NCBI GenBank assembly: GCA_963855995.1
Contig: OY979726.1
Coordinates: 8,408,701 to 8,472,700 of the forward strand
DNA: 64,000 nt
Direction of reading: 5' to 3'
DNA from: Muricea muricata
Lineage: Eukaryota > Cnidaria > Anthozoa > Malacalcyonacea > Plexauridae
A model generated the notes under the pieces. The model was not told the origin of the DNA, ran no database searches, and saw nothing but the letters and a program-made list of their open reading frames with translations. The position numbers and the translations under genes were made by a program. Below, piece after piece: positions 1-64,000 of this stretch (position 1 is the stretch's first letter; the number at the start of each line of letters is the position of its first letter).

Positions 1-3000
1 GATTTTGATGATTAATTGTATAAGAACGTTTCTTTTTAGTCTGAAAGCATGTTGTAGGTTTCTCATTTCAACATGCTATTTTGCTCATGTCGATAGTTTG
101 AGCGCCGAAAACGTGATTGCGGACTTGCTAAGTTCTCCAATTTCGATTTAAAAGCTGTCTTTTAGGTCCGCGATTGCAATATATGATTGGGCTCAACTGG
201 TATATTTTAGTACTCGAAACATCATTTTAAGCTCTAAAACGTCGCCGTGATCGATTTGAGACGGCAATTTTTAGTTGGCAGTATGAGCATCTTGTTACGC
301 TCAAATCGCGTCGAGAACGCCTAAAACGCGATTTTGATTATTGTAAGAGCGTTTCTTTTCAGTTTCAAAGCAGGTTGTAGGTTTCTCATTTCAACATGCT
401 ATTTTGCTGATGTCGATAGTTTGAGCGCCGAAAACATGATTGCGGACTTCCTATAAGTTCTCCAATTTCGATTTAGAAGCTGTCTTTTAGTACCGCGATT
501 GCAATATATCATTGTGCTCAAGTCGTTCTTTTTAGCACTCAAAACATCATTTTAAGCTCTAAAACGTCGCCGTGATCTATTTGAGAAGGCAATTTTTAGT
601 TGGCAGTCTGAGCATGTTTTTACGCTCAAATCGCTTCCAGAACGCCTAAAACGTGATTTTGATGATTGTAAGAGCGTTTCTTTTCAGTCTCAATGCATGT
701 TGTAGGTTTCTTATTTCAACATTCTATTTTGCTGATGTCGATAGTTTAAGCGCCGAAAACATGATTGCGGACTTCCTATAAGTTCTCCAATTTCGATATA
801 GAAGCTGTCTTTTAGGTCCGCGATTGCAATATATCACTGGGCTCAACTCGTTCACTTTAGCACTCAAAAACTCATTTTAAGCTCTAAAACGTCGCCGTGA
901 TCGATTTGAGAAGGCAATTTTTAGTTGGCAGTCTGAGCATGTTTTTACGCTCAAATCGCTTCCACAACGCCTAAAACGTGATTTTTATGATTGTAAGAGC
1001 GTTTCTTTTCAGTCTTAATGCATGTTGTAGGTTTCGTATTTCAACATGCTATTTTGCTGATGTCGATAGTTTGAGCGCCGAAAACATGATTGCGGACTTC
1101 CTATAAGTTCTCCAATTTCGATATAGAAGCTGTCTTTTAGCTACGCGATTGCAATAAATCATTGTGCTCAACTCGTTCTTTTTAGCACTCAAAACATCAT
1201 TTTAAGCTCTAAAACATCGCCGTGATCGATTTGAGACGGCAATTTTTAGTTGGCAGTCTGAGCATGTTTTTACGCTCAAATCGCTTCCAGAACGCGTAAA
1301 ACGCGATTTTCATGATTGTAAGAGCGTTTCTTTTCAGTCTCAATGATTGTTGTAGGTTTCTAATTTCAACATGCTATTTTGCTGATGTCGATAGTTTGAC
1401 CGCCGAAAACATGATCAGCCTTGCTAAGTTCTAGAATTTCGATTTAGAAGCTGTCTTTTAGGTCCGCGATTGCAATATATCATTGGGCTCAACTCGTTCA
1501 CTTTAGCACTCAAAACATCATTTTAAGCTCTAAAACGTCGCCGTGATTGATTTGAGACGGCAATTTTTAGTTGGCAGTCTGAGTATGTTTTTACGCTCAA
1601 ATCGCTTCCAGATCGCTTAAAACGCGATTTTGATGATTGTAAGAGCGTTTCTTTTCAGTCTCAATGAATGTTGTAGGTTTCTCATTTCAACATGCTATTT
1701 TGCTAATGTCGGTAGTTTGAGCGCCGAAAACATGATTGCGGACATTTTAAGTTCTCTAATTTCGATTTAGAAGCTGTCTTTTAGGTACGCGATTTCAATA
1801 TATTATTGTGCTCAACTCGTTCATTTTAGCACTCAAAAAATCATTTTAAGCTATAAAACGTCGCCGTGATCGATTTGAGACGGCAATTTTTAGTGTGCAG
1901 TCTGAGCATGTTTTTACGCTCAAATCACTTCCAGAACGCCTAAAACGCGATTTTGATGATTGTAAGAGCGTTTCTTTTCATTCTCAAAGCATGTTGTAGG
2001 TTTCTAATTTCAACATGCTATTTTGCTGATGTCGATAGTTTGAGCGCCGAAAACATGATGGCGGACATGCTAAGTTCTCTAATTTCGATTTAGAAGCTGT
2101 CTTTTAGGTACGCGATTGCAATATATTATGGTGCTCAACTCGTTCATTTTAGCACTCAAAAAATCATTTTAAGCTCTAAAACGTCGCCGTGATCGATTTG
2201 AGAAGGCAATTTTTAGTTGGCAGTATGAGCATCTTTTTACGCTCAAATCGCTTCCACAACGCCTAAAACGTGATTTTGATGATTGTAAGAGCCTTTCTTT
2301 TCAGTCTCAATGCATGTTGTAGGTTTCTTATTTCAACATGTTTTTTTCTGATGTTGATAGTTTGAGTGCCGAAAACATGATTGCGGACTTCCTATAAGTT
2401 CTCCAATTTAAATATACAAGCTGTCTTTTAGGTACGCGATTGCAATATATCATTGTGCTCAACTCGTTCTTTTTAGCACTCAAAAACTCATTTTAAGCTC
2501 TAAAAGGTCGCCGTGATCGATTTGAGACGGATATTTTTAGCTGGCAGTCTGAGCATGTTTTTACGCTCAAATCGCTTCCAGAACGCCTAAAACGCAATTT
2601 TGATGATTGTAAGAACGTTTCTTTTCAGTCTCAAAGCATGTTGTAGGTTTCTCATTTCAACATGCTATTTTGCTGATGTCGATAGTTTGAGCGCCGAAAA
2701 CGTGATTGCGGACTTGCTAAGTTCTCCAATTTCAATTTAGAAGCTGTCTTTTAGGTCCGCGATTGCAATATATCATTGGGCTGAACTGGTATATTTTAGT
2801 ACTCGAAACATCATTTTAAGCTCTAAAACGTCGCCGTGATCGATTTGAGACGGCGATTTTTAGTTGGCAGGATGAGCATCTTTTTACGCTCAAATCGCGT
2901 CCAGAACGCCTAAAACGCGATTTTGATTATTGTAAGAGCGTTTCTTTTCAGTTTCAAAGAGGGTTGTAGGTTTCTCATTTCAACATGCTATTTTCATGAT

Positions 3001-6000
3001 GTCGATAGTTTGAGCGCCGAAAACATGATTGCGGACTTGCTAAGTTCTCCAATTTCGATTTAGAAGCTGTCTTTTAGCTGCGCGATTGCAATATATCATT
3101 GGGCTCAACTCGTTCACTTTAGAACTCATAACATCATTTTAAGCTCTAAAACGTCGGCGTGATCGATTTGAGACGGCAATTTTTAGTTGGCAGTCTGAGC
3201 ATGTTTTTACGCTCAAATCGCTTCCAGATCGCTTAAAACGCGATTTTGATGATTGTAAAAGCGTTTCTTTTCAGTCTCAATGCATGTTGTAGGTTTCTTA
3301 TTTCAACATGCTATTTTGCTGATGTCGATAGTTTTAGCGCCGAAAACATGATTGCGGACTTCCTATAAGTTCTCCAATTTCGATATAGAAGCTGTCTTTT
3401 AGGTACGCGATTGCAATATATCATTGTGCTCAACTCGTTCTTTTTAGCACTCAAAACATCATTTTAAGCTCTAAAACATCGCCGTGATCGATTTGAGACG
3501 GCAATTTTTAGTTGGCAGTCTGAGCATGTTTTTACGCTCAAATCGCTTCCAGAACGCCTAAAACGCGATTTTGATGATTGTAAGAGCGTTTCTTTTCAGT
3601 CTCAATGATTGTTGTAGGTTTCTAATTTCAACATGCTATTTTGCTGATGTCGATAGTTTGACCGCCGAAAACATGATCATCCTTGCTAAGTTCTAGAATT
3701 TCGATTTAGAAGCTGTCTTTTAGGTCTGCGATTGCAATATATCATTGGGCTCAACTGGTATATTTTAGTACTCGAAACATCATTTTAAGCTCTAAAACGT
3801 CGCCGTGATCGATTTGAGACGGCGATTTTTAGTTGGCAGTATGAGCATCTTCTTACGCTCAAATCGCGTCCAGAACGCCTAAAACGCGATTTTGATTATT
3901 GTAAGAGCGTTTGTTTTCAGTTTCAAAGAGGGTTGTAGGTTTCTCATTTCAACATGCTATTTTCATGATGTCGACAGTTTGAGCGCCGAAAACGTGATTG
4001 CGGACTTGCTAAGTTCTCCAATTTCGATTGAGAAGCTGTCTTTTAGCTGCGCGATTGCAATATATCATTGGGCTCAACTCGTTCACTTTAGAACTCAAAA
4101 CATCATTTTAAGCTCTAAAACGTCGGCGTGATCGATTTGAGACGGCAATTTTTAGTTGGCAGTCTGAGCATGTTTTTACGCTCAAATCGCTTCCAGATCG
4201 CTTAAAACGCGATTTTGATGATTCTAAGAGCGTTTCTTTTCAGTCTCAATGAATGTTGTAGGTTTCTCATTTCAACATGCTATTTTGCTGATGTCGATAG
4301 TTTGAGCGCCGAAAAAATGATTGCGGACATGCTAAGTTCTGCAATTTCGATTTAGAAGCTGTCTTTTAGGTACGCGATTGCAATATATCATTGTGCTAAA
4401 CTCGTTCATTTTAGCACTCAAAACATCATTTTAAGCTCTAAAATGTCGCCGTGATCGATTTGAGACGGCCATTTTTAGTTGGCAGTCGGAGCATGTTTTT
4501 ACGCTCAAATCGCTTCCAGAACGCCTAAAACGCGATTTTGATGATTGTAAGAGCGTTTCTTTGCAGTCTCAATGAATGTTGTAGGTTTCTCATTTCAACA
4601 TGCTATTTTGCTGATGTCGGTAGTTTGAGCGCCGAAAACATGATTGCGGACATGCTAAGTTCTCTAATTTCGATTTAGAAGCTGTCTTTTAGGTACGCGA
4701 TTGCAATATATTATTGTGCTCAACTCGTTCATTTTAGCTCTCAAAACATCATTTTAAGCTCTAAAACGTCGCCGTGCTCGATTTGAGACGGCAATTTTTA
4801 GTTGGCAGTCTTAGCATGTTTTTACGCTCAAATTACTTCCAGAACGCCTAAAACGCGATTTTGATGATTGTAAGAGCGTTTCTTTTCATTCTCAAAGCAT
4901 GTTGTAGGTTTCTAATTTCAACATGCTATTTTGCTGATGTCGATAGTTTGAGCGCCGAAAACATGATGGCGGACTTCCTATAAGTTCTTCAATTTCGATA
5001 TAGAAGCTGTCTTTTAGGTCCGCGATTGCAATATATCATTGGGCTCAACTGGTTCACTTTAGCACTCAAAAACTCATTTTAAGCTCTAAAACGTCGCCGT
5101 GATCGATTTGAGAAGGCAATTTTTAGTTGGCAGTCTGAGCATGTTTTTACGCTCAAATCGCTTCCACAACGCCTAAAACGTGATTTTGATGATTGTAAGA
5201 GCGTCTCTTTTCAGTCTCAATGCATGTTGTAGGTTTCTTATTTCAACATGTTTTTTTCTGATGTCGATAGTTTGAGCGCCGAAAACATGATTGCGGACTT
5301 CCTATAAGTTCTCCAATTTAAATATAGAAGCTGTCTTTTAGGTACGCGATTGCAATATATCATTTTGCTCAACTCGTTCTTTTTAGCACTCAAAAACTCA
5401 TTTTAAGCTTTAAAACGTCGCCGTGATCAATTTGAGACGGATATTTTTAGTTGGCAGTCTGAGCATGTTTTTACGCTCAAATCGCTTCCAAAACGCCTAA
5501 AACGCGATTTTGATAATTGTAAGAGCGTTTCTTTTCAGTCTGAAAGCATGTTGTAGGTTTCTCATTTCAACATGCTATTTTGCTGATGTCGATAGTTTGA
5601 GCGCCGAAAACGTGATTGCGGACTTGCTAAGTTCTCCAATTTCGATTTAGAAGGTGTCTTTTAGGTCCGCGATTGCAATATATCATTGGGCTCAACTCGT
5701 TCATTTTAGCAGTCAAAACATCATTTTAAGCTCTAAAACGTCGCCGTGCTCGATTTGAGACGGCAATTTTTAGTTGGCAGTCTGAGCATGTTTTTACGCT
5801 CAAATTACTTCCAGAACGCCTAAAACGCGATTTTGATGATTGTAAGAGCGTTTCTTTTCATTCTCAAAGCATGTTGTAGGTTTCTAATTTCAACATGCTA
5901 TTTTGCTGATGTCGATAGTTTGAGCGCCGAAAACATGATGGCGGACTTCCTATAAGTTCTCCAATTTCGATATAGAAGCTGTCTTTTAGGTCCGCGATTG

Positions 6001-9000
6001 CAATATATCATTGGGCTCAACTGGTTCACTTTAGCACTCAAAAACTCATTTTAAGCTCTAAAACGTCGCCGTGATCGATTTGAGAAGGCAATTTTTAGTT
6101 GGCAGTCCGAGCATGTTTTTACGCTCAAATCGCTTCCACAACGCCTAAAACGTGATTTTGATGATTGTAAGAGCGTCTCTTTTCAGTCTCAATGCATGTT
6201 GTAGGTTTCTTATTTCAACATGTTTTTTTCTGATGTCGATAGTTTGAGCGCCGAAAACATGATTGCGGACTTCCTATAAGTTCTCCAATTTAAATATAGA
6301 AGCTGTCTTTTAGGTACGCGATTGCAATATATCATTGTGCTCAACTCGTTCTTTTTAGCACTCAAAAACTTATTTTAAGCTTTAAAACGTCGCCGTGATC
6401 AATTTGTGACGGATATTTTTAGTCGGCAGTCTGAGCATGTTTTTACGCTCAAATCGCTTCCAAAACGCCTAAAACGCGATTTTGATAATTGTAAGAGCGT
6501 TTCTTTTCAGTCTCAAAGCATGTTGTAGGTTTCTCATTTCAACATGCTATTTTGCTGATGTCGATAGTTTGAGCGCCGAAAACGTGATTGCGGACTTGCT
6601 AAGTTCTCCAATTTCGATTTAGAAGCTGTCTTTTAGGTCCGCGATTGCAATATATCATTGGGCTCAACTCGTTCATTTTAGCAGTCAAAACATCATTTCA
6701 AGCTCTAAAACGTCGCCGTGATCGATTTGAGACGGCAATTTTTAGTTGGCAGTCCGAGCATGTTTTTACGCTCAAATCGCTTCCAGAACGCCTAAAACGC
6801 GATTTTGATGATTGTAAGAGCGTTTCTTTTCAGTCTCAATGATTGTTGTAGGTTTCTAATTTCAACATGCTATTTTGCTGATGTCGATAGTTTGACCGCC
6901 GAAAACATGATCAGCCTTGCTAAGTTCTAGAATTTCGATTTAGAAGCTGTCTTTTAGGTCCGCGATTGCAATATATCATTGGGCTCAACTCGTTCACTTT
7001 AGCACTCAAAAACTTATTTTAAGCTCTAAAACGTCGCCGTGATCGATTTGAGAAGGCAATTTTTAGTTGGCAGTCTGAGCATGTTTTTACGCTCAAATTG
7101 CTTCCACAACGCCTAAGACGTGATTTTGATGATTGTAAGAGCGTTTCTTTTCAGTCTCAATGCATGTTGTAGGTTTCTTATTTCAACATGTTTTTTTCTG
7201 ATGTCGATAGTTTGAGCGCCGAAAACATGATTGCAGACTTCCTATAAGTTCTCCAATTTAAATATAGAAGCTGTCTTTTAGGTACGCGATTGCAATATAT
7301 CATTGTGCTCAACTCGTTCTTTTTAGCACTCAAAAACTCATTATAAGCTCTAAAACGTCGCCGTGATCGATTTGAGACGGTTATTTTTAGTTGGCAGTCT
7401 GAGCATGTTTTTACGCTCAAATCGCTTCCAGAACGCCTAAAATGCGATTTTGATGATTGTAAGAACGTTTCTTTTCAGTCTCAAAGCATGTTGTAGGTTT
7501 CTCATTTCAACATGCTATTTTGCTGATCTCGATAGTTTGAGCGCCGAAAACGTGATTGCGGACTTGCTAAGTTCTCCAATTTCGATTTAGAAGCTGTCTT
7601 TTAGGTACGCGATTGCAATATATCATTGTGCTCAACTCGTTCATTTTAGCACTCAAAACATCATTTTAAGCTCTAAAACGTCGCCGTGATCGATTTGAGA
7701 CGGCAATTTTTATTTGGTAGTCCGAGCATGTTTTTACGCTCAAATCGCTTCCAGAACGCCTAAAACGCGATTTTGATGATTGTAAGAGCGTTTTTTTTCA
7801 GTCTCAATGATTGTTGTAGGTTTCTAATTTCAACATGCTATTTTGGTGATGTCGATAGTTTGACCGCCGAAAACATGATCAGCCTTGCTAAGTTCTAGAA
7901 TTTCGATTTAGAAGCTGTCTTTTAGGTCCGCGATTGCAATATATCATTGGGCTCAACTCGTTCACTTTAGCACTCAAAACATCATTTTAAGCTCTAAAAC
8001 GTCGCCGTGATCGATTTGAGACGGCAATTTTTAGTTGGCAGTCTGAGTATGTTTTTACGCTCAAATCGCTTCCAGATCGCTTAAAACGCGATTTTGATGA
8101 TTGTAAGAGCGTTTCTTTTCAGTCTCAATGAATGTGATAGGTTTCTCATTTCAACATGCTATTTTGCTGATGTCGGTAGTTTGAGCGCCGAAAACATGAT
8201 TGCGGACATGCTAAGTTCTAGAATTTCGATTTAGAAGCTGTCTTTTAGGTCCGCGATTGCAATATATTATTGTGCTCAACTCGTTCATTTTAGCACTCAA
8301 AAAATCATTTTAAGCTCTAAAACGTCGCCGTGATCGATTTGAGACGGCAATTTTTAGTGTGCAGTCTGAGCATGTTTTTACGCTCAAATCACTTCCAGAA
8401 CGCCTAAAACGCGATTTTGAGGATTGTAAGAGCGTTTCTTTTCAGTCTCAATGATTGTTGTAGGTTTCTAATTTCAACATGCTATTTTGCTGATGTCGAT
8501 AGTTTGACCGCCGAAAACATGATCAGCCTTGCTAAGTTCTAGAATTTCGATTTAGAAGCTGTCTTTTAGGTCCGCGATTGCAATATATCATTGGGCTCAA
8601 CTCGTTCACTTTAGCACTCAAAACATCATTTTAAGCTCTAAAACGTCGCCGTGATCGATTTGAGACGGCAATTTTTAGTTGGCAGTCTGAGTATGTTTTT
8701 ACGCTCAAATCGCTTCCAGATCGCTTAAAACGCGATTTTGATGATTGTAAGAGCCTTTCTTTTCAGTCTCAATGAATGTTGTTGGTTTCTCATTTCAACA
8801 TGCTATTTTGCTGATGTCGGTAGTTTGAGCGCCGAAAACATGATGGCGGACATGCTAAGTTCTCTAATTTCGATTTAGAAGCTGTCTTTTAGGTACGCGA
8901 TTGCAATATATTATTGTGGTCAACTCGTTCATTTTAGCACTCAAAAAATCATTTTAAGCTCTAAAACGTCGCCGTGATCGATTTGAGAAGGCAATTTTTA

Positions 9001-12000
9001 GTTTGCAGTATGAGCATCTTTTTACGCTCAAATCGCTTCCACAACGCCTAAAACGTGATTTTGATGATTGTAAGAGCGTTTCTTTTCAGTCTCAATGCAT
9101 GTTGTAGGTTTCTTATTTCAACATGTTTTTTTCTAATGTCGATAGTTTGAGTGCCGAAAACATGATTGCGGACTTCCTATAAGTTCTCCAATTTAAATAT
9201 AGAAGCTGTCTTTTAGGTACGCGATTGCAATATATCATTGTGCTCAACTCGTTCTTTTTAGCACTCAAAAACTCATTTTAAGCTCTAAAAGGTCGCCGTG
9301 ATCGATTTGAGACGGATATTTTTAGCTGGCAGTCTGAGCATGTTTTTACGCTCAAATCGCTTCCAGAACGCCTAAAACGCGATTTTGATGATTGTAAGAA
9401 CGTTTCTTTTCAGTCTCAAAGCATGTTGTAGGTTTCTCATTTCAACATGCTATTTTGCTGATGTCGATAGTTTGAGCGCCGAAAACGTGATTGCGGACTT
9501 GCTAAGTTCTCCAATTTCGATTTAGAAGCTGTCTTTTAGGTCCGCGATTGCAATATATCATTGGGCTCAACTCGTTCATTTTAACACTCAAAACATCATT
9601 TTAAGCTCTAAAACGTCGCCGTGATCGATTTGAGACGGCAATATTCAGTTGGCAGTCCGAGCATGTTTTTACGCTCAAATCGCTTCCAGAACGCCTAAAA
9701 CACGATTTTGATGATTGTAAGAGCGTTTCTTTTCAGTCTCAATGATTGTTAAAGGTTTCTAATTTCAACATGCTATTTTGCTGATGTCGATAGTTTGAGC
9801 GCCGAAAACGTGATTGCGGACTTGCTAAGTTCTCCAAGTTCGATTTAGAAGCTGTCTTTTAGGTCTGCGATTGCAATATATCATTGGGCTCAACTGGTAT
9901 ATTTTAGTATTCGAAACATCATTTTAAGCTCTAAAACGTCGCCGTGATCGATTTGAGACGGCGATTTTTAGTTGGCAGTATGAGCATCTTTTTACGCTCA
10001 AATCGCGTCCAGAACGCCTAAAACGCGATTTTGATTATTGTAAGAGCGTTTCTTTTCAGTTTCAAAGAGGGTTGTAGGTTTCTCATTTCAACATGCTATT
10101 TTCATGATGTCGATAGTTTGAGCGCCGAAAACATGATTGCGGACATGCTAAGTTCTCCAATTTCGATTTAGAAGCTGTCTTTTAGGTACGCGATTGCAAT
10201 ATATCATTGTGCTCAACTCATTCATTTTAGCGCTCAAAACATCATTTTAAGCTCTAAAACGTCGCCGTGATCGATTTGAGACGGCAATTTTTAGTTGGCA
10301 GTCCGAGCATGTTTTTACGCTCAAATCACTTCCAGAACGCCTAAAACGCGATTTTGATGATTGTAAGAGCGTTTCTTTTCATTCTCAATGCATGTTGTAG
10401 GTTTCTAATTTCAACATGCTATTTTGCTGATGTCGATAGTTTGAGCGCCGAAAACATGATTGCGGACTTCCTATAAGTTCTTCAATTTCGATATAGAAGC
10501 TGTCTTTTAGGTCCGCGATTGCAATATATCATTGGGCTCAACTCGTTCACTTTAGCACTCAAAAACTCATTTTAAGCTCTAAAACGTCGCCGTGATCGAT
10601 TTGAGAAGGCAATTTTTAGTTGGCAGTCTGACCATGTTTTTACGCTCAAATCGCTTCCACAACGCCTAAAACGTGATTTTATGATTGTAAGAGCGTTTCT
10701 TTTCAGTCTCAATGCATGTTGTAGGTTTCTTATTTCAACATGTTTTTTTCTGATGTCGATAGTTTGAGCGCCGAAAACATGATTGCGGACTTCCTATAAG
10801 TTCTCCAATTTAAATATAGAAGCTCTCTTTTAGGTACGCGATTGCAATATATCATTGTGCTCAGCTCGTTCTTTTTAGCACTCAAAAACTCATTTTAAGC
10901 TCTAAAACGTCGCCGTGATCGATTTGAGACGGATATTTTTAGTCGGCAGTCTGAGCATGTTTTTGCGCTCAAATCGCTTCCAGAACGCCTAAAACGCGAT
11001 TTTGATGATTGTAAGAACGTTTCTTTTAAGTCTCAAAGCATGTTGTAGGTTTCTCATTTCAACATGCTATTTAGCTGATGTCGATAGTTTGAGCGCCGAA
11101 AACATGATCAGCCTTGCTAAGTTCTAGAATTTCGATTTAGAAGCTGTCTTTTAGGTACGCGATTTCAATATATTATTGTGCTCAACTCGTTCATTTTAGC
11201 ACTCAAAAAATCATTTTAAGCTATAAAACGTCGCCGCGATCGATTTGAGACGGCAATTTTTAGTTGGCAGTCTGAGCATGTTTTTACGCTCAAATCACTT
11301 CCAGAACGTCTAAAACGCGATTTTGATGATTGTAAAAGCGTTTCTTTTCATTCTCAAAGCATGTTGTAGGTTTCTAATTTCAACATGCTATTTTGCTGAT
11401 GTCGATAGTTTGAGCGGCGAAAACATGATTGCGGACTTCCTATAAGTTCTCCAATTTCGATTTAGAAGCTGTCTTTTAGCTGCGCGATTGCAATATATCA
11501 TTGGGCTCAACTCGTTCACTTTAGAACTCAAAACATCATTTTAAGCTCTAAAACGTCGGCGTGATCGATTTGAGACGGCAATTTTTAGTTGGCAGTCTGA
11601 GCATGTTTTTACGATCAAATCGCTTCCAGATCGCTTAAAACGCAATTTTGATGATTCTAAGAGCGTTTCTTTTCAGTCTCAATGAATATTGTAGGTTTCT
11701 CATTTCAACATGCTATTTTGCTGATGTCGATAGTTTGAGCGCCGAAAACATGATTGCGGACATGCTAAGTTCTCCAATTTCGATTTAGAAGCTGTCTTTT
11801 AGGTACGCGATTGCAATATATCATTGTGCTCAACTCATTCATTTTAGCACTCAAAACATCATTTTAAGCTCTAAAACGTCGCCGTGATCGATTTGAGACG
11901 GCAATTTTTAGTTGGCAGTCCGAGCATGTTTTTACGCTCAAATCGCTTCCAGAACGCCTAAAACGCGATTTTGATGATTGTAAGAGCGTTTCTTTGCAGT

Positions 12001-14556
12001 CTCAATGAATGTTGTAGGTTTCTCATTTCAACATGCTATTTTGCTGATGTCGGTAGTTTGAGCGCCGAAAACATGATTGCGGACATGCAAAGTTCTCTAA
12101 TTTCGATTTAGAAGCTGTCTTTTAGGTACGCAATTGCAATATATTATTGTGCTCAACTCGTTCATTTTAGCACTCAAAACATCATTTTAAGCTCTAAAAC
12201 GTCGCCGTGATCGATTTAAGAAGGCAATTTTTAGTTGGCAGTCCGAGCATGTTTTTACGCTCAAATCACTTCCAGAACGCCTAAAACGCGATTTTGATGA
12301 TTGTAAGAGCGTTTCTTTTCAGTCTCAATGATTGTTAAAGGTTTCTAATTTCAACATGCTATTTTGCTGATGTCGATAGTTTGAGCGCCGAAAACGTGAT
12401 TGCGGACTTGCTAAGTTCTCCAAGTTCGATTTAGAAGCTGTCTTTTAGGTCTGCGATTGCAATATATCATTGGGCTCAACTGGTATATTTTAGTATTCGA
12501 AACATCATTTTAAGCTCTAAAACGTCGCCGTGATCGATTTGAGACGGCGATTTTTAGTTGGCAGTATGAGCATCTTTTTACGCTCAAATCGCGTCCAGAA
12601 CGCCTAAAACGCGATTTTGATTATTGTAAGAGCGTTTCTTTTCAGTTTCAAAGAGGGTTGTAGGTTTCTCATTTCAACATGCTATTTTCATGATGTCGAT
12701 AGTTTGAGCGCCGAAAACATGATTGCGGACATGCTAAGTTCTCCAATTTCGATTTAGAAGCTGTCTTTTAGGTACGCGATTGCAATATATCATTGTGCTC
12801 AACTCATTCATTTTAGCGCTCAAAACATCATTTTAAGCTCTAAAACGTCGCCGCGATCGATTTGAGACGGCAATTTTTAGTTGGCAGTCTGAGCATGTTT
12901 TTACGCTCAAATCACTTCCAGAACGTCTAAAACGCGATTTTGATGATTGTAAAAGCGTTTCTTTTCATTCTCAAAGCATGTTGTAGGTTTCTAATTTCAA
13001 CATGCTATTTTGCTGATGTCGATAGTTTGAGCGGCGAAAACATGATTGCGGACTTCCTATAAGTTCTCCAATTTAAATATAGAAGCTCTCTTTTAGGTAC
13101 GCGATTGCAATATATCATTGTGCTCAGCTCGTTCTTTTTAGCACTCAAAAACTCATTTTAAGCTCTAAAACGTCGCCGTGATCGATTTGAGACGGATATT
13201 TTTAGTTGGCAGTCTGAGCATGTTTTTACGCTCAAATCGCTTCCAGAACGCCTAAAACGCGATTTTGATGATTGTAAGAACGTTTCTTTTAAGTCTCAAA
13301 GCATGTTGTAGGTTTCTCATTTCAACATGCTATTTAGCTGATGTCGATAGTTTGAGCGCCGATAACATGATCAGCCTTGCTAAGTTCTAGAATTTCGATT
13401 TAGAAGCTGTCTTTTAGGTACGCGATTTCAATATATTATTGTGCTCAACTCGTTCATTTTAGCACTCAAAAAATCATTTTAAGCTATAAAACGTCGCCGC
13501 GATCGATTTGAGACGGCAATTTTTAGTTGGCAGTCTGAGCATGTTTTTACGCTCAAATCACTTCCAGAACGTCTAAAACGCGATTTTGATGATTGTAAAA
13601 GCGTTTCTTTTCATTCTCAAAGCATGTTGTAGGTTTCTAATTTCAACATGCTATTTTGCTGATGTCGATAGTTTGAGCGGCGAAAACATGATTGCGGACT
13701 TCCTATAAGTTCTCCAATTTCGATTTAGAAGCTGTCTTTTAGGACCGCGATTGCAATATATCATTGTGCTCAAGTCGTTCTTTTTAGCACTCAAAACATC
13801 ATTTTAAGCTCTAAAACGTCGCCGTGATCTATTTGAGAAGGCAATTTTTAGTTGGCAGTCTGAGCATGTTTTTACGCTCAAATCGCTTCCAGAACGACTA
13901 AAACGTGATTTTGAGGATTGTAAGAGCGTTTCTTTTCAGTCTCAATGCATGTTGTAGGTTTCTTATTTCAACATTCTATTTTCCTGATGTCGATAGTTGA
14001 AGCGCCGAAAACATGATTGCGGACTTCCTATAAGTTCTCCAATTTCGATATAGAAGCTGTCTTTTAGGTCCGCGATTGCAATATATCATTGGGCTCAACT
14101 CGTTCACTTTAGCACTCAAAAACTCATTTTAAGCTCTAAAACGTCGCCGTGATCGATTTGAGAAGGCAATTTTTAGTTGGCAGTCTGAGCATGTTTTTAC
14201 GCTCAAATCGCTTCCACAATGCCTAAAACGTGATTTTTATGATTGTAAGAGCGTTTCTTTTCAGTCTCAATGCATGTTGTAGGTTTCTTATTTCAACATG
14301 CTATTTTGCTGATGTCGATAGTTTGAGCGCCGAAAACATGATTGCGGACTTCCTATAAGTTCTCCAATTTCGATATAGAAGCTGTCTTTTAGGTACGCGG
14401 TTGCAATATATCATTGTGCTCAACTCGTTCTTTTTAGCACTCAAAACATCATTTTAAGCTCTAAAACGTCGCCGTGACTGATTTCTGACGGCAATTTTTA
14501 GTTGGCAGTCTGAGTATGTTTTTACGCTCAAATCGCTTCCAGATCACCTAAAACGC
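1..14556. repeat. Long-range duplicated block, copy 1
   Basis: The monomer order from position 1 recurs from 18132 and from 34933. Checkpoints: agtaccgcg at 489 matches 35421 (offset 34,932); atgatcatcc at 3673 matches 23419 (offset 19,746); the frame at 3892-4131 is identical in translation to 23638-23877; that at 7178-7420 to 25953-26195 (offset 18,775). The offset changes by near-multiples of 323 bp, so copies differ by whole-monomer gains and losses. Copy 1 has its own internal duplications: a 3-monomer one (4857-5828 and 5829-6800) and an 8-monomer displacement (9704 and 12290 start alike, with the taaagg variant). Confidence 0.8.
9371..9693. repeat. Representative monomer: a fossil trimer of a ~108-bp unit
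   Basis: One typical monomer, given as the reference. Subunit 1 is 9371-9478 (starts CCTAAAAC), subunit 2 is 9479-9586 (starts CCGAAAAC), subunit 3 is 9587-9693 (starts CTCAAAAC). Lengths are 108, 108 and 107 bp. Ungapped alignment counted by hand gives about 58/108 identical between 1 and 2, about 51/107 between 2 and 3, and about 45/107 between 1 and 3, against roughly a quarter expected by chance. The inference is that a short repeat was triplicated, diverged, and the trimer then became the amplifying unit. Subunit 1 contains a dyad, AGCATGTTG ... CAACATGCT, with a 14-nt spacer. Confidence 0.75.
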
Positions 14557-14883
14557 GATTTTGATGATTAATTGTATAAGAACGTTTCTTTTTAGTCTGA
14601 AAGCATGTTGTAGGTTTCTCATTTCAACATGCTATTTTGCTCATGTCGATAGTTTGAGCGCCGAAAACATGATCAGCCTTGCTAAGTTCTAGAATTTCGA
14701 TTTAGAAGCTGTCTTTTACGTCCGCGATTGCAATATATCATTGGGCTCAACTCGTTCACTTTAGCACTCAAAACATCATTTTAAGCTCTAAAACGTCGCC
14801 GTGACTGATTTCTGACGGCAATTTTTAGTTGGCAGTCTGAGTATGTTTTTACGCTCAAATCGCTTCCAGATCACCTAAAACGC
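14557..14883. repeat. Hybrid monomer
   Basis: The first part matches the monomer type that opens the window (diagnostic gattaattgtataag, tctgaaagc, gctcatgtcg). From about 14669 it matches another type (catgatcagcc, tctagaatttc, later gtgactgatttctgacgg). The preceding monomer is also a hybrid, switching to the gtgactg type near 14470. Such joints are what exchange between misaligned monomers leaves behind. Confidence 0.6.
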
Positions 14884-16507
14884 GATTTTGATGATTAATT
14901 GTATAAGAACGTTTCTTTTTAGTCTGAAAGCATGTTGTAGGTTTCTCATTTCAACATGCTATTTTGCTCATGTCGATAGTTTGAGCGCCGAAAACGTGAT
15001 TGCGGACTTGCTAAGTTCTCCAATTTCGATTTAAAAGCTGTCTTTTAGGTCCGCGATTGCAATATATCATTGGGCTCAACTGGTATATTTTAGTACTCGA
15101 AACATCATTTTAAGCTCTAAAACGTCGCCGTGATCGATTTGAGACGGCAATTTTTAGTTGGCAGTATGAGCATCTTGTTACGCTCAAATCGCGTCGAGAA
15201 CGCCTAAAACGCGATTTTGATTATTGTAAGAGCGTTTCTTTTCAGTTTCAAAGCAGGTTGTAGGTTTCTCATTTCAACATGCTATTTTGCTGATGTCGAT
15301 AGTTTGAGCGCCGAAAACATGATTGCGGACTTCCTATAAGTTCTCCAATTTCGATTTAGAAGCTGTCTTTTAGGACCGCGATTGCAATATATCATTGTGC
15401 TCAAGTCGTTCTTTTTAGCACTCAAAACATCATTTTAAGCTCTAAAACGTCGCCGTGATCTATTTGAGAAGGCAATTTTTAGTTGGCAGTCTGAGCATGT
15501 TTTTACGCTCAAATCGCTTCCAGAACGACTAAAACGTGATTTTGAGGATTGTAAGAGTGTTCTTTTCAGTCTCAATGCATGTTGTAGGTTTCTTATTTCA
15601 ACATTCTATTTTCCTGATGTCGATAGTTGAAGCGCCGAAAACATGATTGCGGACTTCCTATAAGTTTTCCAATTTCGATATAGAAGCTGTCTTTTAGGTC
15701 CGCGATTGCAATATATCATTGGGCTGAACTCGTTCACTTTAGCACTCAAAAACCCATTTTAAGCTCTAAAACGTCGCCGTGTTCGATTTGAGAAGGCAAT
15801 TTTTAGTTGGCAGTCTGAGCATGTTTTTACGCTCAAATCGCTTCCACAATGCCTAAAACGTGATTTTTATGATTGTAAGAGCGTTTCTTTTCAGTCTCAA
15901 TGCATGTTGTAGGTTTCTTATTTCAACATGCTATTTTGCTGATGTCGATAGTTTGAGCGCCGAAAACATGATTGCGGACTTCCTATAAGTTCTCCAATTT
16001 CGATATAGAAGCTGTCTTTTAGGTACGCGATTGCAATATATCATTGTGCTCAACTCGTTCTTTTTAGCACTCAAAACATCATTTTAAGCTCTAAAAAATC
16101 GCCGTGATCGATTTGAGACGGCAATTTTTAGTTGGAAGTCTGAGCATGTTTTTACGCTCAAATCGCTTCCAGAACGCCTAAAACGCGATTTTGATGATTG
16201 TAAGAGCGTTTCTTTTCAGTCTCAATGACTGTTGTAGGTTTCTAATTTCAACATGCTATTTTGCTGATGTCGATAGTTTGACCGCCGAAAACATGATCAG
16301 CCTTGCTAAGTTCTAGAATTTCGATTTAGAAGCTGTCTTTTACGTCCGCGATTGCAATATATCATTGGGCTCAACTCGTTCACTTTAGCACTCAAAACAT
16401 CATTTTAAGCTCTAAAACGTCGCCGTGACTGATTTCTGACGGCAATTTTTAGTTGGCAGTCTGAGTATGTTTTTACGCTCAAATCGCTTCCAGATCACCT
16501 AAAACGC
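14884..16507. repeat. Higher-order repeat, 5 monomers, copy A (1,624 bp)
   Basis: Begins at the landmark gattttgatgattaattg and runs exactly to the next one. It contains five distinct monomer types in order. It is followed directly by a copy of the same length. By eye I find only two or three differences between the two, for example ggctgaactc at about 15722 versus ggctaaactc at about 17346. Both copies share odd private variants: agtgttctttt with a missing base, aacccatt, gtgttcg and ctaaaaaatcg. Confidence 0.85.
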
Positions 16508-18131
16508 GATTTTGATGATTAATTGTATAAGAACGTTTCTTTTTAGTCTGAAAGCATGTTGTAGGTTTCTCATTTCAACATGCTATTTTGCTCATGTCGA
16601 TAGTTTGAGCGCCGAAAACGTGATTGCGGACTTGCTAAGTTCTCCAATTTCGATTTAAAAGCTGTCTTTTAGGTCCGCGATTGCAATATATCATTGGGCT
16701 CAACTGGTATATTTTAGTACTCGAAACATCATTTTAAGCTCTAAAACGTCGCCGTGATCGATTTGAGACGGCAATTTTTAGTTGGCAGTATGAGCATCTT
16801 GTTACGCTCAAATCGCGTCGAGAACGCCTAAAACGCGATTTTGATTATTGTAAGAGCGTTTCTTTTCAGTTTCAAAGCAGGTTGTAGGTTTCTCATTTCA
16901 ACATGCTATTTTGCTGATGTCGATAGTTTGAGCGCCGAAAACATGATTGCGGACTTCCTATAAGTTCTCCAATTTCGATTTAGAAGCTGTCTTTTAGGAC
17001 CGCGATTGCAATATATCATTGTGCTCAAGTCGTTCTTTTTAGCACTCAAAACATCATTTTAAGCTCTAAAACGTCGCCGTGATCTATTTGAGAAGGCAAT
17101 TTTTAGTTGGCAGTCTGAGCATGTTTTTACGCTCAAATCGCTTCCAGAACGACTAAAACGTGATTTTGAGGATTGTAAGAGTGTTCTTTTCAGTCTCAAT
17201 GCATGTTGTAGGTTTCTTATTTCAACATTCTATTTTCCTGATGTCGATAGTTGAAGCGCCGAAAACATGATTGCGGACTTCCTATAAGTTTTCCAATTTC
17301 GATATAGAAGCTGTCTTTTAGGTCCGCGATTGCAATATATCATTGGGCTAAACTCGTTCACTTTAGCACTCAAAAACCCATTTTAAGCTCTAAAACGTCG
17401 CCGTGTTCGATTTGAGAAGGCAATTTTTAGTTGGCAGTCTGAGCATGTTTTTACGCTCAAATCGCTTCCACAATGCCTAAAACGTGATTTTTATGATTGT
17501 AAGAGCGTTTCTTTTCAGTCTCAATGCATGTTGTAGGTTTCTTATTTCAACATGCTATTTTGCTGATGTCGATAGTTTGAGCGCCGAAAACATGATTGCG
17601 GACTTCCTATAAGTTCTCCAATTTCGATATAGAAGCTGTCTTTTAGGTACGCGATTGCAATATATCATTGTGCTCAACTCGTTCTTTTTAGCACTCAAAA
17701 CATCATTTTAAGCTCTAAAAAATCGCCGTGATCGATTTGAGACGGCAATTTTTAGTTGGAAGTCTGAGCATGTTTTTACGCTCAAATCGCTTCCAGAACG
17801 CCTAAAACGCGATTTTGATGATTGTAAGAGCGTTTCTTTTCAGTCTCAATGACTGTTGTAGGTTTCTAATTTCAACATGCTATTTTGCTGATGTCGATAG
17901 TTTGACCGCCGAAAACATGATCAGCCTTGCTAAGTTCTAGAATTTCGATTTAGAAGCTGTCTTTTACGTCCGCGATTGCAATATATCATTGGGCTCAACT
18001 CGTTCACTTTAGCACTCAAAACATCATTTTAAGCTCTAAAACGTCGCCGTGACTGATTTCTGACGGCAATTTTTAGTTGGCAGTCTGAGTATGTTTTTAT
18101 GCTCAAATCGCTTCCAGATCACCTAAAACGC
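16508..18131. repeat. Higher-order repeat, 5 monomers, copy B (1,624 bp)
   Basis: Tandem copy of 14884-16507, nearly identical. The next 5-monomer unit at 18132 has the same order but lacks most of the private variants and instead leads into the long-range copy matching position 1. Recent duplication by unequal exchange is the simplest reading. Confidence 0.85.
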
Positions 18132-19755
18132 GATTTTGATGATTAATTGTATAAGAACGTTTCTTTTTAGTCTGAAAGCATGTTGTAGGTTTCTCATTTC
18201 AACATGCTATTTTGCTCATGTCGATAGTTTGAGCGCCGAAAACGTGATTGCGGACTTGCTAAGTTCTCCAATTTCGATTTAAAAGCTGTCTTTTAGGTCC
18301 GCGATTGCAATATATGATTGGGCTCAACTGGTATATTTTAGTACTCGAAACATCATTTTAAGCTCTAAAACGTCGCCGTGATCGATTTGAGACGGCAATT
18401 TTTAGTTGGCAGTATGAGCATCTTGTTACGCTCAAATCGCGTCGAGAACGCCTAAAACGCGATTTTGATTATTGTAAGAGCGTTTCTTTTCAGTTTCAAA
18501 GCAGGTTGTAGGTTTCTCATTTCAACATGCTATTTTGCTGATGTCGATAGTTTGAGCGCCGAAAACATGATTGCGGACTTCCTATAAGTTCTCCAATTTC
18601 GATTTAGAAGCTGTCTTTTAGTAGCGCGATTGCAATATATCATTGTGCTCAAGTCGTTCTTTTTAGCACTCAAAACATCATTTTAAGCTCTAAAACGTCG
18701 CCGTGATCTATTTGAGAAGGCAATTTTTAGTTGGCAGTCTGAGCATGTTTTTACGCTCAAATCGCTTCCAGAACGCCTAAAACGTGATTTTGATGATTGT
18801 AAGAGCGTTTCTTTTCAGTCTCAATGCATGTTGTAGGTTTCTTATTTCAACATTCTATTTTGCTGATGTCGATAGTTTAAGCGCCGAAAACATGATTGCG
18901 GACTTCCTATAAGTTCTCCAATTTCGATATAGAAGCTGTCTTTTAGGTCCGCGATTGCAATATATCACTGGGCTCAACTCGTTCACTTTAGCACTCAAAA
19001 ACTCATTTTAAGCTCTAAAACGTCGCCGTGATCGATTTGAGAAGGCAATTTTTAGTTGGCAGTCTGAGCATGTTTTTACGCTCAAATCGCTTCCACAACG
19101 CCTAAAACGTGATTTTTATGATTGTAAGAGCGTTTCTTTTCAGTCTCAATGCATGTTGTAGGTTTCGTATTTCAACATGCTATTTTGCTGATGTCGATAG
19201 TTTGAGCGCCGAAAACATGATTGCGGACTTCCTATAAGTTCTCCAATTTCGATATAGAAGCTGTCTTTTAGGTACGCGATTGCAATAAATCATTGTGCTC
19301 AACTCGTTCTTTTTAGCACTCAAAACATCATTTTAAGCTCTAAAACATCGCCGTGATCGATTTGAGACGGCAATTTTTAGTTGGCAGTCTGAGCATGTTT
19401 TTACGCTCAAATCGCTTCCAGAACGCGTAAAACGCGATTTTCATGATTGTAAGAGCGTTTCTTTTCAGTCTCAATGATTGTTGTAGGTTTCTAATTTCAA
19501 CATGCTATTTTGCTGATGTCGATAGTTTGACCGCCGAAAACATGATCAGCCTTGCTAAGTTCTAGAATTTCGATTTAGAAGCTGTCTTTTAGGTCCGCGA
19601 TTGCAATATATCATTGGGCTCAACTCGTTCACTTTAGCACTCAAAACATCATTTTAAGCTCTAAAACGTCGCCGTGATTGATTTGAGACGGCAATTTTAG
19701 TTGGCAGTCTGAGTATGTTTTTACGCTCAAATCGCTTCCAGATCGCTTAAAACGC

Positions 19756-21371
19756 GATTTTGATGATTGTAAGAGCGTTTCTTTTCAGTCTCAATGAATG
19801 TTGTAGGTTTCTCATTTCAACATGCTATTTTGCTAATGTCGGTAGTTTGAGCGCCGAAAACATGATTGCGGACATTTTAAGTTCTCTAATTTCGATTTAG
19901 AAGCTGTCTTTTAGGTACGCGATTTCAATATATTATTGTGCTCAACTCGTTCATTTTAGCACTCAAAAAATCATTTTAAGCTATAAAACGTCGCCGTGAT
20001 CGATTTGAGACGGCAATTTTTAGTGTGCAGTCTGAGCATGTTTTTACGCTCAAATCACTTCCAGAACGCCTAAAACGCGATTTTGATGATTGTAAGAGCG
20101 TTTCTTTTCATTCTCAAAGCATGTTGTAGGTTTCTAATTTCAACATGCTATTTTGCTGATGTCGATAGTTTGAGCGCCGAAAACATGATGGCGGACATGC
20201 TAAGTTCTCTAATTTCGATTTAGAAGCTGTCTTTTAGGTACGCGATTGCAATATATTATGGTGCTCAACTCGTTCATTTTAGCACTCAAAAAATCATTTT
20301 AAGCTCTAAAACGTCGCCGTGATCGATTTGAGAAGGCAATTTTTAGTTGGCAGTATGAGCATCTTTTTACGCTCAAATCGCTTCCACAACGCCTAAAACG
20401 TGATTTTGATGATTGTAAGAGCCTTTCTTTTCAGTCTCAATGCATGTTGTAGGTTTCTTATTTCAACATGTTTTTTTCTGATGTTGATAGTTTGAGTGCC
20501 GAAAACATGATTGCGGACTTCCTATAAGTTCTCCAATTTAAATATACAAGCTGTCTTTTAGGTACGCGATTGCAATATATCATTGTGCTCAACTCGTTCT
20601 TTTTAGCACTCAAAAACTCATTTTAAGCTCTAAAAGGTCGCCGTGATCGATTTGAGACGGATATTTTTAGCTGGCAGTCTGAGCATGTTTTTACGCTCAA
20701 ATCGCTTCCAGAACGCCTAAAACGCAATTTTGATGATTGTAAGAACGTTTCTTTTCAGTCTCAAAGCATGTTGTAGGTTTCTCATTTCAACATGCTATTT
20801 TGCTGATGTCGATAGTTTGAGCGCCGAAAACGTGATTGCGGACTTGCTAAGTTCTCCAATTTCAATTTAGAAGCTGTCTTTTAGGTCCGCGATTGCAATA
20901 TATCATTGGGCTCAACTGGTATATTTTAGTACTCGAAACATCATTTTAAGCTCTAAAACGTCGCCGTGATCGATTTGAGACGGCGATTTTTAGTTGGCAG
21001 GATGAGCATCTTTTTACGCTCAAATCGCGTCCAGAACGCCTAAAACGCGATTTTGATTATTGTAAGAGCGTTTCTTTTCAGTTTCAAAGAGGGTTGTAGG
21101 TTTCTCATTTCAACATGCTATTTTCATGATGTCGATAGTTTGAGCGCCGAAAACATGATTGCGGACTTGCTAAGTTCTCCAATTTCGATTTAGAAGCTGT
21201 CTTTTAGCTGCGCGATTGCAATATATCATTGGGCTCAACTCGTTCACTTTAGAACTCATAACATCATTTTAAGCTCTAAAACGTCGGCGTGATCGATTTG
21301 AGACGGCAATTTTTAGTTGGCAGTCTGAGCATGTTTTTACGCTCAAATCGCTTCCAGATCGCTTAAAACGC
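19756..21371. repeat. 5-monomer tandem duplication, first copy (1,616 bp)
   Basis: Five monomers present once in copy 1 (1626-3241) are present twice here, directly adjacent, in the same order. Unit length is 1,616 bp in all three. This accounts exactly for the change of offset between copies 1 and 2. Confidence 0.85.
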
Positions 21372-22987
21372 GATTTTGATGATTGTAAGAGCGTTTCTTT
21401 TCAGTCTCAATGAATGTTGTAGGTTTCTCATTTCAACATGCTATTTTGCTAATGTCGGTAGTTTGAGCGCCGAAAACATGATTGCGGACATTTTAAGTTC
21501 TCTAATTTCGATTTAGAAGCTGTCTTTTAGGTACGCGATTTCAATATATTATTGTGCTCAACTCGTTCATTTTAGCACTCAAAAAATCATTTTAAGCTAT
21601 AAAACGTCGCCGTGATCGATTTGAGACGGCAATTTTTAGTGTGCAGTCTGAGCATGTTTTTACGCTCAAATCACTTCCAGAACGCCTAAAACGCGATTTT
21701 GATGATTGTAAGAGCGTTTCTTTTCATTCTCAAAGCATGTTGTAGGTTTCTAATTTCAACATGCTATTTTGCTGATGTCGATAGTTTGAGCGCCGAAAAC
21801 ATGATGGCGGACATGCTAAGTTCTCTAATTTCGATTTAGAAGCTGTCTTTTAGGTACGCGATTGCAATATATTATGGTGCTCAACTCGTTCATTTTAGCA
21901 CTCAAAAAATCATTTTAAGCTCTAAAACGTCGCCGTGATCGATTTGAGAAGGCAATTTTTAGTTGGCAGTATGAGCATCTTTTTACGCTCAAATCGCTTC
22001 CACAACGACTAAAACGTGATTTTGATGATTGTAAGAGCCTTTCTTTTCAGTCTCAATGCATGTTGTAGGTTTCTTATTTCAACATGTTTTTTTCTGATGT
22101 TGATAGTTTGAGTGCCGAAAACATGATTGCGGACTTCCTATAAGTTCTCCAATTTAAATATACAAGCTGTCTTTTAGGTACGCGATTGCAATATATCATT
22201 GTGCTCAACTCGTTCTTTTTAGCACTCAAAAACTCATTTTAAGCTCTAAAAGGTCGCCGTGATCGATTTGAGACGGATATTTTTAGCTGGCAGTCTGAGC
22301 ATGTTTTTACGCTCAAATCGCTTCCAGAACGCCTAAAACGCAATTTTGATGATTGTAAGAACGTTTCTTTTCAGTCTCAAAGCATGTTGTAGGTTTCTCA
22401 TTTCAACATGCTATTTTGCTGATGTCGATAGTTTGAGCGCCGAAAACGTGATTGCGGACTTGCTAAGTTCTCCAATTTCAATTTAGAAGCTGTCTTTTAG
22501 GTCCGCGATTGCAATATATCATTGGGCTCAACTGGTATATTTTAGTACTCGAAACATCATTTTAAGCTCTAAAACGTCGCCGTGATCGATTTGAGACGGC
22601 GATTTTTAGTTGGCAGGATGAGCATCTTTTTACGCTCAAATCGCGTCCAGAACGCCTAAAACGCGATTTTGATTATTGTAAGAGCGTTTCTTTTCAGTTT
22701 CAAAGAGGGTTGTAGGTTTCTCATTTCAACATGCTATTTTCATGATGTCGATAGTTTGAGCGCCGAAAACATGATTGCGGACTTGCTAAGTTCTCCAATT
22801 TCGATTTAGAAGCTGTCTTTTAGCTGCGCGATTGCAATATATCATTGGGCTCAACTCGTTCACTTTAGAACTCATAACATCATTTTAAGCTCTAAAACGT
22901 CGGCGTGATCGATTTGAGACGGCAATTTTTAGTTGGCAGTCTGAGCATGTTTTTACGCTCAAATCGCTTCCAGATCGCTTAAAACGC
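21372..22987. repeat. 5-monomer tandem duplication, second copy (1,616 bp)
   Basis: Second copy of 19756-21371. I noted very few differences, for example acaacgactaaaacg near 22011 against acaacgcctaaaacg near 20393. This makes it one of the youngest events in the window. Confidence 0.85.
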
Positions 22988-25900
22988 GATTTTGATGATT
23001 GTAAAAGCGTTTCTTTTCAGTCTCAATGCATGTTGTAGGTTTCTTATTTCAACATGCTATTTTGCTGATGTCGATAGTTTTAGCGCCGAAAACATGATTG
23101 CGGACTTCCTATAAGTTCTCCAATTTCGATATAGAAGCTGTCTTTTAGGTACGCGATTGCAATATATCATTGTGCTCAACTCGTTCTTTTTAGCACTCAA
23201 AACATCATTTTAAGCTCTAAAACATCGCCGTGATCGATTTGAGACGGCAATTTTTAGTTGGCAGTCTGAGCATGTTTTTACGCTCAAATCGCTTCCAGAA
23301 CGCCTAAAACGCGATTTTGATGATTGTAAGAGCGTTTCTTTTCAGTCTCAATGATTGTTGTAGGTTTCTAATTTCAACATGCTATTTTGCTGATGTCGAT
23401 AGTTTGACCGCCGAAAACATGATCATCCTTGCTAAGTTCTAGAATTTCGATTTAGAAGCTGTCTTTTAGGTCTGCGATTGCAATATATCATTGGGCTCAA
23501 CTGGTATATTTTAGTACTCGAAACATCATTTTAAGCTCTAAAACGTCGCCGTGATCGATTTGAGACGGCGATTTTTAGTTGGCAGTATGAGCATCTTCTT
23601 ACGCTCAAATCGCGTCCAGAACGCCTAAAACGCGATTTTGATTATTGTAAGAGCGTTTGTTTTCAGTTTCAAAGAGGGTTGTAGGTTTCTCATTTCAACA
23701 TGCTATTTTCATGATGTCGACAGTTTGAGCGCCGAAAACGTGATTGCGGACTTGCTAAGTTCTCCAATTTCGATTGAGAAGCTGTCTTTTAGCTGCGCGA
23801 TTGCAATATATCATTGGGCTCAACTCGTTCACTTTAGAACTCAAAACATCATTTTAAGCTCTAAAACGTCGGCGTGATCGATTTGAGACGGCAATTTTTA
23901 GTTGGCAGTCTGAGCATGTTTTTACGCTCAAATCGCTTCCAGATCGCTTAAAACGCGATTTTGATGATTCTAAGAGCGTTTCTTTTCAGTCTCAATGAAT
24001 GTTGTAGGTTTCTCATTTCAACATGCTATTTTGCTGATGTCGATAGTTTGAGCGCCGAAAAAATGATTGCGGACATGCTAAGTTCTGCAATTTCGATTTA
24101 GAAGCTGTCTTTTAGGTACGCGATTGCAATATATCATTGTGCTAAACTCGTTCATTTTAGCACTCAAAACATCATTTTAAGCTCTAAAATGTCGCCGTGA
24201 TCGATTTGAGACGGCCATTTTTAGTTGGCAGTCGGAGCATGTTTTTACGCTCAAATCGCTTCCAGAACGCCTAAAACGCGATTTTGATGATTGTAAGAGC
24301 GTTTCTTTGCAGTCTCAATGAATGTTGTAGGTTTCTCATTTCAACATGCTATTTTGCTGATGTCGGTAGTTTGAGCGCCGAAAACATGATTGCGGACATG
24401 CTAAGTTCTCTAATTTCGATTTAGAAGCTGTCTTTTAGGTACGCGATTGCAATATATTATTGTGCTCAACTCGTTCATTTTAGCTCTCAAAACATCATTT
24501 TAAGCTCTAAAACGTCGCCGTGCTCGATTTGAGACGGCAATTTTTAGTTGGCAGTCTTAGCATGTTTTTACGCTCAAATTACTTCCAGAACGCCTAAAAC
24601 GCGATTTTGATGATTGTAAGAGCGTTTCTTTTCATTCTCAAAGCATGTTGTAGGTTTCTAATTTCAACATGCTATTTTGCTGATGTCGATAGTTTGAGCG
24701 CCGAAAACATGATTGCGGACTTCCTATAAGTTCTCCAATTTAAATATAGAAGCTGTCTTTTAGGTACGCGATTGCAATATATCATTTTGCTCAACTCGTT
24801 CTTTTTAGCACTCAAAAACTCATTTTAAGCTTTAAAACGTCGCCGTGATCAATTTGAGACGGATATTTTTAGTTGGCAGTCTGAGCATGTTTTTACGCTC
24901 AAATCGCTTCCAAAACGCCTAAAACGCGATTTTGATAATTGTAAGAGCGTTTCTTTTCAGTCTGAAAGCATGTTGTAGGTTTCTCATTTCAACATGCTAT
25001 TTTGCTGATGTCGATAGTTTGAGCGCCGAAAACGTGATTGCGGACTTGCTAAGTTCTCCAATTTCGATTTAGAAGGTGTCTTTTAGGTCCGCGATTGCAA
25101 TATATCATTGGGCTCAACTCGTTCATTTTAGCAGTCAAAACATCATTTTAAGCTCTAAAACGTCGCCGTGCTCGATTTGAGACGGCAATTTTTAGTTGGC
25201 AGTCTGAGCATGTTTTTACGCTCAAATTACTTCCAGAACGCCTAAAACGCGATTTTGATGATTGTAAGAGCGTTTCTTTTCATTCTCAAAGCATGTTGTA
25301 GGTTTCTAATTTCAACATGCTATTTTGCTGATGTCGATAGTTTGACCGCCGAAAACATGATCAGCCTTGCTAAGTTCTAGAATTTCGATTTAGAAGCTGT
25401 CTTTTAGGTCCGCGATTGCAATATATCATTGGGCTCAACTCGTTCACTTTAGCACTCAAAACATCATTTTAGGCTCTAAAACGTCGCCGTGATCGATTTG
25501 AGACGGCAATTTTTAGTTGGCAGTCTGAGAATGTTTTTACGCTCAAATCACTTCCACAACGCCTAAAACGTGATTTTGATGATTGTAAGAGCGTTTCTTT
25601 TCAGTCTCAATGCATGTTGTAGGTTTCTAATTTCAACATGCTATTTTGCTGATGTCGATAGTTTGAGCGCCGAAAACATGATGGCAGACTTCCTATAAGT
25701 TCTCCAATTTCGATATAGAAGCTGTCTTTTAGGTCCGCGATTGCAATATATCATTGGGCTCAACTCGTTCACTTTAGCACTCAAAAACTTATTTTAAGCT
25801 CTAAAACGTCGCCGTGATCGATTTGAGAAGGCAATTTTTAGTTGGCAGTCTGAGCATGTTTTTACGCTCAAATTGCTTCCACAACGCCTAAGACGTGATT

Positions 25901-28900
25901 TTGATGATTGTAAGAGCGTTTCTTTTCAGTCTCAATGCATGTTGTAGGTTTCTTATTTCAACATGTTTTTTTCTGATGTCGATAGTTTGAGCGCCGAAAA
26001 CATGATTGCAGACTTCCTATAAGTTCTCCAATTTAAATATAGAAGCTGTCTTTTAGGTACGCGATTGCAATATATCATTGTGCTCAACTCGTTCTTTTTA
26101 GCACTCAAAAACTCATTATAAGCTCTAAAACGTCGCCGTGATCGATTTGAGACGGTTATTTTTAGTTGGCAGTCTGAGCATGTTTTTACGCTCAAATCGC
26201 TTCCAGAACGCCTAAAATGCGATTTTGATGATTGTAAGAACGTTTCTTTTCAGTCTCAAAGCATGTTGTAGGTTTCTCATTTCAACATGCTATTTTGCTG
26301 ATCTCGATAGTTTGAGCGCCGAAAACGTGATTGCGGACTTGCTAAGTTCTCCAATTTCGATTTAGAAGCTGTCTTTTAGGTACGCGATTGCAATATATCA
26401 TTGTGCTCAACTCGTTCATTTTAGCACTCAAAACATCATTTTAAGCTCTAAAACGTCGCCGTGATCGAATTGAGACGGCAATTTTTATTTGGTAGTCCGA
26501 GCATGTTTTTACGCTCAAATCGCTTCCAGAACGCCTAAAACGCGATTTTGATGATTGTAAGAGCGTTTTTTTTCAGTCTCAATGATTGTTGTAGGTTTCT
26601 AATTTCAACATGCTATTTTGGTGATGTCGATAGTTTGACCGCCGAAAACATGATCAGCCTTGCTAAGTTCTAGAATTTCGATTTAGAAGCTGTCTTTTAG
26701 GTCCGCGATTGCAATATATCATTGGGCTCAACTCGTTCACTTTAGCACTCAAAACATCATTTTAAGCTCTAAAACGTCGCCGTGATCGATTTGAGACGGC
26801 AATTTTTAGTTGGAAGTCTGAGTATGTTTTTACGCTCAAATCGCTTCCAGATCGCTTAAAACGCGATTTTGATGATTGTAAGAGCGTTTCTTTTCAGTCT
26901 CAATGAATGTGATAGGTTTCTCATTTCAACATGCTATTTTGCTGATGTCGGTAGTTTGAGCGCCGAAAACATGATTGCGGACATGCTAAGTTCTAGAATT
27001 TCGATTTAGAAGCTGTCTTTTAGGTCCGCGATTGCAATATATTATTGTGCTCAACTCGTTCATTTTAGCACTCAAAAAATCATTTTAAGCTCTAAAACGT
27101 CGCCGTGATCGATTTGAGACGGCAATTTTTAGTGTGCAGTCTGAGCATGTTTTTACGCTCAAATCACTTCCAGAACGCCTAAAACGCGATTTTGAGGATT
27201 GTAAGAGCGTTTCTTTTCAGTCTCAATGATTGTTGTAGGTTTCTAATTTCAACATGCTATTTTGCTGATGTCGATAGTTTGACCGCCGAAAACATGATCA
27301 GCCTTGCTAAGTTCTAGAATTTCGATTTAGAAGCTGTCTTTTAGGTCCGCGATTGCAATATATCATTGGGCTCAACTCGTTCACTTTAGCACTCAAAACA
27401 TCATTTTAAGCTCTAAAACGTCGCCGTGATCGATTTGAGACGGCAATTTTTAGTTGGCAGTCTGAGTATGTTTTTACGCTCAAATCGCTTCCAGATCGCT
27501 TAAAACGCGATTTTGATGATTGTAAGAGCCTTTCTTTTCAGTCTCAATGAATGTTGTTGGTTTCTCATTTCAACATGCTATTTTGCTGATGTCGGTAGTT
27601 TGAGCGCCGAAAACATGATGGCGGACATGCTAAGTTCTCTAATTTCGATTTAGAAGCTGTCTTTTAGGTACGCGATTGCAATATATTATTGTGGTCAACT
27701 CGTTCATTTTAGCACTCAAAAAATCATTTTAAGCTCTAAAACGTCGCCGTGATCGATTTGAGAAGGCAATTTTTAGTTTGCAGTATGAGCATCTTTTTAC
27801 GCTCAAATCGCTTCCACAACGCCTAAAACGTGATTTTGATGATTGTAAGAGCGTTTCTTTTCAGTCTCAATGCATGTTGTAGGTTTCTTATTTCAACATG
27901 TTTTTTTCTAATGTCGATAGTTTGAGTGCCGAAAACATGATTGCGGACTTCCTATAAGTTCTCCAATTTAAATATAGAAGCTGTCTTTTAGGTACGCGAT
28001 TGCAATATATCATTGTGCTCAACTCGTTCTTTTTAGCACTCAAAAACTCATTTTAAGCTCTAAAAGGTCGCCGTGATCGATTTGAGACGGATATTTTTAG
28101 CTGGCAGTCTGAGCATGTTTTTACGCTCAAATCGCTTCCAGAACGCCTAAAACGCGATTTTGATGATTGTAAGAACGTTTCTTTTCAGTCTCAAAGCATG
28201 TTGTAGGTTTCTCATTTCAACATGCTATTTTGCTGATGTCGATAGTTTGAGCGCCGAAAACGTGATTGCGGACTTGCTAAGTTCTCCAATTTCGATTTAG
28301 AAGCTGTCTTTTAGGTCCGCGATTGCAATATATCATTGGGCTCAACTCGTTCATTTTAACACTCAAAACATCATTTTAAGCTCTAAAACGTCGCCGTGAT
28401 CGATTTGAGACGGCAATATTCAGTTGGCAGTCCGAGCATGTTTTTACGCTCAAATCGCTTCCAGAACGCCTAAAACGCGATTTTGATGATTGTAAGAGCG
28501 TTTCTTTTCAGTCTCAATGATTGTTGTAGGTTTCTAATTTCAACATGCTATTTTGCTGATGTCGATAGTTTGAGCGCCGAAAACGTGATTGCGGACTTGC
28601 TAAGTTCTCCAAGTTCGATTTAGAAGCTGTCTTTTAGGTCTGCGATTGCAATATATCATTGGGCTCAACTGGTATATTTTAGTATTCGAAACATCATTTT
28701 AAGCTCTAAAACGTCGCCGTGATCGATTTGAGACGGCGATTTTTAGTTGGCAGTATGAGCATCTTTTTACGCTCAAATCGCGTCCAGAACGCCTAAAACG
28801 CGATTTTGATTATTGTAAGAGCGTTTCTTTTCAGTTTCAAAGAGGGTTGTAGGTTTCTCATTTCAACATGCTATTTTCATGATGTCGATAGTTTGAGCGC

Positions 28901-31900
28901 CGAAAACATGATTGCGGACATGCTAAGTTCTCCAATTTCGATTTAGAAGCTGTCTTTTAGGTACGCGATTGCAATATATCATTGTGCTCAACTCATTCAT
29001 TTTAGCGCTCAAAACATCATTTTAAGCTCTAAAACGTCGCCGTGATCGATTTGAGACGGCAATTTTTAGTTGGCAGTCCGAGCATGTTTTTACGCTCAAA
29101 TCACTTCCAGAACGCCTAAAACGCGATTTTGATGATTGTAAGAGCGTTTCTTTTCATTCTCAAAGCATGTTGTAGGTTTCTAATTTCAACATGCTATTTT
29201 GCTGATGTCGATAGTTTGAGCGCCGAAAACATGATTGCGGACTTCCTATAAGTTCTTCAATTTCGATATAGAAGCTGTCTTTTAGGTCCGCGATTGCAAT
29301 ATATCATTGGGCTCAACTCGTTCACTTTAGCACTCAAAAACTCATTTTAAGCTCTAAAACGTCGCCGTGATCGATTTGAGAAGGCAATTTTTAGTTGGCA
29401 GTCTGACCATGTTTTTACGCTCAAATCGCTTCCACAACGCCTAAAACGTGATTTTATGATTGTAAGAGCGTTTCTTTTCAGTCTCAATGCATGTTGTAGG
29501 TTTCTTATTTCAACATGTTTTTTTCTGATGTCGATAGTTTGAGCGCCGAAAACATGATTGCGGACTTCCTATAAGTTCTCCAATTTAAATATAGAAGCTC
29601 TCTTTTAGGTACGCGATTGCAATATATCATTGTGCTCAGCTCGTTCTTTTTAGCACTCAAAAACTCATTTTAAGCTCTAAAACGTCGCCGTGATCGATTT
29701 GAGACGGATATTTTTAGTCGGCAGTCTGAGCATGTTTTTGCGCTCAAATCGCTTCCAGAACGCCTAAAACGCGATTTTGATGATTGTAAGAACGTTTCTT
29801 TTAAGTCTCAAAGCATGTTGTAGGTTTCTCATTTCAACATGCTATTTAGCTGATGTCGATAGTTTGAGCGCCGAAAACATGATCAGCCTTGCTAAGTTCT
29901 AGAATTTCGATTTAGAAGCTGTCTTTTAGGTACGCGATTTCAATATATTATTGTGCTCAACTCGTTCATTTTAGCACTCAAAAAATCATTTTAAGCTATA
30001 AAACGTCGCCGCGATCGATTTGAGACGGCAATTTTTAGTTGGCAGTCTGAGCATGTTTTTACGCTCAAATCACTTCCAGAACGTCTAAAACGCGATTTTG
30101 ATGATTGTAAAAGCGTTTCTTTTCATTCTCAAAGCATGTTGTAGGTTTCTAATTTCAACATGCTATTTTGCTGATGTCGATAGTTTGAGCGGCGAAAACA
30201 TGATTGCGGACTTCCTATAAGTTCTCCAATTTCGATTTAGAAGCTGTCTTTTAGCTGCGCGATTGCAATATATCATTGGGCTCAACTCGTTCACTTTAGA
30301 ACTCAAAACATCATTTTAAGCTCTAAAACGTCGGCGTGATCGATTTGAGACGGCAATTTTTAGTTGGCAGTCTGAGCATGTTTTTACGCTCAAATCACTT
30401 CCAGAACGCCTAAAACGCGATTTTGATGATTGTAAGAACGTTTCTTTTAAGTCTCAAAGCATGTTGTAGGTTTCTCATTTCAACATGCTATTTAGCTGAT
30501 GTCGATAGTTTGAGCGCCGAAAACATGATCAGCCTTGCTAAGTTCTAGAATTTCGATTTAGAAGCTGTCTTTTAGGTACGCGATTTCAATATATTATTGT
30601 GCTCAACTCGTTCATTTTAGCACTCAAAAAATCATTTTAAGCTATAAAACGTCGCCGCGATCGATTTGAGACGGCAATTTTTAGTTGGCAGTCTGAGCAT
30701 GTTTTTACGCTCAAATCACTTCCAGAACGTCTAAAACGCGATTTTGATGATTGTAAAAGCGTTTCTTTTCATTCTCAAAGCATGTTGTAGGTTTCTAATT
30801 TCAACATGCTATTTTGCTGATGTCGATAGTTTGAGCGGCGAAAACATGATTGCGGACTTCCTATAAGTTCTCCAATTTCGATTTAGAAGCTGTCTTTTAG
30901 GACCGCGATTGCAATATATCATTGTGCTCAAGTCGTTCTTTTTAGCACTCAAAACATCATTTTAAGCTCTAAAACGTCGCCGTGATCTATTTGAGAAGGC
31001 AATTTTTAGTTGGCAGTCTGAGCATGTTTTTACGCTCAAATCGCTTCCAGAACGACTAAAACGTGATTTTGAGGATTGTAAGAGCGTTTCTTTTCAGTCT
31101 CAATGCATGTTGTAGGTTTCTTATTTCAACATTCTATTTTCCTGATGTCGATAGTTGAAGCGCCGAAAACATGATTGCGGACTTCCTATAAGTTCTCCAA
31201 TTTCGATATAGAAGCTGTCTTTTAGGTCCGCGATTGCAATATATCATTGGGCTCAACTCGTTCACTTTAGCACTCAAAAACTCATTTTAAGCTCTAAAAC
31301 GTCGCCGTGATCGATTTGAGAAGGCAATTTTTAGTTGGCAGTCTGAGCATGTTTTTACGCTCAAATCGCTTCCACAATGCCTAAAACGTGATTTTTATGA
31401 TTGTAAGAGCGTTTCTTTTCAGTCTCAATGCATGTTGTAGGTTTCTTATTTCAACATGCTATTTTGCTGATGTCGATAGTTTGAGCGCCGAAAACATGAT
31501 TGCGGACTTCCTATAAGTTCTCCAATTTCGATATAGAAGCTGTCTTTTAGGTACGCGGTTGCAATATATCATTGTGCTCAACTCGTTCTTTTTAGCACTC
31601 AAAACATCATTTTAAGCTCTAAAACATCGCCGTGATCGATTTGAGACGGCAATTTTTAGTTGGAAGTCTGAGCATGTTTTTACGCTCAAATCGCTTCCAG
31701 AACGCCTAAAACGCGATTTTGATGATTGTAAGAGCGTTTCTTTTCAGTCTCAACGACTGTTGTAGGTTTCTAATTTCAACATGCTATTTTGCTGATGTCG
31801 ATAGTTTGACCGCCGAAAACATGATCAGCCTTGCTAAGTTCTAGAATTTCGATTTAGAAGCTGTCTTTTACGTCCGCGATTGCAATATATCATTGGGCTC

Positions 31901-32035
31901 AACTCGTTCACTTTAGCACTCAAAACATCATTTTAAGCTCTAAAACGTCGCCGTGACTGATTTCAGACGGCAATTTTTAGTTGGCAGTCTGAGTATGTTT
32001 TTACGCTCAAATCGCTTCCAGATCACCTAAAACGC

Positions 32036-34932
32036 GATTTTGATGATTAATTGTATAAGAACGTTTCTTTTTAGTCTGAAAGCATATTGTAGGTTTCTCA
32101 TTTCAACATGCTATTTTGCTCATGTCGATAAATTGAGCGCCGAAAACGTGATTGCGGACTTGCTAAGTTCTCCAATTTCGATTTAAAAGCTGTCTTTTAG
32201 GTCCGCGATTGCAATATATCATTGTGCTCAAGTCGTTCTTTTTAGCACTCAAAACATCATTTTAAGCTCTAAAACGTCGCCGTGATCTATTTGAGAAGGC
32301 AATTTTTAGTTGGCAGTCTGAGCATGTTTTTACGCTCAAATCGCTTCCAGAACGACTAAAACGTGATTTTGAGGATTGTAAGAGCGTTTCTTTTCAGTCT
32401 CAATGCATGTTGTAGGTTTGTTATTTCAACATTCTATTTTCCTGATGTCGATAGTTGAAGCGCCGAAAACATGATTGCGGACTTCCTATAAGTTCTCCAA
32501 TTTCGATATAGAAGCTGTCTTTTAGGTCCGCGATTGCAATAAATCATTGGGCTCAACTCGTTCACTTTAGCACTCAAAAACTCATTTTAAGCTCTAAAAC
32601 GTCGCCGTGATCGATTTGAGAAGGCAATTTTTAGTTGGCAGTCTGAGCATGTTTTTACGCTCAAATCGCTTTCACAATGCCTAAAACGTGATTTTTATGA
32701 TTGTAAGAGCGTTTCTTTTCAGTCTCAATGCATGTTGTAGGTTTCTTATTTCAACATGCTATTTTGCTGATGTCGATAGTTTGAGCGCCGAAAACATGAT
32801 TGCGGACTTCCTATAAGTTCTCCAATTTCGATATAGAAGCTGTCTTTTAGGTACGCGGTTGCAATATATCATTGTGCTCAACTCGTTCTTTTTAGCACTC
32901 AAAACATCATTTTAAGCTCTAAAACATCGCCGTGATCGATTTGAGACGGCAATTTTTAGTTGGAAGTCTGAGCATGTTTTTACGCTCAAATCGCTTCCAG
33001 AACGCCTAAAACGCGAATTTGATGATTGTAAGAGCGTTTCTTTTCAGTCTCAATGACTGTTGTAGGTTTCTAATTTCAACATGCTATTTTGCTGATGTCG
33101 ATAGTTTGACCGCCGAAAACATGATCAGCCTTGCTAAGTTCTAGAATTTCGATTAAGAAGCTGTCTTTTACGTCCGCGATTGCAATACATCATTGGGCTC
33201 AACTCGTTCACTTTAGCACTCAAAACATCATTTTAAGCTCTAAAACGTCGCCGTGACTGATTTCAGACGGCAATTTTTAGTTGGCAGTCTGAGTATGTTT
33301 TTACGCTCAAATCGCTTCCAGATCACCTAAAACGCGATTTTGATGATTAATTGTATAAGAACGTTTCTTTTTAGTCTGAAAGCATGTTGTAGGTTTCTCA
33401 TTTCAACATGCTATTTTGCTCATGTCGATAGTTTGAGCGCCGAAAACGTGATTGCGGACTTGCTAAGTTCTCCAATTTCGATTTCAAAGCTGTCTTTTAG
33501 GTCCGCGATTGCAATATATCATTGGGCTCAACTGGTATATTTTAGTACTCGAAACATCATTTTAAGCTCTAAAACGTCGCCGTGATCGATTTGAGACGGC
33601 AATTTTTAGTTGGCAGTATGAGCATCTTTTTACGCTCAAATCGCGTCGAGAACGCCTAAAACGCGATTTTGATTATTGTAAGAGCGTTTCTTTTCAGTTT
33701 CAAAGCAGGTTGTAGGTTTCTCATTTCAACATGCTATTTTGCTGATGTCGATAGTTTGAGCGCCGAAAACATGATTGCGGACTTCCTATAAGTTCTCCAA
33801 TTTCGATTTAGAAGCTGTCTTTTAGGACCGCGATTGCAATATATCATTGTGCTCAAGTCGTTCTTTTTAGCACTCAAAACATCATTTTAAGCTCTAAAAC
33901 GTCGCCGTGATCTATTTGAGAAGGCAATTTTTAGTTGGCAGTCTGAGCATGTTTTTACGCTCAAATCGCTTCCAGAACGACTAAAACGTGATTTTGAGGA
34001 TTGTAAGAGCGTTTCTTTTCAGTCTCAATGCATGTTGTAGGTTTCTTATTTCAACATTCTATTTTCCTGATGTCGATAGTTGAAGCGCCGAAAACATGAT
34101 TGCGGACTTCCTATAAGTTTTCCAATTTCGATATAGAAGCTGTCTTTTAGGTCCGCGATTGCAATATATCATTGGGCTCAACTCGTTCACTTTAGCACTC
34201 AAAAACTCATTTTAAGCTCTAAAACGTCGCCGTGATCGATTTGAGAAGGCAATTTTTAGTTGGCAGTCTGAGCATGTTTTTACGCTCAAATCGCTTCCAC
34301 AATGCCTAAAACGTGATTTTTATGATTGTAAGAGCGTTTCTTTTCAGTCTCAATGCATGTTGTAGGTTTCTTATTTCAACATGCTATTTTGCTGATGTCG
34401 ATAGTTTGAGCGCCGAAAACATGATTGCGGACTTCCTATAAGTTCTCCAATTTCGATATAGAAGCTGTCTTTTAGGTACGCGGTTGCAATATATCATTGT
34501 GCTCAACTGGTTCTTTTTAGCACTCAAAACATCATTTTAAGCTCTAAAACATCGCCGTGATCGATTTGAGACGGCAATTTTTAGTTGGAAGTCTGAGCAT
34601 GTTTTTACGCTCAAATCGCTTCCAGAACGCCTAAAACGCGATTTTGATTATTGTAAGAGCGTTTCTTTTCAGTCTCAATGACTGTTGTAGGTTTCTAATA
34701 GTTTGACCGCCGAAAACATGATCAGCCTTGCTAAGTTCTAGAATTTCGATTTAGAAGCTGTCTTTTACGTCCGCGATTGCAATATATCATTGGGCTCAAC
34801 TCGTTCACTTTAGCACTCAAAACATCATTTTAAGCTCTAAAACGTCGCCGTGACTGATTTCAGACGGCAATTTTTAGTTGGAAGTCTGAGTATGTTTTTA
34901 CGCTCAAATCGCTTCCAGATCACCTAAAACGC
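32036..34932. repeat. 5-monomer repeat family, shortened copies
   Basis: Two more units of the type seen at 14884. The first (32036-33335) is 1,300 bp, four monomers; the second (33336-34932) is 1,597 bp. The second is exactly 27 bp shorter than 1,624 because of a deletion at about 34700, where ggtttctaat joins directly to agtttgacc. Both share gactgatttcagacgg, differing from the gactgatttctgacgg of the 14.5-18 kb units, so they form a separate sub-lineage. Confidence 0.75.
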
Positions 34933-37900
34933 GATTTTGATGATTAATTGTATAAGAACGTTTCTTTTTAGTCTGAAAGCATGTTGTAGGTTTCTCATTT
35001 CAACATGCTATTTTGCTCATGTCGATAGTTTGAGCGCCGAAAACGTGATTGCGGACTTGCTAAGTTCTCCAATTTCGATTTAAAAGCTGTCTTTTAGGTC
35101 CGCGATTGCAAGATATCATTGGGCTCAACTGGTATATTTTAGTACTCGAAACATCATTTTAAGCTCTAAAACGTCGCCGTGATCGATTTGAGACGGCAAT
35201 TTTTATTTGGCAGTATGAGCATCTTGTTACGCTCAAATCGCGTCGAGAACGCCTAAAACGCGATTTTGATTATTGTAAGAGCGTTTCTTTTCAGTTTCAA
35301 AGCAGGTTGTAGGTTTCTCATTTCAACATGCTATTTTGCTGATGTTGATAGTTTGAGCGCCGAAAACATGATTGCGGACTTCCTATAAGTTCTCCAATTT
35401 CGATTTAGAAGCTGTCTTTTAGTACCGCGATTGCAATATATCATTGTGCTCAAGTCGTTCTTTTTAGCACTCAAAACATCATTTTAAGCTCTAAAACGTC
35501 GCCGTGATCTATTTGAGAAGGCAATTTTTAGTTGGCAGTCTGAGCATGTTTTTACGCTCAAATCGCTTCCAGAACGCCTAAAACGTGATTTTGATGATTG
35601 TAAGAGCGTTTCTTTTCAGTCTCAATGCATGTTGTAGGTTTCTTATTTCAACATTCTATTTTGCTGATGTCGATAGTTTAAGCGCCGAAAACATGATTGC
35701 GGACTTCCTATAAGTTCTCCAATTTCGATATAGAAGCTGTCTTTTAGGTCCGCGATTGCAATATATCACTGGGCTCAACTCGTTCACTTTAGCACTCAAA
35801 AACTCATTTTAAGCTCTAAAACGTCGCCGTGATCGATTTGAGAAGGCAATTTTTAGTTGAAAGTCTGAGCATGTTTTTACGCTCAAATCGCTTCCACAAC
35901 GCCTAAAACGTGATTTTTATGATTGTAAGAGCGTTTCTTTTCAGTCTCAATGCATGTTGTAGGTTTCGTATTTCAACATGCTATTTTGCTGATGTCGATA
36001 GTTTGAGCGCCGAAAACATGATTGCGGACTTCCTATAAGTTCTCCAATTTCGATATAGAAGCTGTCTTTTAGCTACGCGATTGCAATAAATCATTGTGCT
36101 CAACTCGTTCTTTTTAGCACTCAAAACATCATTTTAAGCTCTAAAACATCGCCGTGATCGATTTGAGACGGCAATTTTTAGTTGGCAGTCTGAGCATGTT
36201 TTTACGCTCAAATCGCTTCCAGAACGCCTAAAACGCGATTTTCATGATTGTAAGAGCGTTTCTTTTCAGTCTCAATGATTGTTGTAGGTTTCTAATTTCA
36301 ACATGCTATTTTGCTGATGTCGATAGTTTGACCGCCGAAAACATGATCAGCCTTGCTAAGTTCTAGAATTTCGATTTAGAAGCTGTCTTTTAGGTCCGCG
36401 ATTGCAATATATCATTGGGCTCAACTCGTTCACTTTAGCACTCAAAACATCATTTTAAGCTCTAAAACGTCGCCGTGATTGATTTGAGACGGCAATTTTT
36501 AGTTGGCAGTCTGAGTATGTTTTTACGCTCAAATCGCTTCCAGATCGCTTAAAACGCGATTTTGATGATTGTAAGAGCGTTTCTTTTCAGTCTCAATGAA
36601 TGTTGTAGGTTTCTCATTTCAACATGCTATTTTGCTAATGTCGGTAGTTTGAGCGCCGAAAACATGATTGCGGACATTTTAAGTTCTCTAATTTCGATTT
36701 AGAAGCTGTCTTTTAGGTACGCGATTTCAATATATTATTGTGCTCAACTCGTTCATTTTAGCACTCAAAAAATCATTTTAAGCTATAAAACGTCGCCGTG
36801 ATCGATTTGAGACGGCAATTTTTAGTGTGCAGTCTGAGCATGTTTTTACGCTCAAATCACTTCCAGAACGCCTAAAACGCGATTTTGATGATTGTAAGAG
36901 CGTTTCTTTTCATTCTCAAAGCATGTTGTAGGTTTTTAATTTCAACATGCTATTTTGCTGATGTCGAGAGTTTGAGCGCCGAAAACATGATGGCGGACAT
37001 GCTAAGTTCTCTAATTTCGATTTAGAAGCTGTCTTTTAGGTACGCGATTGCAATATATTATTGTGCTCAACTCGTTCATTTTAGCACTCAAAAAATCATT
37101 TTAAGCTCTAAAACGTCGCCGTGATCGATTTGAGAAGGCAATTTTTAGTTGGCAGTATGAGCATCTTTTTACGCTCAAATCGCTTCCACAACGCCTAAAA
37201 CGTGATTTTGATGATTGTAAGAGCCTTTCTTTTCAGTCTCAATGCATGTTGTAGGTTTCTTATTTCAACATGTTTTTTTCTGATGTTGATAGTTTGAGTG
37301 CCGAAAACATGATTGCGGACTTCCTATAAGTTCTCCAATTTAAATATACAAGCTGTCTTTTAGGTACGCGATTGCAATATATCATTGTGCTCAACTCGTT
37401 CTTTTTAGCACTCAAAAACTCATTTTAAGCTCTAAAAGGTCGCCGTGATCGATTTGAGACGGATATTTTTAGCTTGCAGTCTGAGCATGTTTTTACGCTC
37501 AAATCGCTTCCAGAACGCCTAAAACGCAATTTTGATGATTGTAAGAACGTTTCTTTTCAGTCTCAAAGCATGTTGTAGGTTTCTCATTTCAACATGCTAT
37601 TTTGCTGATGTCGATAGTTTGAGCGCCGAAAACGTGATTGCGGACTTGCTAAGTTCTCCAATTTCAATTTAGAAGCTGTCTTTTAGGTCCGCGATTGCAA
37701 TATATCATTGGGCTCAACTCGTTCATTTTAGCACTCAAAACATCATTTTAAGCTCTAAAACGTCGCCGTGATCGATTTGAGACGGCAATATTTAGTTGGC
37801 AGTCCGAGCATGTTTTTACGCTCAAATCGCTTCCAGAACGCCTAAAACGCGATTTTGATGATTGTAAGAGCGTTTCTTTTCAGTCTCAATGATTGTTGTA

Positions 37901-39142
37901 GGTTTCTAATTTCAACATGCTATTTTGCTGATGTCGATAGTTTGAGCGCCGAAAACGTGATTGCGGACTTGCTAAGTTCTCCAATTTCGATTTAGAAGCT
38001 GTCTTTTAGGTCTGCGATTGCAATATATCATTGGGCTCAACTGGTATATTTTAGTACTCGAAACATCATTTTAAGCTCTAAAACGTCGCCGTGATCGATT
38101 TGAGACGGCGATTTTTAGTTGGCAGGATGAGCATCTTTTTACGCTCAAATCGCGTCCAGAACGCCTAAAACGCGATTTTGATTATTGTAAGAGCGTTTCT
38201 TTTCAGTTTCAAAGAGGGTTGTAGGTTTCTCATTTCAACATGCTATTTTCATGATGTCGATAGTTTGAGCGCCGAAAACATGATTGCGGACTTGCTAAGT
38301 TCTCCAATTTCGATTTAGAAGCTGTCTTTTAGCTGCGCGATTGCAATATATCATTGGGCTCAACTCGTTCACTTTAGAACTCATAACATCATTTTAAGCT
38401 CTAAAACGTAGGCGTGATCGATTTGAGACGGCAATTTTTAGTTGGCAGTCTGAGCATGTTTTTACGCTCAAATCGCTTCCAAATCGCTTAAAACGCGATT
38501 TTGATGATTGTAAAAGCGTTTCTTTTCAGTCTCAATGCATGTTGTAGGTTTCTTATTTCAACATGCTATTTTGCTGATGTCGATAGTTTTAGCGCCGAAA
38601 ACATGATTGCGGACTTCCTATAAGTTCTCCAATTTCGATATAGAAGCTGTCTTTTAGGTACGCGATTGCAATATATCATTGTGCTCAACTCGTTCTTTTT
38701 AGCACTCAAAACATCATTTTAAGCTCTAAAACATCGCCGTGATCGATTTGAGACGGCAATTTTTAGTTGGAAGTCTGAGCATGTTTTTACGCTCAAATCG
38801 CTTCCAGAACGCCTAAAACGCGATTTTGATGATTGTAAGAGCGTTTCTTTTCAGTCTCAATGGTTGTTGTAGGTTTCTAATTTCAACATGCTATTTTGCT
38901 GATGTCGATAGTTTGACCGCCGAAAACATGATCATCCTTGCTAAGTTCTAGAATTTCGATTTAGAAGCTGTCTTTTACGTCCGCGATTGCAATATATCAT
39001 TGGGCTCAACTCGTTCACTTTAGCACTCAAAACATCATTTTAAGCTCTAAAACGTCGCCGTGACTGATTTCAGACGGCAATTTTTAGTTGGCAGTCTGAG
39101 TATGTTTTTACGCTCAAATCGCTTCCAGATCGCCTAAAACGC
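34933..39142. repeat. Long-range duplicated block, copy 3 (13 monomers)
   Basis: Starts with the same landmark as 1 and 18132 and follows the same order, with one extra monomer (around 37854-38176) relative to copy 1: the offset to copy 1 grows from 34,932 to 35,255. A unit starting with a related landmark (gattttgataattaattg) follows at 39143. Confidence 0.75.
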
Positions 39143-40106
39143 GATTTTGATAATTAATTGTATAAGAGCGTTTCTTTTCAGTCTGAAAGCATTTTGTAGG
39201 TTTCTCATTTCAACATGCTATTTTGCTCATGTCGATAGTTTGAGCGCCGAAAACTTGATTGCGGACTTGCTAAGTTCTACAATTTCGATTTAGAAGCTGT
39301 CTTTTAGGTCCGCGATTGCAATATATCATTGGGCTCAACTGGTATATTTTAGTACTCGAAACATCATTTTAAGCTCTAAAACGTCGCCGTGATCGATTTG
39401 AGACGGCAATTTTTAGTTGGCAGTATGAGCTTCTTTTTACGCTCAAATCGCGTCGAGAACGCCTAAAACGCGATTTTGATTATTGTAAGAGCGTTTCTTT
39501 TCAGTTTCAAAGCAGGTTGTAGGTTTGTCATTTCAACATGCTATTTTGCTGATGTCGATAGTTTGAGCGCCGAAAACATGATTGCGGACTTCCTATAAGT
39601 TCTCCAATTTCGATTTAGAAGCTGTCTTTTAGGACCGCGATTGCAATATATCATTGTGCTCAAGTCGTTCTTTTTAGCACTCAAAACATCATTTTAAGCT
39701 CTAAAACGTCGCCGTGATCTATTTGAGAAGGCAATTTTTAGTTGGCAGTCTGAGCATGTTTTTACGCTCAAATCGCTTCCAGAACGCCTAAAACGTGATT
39801 TTGATGATTGTAAGAGCGTTTCTTTTCAGTCTCAATGCATGTTGTAGGTTTCTTATTTCAACATTCTATTTTGCTGATGTCGATAGTTTAAGCGCCGAAA
39901 ACATGATTGCGGACTTCCTATAAGTTCTCCAATTTCGATATAGAAGCTGTCTTTTAGGTCCGCGATTGCAATATATCACTGGGCTCAACTCGTTCACTTT
40001 AGCACTCAAAAACTCATTTTAAGCTCTAAAACGTCGCCGTGATCGATTTGAGAAGGCAATTTTTAGTTGGCAGTCTTAGCATGTTTTTACGCTCAAATCG
40101 CTTCCA

Positions 40107-40753
40107 GATCGCTTAAAACGCGATTTTGATGATTGTAAGAGCGTTTCTTTTCAGTCTCAATGAATGTTGTAGGTTTCTCATTTCAACATGCTATTTTGCT
40201 GATGTCGGTAGTTTGAGCGCCGAAAACATGATTGCGGACATGCTAAGTTCTCTAATTTCGATTTAGAAGCTGTCTTTTAGGTACGCGATTTCAATATATT
40301 ATTGTGCTCAACTCGTTCATTTTAGCACTCAAAAAATCATTTTAAGCTATAAAACGTCGCCGTGATCGATTTGAGACGGCAATTTTTAGTGTGCTGTCTG
40401 AGCATGTTTGTACGCTCAAATCGCTTCCAGATCGCTTAAAACGCGATTTTGATGATTGTAAGAGCGTTTCTTTTCAGTCTCAATGAATGTTGTAGGTTTC
40501 TCATTTCAACATGCTATTTTGCTGATGTCGGTAGTTTGAGCGCCGAAAACATGATTGCGGACATGCTAAGTTCTCTAATTTCGATTTAGAAGCTGTCTTT
40601 TAGGTACGCGATTTCAATATATTATTGTGCTCAACTCGTTCATTTTAGCACTCAAAAAATCATTTTAAGCTATAAAACGTCGCCGTGATCGATTTGAGAC
40701 GGCAATTTTTAGTGTGCTGTCTGAGCATGTTTTTACGCTCAAATCGCTTCCAC
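40107..40753. repeat. Single-monomer tandem duplication
   Basis: Two consecutive monomers are almost the same, sharing gtgctgtctgagcatg (about 40390 and 40712) and gatcgcttaaaacg at the start. The matching region further along (from about 45930) has the gtgctgtctg monomer once. Borders are approximate. Confidence 0.6.
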
Positions 40754-41414
40754 AACGCCTAAAACGTAATTTTGATGATTGTAAGAGCGTTTCTTTTCAG
40801 TCTCAATGCATGTTGTAGGTTTCTTATTTCAACATGTTTTTTTCTGATGTCGATAGTTTGAGTGCCGAAAACATGATATCGGACTTCCTATAAGTTCTCC
40901 AATTTAAATATAGAAGCTTTCTTTTAGGTACGCGATTGCAATATATCATTGTGCTCAACTCGTTCTTTTTAGCACTCAAAAACTCATTTTAAGCTCTAAA
41001 AGGTCGCCGTGATCGATTTGAGACGGATATTTTTAGTTGGCAGTCTGAGCATGTTTTTACGCTCAAATCGCTTCCAGAACGCCTAAAACGCGATTTTGAT
41101 GATTGTAAGGACGTTTCTTTTCAGTCTCAAAGCATGTTGTAGGTTTCTCATTTCAACATGCTATTTTGCTGATGTCGATAGTTTTTGCGCCAAAAACGTG
41201 ATTGCGGACTTGCTAAGTTCTCCAAGTTCGATTTAAAAGCTGTCTTTTAGGTCCGCGATTGCAATATATCATTCGGCTCAACTGGTATATTTTAGTACTC
41301 GAAACATCATTTTAAGCTCTAAAACGTCGCCGTGATCGATTTGAGACGGCAATTTTTAGTTGGCAGTATGAGCATCTTGTTACGCTCAAATCGCGTCGAG
41401 AACGCCTAAAACGC

Positions 41415-44400
41415 GATTTTGATTATTGTAAGAGCGTTTCTTTTCAGTTTCAAAGAGGGTTGTAGGTTTCTCATTTCAACATGCTATTTTGCTGATGTCG
41501 ATAGTTTGAGCGCCGAAAACATGATTGCGGACTTCCTATAAGTTCTCCAATTTCGATTTAGAAGCTGTCTTTTAGTACCGCGATTGCAATATATCATTGT
41601 GCTCAAGTCGTTCTTTTTAGCACTCAAAACATCATTTTAAGCTCTAAAACGTCGCCGTGATCTATTTGAGAAGGCAATTTTTAGTTGGCAGTCTGAGCAT
41701 GTTTTTACGCTCAAATCGCTTCCAGAACGCCTAAAACGTGATTTTGATGATTGTAAGAGCGTTTCTTTTCAGTCTCAATGCATGTTGTAGGTTTCTTATT
41801 TCAACATTCTATTTTGCTGATGTCGATAGTTTAAGCGCCGAAAACATGATTGCGGACTTCCTATAAGTTCTCCAATTTCGATATAGAAGCTGTCTTTTAG
41901 GTCCGCGATTGCAATATATCACTGGGCTCAACTCGTTCACTTTAGCACTCAAAAACTCATTTTAAGCTCTAAAACGTCGCCGTGATCGATTTGAGAAGGC
42001 AATTTTTAGTTGGCAGTATGAGCATGTTTTTACGCTCAAATCGATTCCACAACGCCTAAAACGTGATTTTTATGATTGTAAGAGCGTTTCTTTTCAGTCT
42101 CAATGCATGTTGTAGGTTTCGTATTTCAACATGCTATTTTGCTGATGTCGATAGTTTGAGCGCCGAAAACATGATTGCGGACTTCCTATAAGTTCTCCAA
42201 TTTCGATATAGAAGCTGTCTTTTAGCTACGCGATTGCAATAAATCATTGTGCTCAACTCGTTCTTTTTAGCACTCAAAACATCATTTTAAGCTCTAAAAC
42301 ATCGCCGTGATCGATTTGAGACGGCAATTTTTAGTTGGCAGTCTGAGCATGTTTTTACGCTCAAATCGCTTCCAGAACGCCTAAAACGCGATTTTCATGA
42401 TTGTAAGAGCGTTTCTTTTCAGTCTCAATGATTGTTGTAGGTTTCTAATTTCAACATGCTATTTTGCTGATGTCGATAGTTTGACCGCCGAAAACATGAT
42501 CAGCCTTGCTAAGTTCTAGAATTTCGATTTAGAAGCTGTCTTTTAGGTCCGCGATTGCAATATATCATTGGGCTCAACTCGTTCACTTTAGCACTCAAAA
42601 CATCATTTTAAGCTCTAAAACGTCGCCGTGATTGATTTGAGACGGCAATTTTTAGTTGGCAGTCTGAGTATGTTTTTACGCTCAAATCGCTTCCAGATCG
42701 CTTAAAACGCGATTTTGATGATTGTAAGAGCGTTTCTTTTCAGTCTCAATGAATGTTGTAGGTTTCTCATTTCAACATGCTATTTTGCTAATGTCGGTAG
42801 TTTGAGCGCCGAAAACATGATTGCGGACATTTTAAGTTCTCTAATTTCGATTTAGAAGCTGTCTTTTAGGTACGCGATTTCAATATATTATTGTGCTCAA
42901 CTCGTTCATTTTAGCACTCAAAAAATCATTTTAAGCTATAAAACGTCGCCGTGATCGATTTGAGACGGCAATTTTTAGTGTGCAGTCTGAGCATGTTTTT
43001 ACGCTCAAATCACTTCCAGAACGCCTAAAACGCGATTTTGATGATTGTAAGAGCGTTTCTTTTCATTCTCAAAGCATGTTGTAGGTTTCTAATTTCAACA
43101 TGCTATTTTGCTGATGTCGATAGTTTGAGCGCCGAAAACATGATGGCGGACATGCTAAGTTCTCTAATTTCGATTTAGAAGCTGTCTTTTAGGTACGCGA
43201 TTGCAATATATTATTGTGCTCAACTCGTTCATTTTAGCACTCAAAAAATCATTTTAAGCTCTAAAACGTCGCCGTGATCGATTTGAGAAGGCAATTTTTA
43301 GTTGGCAGTATGAGCATCTTTTTACGCTCAAATCGCTTCCACAACGCCTAAAACGTGATTTTGATGATTGTAAGAGCCTTTCTTTTCAGTCTCAATGCAT
43401 GTTGTAGGTTTCTTATTTCAACATGTTTTTTTCTGATGTTGATAGTTTGAGTGCCGAAAACATGATTGCGGACTTCCTATAAGTTCTCCAATTTAAATAT
43501 ACAAGCTGTCTTTTAGGTACGCGATTGCAATATATCATTGTGCTCAACTCGTTCTTTTTAGCACTCAAAAACTCATTTTAAGCTCTAAAAGGTCGCCGTG
43601 ATCGATTTGAGACGGATATTTTTAGCTGGCAGTCTGAGCATGTTTTTACGCTCAAATCGCTTCCAGAACGCCTAAAACGCAATTTTGATGATTGTAAGAA
43701 CGTTTCTTTTCAGTCTCAAAGCATGTTGTAGGTTTCTCATTTCAACATGCTATTTTGCTGATGTCGATAGTTTGAGCGCCGAAAACGTGATTGCGGACTT
43801 GCTAAGTTCTCCAATTTCAATTTAGAAGCTGTCTTTTAGGTCCGCGATTGCAATATATCATTGGGCTCAACTCGTTCATTTTAGCACTCAAAACATCATT
43901 TTAAGCTCTAAAACGTCGCCGTGATCGATTTGAGACGGCAATATTTAGTTGGCAGTCCGAGCATGTTTTTACGCTCAAATCGCTTCCAGAACGCCTAAAA
44001 CGCGATTTTGATGATTGTAAGAGCGTTTCTTTTCAGTCTCAATGATTGTTGTAGGTTTCTAATTTCAACATGCTATTTTGCTGATGTCGATAGTTTGAGC
44101 GCCGAAAACGTGATTGCGGACTTGCTAAGTTCTCCAATTTCGATTTAGAAGCTGTCTTTTAGGTCTGCGATTGCAATATATCATTGGGCTCAACTGGTAT
44201 ATTTTAGTACTCGAAACATCATTTTAAGCTCTAAAACGTCGCCGTGATCGATTTGAGACGGCGATTTTTAGTTGGCAGGATGAGCATCTTTTTACGCTCA
44301 AATCGCGTCCAGAACGCCTAAAACGCGATTTTGATTATTGTAAGAGCGTTTCTTTTCAGTTTCAAAGAGGGTTGTAGGTTTCTCATTTCAACATGCTATT

Positions 44401-45150
44401 TTCATGATGTCGATAGTTTGAGCGCCGAAAACATGATTGCGGACTTGCTAAGTTCTCCAATTTCGATTTAGAAGCTGTCTTTTAGCTGCGCGATTGCAAT
44501 ATATCATTGGGCTCAACTCGTTCACTTTAGAACTCATAACATCATTTTAAGCTCTAAAACGTCGGCGTGATCGATTTGAGACGGCAATTTTTAGTTGGCA
44601 GTCTGAGCATGTTTTTACGCTCAAATCGCTTCCAGATCGCTTAAAACGCGATTTTGATGATTGTAAAAGCGTTTCTTTTCAGTCTCAATGCATGTTGTAG
44701 GTTTCTTATTTCAACATGCTATTTTGCTGATGTCGATAGTTTTAGCGCCGAAAACATGATTGCGGACTTCCTATAAGTTCTCCAATTTCGATATAGAAGC
44801 TGTCTTTTAGGTACGCGATTGCAATATATCATTGTGCTCAACTCGTTCTTTTTAGCACTCAAAACATCATTTTAAGCTCTAAAACATCGCCGTGATCGAT
44901 TTGAGACGGCAATTTTTAGTTGGCAGTCTGAGCATGTTTTTACGCTCAAATCGCTTCCAGAACGCCTAAAACGCGATTTTGATGATTGTAAGAGCGTTTC
45001 TTTTCAGTCTCGATGATTGTTGTAGGTTTCTAATTTCAACATGCTATTTTGCTGATGTCGATAGTTTGACCGCCGAAAACATGATCATCCTTGCTAAGTT
45101 CTAGAATTTCGATTTAGAAGCTGTCTTTTACGTCCGCGATTGCAATATAT
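41415..45150. repeat. Long-range duplicated block, copy 4 (6,153 bp from copy 3)
   Basis: Matches 35262 to about 39000 in monomer order at a constant offset of 6,153 bp (19 monomers): agtaccgcg 35421 and 41574; atgatcatcc 38928 and 45081. Before and after this stretch the order differs. The following stretch instead matches 39.3-40.1 kb at an offset of 5,824 bp (18 monomers), judged from gagcttctttttacg at about 39428 and 45252. The block is therefore a mosaic. Confidence 0.65.
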
Positions 45151-48100
45151 CATTGGGCTCAACTGGTATATTTTAGTACTCGAAACATCATTTTAAGCTC
45201 TAAAACGTCGCCGTGATCGATTTGAGACGGCAATTTTTAGTTGGCAGTATGAGCTTCTTTTTACGCTCAAATTGCGTCGAGAACGCCTAAAACGCGATTT
45301 TGATTATTGTAAGAGCGTTTCTTTTCAGTTTCAAAGCAGGTTGTAGGTTTCTCATTTCAACATGCTATTTTGCTGATGTCGATAGTTTGAGCGCCGAAAA
45401 CATGATTGCGGACTTCCTATAAGTTCTCCAATTTCGATTTAGAAGCTGTCTTTTAGGACCGCGATTGCAATATATCATTGTGCTCAAGTCGTTCTTTTTA
45501 GCACTCAAAACATCATTTTAAGCTCTAAAACGTCGCCGTGATCTATTTGAGAAGGCAATTTTTAGTTGGCAGTCTGAGCATGTTTTTACGCTCAAATCGC
45601 TTCCAGAACGCCTAAAACGTGATTTTGATGATTGTAAGAGCGTTTCTTTTCAGTCTCAATGCATGTTGTAGGTTTCTTATTTCAACATTCTATTTTGCTG
45701 ATGTCGATAGTTTAAGCGCCGAAAACATGATTGCGGACTTCCTATAAGTTCTCCAATTTCGATATAGAAGCTGTCTTTTAGGTCCGCGATTGCAATATAT
45801 CACTGGGCTCAACTCGTTCACTTTAGCACTCAAAAACTCATTTTAAGCTCTAAAACGTCGCCGTGATCGATTTGAGAAGGCAATTTTTAGTTGGCAGTCT
45901 TAGCATGTTTTTACGCTCAAATCGCTTCCAGATCGCTTAAAACGCGATTTTGATGATTGTAAGAGCGTTTCTTTTCAGTCTCAATGAATGTTGTAGGTTT
46001 CTCATTTCAACATGCTATTTTGCTGATGTCGGTAGTTTGAGCGCCGAAAACATGATTGCGGACATGCTAAGTTCTCTAATTTCGATTTAGAAGCTGTCTT
46101 TTAGGTACGCGATTTCAATATATTATTGTGCTCAACTCGTTCATTTTAGCACTCAAAAAATCATTTTAAGCTATAAAACGTCGCCGTGATCGATTTGAGA
46201 CGGCAATTTTTAGTGTGCTGTCTGAGCATGTTTTTACGCTCAAATCACTTCCAGAACGCCTAAAACGCGACTTTGATGATTGTAAGAGCGTTTCTTTTCA
46301 TTCTCAAAGCATGTTGTAGGTTTCTAATTTCAACATGCTATTTTGCTGATGTCGATAGTTTGAGCGCCGAAAACATGATGGCGGACATGCTAAGTTCTCT
46401 AATTTCGATTTAGAAGCTGTCTTTTAGGTACGCGATTGCAATATATTATTGTGCTCAACTCGTTCATTTTAGCACTCAAAAAATCATTTTAAGCTCTAAA
46501 ACGTCGCCGTGATCGATTTGAGAAGGCAATTTTTAGTTGGCAGTATGAGCATCTTTTTACGCTCAAATCGCTTCCACAACGCCTAAAACGTGATTTTGAT
46601 GATTGTAAGAGCGTTTCTTTTCAGTCTCAATGCATGTTGTAGGTTTCTTATTTCAACATGTTTTTTTCTGATGTCGATAGTTTGAGTGCCGAAAACATGA
46701 TATCGGACTTCCTATAAGTTCTCCAATTTAAATATAGAAGCTTTCTTTTAGGTACGCGATTGCAATATATCATTGTGCTCAACTCGTTCTTTTTAGCACT
46801 CAAAAACTCATTTTAAGCTCTAAAAGGTCGCCGTGATCGATTTGAGACGGATATTTTTAGTTGGCAGTCTGAGCATGTTTTTACGCTCAAATCGCTTCCA
46901 GAACGCCTAAAACGCGATTTTGATGATTGTAAGGACGTTTCTTTTCAGTCTCAAAGCATGTTGTAGGTTTCTCATTTCAACATGCTATTTTGCTGATGTC
47001 GATAGTTTTTGCGCCAAAAACGTGATTGCGGACTTGCTAAGTTCTCCAAGTTCGATTTAGAAGCTGTCTTTTAGGTCTGCGATTGCAATATATCATTGGG
47101 CTCAACTGGTATATTTTAGTACTCGAAACATCATTTTAAGCTCTAAAACGTCGCCGTGATCGATTTGAGACGGCGATTTTTAGTTGGCAGTATGAGCATC
47201 TTTTTACGCTCAAATCGCGTCAAGAACGCCTAAAACGCGATTTTGATTATTGTAAGAGCGTTTCTTTTCAGTTTCAAAGAGGGTTGTAGGTTTCTCATTT
47301 CAACATGCTATTTTCATGATGTCGATAGTTTGAGTGCCAAAAACATGATTGCGGACTTGCTAAGTTCTCCAATTTCGATTTAGAAGCTGTCTTTTAGCTG
47401 CGCGATTGCAATATATCATTGGGCTCAACTCGTTCACTTTAGAACTCAAAACATCATTTCAAGCTCTAAAACGTCGGCGTGATCGATTTGAGACGGCGAT
47501 TTTTAGTTGGCAGTCCGAGCATGTTTTTACGCTCAAATCGCTTCCAGAACGCCTAAAACGCGATTTTGATGATTGTAAGAGCGTTTCTTTTCATTCTCAA
47601 AGCATGTTGTAGGTTTCTAATTTCAACATACTATTTTGCTGATGTCGATAGTTTGAGCGCCGAAAACATAATGGCGGACTTCCTATAAGTTCTTCAATTT
47701 CGATATAGAAGCTGTCTTTTAGGTCCGCGATTGCAATATATCATTGGGCTCAACTGGTTCACTTTAGCACTCAAAAACTCATTTTAAGCTCTAAAACGTC
47801 GCCGTGATCGATTTGAGAAGGATATTTTTAGTTGGCAGTCTGACCATGTTTTTACGCTCAAATCGCTTCCACAACGCCTAAAACGTGATTTTGATGATTG
47901 TAAGAGCGTTTCTTTTCAGTCTCAATGCATGTTGTAGGTTTCTTATTTCAACATGTTTTTTTCTGATGTCGATAGTTTAAGCGCCGAAAACATATTTGCG
48001 GACTTCCTATAAGTTCTCCAATTTAAATATAGAAGCTGTCTTTTAGGTACGCGATTGCAATATATCATTGTGCTCAACTCGTTCTTTTTAACACTCAAAA

Positions 48101-49502
48101 ACTCATTTTAAGCTCTAAAACGTCGCCGTGATCGATTTGAGACGGATATTTTTAGTTGGCAGTCTGAGCATGTTTTTACGCTCAAATCGCTTCCAGAACG
48201 CCTATAACGCGATTTTGAAGATTGTAAGAACGTTTCTTTTCAGTCTCAAAGCATGTTGTAGGTTTCTCATTTCAACATGCTATTTTGCTGATGTCGATAG
48301 TTTGACCGAAAAACATGATCAGCCTTGCTAAGTTCTAGAATTTCGATTTAGAAGCTGTCTTTTAGGTCCGCGATTGCAATATATCATTGGGCTCAACTCG
48401 TTCACTTTAGCACTCAAAACATCATTTTAAGCTCTAAAACGTCGCCGTGATCGATTTGAGACGGCAATTTTTAGTTGGCAGTCTGAGTATGTTTTTACGC
48501 TCAAATCGCTTCCAGATCGCTTAAAACGCGATTTTGATGTTTGTAAGAGCGTTTCTTTTCAGTCTCAATGAATGTTGTAGGTTTCTCATTTCAACATGCT
48601 ATTTTTCTGATGTCGGTAGTTTGACCACCGAAAACATGATTGCGGACATGCTAAGTTCTCTAATTTCGATTTAGAAGCTGTCTTTTAGGTACGCGATTTC
48701 AATATATTATTGTGCTCAACTCGTTCATTTTAGCACTCAAAAAGTCATTTTAAGCTATAAAACGTCGCCGTGATCGATTTGAGACGGCAATTTTTAGTTG
48801 GCAGTCTGAGCATGTTTTTACGCTCAAATCACTTCCAGAACGCCTAAAACGCGATTTTGATGATTGTAAAAGCGTTTCTTTTCAGTCTCAATGCATGTTG
48901 TAGGTTTCTTATTTCAACATTCTATTTTCCTGATGTCGATAGTTGAAGCGCCGAAAACATGATTGCGGACTTCCTATAAGTTCTCCAATTTCGATATAGA
49001 AGCTGTCTTTTAGGTCCGCGATTGCAATATATCATTGGGCTCAACTCGTTCACTTTAGCACTCAAAAACTCATTTTAAGCTCTAAAACGTCGCCGTGATC
49101 GATTTGAGAAGGAAATTTTGAGTTGGCAGTCTGAGCATGTTTTTACGCTCAAATCGCTTCCACAATGCCTAAAACGTGATTTTTATGATTGTAAGAGCGT
49201 TTCTTTTCAGTCTCAATGCATGTTGTAGGTTTCTTATTTCAACATGCTATTTTGCTGATGTCGATAGTTTGAGCGCCGAAAACATGATTGCGGACTTCCT
49301 ATAAGTTCTCCAATTTCGATATAGAAGCTGTCTTTTAGGTACGCGATTGCAATAAATCATTGTGCTCAACTCGTTCTTTTTAGCACTCAAAACATCATGT
49401 TAAGCTCTAAAACATCGCCGTGATCGATTTGAGACGGCAATTTTTAGTTGGCAGTCTGAGCATGTTTTTACGCTCAAATCGCTTCGAGAACGCCTAAAAC
49501 GC

Positions 49503-51268
49503 GATTTTGATGATTGTAAGAGCGTTTCTTTTCAGTCTCAATGATTGTTGTAGGTTTCTAATTTCAACATGCTATTTTGCTGATGTGGATAGTTTGACCG
49601 CCGAAAACATGATCAGCCTTGCTAAGTTCTAGAATTTCGATTTAGAAGCTGTCTTTTAGGTCCGCGATTGCAATATATCATTGGGCTCAACTCGTTCACT
49701 TTAGAACTCAAAACATCATTTTAAGCTCTAAAACGTCGGCGTGATCGATTTGAGACGGCAATTTTTAGTTGGCAGTCTTAGCATGTTTTTACGCTCAAAT
49801 CGCTTCCACAACGCCTAAAACGTGATTTTTATGATTGTAAGAGCGTTTCTTTTCAGTCTCAATGCATGTTGTAGGTTTCGTATTTCAACATGCTATTTTG
49901 CTGATGTCGATAGTTTGAGCGCCGAAAACATGATTGCGGACTTCCTATAAGTTCTCCAATTTCGATATAGAAGCTGTCTTTTAGGTACGCAATTGCAATA
50001 AATCATTGTGCTCAACTCGTTCTTTTTAGCACTCAAAACATCATTTTAAGCTCTAAAACGTCGCCGTGATCGATTTGAGACGGCAATTTTTAGTTCGCAG
50101 TCTGAGCATGTTTTTACGCTCAAATCGCTTCGAGAACGCCTAAAACGCGATTTTGATGATTGTAAGAGCGTTTCTTTTCAGTCTCAATGATTGTTGTAGG
50201 TTTCTAATTTCAACATGCTATTTTGCTGATGTGGATAGTTTGACCGCCGAAAACATGATCAGCCTTGCTAAGTTCTAGAATTTCGATTTAGAAGCTGTCT
50301 TTTAGGTCCGCGATTGCAATATATCATTGGGCTCAACTCGTTCACTTTAGAACTCAAAACATCATATTAAGCTCTAAAACGTCGGCGTGATCGATTTGAG
50401 ACGGCAATTTTTAGTTGGCAGTCTTAGCATGTTTTTACGCTCAAATCGCTTCCACAACGCCTAAAACGTGATTTTTATGATTGTAAGAGCGTTTCTTTTC
50501 AGTCTCAATGCATGTTGTAGGTTTCGTATTTCAACATGCTATTTTGCTGATGTCGATAGTTTGAGCGCCGAAAACATGATTGCGGACTTCCTATAAGTTC
50601 TCCAATTTCGATATAGAAGCTGTCTTTTAGGTACGCAATTGCAATAAATCATTGTGCTCAACTCGTTCTTTTTAGCACTCAAAACATCATTTTAAGCTCT
50701 AAAACGTCGCCGTGATCGATTTGAGACGGCAATTTTTAGTTCGCAGTCTGAGCATGTTTTTACGCTCAAATCGCTTCCAGAACGCCTAAAACGCGATTTT
50801 GATGATTGTAAGAGCGTTTCTTTTCAGTCTCAATGATTGTTGTAGGTTTCTAATTTCAACATGCTATTTTGCTGATGTGGATAGTTTGACCGCCGAAAAC
50901 ATGATCAGCCTTGCTAAGTTCTAGAATTTCGATTTAGAAGCTGTCTTTTAGGTCCGCGATTGCAATATATCATTGGGCTCAACTCGTTCACTTTAGAACT
51001 CAAAACATCATTTTAAGCTCTAAAACGTCGGCGTGATCGATTTGAGACGGCAATTTTTAGTTGGCAGTCTTAGCATGTTTTTACGCTCAAATCGCTTCCA
51101 CAACGCCTAAAACGTGATTTTTATGATTGTAAGAGCGTTTCTTTTCAGTCTCAATGCATGTTGTAGGTTTCGTATTTCAACATGCTATTTTGCTGATGTC
51201 GATAGTTTGAGCGGCTAAAACATGATTGCGGACTTCCTATAAGTTCTCCAATTTCGATTTAGAAGCTG
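49503..51268. repeat. Higher-order repeat, 2 monomers (646 bp), three copies
   Basis: Units start at 49503, 50149 and 50795, exactly 646 bp apart. Each holds one monomer with gatgtggatagtttgacc and one with gtttcgtatttc. The third copy is cut at 474 bp by the transposon. This dimer differs from the 5-monomer units elsewhere, so different stretches of the array amplify by different unit sizes. Confidence 0.8.
51263..51268. repeat. Target-site duplication, left (AAGCTG)
   Basis: AAGCTG belongs to the satellite (gatttagaagctgtctttt) and appears once on each side of the inserted element. Six bases is the duplication length known for Polinton/Maverick elements and for a few other superfamilies. 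Confidence 0.85.
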
Positions 51269-51386
51269 AGTAGGTATGGTGCAGGTATAGAACACTTACG
51301 TCAGCATTTTTTCAGGAGCTCTTACCCGTGTCAGTTAGTTACCAGGCTATGATGTGTATACCGTGGCGCGCGCATGTTGACCGGAA
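51269..51386 (+). repeat. Left terminal inverted repeat (118 bp)
   Basis: Starts agtaggtatggtgcagg and ends ccggaa. It pairs with the right end over 118 bp with two mismatches: base 5 (G against T), and gttgacc against gttaacc near the inner end. It contains cttacgtcag, a CRE-like core, and the GC-rich ggcgcgcgc. These could be binding or promoter sites, but that is inference only. Confidence 0.92.
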
Positions 51387-51407
51387 ATACCTGCGCTATG
51401 CGTCAGG

Positions 51408-51525
51408 TTTTGCTTGCAAAATGGCTTTTCAAGGTGATCTATTATTCGTTTACTCTTTAGTCTAATTTAGCAATTGCTACCGTGTAGACGTGTTTTTTGC
51501 TTGCAAAATGGCTTTTCAAAGTGAT
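51408..51525 (+). repeat. 31-bp direct repeat around a start codon, 87 bp apart
   Basis: Copy 1 at 51408-51438 and copy 2 at 51495-51525 match at 30 of 31 positions. Both contain tgcaaaATGGCTTTTCAA. The second ATG opens the 73-codon ORF. The first opens only 14 codons before a stop. The spacing is 29 codons, so both ATGs are in one frame, separated by that stop. Confidence 0.8.
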
Positions 51526-51729
51526 AACCTTAAGAAGATAGCACCAATGGACATAAGTCACGTAGAATTTTTTTTAAGTAATCGTCAAATAATGATTGAA
51601 GAAAAATTGTTGAAGTGTTACGCAGAGGAAACTGCATCCCGTGTCATGGTCTTAGTAACGGAATATAGCTCTAAAACGAAAACAATGAACTGCCAGACTT
51701 CACGTTACAAAATAATGCAGCGAAATTAA
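51508..51729 (+). CDS. Hypothetical 73-aa protein, left end of the element
   Basis: First ATG at 51508, stop TAA at 51727-51729; the open frame extends upstream to a GTG at 51490. The start lies about 120 bp inside the left terminus and reads inward. A poly(A) signal AATAAA stands at 51741-51746, 12 bases after the stop, which supports it as the last or only exon of a transcribed gene. The product starts MAFQSDNLKK, is mixed in charge with a basic C-terminal third, and shows no signal peptide, membrane segment or zinc motif. I do not recognise it. Its 3' end overlaps the opposite-strand frame that continues past the RING-like exon. It could be the first exon of a longer gene, or chance. Confidence 0.4.
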   Translation: MAFQSDNLKKIAPMDISHVEFFLSNRQIMIEEKLLKCYAEETASRVMVLVTEYSSKTKTMNCQTSRYKIMQRN

Positions 51730-51740
51730 TTATTCTTATG

Positions 51741-51746
51741 AATAAA
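51741..51746 (+). terminator. Poly(A) signal AATAAA
   Basis: Canonical hexamer just downstream of the stop of the 73-aa ORF. Confidence 0.45.
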
Positions 51747-51773
51747 ACAATATAGGTATATTCTAAGACTTGC

Positions 51774-51894
51774 CTGCATGTGGGGCAGAAAAATGTTTCG
51801 TTAAAATTAAGAATGAACTCTTGTAGTTCGTTAGCATGCAACACATGTCCGCATGCTGGTTTCATTATAAATTCATTACACAGGGAACATGTAT
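51774..51894 (-). CDS. RING-like zinc-finger exon (partial gene)
   Basis: Minus-strand open frame encoding a metal-binding pattern: C-x2-C (CSLC), eight residues, C-G-H-x2-H (CGHVLH), then 17 residues later C-x2-C (CPTC). That matches a RING or RING-related finger of ubiquitin ligases, but the position expected to hold the sixth ligand (after HAN) is Glu, so the site is incomplete. There is no ATG upstream in frame. Instead the frame is preceded by a pyrimidine-rich tract ending tcatattttag at 51895, a strong splice acceptor. A possible GC-type donor (CAG/GCAAGT) follows the last Cys at 51773. The inference is an internal exon of a spliced gene whose other exons I cannot place. A decayed fragment is equally possible. 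Chance is less likely, given the ordered Cys/His pairs. Confidence 0.5.
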
Positions 51895-52275
51895 CTAAAA
51901 TATGAGAAAAAAACAATGAGATTTTACTTTATGGTTAATAAATATTTTCCGTTTTTCCATATTTATGTTAATAATTTGTTCACGTATGTAGTTAGTTATA
52001 TACACAGTTTATTACAAATGATTGCATTTGCATGATGTGTCTAAAAGATAAAAAATGAAAGTGGACTTATAGAACTACAAATACAAGAAATGAAATAATT
52101 GATATTAAATGCTTACCAATTCGGCTTTCCATGTTGATCACTGTACGTTGTTGATTACTATATAGTCTTTGGGAGCCTTAGGTTATTTGATTGTGTTTGT
52201 ACTGCGGTCATGAATATATTAACCGTGTTATCTCTAGATTAGGTAAACTTCATTGTTGCTCAGTAGGCCCTACGG

Positions 52276-52635
52276 TTATGCTTGCTGTGATTATTGTGTT
52301 TATATTTCTAGTTATAGGTAGATTCCTTTCTTGCCGTAGGTTATGCGTTATTCAGTTCTTGCTGTGATTGTTGAGTTTATTTCAACTCCTATAGAGTAAA
52401 TAGATTCATTTTCAAGGTCAGGAAGATTCTTTTCTTTCTGTAGGTCATGCATTATTTTGTTCTTGCTGTGATTGCTGAGTTTATTTCAACTCCTACAGAG
52501 TATAGGTAGATTCCTTTCTTGCTGTAGGTCAAGCGTTGTTCGGTTCTTACTGTGATGATCGTCTTGTTTCAAGGTCAGGAAGATTCTTTTCTTTCTGTAG
52601 GTCATGCGTTATTTTGTTCTTGCTGTGGTTGTGCT
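52276..52635. repeat. Degenerate minisatellite in the element
   Basis: The phrase cttgctgtga or close variants recurs at 52281, 52358, 52462, 52546 and 52619, giving steps of 73-104 bp. Longer shared phrases include caaggtcaggaagattctt (about 52413 and 52570) and gtttatttcaactcct (about 52374 and 52479). Unit length varies because a block of about 20 bp is present or absent. Confidence 0.7.
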
Positions 52636-52867
52636 ATTTACAAAAATACATCAGCCAGGAGTCATTCTGCTTTCACGCAGTGGATCGTGGTTAGGTGTCG
52701 TTCTGTTTTTCATTGTACTAGACCAGTTAATGCTAATTAAATTTATTCGGGTTAGTTTGCGTTATGATTATTAGTGTACCCTGAAAATTTGGCGGGAAAT
52801 CCGTGCATATAAAAATAGTGGGTGTTTCATTGCGTCCACTGACAAGGAGGTTTTCGACCCTTTTTTT

Positions 52868-52940
52868 GTGGCGGATCGTGGCGTATTTGTGGCGGATCGT
52901 GGCGGATCTAATTATTATTCATGTATTTCTGTGGCAGATC
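52868..52940. repeat. Short GTGGCGGATC repeats
   Basis: GTGGCGGATC at 52868, 52889 and 52899, with variants gtggcgtatt at 52878 and gtggcagatc at 52931, followed by repeated aattattattcatgt. Function unknown; probably replication slippage. Confidence 0.65.
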
Positions 52941-53590
52941 AATTATTATTCATGTAATCAAGTAATAATTATTCATGCAATATGAATATTTAAAACGAGG
53001 ATAATTTATAGAGCATTTTTTTGTTATGCAAATTTGTTCTAGAAAGTTCTAAAAGGTTTCGATCTCGTGCAACGGAATTTCCCCACGATTGCACCATCAT
53101 GTCGAAATACTATTTGTTGCACTTACGTTCGGTCTAACGAGAAGGAGTAAATAAGTTTTATTGAAGATTGGACTGTACTCATATCATCTCATCGAAGTCT
53201 ATACAAGTTATCATAGTTTTCTGAGGCAATTTAATTGGGATAATTAAGAGAGGGTATGATCTCCATTCCACGCAGTGTTGTGTATTTTGTAACTGAGTTT
53301 GACACATTGAATTTTTAATAACACCATAGGGGGAATTAATAATTGTTGATGAAATGAGAAAAAATATGTGACATGAGAAAACAATATGTGGTGTAAGATG
53401 GTACTTAATTTGAACTGTGTGAAACTAATACATCGGACAACATGAGACGTAATGCGATAAATTTCCCCATTTAAAATGAACTTTTAGACAACAGCGACTT
53501 TTGCAAGGCTTTTACCAATGAAATGCCCACTTTGTATAACTTAAGAAATGTTTTTAATTTTTTTTGAACTGTTGAGCTACGGAAAAATAG

Positions 53591-53795
53591 TTTATGAGAT
53601 GAGCGGATGAGCACCTGCTCATATATAACTGCTCATGAGCACATGCTCATACGCTCATATGGTCCGATGTGACTCACCAGGTTAGTATGGCTATATTTTG
53701 TTAGTCTTATACAAGTTTATGCGATGAGCAGATGAGCACTTGCTCATAATTGCTCATGAGCACATGCTCATACGCTCATAAGGCCTGATGGCCCG
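53591..53795 (+). repeat. Internal inverted repeat, left arm, with TGAGCA palindromes
   Basis: Two tandem units of about 125 bp (starts 53591 and 53716), the second truncated. Each is packed with TGAGCA and its complement TGCTCA, arranged as palindromes such as gagcacctgctc, gagcacttgctc and tgctcatgagca. It matches the right arm at roughly 90 percent by eye, with a 4-bp length difference early in the arm. Dense palindromes of this kind suit binding of a dimeric protein. Confidence 0.8.
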
Positions 53796-53853
53796 ACAGT
53801 TATAACCCTCCCATGTATTAAAATAATACCAAACTCGGATATGTATATATAAT

Positions 53854-53859
53854 TTTATT
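53854..53859 (-). terminator. Poly(A) signal for the 163-aa gene
   Basis: AATAAA on the minus strand, about 29 bases past the stop of the 163-aa ORF, in an AT-rich tract. This is the usual place for a eukaryotic 3' end. Confidence 0.55.
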
Positions 53860-53887
53860 GAGAACAATATGAAAAATATTAATGTAG

Positions 53888-54379
53888 TTAATAATCTTTT
53901 TCATCATCACTGTCCTCAGTGAAACTGTAGTCTTTTAAATGTCTGTTAATAAGAAATTTTCTTTTATTGATAGCTGCTTCCATAGCCTCTTCTGGCTCAA
54001 AATCCTCATCATTCACGAATGCATCCTTTGTTTGCATTATTTTCTTATGCACGGGATCTTTCTTTAGTTGTTGTATCCATTGGAGACGCTGCAAATAGAT
54101 ACTTCTCAATTCCTTTTGTAGCTCAGGCAGAATATTAGAGTAAGCTGTTTCTCCAGCGGTTTTCTCATCCAGACCACTATGAGTCAAATTTATCTTCATT
54201 TCCTGAAAAGCCGCCTGATGCTTTTGCATCGCTTCTTCTACCATAGGCATCCAAGGATCCGCTTCTTCCTCTTCAGTTTCCGTCTCACTGTCTGTTGTCA
54301 TCGGACTTTCAGACCCGTGAGTTGCAACGCTCGAAGCATCATCCTCTGAGTCCACTGTCTGACTTTCCGTTTCTGACAT
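53888..54379 (-). CDS. Acidic/helical 163-aa protein of unknown function
   Basis: ATG at 54379, stop TAA at 53888-53890. Residues 1-41 are Ser/Thr/Glu/Asp-rich and low complexity (start MSETESQTVD, later ETETEEEEADPW), an acidic disordered tail. Residues 42-150 look alpha-helical and amphipathic, with many Gln, Lys and Met, ending in a short acidic tail. The same frame continues upstream through a C-x2-C-x12-H-x4-C zinc-finger pattern to a TGA at 54467-54469, so the native protein may have been a finger plus acidic plus helical protein now starting at an internal Met. A poly(A) signal follows. From memory, similar finger-acidic-helical proteins occur as multicopy genes in cnidarians and other invertebrates; I cannot verify this here and assign no function. 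It is the longest and best supported coding region in the window. Confidence 0.65.
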   Translation of the reverse strand: MSETESQTVDSEDDASSVATHGSESPMTTDSETETEEEEADPWMPMVEEAMQKHQAAFQEMKINLTHSGLDEKTAGETAYSNILPELQKELRSIYLQRLQWIQQLKKDPVHKKIMQTKDAFVNDEDFEPEEAMEAAINKRKFLINRHLKDYSFTEDSDDEKDY

Positions 54380-54403
54380 TTCTCTCTCTTCGCTTTTCAG
54401 CGG

Positions 54404-54469
54404 ACAATACTCTTTTTCGTGTCGACGTAGATTGAAACCACGATTAAATGTTTTCCCGCAAAATTTTCA
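54404..54469 (-). pseudogene. C2HC zinc-finger remnant in frame with the 163-aa ORF
   Basis: Reading upstream from the ATG, the frame stays open and shows Cys (54458-54460), GKTF, twelve residues, His (54419-54421), four residues, Cys (54404-54406): the classical finger spacing C-x12-H-x4-C with the usual Gly-Lys-Thr-Phe and Leu positions. The first Cys ligand should lie three codons before the visible Cys, and exactly there stands TGA. One base change from a Cys codon accounts for it. The likely reading is an inactivating substitution. Sequencing error, or recoding of TGA, are less likely alternatives. Confidence 0.6.
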
Positions 54470-54530
54470 GCTCATTCCGCTAGAACTGATTGTGTAGAAA
54501 TGCCTTGTCGTTGAGCAGCACTGTATTTTT

Positions 54531-54590
54531 GTGAGCATGTGAGCAAGTGCTCATAAGAAGTTATGAGCAGGTACTCAAATGTTGATAAGG
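54531..54590. repeat. Third, diverged TGAGCA cluster
   Basis: Contains gtgagcatgtgagcaagtgctcat and ttatgagcaggtactc, resembling half an arm unit in the right-arm orientation. It lies upstream of the 163-aa ORF, between it and the 104-aa ORF, where a promoter would be expected. Confidence 0.6.
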
Positions 54591-54805
54591 CCCTACCTGT
54601 TAGGTATTGACAGTTATGGCCTACGTATGTAGGTCCCAACTATTGGTATGGGCACTTGCTTATATGAGGTTGACCAGAGGTCGATGTGGGTCTATTTGGA
54701 GTCGATGTGACATCGATGTAGGGTGGATGTATTGAGGACATGCAAATAAAACGACGCCAACAGGTGTATATAGCCTTTATGTACTACAGCTATTTTTTAA
54801 AAGTT

Positions 54806-55120
54806 TCATAATGTTTGTTCTATTAATTCCTTCTCACAAACGTTTTGACAAATGTCATGTGCGACAGACAAGGCCAACTTCCTACATAACAAACTCTGGC
54901 ACAGCGTTCCCCAGTTGTTTCTAAGTCTTCTAATTTCTTTAAGGTTACGGCATGCATCGTCTACCATACTGTTTAACATCCAGGTTTGTACGTCAACCCT
55001 CCGTTTACGAAGGTATAAAGCAGTCCTCTTTTTCTTCAAATATGCAACTCTTTTTCTAGCCTCTGCCACAAGCTTGTTCAAGTCATGTAACCGCAAAAAG
55101 TTCTCCATTAAACTGGCCAT
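54806..55120 (-). CDS. Basic 104-aa hypothetical protein
   Basis: ATG at 55118-55120, stop at 54806-54808. The N-terminal half is strongly basic and helical (residues about 20-42 contain KKKR and RKRR), compatible with nucleic-acid binding or a nuclear localisation signal. The second half has four Cys without a clear metal-site spacing. Immediately before the ATG is gacttttag, which puts a stop in frame but also looks like a splice acceptor, so this could be an exon. It lies upstream of the 163-aa ORF on the same strand, separated by about 430 bp holding the diverged TGAGCA cluster. No poly(A) signal was seen close to its stop. No family recognised; may be non-functional. Confidence 0.35.
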   Translation of the reverse strand: MASLMENFLRLHDLNKLVAEARKRVAYLKKKRTALYLRKRRVDVQTWMLNSMVDDACRNLKEIRRLRNNWGTLCQSLLCRKLALSVAHDICQNVCEKELIEQTL

Positions 55121-55249
55121 CTAAAAGTCCTATCCCTGTGAAAGTTGCAAGCAGTATATGCTCTTATCGACTCAAATTTAACATTTTTTACTGTTGGTTG
55201 GATAACTGAAAACCAATCAGATTTAAAAATGGTATGTTTCATATGTGAC

Positions 55250-55460
55250 CGGGCCATCGGGCAACATTGGGCCTTATGAGCGTATGAGCATGTGTTCATG
55301 AGCAGTTATGAGCAGGTGCTCATCTGCTCATTACATAAACTTGTACAAGACTATCAAAATATAGCTACACTAACCTGGTGAGTCACATCAGGCCATATGA
55401 GCGTATGAGCAAGTGGTCGTGAGCAGTTATGAGCAGGTGCTCATCTGCTCATCGCGTAAA
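55250..55460 (-). repeat. Internal inverted repeat, right arm
   Basis: Reverse complement of the left arm, again two units, including ctcaccaggttag on the complementary strand and the TGAGCA/TGCTCA palindromes. The adjoining frame 55108-55299 starts in this arm and is not taken as a gene. Confidence 0.8.
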
Positions 55461-55464
55461 ATTG

Positions 55465-56575
55465 TACGGGACAGGAAATTGTAACAAGATGTAGCAATAC
55501 TAGTCTTAATACTTTACAAAATATAATATTCCAAATGCTAATCTGTGTGATCACTTACGCAACCGAAGAAACGTCTTTCCACCAATATTTTGCTCTAAAA
55601 AAGTATACATTTTTGCATTCGCTATATCCCCTTTATCTCCCTTCTGAAACTTTGTATTCAGCGTTGCAAAGCGATTATGTGCAGACATAAAACTAACTAG
55701 AAATACATGCATGCAGCAACCCCTCGCCACTAACTAAGAGCAACTGTATTTTCGGAATTACATGAAGTACTAATATAGGTTGTTGTCATAGCAACACGGC
55801 AATTGTTTTTTGTATTAATTTTTCAAAATGACAAAATATTGGGTTTTTAATCCTTGTTTTATTGAAAATTTTTTGAAATGGCACAACATTTGTCATCGGT
55901 ATGTTATTACGCCTAATGTAAGCTTAAATTTGGTATAAAATACGACCTACTAATTACATATATTAGACGTTTTTAAATATTTATGAAACTAAATTTTTAT
56001 CTACATAAACTTTGAGTTTGAAACAAAACCGTTTCAAGCCAATTTTGTATCTTCGCTCATATTCTTTTACATGTCAAGTTCGTCAATATTTTGAAATACA
56101 GTAATAAGAAGACAGTCTTGCATTTACAAAACATAAACTTACTCTGGAATTTAAGCACTAAACAGTGAATAGACTGGGGGAGTACGGCTACGCCGGCCTT
56201 TATAAAGCATTAAAACACAAGTATAAATACGCATTATCAACAAACTTGCCTTGTGTTTCACGCCGTAATCAATTCTTGGCGCTTCTCTGTATTTTCCCAG
56301 AATTAATCTCTCTTTAAGAGTCAATGACCACCCTTCGTTGGTTGTGAAAGTTGCCGAATCTTTTTGCAAAAATACAAAATATTGTAGTGCAAAAAGCAAA
56401 TTCAGATATTTGCTGTCAGTTGAATTCGTGATTAATCAATCAACAATAAATTTTAAATCTGGCCAATCAGTGTTAGCCATTCATGATAGTCCACCATATT
56501 GTTGAGATCAGTGAGGACATACCACTTTTACTACCTATCACGAGCAACGACTTTCAACTCCGCTAATACGAAATT
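55465..56575. other. Element interior without a supported gene
   Basis: AT-rich. The minus-strand frame at 56151-56399 has no ATG start (it opens with TTG) and no recognisable motif, so it is not called. Nothing else identified. Confidence 0.55.
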
Positions 56576-56583
56576 AGTAACCC

Positions 56584-56633
56584 TCGCCCCGGGCTTACGC
56601 CCGGAACGGCGCTTCGCGCCGTTGGCTCGGGGA
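56584..56633. repeat. GC-rich double hairpin
   Basis: Two adjacent perfect hairpins in an AT-rich setting: CCGGGC-TTAC-GCCCGG (56589-56604) directly followed by AACGGCGC-TTC-GCGCCGTT (56605-56623), then ggctcgggg, whose CGGGG could pair with the leading CCCCG. The form resembles the small mobile double-hairpin elements described from organelle genomes. Here it could be a tiny mobile insertion or a structured regulatory site. Confidence 0.75.
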
Positions 56634-56697
56634 TAATACTCTATTGACAAAGGGGTGAATCAAACTGATTGCTCTATATGTGTTATGAAGCCAATAA

Positions 56698-56922
56698 TTA
56701 AAAGAGAAAATTAAAAGCAGAATAATATTTAGAGTCCTTAGGCCAGCAGCTTTGATTACATAGGCTGGTAGGCGTACTTCCGTACGTACATCGAATGTGC
56801 ATCCCTGAACATGTACGTATCATAGCCCATTGCTCTTCTTCCTCGTTAAAGATAAAAATCTCAACAAGGAAATCTAATTGCTCATAATTCTCACATTCTT
56901 TTATCATTATTTTCAAATCCAT
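56698..56922 (-). CDS. Small 74-aa ORF, doubtful
   Basis: ATG at 56922, stop at 56698. The product starts MDLKIMIKE, has an acidic patch (NEEEEQW) and three Cys in the second half without a metal-binding pattern. No membrane segment, signal peptide or recognised family. It lies on the same strand as the other minus-strand ORFs, between the right-end ORF and the double hairpin. It may be an exon or chance; kept because it has a true ATG and the strand agrees with its neighbours. Confidence 0.2.
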   Translation of the reverse strand: MDLKIMIKECENYEQLDFLVEIFIFNEEEEQWAMIRTCSGMHIRCTYGSTPTSLCNQSCWPKDSKYYSAFNFLF

Positions 56923-57282
56923 GTCGTGCTCAATCGCTCTTAGATCAATATAACTGTCCTCGTCTGGAACAAGCTGACAAACTCTTATACGACCGACCTA
57001 GGGATTTTGACTGTCGTGTATATGAGACTGACATTTTCTTAATATCATAGTTAGAACTAATAAGCATAATAATAGAGCTTCATTTAAATACACTAGCATC
57101 AATAGCTTCAGAAATATCTGGCCTGCATGATATATGTGTTTAAAGAATACTACAAAATACATATGTAAAAATTATATCATTTTTTAAAAAGCGATTAGCT
57201 ATTTTCCATCCCTCCAATAGTACAAATAGTTCAGTATGCACTGAACGTCAAGGCCTTTCTCTAAATTATACAGTTCCTCTAA

Positions 57283-57660
57283 CTAATAAAGAAATAGAAG
57301 GTCTATATCCTCATCCTGTAATCCCTTGAAGTGTTCTTTCACACCACTACACCAAGCAATCTTCAATATTTTTGCCGCCTCAAGAAACGAGCCCCAAACT
57401 AGTTCGCTATTTTTCAAGCGTTTTACCGTTTCCACACCAAAGGTATGCCAAGATTCATCTACTGCACAATCACATGTTTCAAACAACTGCTTAATTTCAC
57501 TTGCTACAAAATCGGCAAAAATTGCTTCAAGCAACCGTAAAGGATCTCGCCAGTCAACATTTGTGTAATCCCTTTGTAGCAGCATGACTTTATAGAACAA
57601 CCTCAAATGTCTCTTGTTTGATAATATAACTTCCAAAAGTTTAGGCAAGTATACTGACAC
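57283..57660 (-). CDS. Helical 125-codon open frame at the right end, probably an exon
   Basis: Open from a GTG at 57660 to TAG at 57283-57285. The first ATG is at codon 26, leaving 100 residues from there. The frame opens 79 bp inside the right terminus and reads inward, the mirror position of the 73-aa ORF at the left. The translation looks like a real soluble globular protein: regular amphipathic helices, ordinary amino-acid mix, six Trp or Cys-rich spots (DWRDPLRLLEA, CDCAVDESWHTFG, ELVWGSFLEAAKILKIAW). The region before the frame offers possible acceptors, so it may be the last exon of a spliced gene. I do not recognise the family. An unplaced accessory protein of the element is the working view. 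Confidence 0.4.
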   Translation of the reverse strand: MSVYLPKLLEVILSNKRHLRLFYKVMLLQRDYTNVDWRDPLRLLEAIFADFVASEIKQLFETCDCAVDESWHTFGVETVKRLKNSELVWGSFLEAAKILKIAWCSGVKEHFKGLQDEDIDLLFLY

Positions 57661-57739
57661 ACTCTTGTGAGTTTAGCTAAATAGTGAACTTCGTAATTAA
57701 TATGACTCGTCTCAATGGTGTTCGCGGTAAAAACAGAAC

Positions 57740-57857
57740 TTCCGGTTAACATGCGCGCGCCACGGTATACACATCATAGCCTGGTAACTAACTGACACGG
57801 GTAAGAGCTCCTGAAAAAATGCTGACGTAAGTGTTCTATACCTGCACCATACATACT
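57740..57857 (-). repeat. Right terminal inverted repeat (118 bp)
   Basis: Reverse complement of the left terminus with two mismatches in 118. High identity argues that insertion is not ancient, in contrast to the absence of an intact transposition gene. Confidence 0.92.
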
Positions 57858-57863
57858 AAGCTG
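57858..57863. repeat. Target-site duplication, right (AAGCTG)
   Basis: Second copy of the 6-bp duplication. Removing the element plus one copy restores an ordinary satellite junction, tagaagctgtcttttag. Confidence 0.85.
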
Positions 57864-60800
57864 TCTTTTAGGTACGCGATTGCAATATATCATTGTGCTA
57901 AACTCGTTCTTTTTAGCACTCAAAAACTCATTTTAAGCTCTAAAACGTCGCCGTGATCGATTTGAGACGGATATTTTTAGTTGGAAGTCTGAGCATGTTT
58001 TTACGCTCAAATCGCTTCCAGAACGCCTAAAACGCGATTTTGATGATTGTAAGAACGTTTCTTTTCAGTCTCAAAGCATGTTGTAGGTTTCTCATTTCAA
58101 CATGCTATTTTGCTGATGTCGATAGTTTGAGCGCCGAAAACGTGATTGCGGACTTGCTAAGTTCTCCAATTTCGATTTAGAAGCTGTCTTTTAGGTCCGC
58201 GATTGCAATATATCATTGGGCTCAACTCGTTCATTTTAGCACTCAAAACATCATTTTAAGCTCTAAAACGTCGCCGTGATCGATTTGAGACGGCAATTTT
58301 TAGTTGGCAGTCCGAGCATGTTTTTACGCTCAAATCGCTTCCAGAACGCCTAAAACGAGATTTTGATGATTGTAAGAGCGTTTCTTTTCAGTCTCAATGA
58401 ATGTTGTAGGTTTCTCATTTCAACATGCTATTTTGCTGATGTCGGTAGTTTGAGCGCCGAAAACATGATTGCGGACTTGCTAAGTTCTCCAATTTCGATT
58501 TAGAAGCTGTCTTTTAGCTGCGCGATTGCAATATATCATTGGGCTCAACTCGTTCACTTTAGAACTCAAAACATCATTTTAAGCTCTAAAACGTCGGCGT
58601 GATCGATTTGAGACGGCAATTTTTAGTTGGCAGTCTGAGCATGTTTTTACGCTCAAATCCAGAACGCCTAAAACGCGATTTTGATGATTGTAAAAGCGTT
58701 TCTTTTCATTCTCAAAGCATGTTGTAGGTTTCTAATTTCAACATGCTATTTTGCTGACGTCGATAGTTTGAGCGCCGAAAACATCATTGCGGACTTCCTA
58801 TAAGTTCTGCAATTTCCATATAGAAGCTGTCTTTTAGGTCCGCGATTGCAATATATCATTGGGCTCAACTCGTTCACTTTAGCACTCAAACATCATTTTA
58901 AGCTCTAAAACGTCGCCTTGATCGATTTGAGAAGGCAATTTTTAGTTGGCAGTCTGAGCATCTTTTTACGCTCAAATCGCTTCCACAAAGCCTAAAACGC
59001 GATTTTGATGATTGTAAGAGCGTTTCTTTTCAGTCTCAATGCATTTTGTAGGTTTCTTATTTCAACATGCTATTTTGCTGATGTCGATAGTTTGAGCGCC
59101 GAAAACATCATTGCGGACTTCCTATAAGTTCTCCAATTTCGATATAGAAGCTGTCTTTTAGGTACGCGATTGCAATATATCATTGTGCTCAACTCGTTCT
59201 TTTTAGCACTCAAAACATCATTTTAAGCTCTAAAACGTCGCCGTGATCGATTTCAGACGGCAATTTTTAGTTGGCCGTCTGAGCATGTTTTTACGCTCAA
59301 ATCGCTTCAAGAACGCCTAAAAAGCGATTTTGATGATTGTAAGAGCGTTTCTTTTCAGTCTCAATGATTGTTGTAGGTTTCTAATTTCAACATGCTATTT
59401 TTCTGATGTCGATAGTTTGACCGCCGAAAACATGATAAGCCTTGCTAAGTTCTAGAATTTCGATTTAGAAGCTGTCTTTTAGGTCCGCGATTGCAATATA
59501 TCATTGGGCTCAACTCGTTCACTTTAGCACTCAAAACATCATTTTAAGCTCTAAAACGTCGCCATGATTGATTTCAGACGGCAATTTTTAGTTGGCAGTC
59601 TGAGTATGTTTTTACGCTCAAATCGCTTCCAGATCGCCTAAAACGCGATTTTGATGATTGTAAGAGCGTTTCTTTTCAGTCTGAAAGCATGTTGTACGTT
59701 TCTCATTTCAACATGCTATTTTGCTGATGTCGATAGTTTGAGCGCCAAAAACGTGATTGCGGACTTGCTAAGTTCTCCAATTTCGATTTAGAAGCTGTCT
59801 TTTAGGTCCGCGATTGCAATATATCATTGGGCTCAACTCGTTCATTTTAGCACTCAAAACATCATTTTAAGCTCTAAAACGTCGCCGTGATCGATTTGAG
59901 ACGGCAATTTTTAGTTGGCAGTCCGAGCATGTTTTTACGCTCAAATCGCTTCCAGAACGCCTAAAACGAGATTTTGATGATTGTAAGAGCGTTTCTTTTC
60001 AGTCTCAATGAATGTTGTAGGTTTCTCATTTCAACATTCTATTTTGCTGATGTCGGTAGTTTGAGCGCCGAAAACATGATTGCGGACTTGCTAAGTTCTC
60101 CAATTTCGATTTAGAAGCTGTCTTTTAGCTGCGCGATTGCAATATATCATTGGGCTCAACTCGTTCACTTTAGAACTCAAAACATCATTTTAAGCTCTAA
60201 AACGTCGGCGTGATCGATTTGAGACGGCAATTTTTAGTTGGCAGTCTGAGTATGTTTTTACGCTCAAATCGCTTCCAGATCGCTTAAAACGCGATTTTGA
60301 TGATTGTAAGAGCGTTTCTTTTCAGTCTCAATGAATGTTGTAGGTTTCTCATTTCAACATGCTATTTTGCTGATGTCGGTAGTTTGAGCGCCGAAAACAT
60401 GATTGCGGACATGCTAAGTTCTAGAATTTCGATTTAGAAGATGTCTTTTAGGTACGCGATTGCAATATATTAATGTGCTCAACTCGTTCATTTTAGCACT
60501 CAAAAAATCATTTTAAGCTATAAAACGTCGCCGTGATCGATTTGAGACGGCAATTTTTAGTTGGCAGTCTGAGCATGTTTTTACGCTCAAATCCAGAACG
60601 CCTAAAACATAATTTTGATGATTGTAAAAGCGTTTCTTTTCATTCTCAAAGCATGTTGTAGCTTTCTAATTTCAACATGCTATTTTGCTGACGTCGATAG
60701 TTTGAGCGCCGAAAACATGATTGCGGACTTCTTATAAGTTCTGCTATTTCGTTATAGAAGCTGTCTTTTAGGGCCGCGATTGCAATATATCATTGGGCTC

Positions 60801-63800
60801 AACTCGTTCACTTTAGAACTCAAAACATCATTTTAAGCTCTAAAACGTCGCCGTGATCGATTTGAGACGGCAATTTTTAGTTGGCAGTCTGAGTATGTTT
60901 TTACGCTCAAATCGCTTCCACAAAGCCTAAAACGCGATTTTGATGATTGTAAGAGCGTTTCTTTTCAGTCTCAATGCATGTTGTAGGTTTCTTATTTCAA
61001 CATGTTTTTTTCTGATGTCGATAGTTTGAGCGCCGAAAACATGATTGCTGACTTCCTATAAGTTCTCCAATTTAAATATAGAAGCTGTCTTTTAGGTACG
61101 CGATTGCAATATATCATTGTGCTCAACTCGTTCTTTTTAGCACTCAAAAACTCATTTTAAGCTCTAAAACGTCGCCGTGATCGATTTGAGACGGATATTT
61201 TTAGTTGGCAGTCTGAGCATGTTTTTACGCTCAAATCGCTTCAAGAACGCCTAAAACGCGATTTTGATGATTGTAAGAACGTTTCTTTTTAGTCTCAAAG
61301 CATGTTGTAGGTTTCTAATTTCAACATGCTATTTTGCTCATGTCGATAGTTTGAGCGCCGAAAACGTGATTGCGGACTTGCTAAGTTCTCCAATTTCGAT
61401 TTAGAAGCTGTCTTTTAGGTCCGCGATTGCAATATATCATTGGGCTCAACTGGTATATTTTAGTACTCGAAACATCATTTTAAGCTCTAAAACGTCGCCG
61501 TGATCGATTTGAGACGGCAATTTTTAGTTGGCAGTATGAGCATCTTTTTACGCTCAAATCGCGTCCAGAACGCCTAAAACGCGATTTTGATTATTGTAAG
61601 AGCGTTTCTTTTCAGTTTCAAAGCAGGTTGTAGGTTTCTCATTTCAACATGCTATTTTGCTGATGTCGATAGTTTGAGCGCAGAAAACATGATTTCGGAC
61701 TTCCTATAAGTTCTCCAATTTCGATTTAGAAGCTGTCTTTTAGGTCCGCGATTGCAATATTTCATTGGGCTCAACTCGTTCATTTTAGCACTCGAAACAT
61801 CATTTTAAGCTCTAAAACGTCGCCGTGATCGATTTGAGACGGCAATTTTTAGTTGGCAGTCTGAGCATGTTTTTACGCTCAAATTGCTTCCAGAACGCCT
61901 AAAACGCGATTTTGATTATTGTAAGAGCGTTTCTTTTCAGTTTCGAAGCAGGTTGTAGGGTTCTTATTTCAACATGCTATTTTGCTGACGTCGATAGTTT
62001 GAGCGCCGAAAACATGATTGCGGACTTCCTATAAGCTCTGCAATTTCGATATAGAAGCTGTCTTTTAGGTCCGCGATTGCAATATATCATTGGGCTCAAC
62101 TCGTTCACTTTAGCACTCAAAAACTTATTTTAAGCTCTAAAACGTCGCCGTGATCGATTTGAGAAGGCAATTTTTAGTTGGCAGTCTGAGCATCTTTTTA
62201 CGCTCAAATCGCTTCCAGAACGCCTAAAACGCGATTTTGATTATTGTAAGAGCGTTTCTTTTCAGTTTAAAAGCAGGTTGTAGGTTTCTCATTTCAACAT
62301 GCTATTTTGCTGATGTCGATAGTTTGACCGCCGAAAACAAGATTGCGGACTTTCTAAGTTCTCCAATTTCGATTTAAGAGCTGTCTATTAGGTCCGCGAT
62401 TGCAATATATCATTGGGCTTAACTCGTTCACTTTAGCACTCAAAACATCATTTTAAGCTCTAAAACGTCACCGTGATCGATTTGAGAAGGCAATTTTTAG
62501 TGTGCAGTCTGAGCATGTTTTTACGCTTAAATCGCTTCAAGAACGCCTAAAACGCGATTTTGATGATTGTAACAGCGTTTCTTTCCCGTTTCAAAGCAGG
62601 TTGTGGGGTTCTCATTACAACATGCTATTTTGCTGATGTCGATAGTTTGAGCGCCGAAACATGATTGCGGACTTCCTATAAGTTCTCCAATTTCGATATA
62701 GAAGCTGTCTTTTAGGTACGCGATTGCAATATATCATTGTGCTCTACTCGTTCTTTTTAACACTCAAAACATAATTTTAAGCTCTAAAACGTAGCCGTGG
62801 TCGATTTGAGACGGAAATTTTTAGTTGGCAGTCTGATTATGTTTTACGCTCAAATCGCTTCCAGAACGCCTAAAACGCGATTTTGATGATTGTAAGAGCG
62901 TTTCTTTTCAGTCTCAATGATTGCTGTAGGTTTCTCATTTCAACATGCTATTTTGCTGATGTCGATAGTTTGACCGCCGAAAACATGATCAGACTTGCTA
63001 AGTTCTCCAATTTCGATTTAGAAGTTTTCTTTTAGGACCGCGATTGCAATATATCATTGTGCTCAAGTCGTTCTTTTTAGCACTCAAAACATCATTTTAA
63101 GCTCTAAAACGTCGCCGTGATCGATTTGAGACGGATATTTTTAGTTGGCAGTCTGAGCATGTTTTTACGCTCAAATCGCTTCCAGATCGCCTAAACGCGA
63201 TTTTGATGATTGTAAGAAGGTTTCTTTTCAGTCTGAAAGCATGTTGTAGGTTTCTCATTTCAACATGCTATTTTGCTGATGTCGATAGTTTGAGCGCCGA
63301 AAACGTGATTGCAGACTTGCTAAGTTCTCCAATTTCGATTTAGAAGCTGTCTTTTAGGTACGCGATTTCAATATATTATTGTGCTCAACTCGTTCATTTT
63401 AGCACTCAAAACATCATTTTAAGCTATAAAACGTGTCCGTGATCGATTTGAGACGGCAATTTTTAGTTGGCAGTCTGAGCATGTTTTTACGCTCAAATCG
63501 CTTCCAGAACGCCGAAAACGCGATTTTGATTATTGTAAGAGCGTCTCTTTTAGGTTTCAAAGCAGGTTGTAGGTTTCTCATTTCAACATGCTATTTTGCT
63601 GATGTCGATTGTTTCAGCGCCGAAAACATGATTGCGGACTTGCTAAGTTCTCCAATTTCGATTTAGAAGCTATCTTTTGGGTACGCGATTGCAATATATC
63701 ATTGTGCTCAACTCGTTCTTTTTAGCACTCAAAACATCATTTTAAGCTCTAAAACGTCGCCGTGATCGATTTGAGACGGCAATTCTTAGTTGGCAGTCTG

Positions 63801-64000
63801 AGCATGTTTTTACGCTCAAATCGATTCCAGAACGCCTAAAACGCGATTTTGATGATTGTAAGAGCGTTTCTTTTCAGTCTCAATGATTGTTGTAGGTTTC
63901 TCATTTCAACATGCTATTTTGTTGATGTCGGTAGCTTGAGGGCCGAAAACATGATTGCGGACATGCTAAGTTCTAGAATTTCGATTTAGAAGATGTCTTT
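57858..64000. repeat. Satellite array, right part (same family)
   Basis: The array resumes in the same phase and orientation after the transposon, starting inside a monomer at AAGCTG, and runs off the window end. About 19 monomers by length. From about 62.3 kb the monomers carry more private changes (for example near 62581-62605, 62377-62393 and 63604-63630) than those in the left part. Two monomers here (near 58657 and 60591) lack 5 bp, reading aaatccagaacg where others read aaatcgcttccagaacg; I did not see this variant in the left array. Confidence 0.97.

Follow-up and report, generated by a model that had tools for sequence, protein, structure and literature searches.

The window, the whole 64,000-nt stretch of DNA that was analysed, contains at positions 51269-57857 a 6,589-bp element that starts with AGTAGGTATGG and ends with CATACATACT. 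The features of the element and its insertion site are as follows:

51263..51268, no strand: target-site duplication AAGCTG, left copy
51269..51386, + strand: left terminal inverted repeat, AG..., 118 bp (all 40 scored genome matches at 99-100%)
51269..52843, + strand: region from the polymerase-side end of a 17-kb autonomous Polinton (main pieces 77-96% identical to the long copy L033)
51490..51729, + strand: truncated 79-aa copy of the autonomous element's 148-aa gene (tblastn 92-95% over 59 aa to L033, L037, L039 and L040)
51671..51916, - strand: RING-like small ORF, 81 aa, also in the autonomous element (78-86% to long copies)
53589..55468, - strand: central cassette, a zinc-finger gene and ORF104 within TGAGCA inverted-repeat arms (not found in eight long-copy pieces)
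53625..53790, + strand: left cassette arm, 166 nt, with repeated TGAGCA/TGCTCA palindromes (90% complementary to the right arm)
53888..54538, - strand: C2H2 zinc-finger/acidic/helical gene, 216 aa in other copies
54806..55120, - strand: ORF104, second cassette ORF, a doubtful gene whose frame is poorly kept among copies
55265..55430, - strand: right cassette arm (90% complementary to the left arm)
55697..56633, no strand: 937-bp stretch of the window copy, replaced by 5 bp in four compact sister copies
57202..57660, - strand: remnant of a 153-aa helical ORF with one in-frame TAG (listed ORF 57283-57660, 125 aa)
57740..57857, - strand: right terminal inverted repeat, ...CT, 118 bp (two mismatches to the left repeat)
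57858..57863, no strand: target-site duplication AAGCTG, right copy

The features on which the original prediction was built were all confirmed: the ends are AG...CT, the 118-bp inverted repeats mismatch at two positions and the 6-bp duplication is AAGCTG. Extended into part of this duplication, the arms span 51264-51386 and 57740-57862 and are 98% complementary. The host DNA is a tandem satellite array with a 323-bp period (Tandem Repeats Finder) that breaks at 51268 and resumes at 57858. Joined without the element, the flanks read ...TTTAG-AAGCTG-TCTTTTAGG..., and this uninterrupted stretch was found in array units across the window when up to four substitutions were allowed. The other array units are natural empty sites with a single AAGCTG. 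The AG...CT motif is the end motif of Polintons, and the element has the long terminal inverted repeats with these ends. A 6-bp target-site duplication is given for Polintons in one source (PMC10045372).

The genes in between are few. Using 18 predicted proteins of long copies as queries against the element, tblastn returned matches to the 148-aa protein and its 146-aa relative only, and the long-copy polymerase B (PolB), integrase, ATPase, protease and capsid proteins gave no match at E 0.01. There is no ORF for a protein-primed polymerase B in the element, and a Pfam scan of all 12 of its ORFs of at least 60 aa gave no match above the cut-off and no transposase; the RING-like ORF matched PF13639 at E 8.7e-4 with 20 bits, under the curated cut-off of 27.3. 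The description of an interior with none of the Polinton genes thus holds for the core genes and fails for the left 1.6 kb, whose small ORFs come from an autonomous Polinton. Nor are the small ORFs all unfamiliar, as had been thought: in other Polintons, some family members of the right-hand 153-aa type adjoin a polymerase or capsid gene. A Bcl-2-like assignment of this ORF was unsupported: modelled as a single sequence, the window's 125-aa ORF had a mean pLDDT of 57.5.

The genome search with the 118-bp terminus, which had been suggested as the check, identified long relatives that encode polymerase B, an integrase with rve and chromo domains, and a capsid-type gene. The best 40 of 221 candidates were scored, all 99-100% identical to the terminus, and 26 of them make up 13 inverted pairs with a spacing of 12.4-17.0 kb. 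Because all 40 matches are this similar and 26 fall into inverted pairs, a chance origin of the element's ends is excluded. The long elements bounded by these ends (family A; n=13 among the matches listed, 12.4-17.0 kb) contain PolB and a capsid-type gene in 13/13 listed pairs, with an integrase listed in 11/13. Their polymerase is of the PF03175 family and their protease resembles S273R (E 3e-4), while the ATPase-type ORF gave the sole PHROGs match, a weak one to a terminase family (E 0.012). The capsid-type and ATPase-type ORFs had no significant sequence match in the PDB, and the names capsid-type, ATPase-type and 'penton' are our assumption from the look of the sequences. Since the same 118-bp ends bound elements with PolB, integrase and capsid genes, and the left 1.6 kb matches their polymerase-side end, the proposed Polinton link is borne out. 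We therefore assign the window element to the non-autonomous Polinton/Maverick elements with a probability of about 0.92.

The alternative that had been offered, a so far undescribed superfamily equipped with small genes of its own, is ruled out by the termini and the left end that the element has in common with PolB- and capsid-bearing Polintons. A broader form of it, in which a small transposase of its own (of a new, IS3EU, Dada or Ginger type) came to have Polinton-like ends by convergence, draws on the interior without a core Polinton gene and on the 0/12 ORFs of at least 60 aa above the Pfam cut-off. It is exceedingly improbable given that 99-100% identical 118-bp ends bound the 13 listed elements with PolB and a capsid-type gene, and that the main pieces of the left part match long Polintons at 77-96%. 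Ginger elements have TGTNR ends and 4-5 bp duplications according to two sources (PMC2836005, PMC10045372), and a Ginger1 or Ginger2 identity is ruled out by the AG...CT ends and the 6-bp duplication. An IS3EU or Dada identity was rejected on the 12 ORFs without a transposase and the 13/13 listed long pairs with PolB and a capsid-type gene.

The compact form is not a one-off deletion: the window element is a member of a compact family that was inserted as such at several sites. Four compact sister copies are 99.1-99.6% identical to each other and have four different 6-bp duplications and different flanks. Among 20 fetched loci, the seven with a complete terminus pair all have AG...CT ends and a 6-bp duplication (lengths of 4-8 bp were searched), in agreement with the satellite empty sites; empty sites with a different duplication length had been named as evidence against the Polinton link. 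In some compact copies, L024 among them, both sides have the same end, arranged as an inverted duplication. The window element is chimeric: the polymerase-side end of a long element is combined with the central cassette and a right-hand module.

The central cassette was not found in eight pieces of long family A copies and is therefore not leftover family A sequence. It is found again in compact elements that have another type of terminus (type B), AGTAGAAT..., which also bounds long elements, with PolB in 8/11 listed long pairs by coordinates, the form in which the interiors of long type B elements were checked. The two compact types keep different Polinton ends, 2.4 kb of the polymerase-side end in compact A and 2.4-3.5 kb of the opposite end in compact B, the latter aligning at 84-86% with the integrase-side end of family A. 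Terminus matches were paired by eye (26/40 for type A and 28/40 for type B, the remainder being excluded), and since 14/40 type A and 12/40 type B matches were left unpaired, there may be compact elements that lack the cassette. Five compact A elements were located via the cassette, so its presence in them proves nothing. Among pairs found by their ends, the zinc-finger gene is in 3/3 compact B pairs and 0/24 listed long pairs.

Counts of genes near one another took at least 96 PolB, at least 95 capsid and at least 112 integrase places together with the best 150 of 794 zinc-finger candidates; PolB matches of one gene were merged, as were second fragments of capsid and integrase places. Of these 150 zinc-finger places, whose deep lineages are 56-86% identical in protein, three have a listed PolB, one a listed capsid gene and three a listed integrase within 10 kb. 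When 20 cassette loci were fetched, 18 matched a Polinton-type protein, some weakly (26-36%); of the two others, L024 has the termini and L027 only flanks common to type B loci. Integrase remnants were found in L025, L028 and L030, and PolB-type sequence in L032.

In the window, the zinc-finger gene is interrupted by one in-frame TGA, leaving a 163-aa ORF at 53888-54379. The model of this 163-aa protein (pLDDT 72) had no PDB match at E 0.001, and a search of viral_contigs returned no relative. By our own criteria the gene is intact in frame in 18/39 copies and not intact in 21/39. On the tree, with transitions weighted, internal branches had an omega of ~0.80 (p 0.21) and terminal branches one of 1.04 (p 0.61), and the dN/dS of the gene is not distinguishable from 1. 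The Nei-Gojobori ratio of 0.56 (median 0.53) was set aside as overstating constraint, and no weight was placed on a codon-model run that differed by 0.8 log-likelihood units with the ratio meant as fixed at 1. Indels are ~5 times rarer in the zinc-finger ORF (27 in 26.3 kb) than in the spacer next to it (41 in 8.4 kb; p 0.016), with an ascertainment bias, as copies were picked by similarity to this ORF; from indels alone, and so biased, there is a hint of constraint on the gene. ORF104, with 32 indels in 9.5 kb, is near the spacer and was dropped as a firm gene.

How the cassette came to sit between Polinton ends can be read in several ways. There is about an even chance that the compact elements are ordinary deletion derivatives, Polintons minus their middle that are copied in trans with the cassette as a roleless passenger. 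This agrees with the dN/dS, with the 21/39 zinc-finger copies that are not intact and with the broken copy in the window, but it sits poorly with the lack of the cassette in the eight long A pieces, with the scarcity of indels in the ORF (a count biased by copy choice) and with the use of one cassette on two chassis that keep opposite Polinton ends. Less likely than not, the compact elements are true Polinton satellites, inherited parasites of endogenous animal viruses built on one palindrome-armed zinc-finger cassette that repeatedly takes the termini of different Polinton families. Under it, each Polinton family would replicate and integrate the cassette in turn, and the zinc-finger protein would act on its own TGAGCA palindromes or on the helper termini.

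It is rather doubtful that an unsampled autonomous Polinton lineage carries the cassette as an accessory region and gave rise to the compact elements by deletion. PolB does lie within 10 kb of the gene at two loci (C1:25750473 and C1:32104344/32105165), and the PolB-type sequence of L032 starts ~1.7 kb from the cassette; however, the L032 span has PolB copies in opposite orientation and is possibly composite, and 147/150 zinc-finger places are without a listed PolB within 10 kb, whereas 53/95 listed capsid genes have one. An independent foldback-like transposon that was inserted repeatedly into Polinton derivatives is unlikely. The bounding inverted repeats, the very large copy number (150 scored of 794 candidates) and nine neighbouring gene-copy pairs 0.7-2.7 kb apart, 9/9 in opposite orientation, speak for it, but in nine copies compared by eye no constant edge or target duplication was seen at the cassette and the end of homology around it varied by context, and the fetched loci tie it to Polintons through the 18/20 protein matches, the termini of L024 and the type B flanks of L027.

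As a non-autonomous Polinton that has kept its ends and lost the replication, integration and capsid genes, the window element probably moves by borrowed machinery. The original prediction of a non-autonomous family mobilised in trans is supported, the 'in trans' part being our inference. The compact elements would be replicated by the polymerase B of the long copies, with protein priming at the inverted repeats, and inserted with a 6-bp stagger by the rve integrase of the long copies. Compact elements may arise through the joining of Polinton ends around the cassette as the DNA is replicated; this would account for compact copies that have the same end on both sides. In what is the weakest step, the zinc-finger protein might bind the TGAGCA palindromes or the termini and so favour the short element over its helper.

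Polintons/Mavericks (Polintoviricetes, with the adintoviruses in animals) are widely regarded as endogenous viruses. The window element resembles them in the termini common with full-length elements, the AG...CT motif, the 6-bp duplication and the 1.6-kb left end derived from one, but differs in the missing polymerase, integrase, ATPase, protease and capsid genes and in a central cassette not found in the sampled family A long copies. Like virophages and other satellites, the compact elements would depend on the machinery of another element; unlike them, the window element itself encodes neither a capsid nor an ATPase nor a polymerase. MITEs usually carry no gene. The compact elements are like MITE-like trans-mobilised derivatives in that ends are kept, enzymes are lost and short units amplify with their own duplications, and unlike them in carrying a gene that is intact in 18/39 copies and common to families with different termini. 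Exact-phrase searches of open-licence PMC articles returned no paper on non-autonomous, defective, miniature, short or satellite Polintons. Because helper and dependant families coexist in one genome, sharing their termini and having near-identical copies, it becomes possible to test mobilisation in trans, how Polinton ends are recognised and how symmetric short genomes originate. Were the cassette under selection, an animal virus-like transposon would here have a satellite system. AAV is not known to replicate by protein priming. The inverted duplication of one end in L024 resembles snapback or deletion (defective interfering) genomes of viruses with terminal repeats, such as AAV (PMC8235507), but compact Polintons are integrated and heritable and have a common extra cassette.

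The AG...CT ends at 51269-57857 and the 118-bp inverted repeats with two mismatches described in the original prediction were borne out by the window sequence (the arms, including part of the duplication, are 98% complementary), as was the predicted 6-bp duplication AAGCTG, which is present on both sides of the element. Nearly the whole window outside the element is a satellite array with a 323-bp period (~177 copies, 91% matches), which according to Tandem Repeats Finder spans 21-51268 and 57858-64000, stopping at 51268 and resuming at 57858. Other array units carry the unbroken insertion site with just one AAGCTG, so the window itself supplies empty sites that demonstrate the 6-bp duplication. 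Polintons are described as having a 6-bp target-site duplication (PMC10045372). Judged by eye from its flanks, compact copy L015 seems to sit in a related repeat as well.

We searched the 453-Mb genome with the 118-bp terminus (type A) and found the longer relatives with the same ends, encoding polymerase B (PolB) and integrase, that had been proposed as support for a Polinton link. The search gave 40 scored places of 221 candidates, all 99-100% identical; 26 of the 40 listed termini can be matched up as 13 inverted pairs with a spacing of 12.4-17.0 kb, and the other 14, including those of the window and four compact copies, are unpaired within the list. Overlaying the listed gene places located PolB and a capsid-type gene inside all 13 long pairs, and an integrase inside 11 of them among the integrases listed. 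Eight pieces, each taken from a different long copy (L033-L040), together encode PF03175 polymerase B (Pfam), an integrase that has both an rve and a chromo domain, GRF zinc fingers and an S273R-related protease (E 3e-4). The ORFs that we take to be ATPase, capsid and penton from the look of their sequences had no significant match in Pfam and PDB sequence searches. When 18 predicted long-copy proteins were compared with the window element by tblastn, no match was obtained except for a small 148-aa protein and its 146-aa relative. Polintons are very numerous in this genome (82 scored of 502 polymerase candidates; 112 scored of 1,371 integrase candidates), and several lineages keep open frames.

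The window element consists of long-copy sequence at its left side, a cassette, and a largely distinct right side, with the following features:

51269-52843 (element 1-1575): left part, matching the polymerase-side end of long copies, main pieces 77-96% identical
53589-55468, minus strand: cassette holding the zinc-finger gene, 216 aa in other copies
55697-56633: 937-bp stretch of the window copy, replaced by 5 bp in four compact sister copies

The left part includes a RING-like ORF, scoring below the Pfam cut-off, and a truncated 148-aa ORF, and the right side matches the long-copy pieces in the terminal 118-134 bp only. The right-hand ORF, 153 aa in sister copies, occurs at ten places at 87-100% identity among the matches listed (window and query counted), most other listed matches being only 26-38% identical. 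By coordinates, several of its relatives lie close to core genes belonging to other Polintons, for example:

C1:89490311, near the capsid gene C1:89494739
C1:24183171, near the capsid gene C1:24177850
C5:11850331, near PolB C5:11847263
C1:104651181, near PolB C1:104653765

In the cassette, arms rich in TGAGCA/TGCTCA palindromes surround the zinc-finger gene. The C2H2 finger occupies residues 22-44 of the 216-aa protein (best PDB match E 4.5e-7; Pfam zf-C2H2 18.7 bits, under the 25.2 cut-off), followed by an acidic part and then a helical part. The window copy of the gene has one in-frame stop. Genome-wide, 150 of 794 candidate places for the gene were scored, and 41 of the 50 best-scored have no internal stop in a ranking that itself favours open frames.

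The same cassette is found between two types of terminus. A script set to accept AG...CT termini only and to look for 4-8 bp repeats no more than 6 bp from them found a complete terminus pair in seven of 20 cassette loci, each with AG...CT ends and a 6-bp duplication, and none in the examined stretch of the other 13.

Compact copies with complete termini
L013, type A, duplication ATGCGG
L014, type A, duplication ACCGTT
L015, type A, duplication TTTGAG
L017, type A, duplication GTGATG
L022, type B, duplication GATAAG
L024, type B, duplication GCTGGT
L025, type B, duplication TACATT

The type B terminus, which starts AGTAGAAT..., is about 76-82% like type A, the type of the window element. Long elements with type B ends exist too: among 11 listed long pairs, eight contain PolB, nine capsid, nine integrase and two none of these. 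Compact A elements retain 2.4 kb of the polymerase-side end, and compact B elements (L022, L025) 2.4-3.5 kb with 84-86% identity to the integrase-side end of family A, the comparison being with long copies of that family. L024 has the same end on both sides, its inverted arms measuring 593 bp (97.8%) and 1,477 bp (99.8%). At C1 94.62, 94.68, 95.23 and 96.03 Mb, inverted copies of remote relatives of the 153-aa ORF (31-33% identity, most with stops) lie on either side of the zinc-finger gene. A 231-aa ORF in L022 (L022:5155-5850), without a Pfam match above the cut-off, resembles, by the look of its sequence, the terminal part of a non-LTR reverse transcriptase protein and is probably a nested insertion.

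The four compact A copies in the table are 99.1-99.6% identical to one another over the aligned length, and the window copy is ~95% identical to them. Since these near-identical copies differ from one another in duplication (four in all) and in flanks, the compact form multiplies as such. Its termini and duplications are observed directly; from the shared ends we infer that the polymerase and integrase of the long elements would act on it in trans. The symmetric copies suggest that template switching or snapback at replication may have brought the ends together around the cassette. Such events are described for subgenomic particles of AAV (PMC8235507), and the parallel is an analogy only. Exact-phrase searches of the open-licence PMC literature for non-autonomous, defective, satellite, miniature or short Polintons returned no paper; Repbase may have entries.

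The zinc-finger gene and the core genes occur largely apart. No match to the cassette gene turned up in the pieces of long type A copies, none of the 24 listed long pairs contains it, and all three listed type B terminus pairs under 9 kb contain it without any listed core gene, although L025 nonetheless has an integrase remnant. It is also in five compact A elements, which were found via that gene and hence are not independent evidence. Among the places listed, PolB (first lists) lies within 10 kb of 0 of 150 zinc-finger places versus 53 of 95 capsid genes; a capsid gene lies within 10 kb of one of the 150 listed zinc-finger places and an integrase of three. With the PolB list seeded from the cassette locus L032, three of the 150 listed places have PolB within 10 kb, one being L032 itself, around which PolB copies lie in opposite orientation. 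The span at about C1:25747940-25775062 (L032 and beyond) has a type-B-like terminus on one side, a type B terminus on the other and opposed PolB copies, and is possibly a palindromic or composite Polinton.

By our own criteria the zinc-finger gene is intact in 18 of 39 copies. Estimated from 17 distinct intact copies as a test for selection on the gene, omega came to 0.80 for internal branches (p 0.21) and 1.04 for terminal ones (p 0.61), neither distinguishable from 1, and gene and spacer share the same substitution rate (0.050 and 0.052). The gene has fewer indels for its length (27 in 26.3 kb) than the spacer (41 in 8.4 kb), and a larger share of them have lengths divisible by three (11 of 27 versus 6 of 41, p 0.016), in a comparison biased by choosing copies for similarity to the gene itself; of the eight indels in the gene's first 160 bp, outside the query, just one has such a length. 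The most distant homologues listed (56-57%) have one or two stops each. Nine pairs of zinc-finger genes lie 0.7-2.7 kb apart (C1:13118478, C1:13336107, C1:30854510, C1:32104344, C2:14948858, C2:17899850, C2:27219860, C3:26908276 and C12:1477171); in every pair the two copies have opposite orientations, eight pairs being divergent and one convergent.
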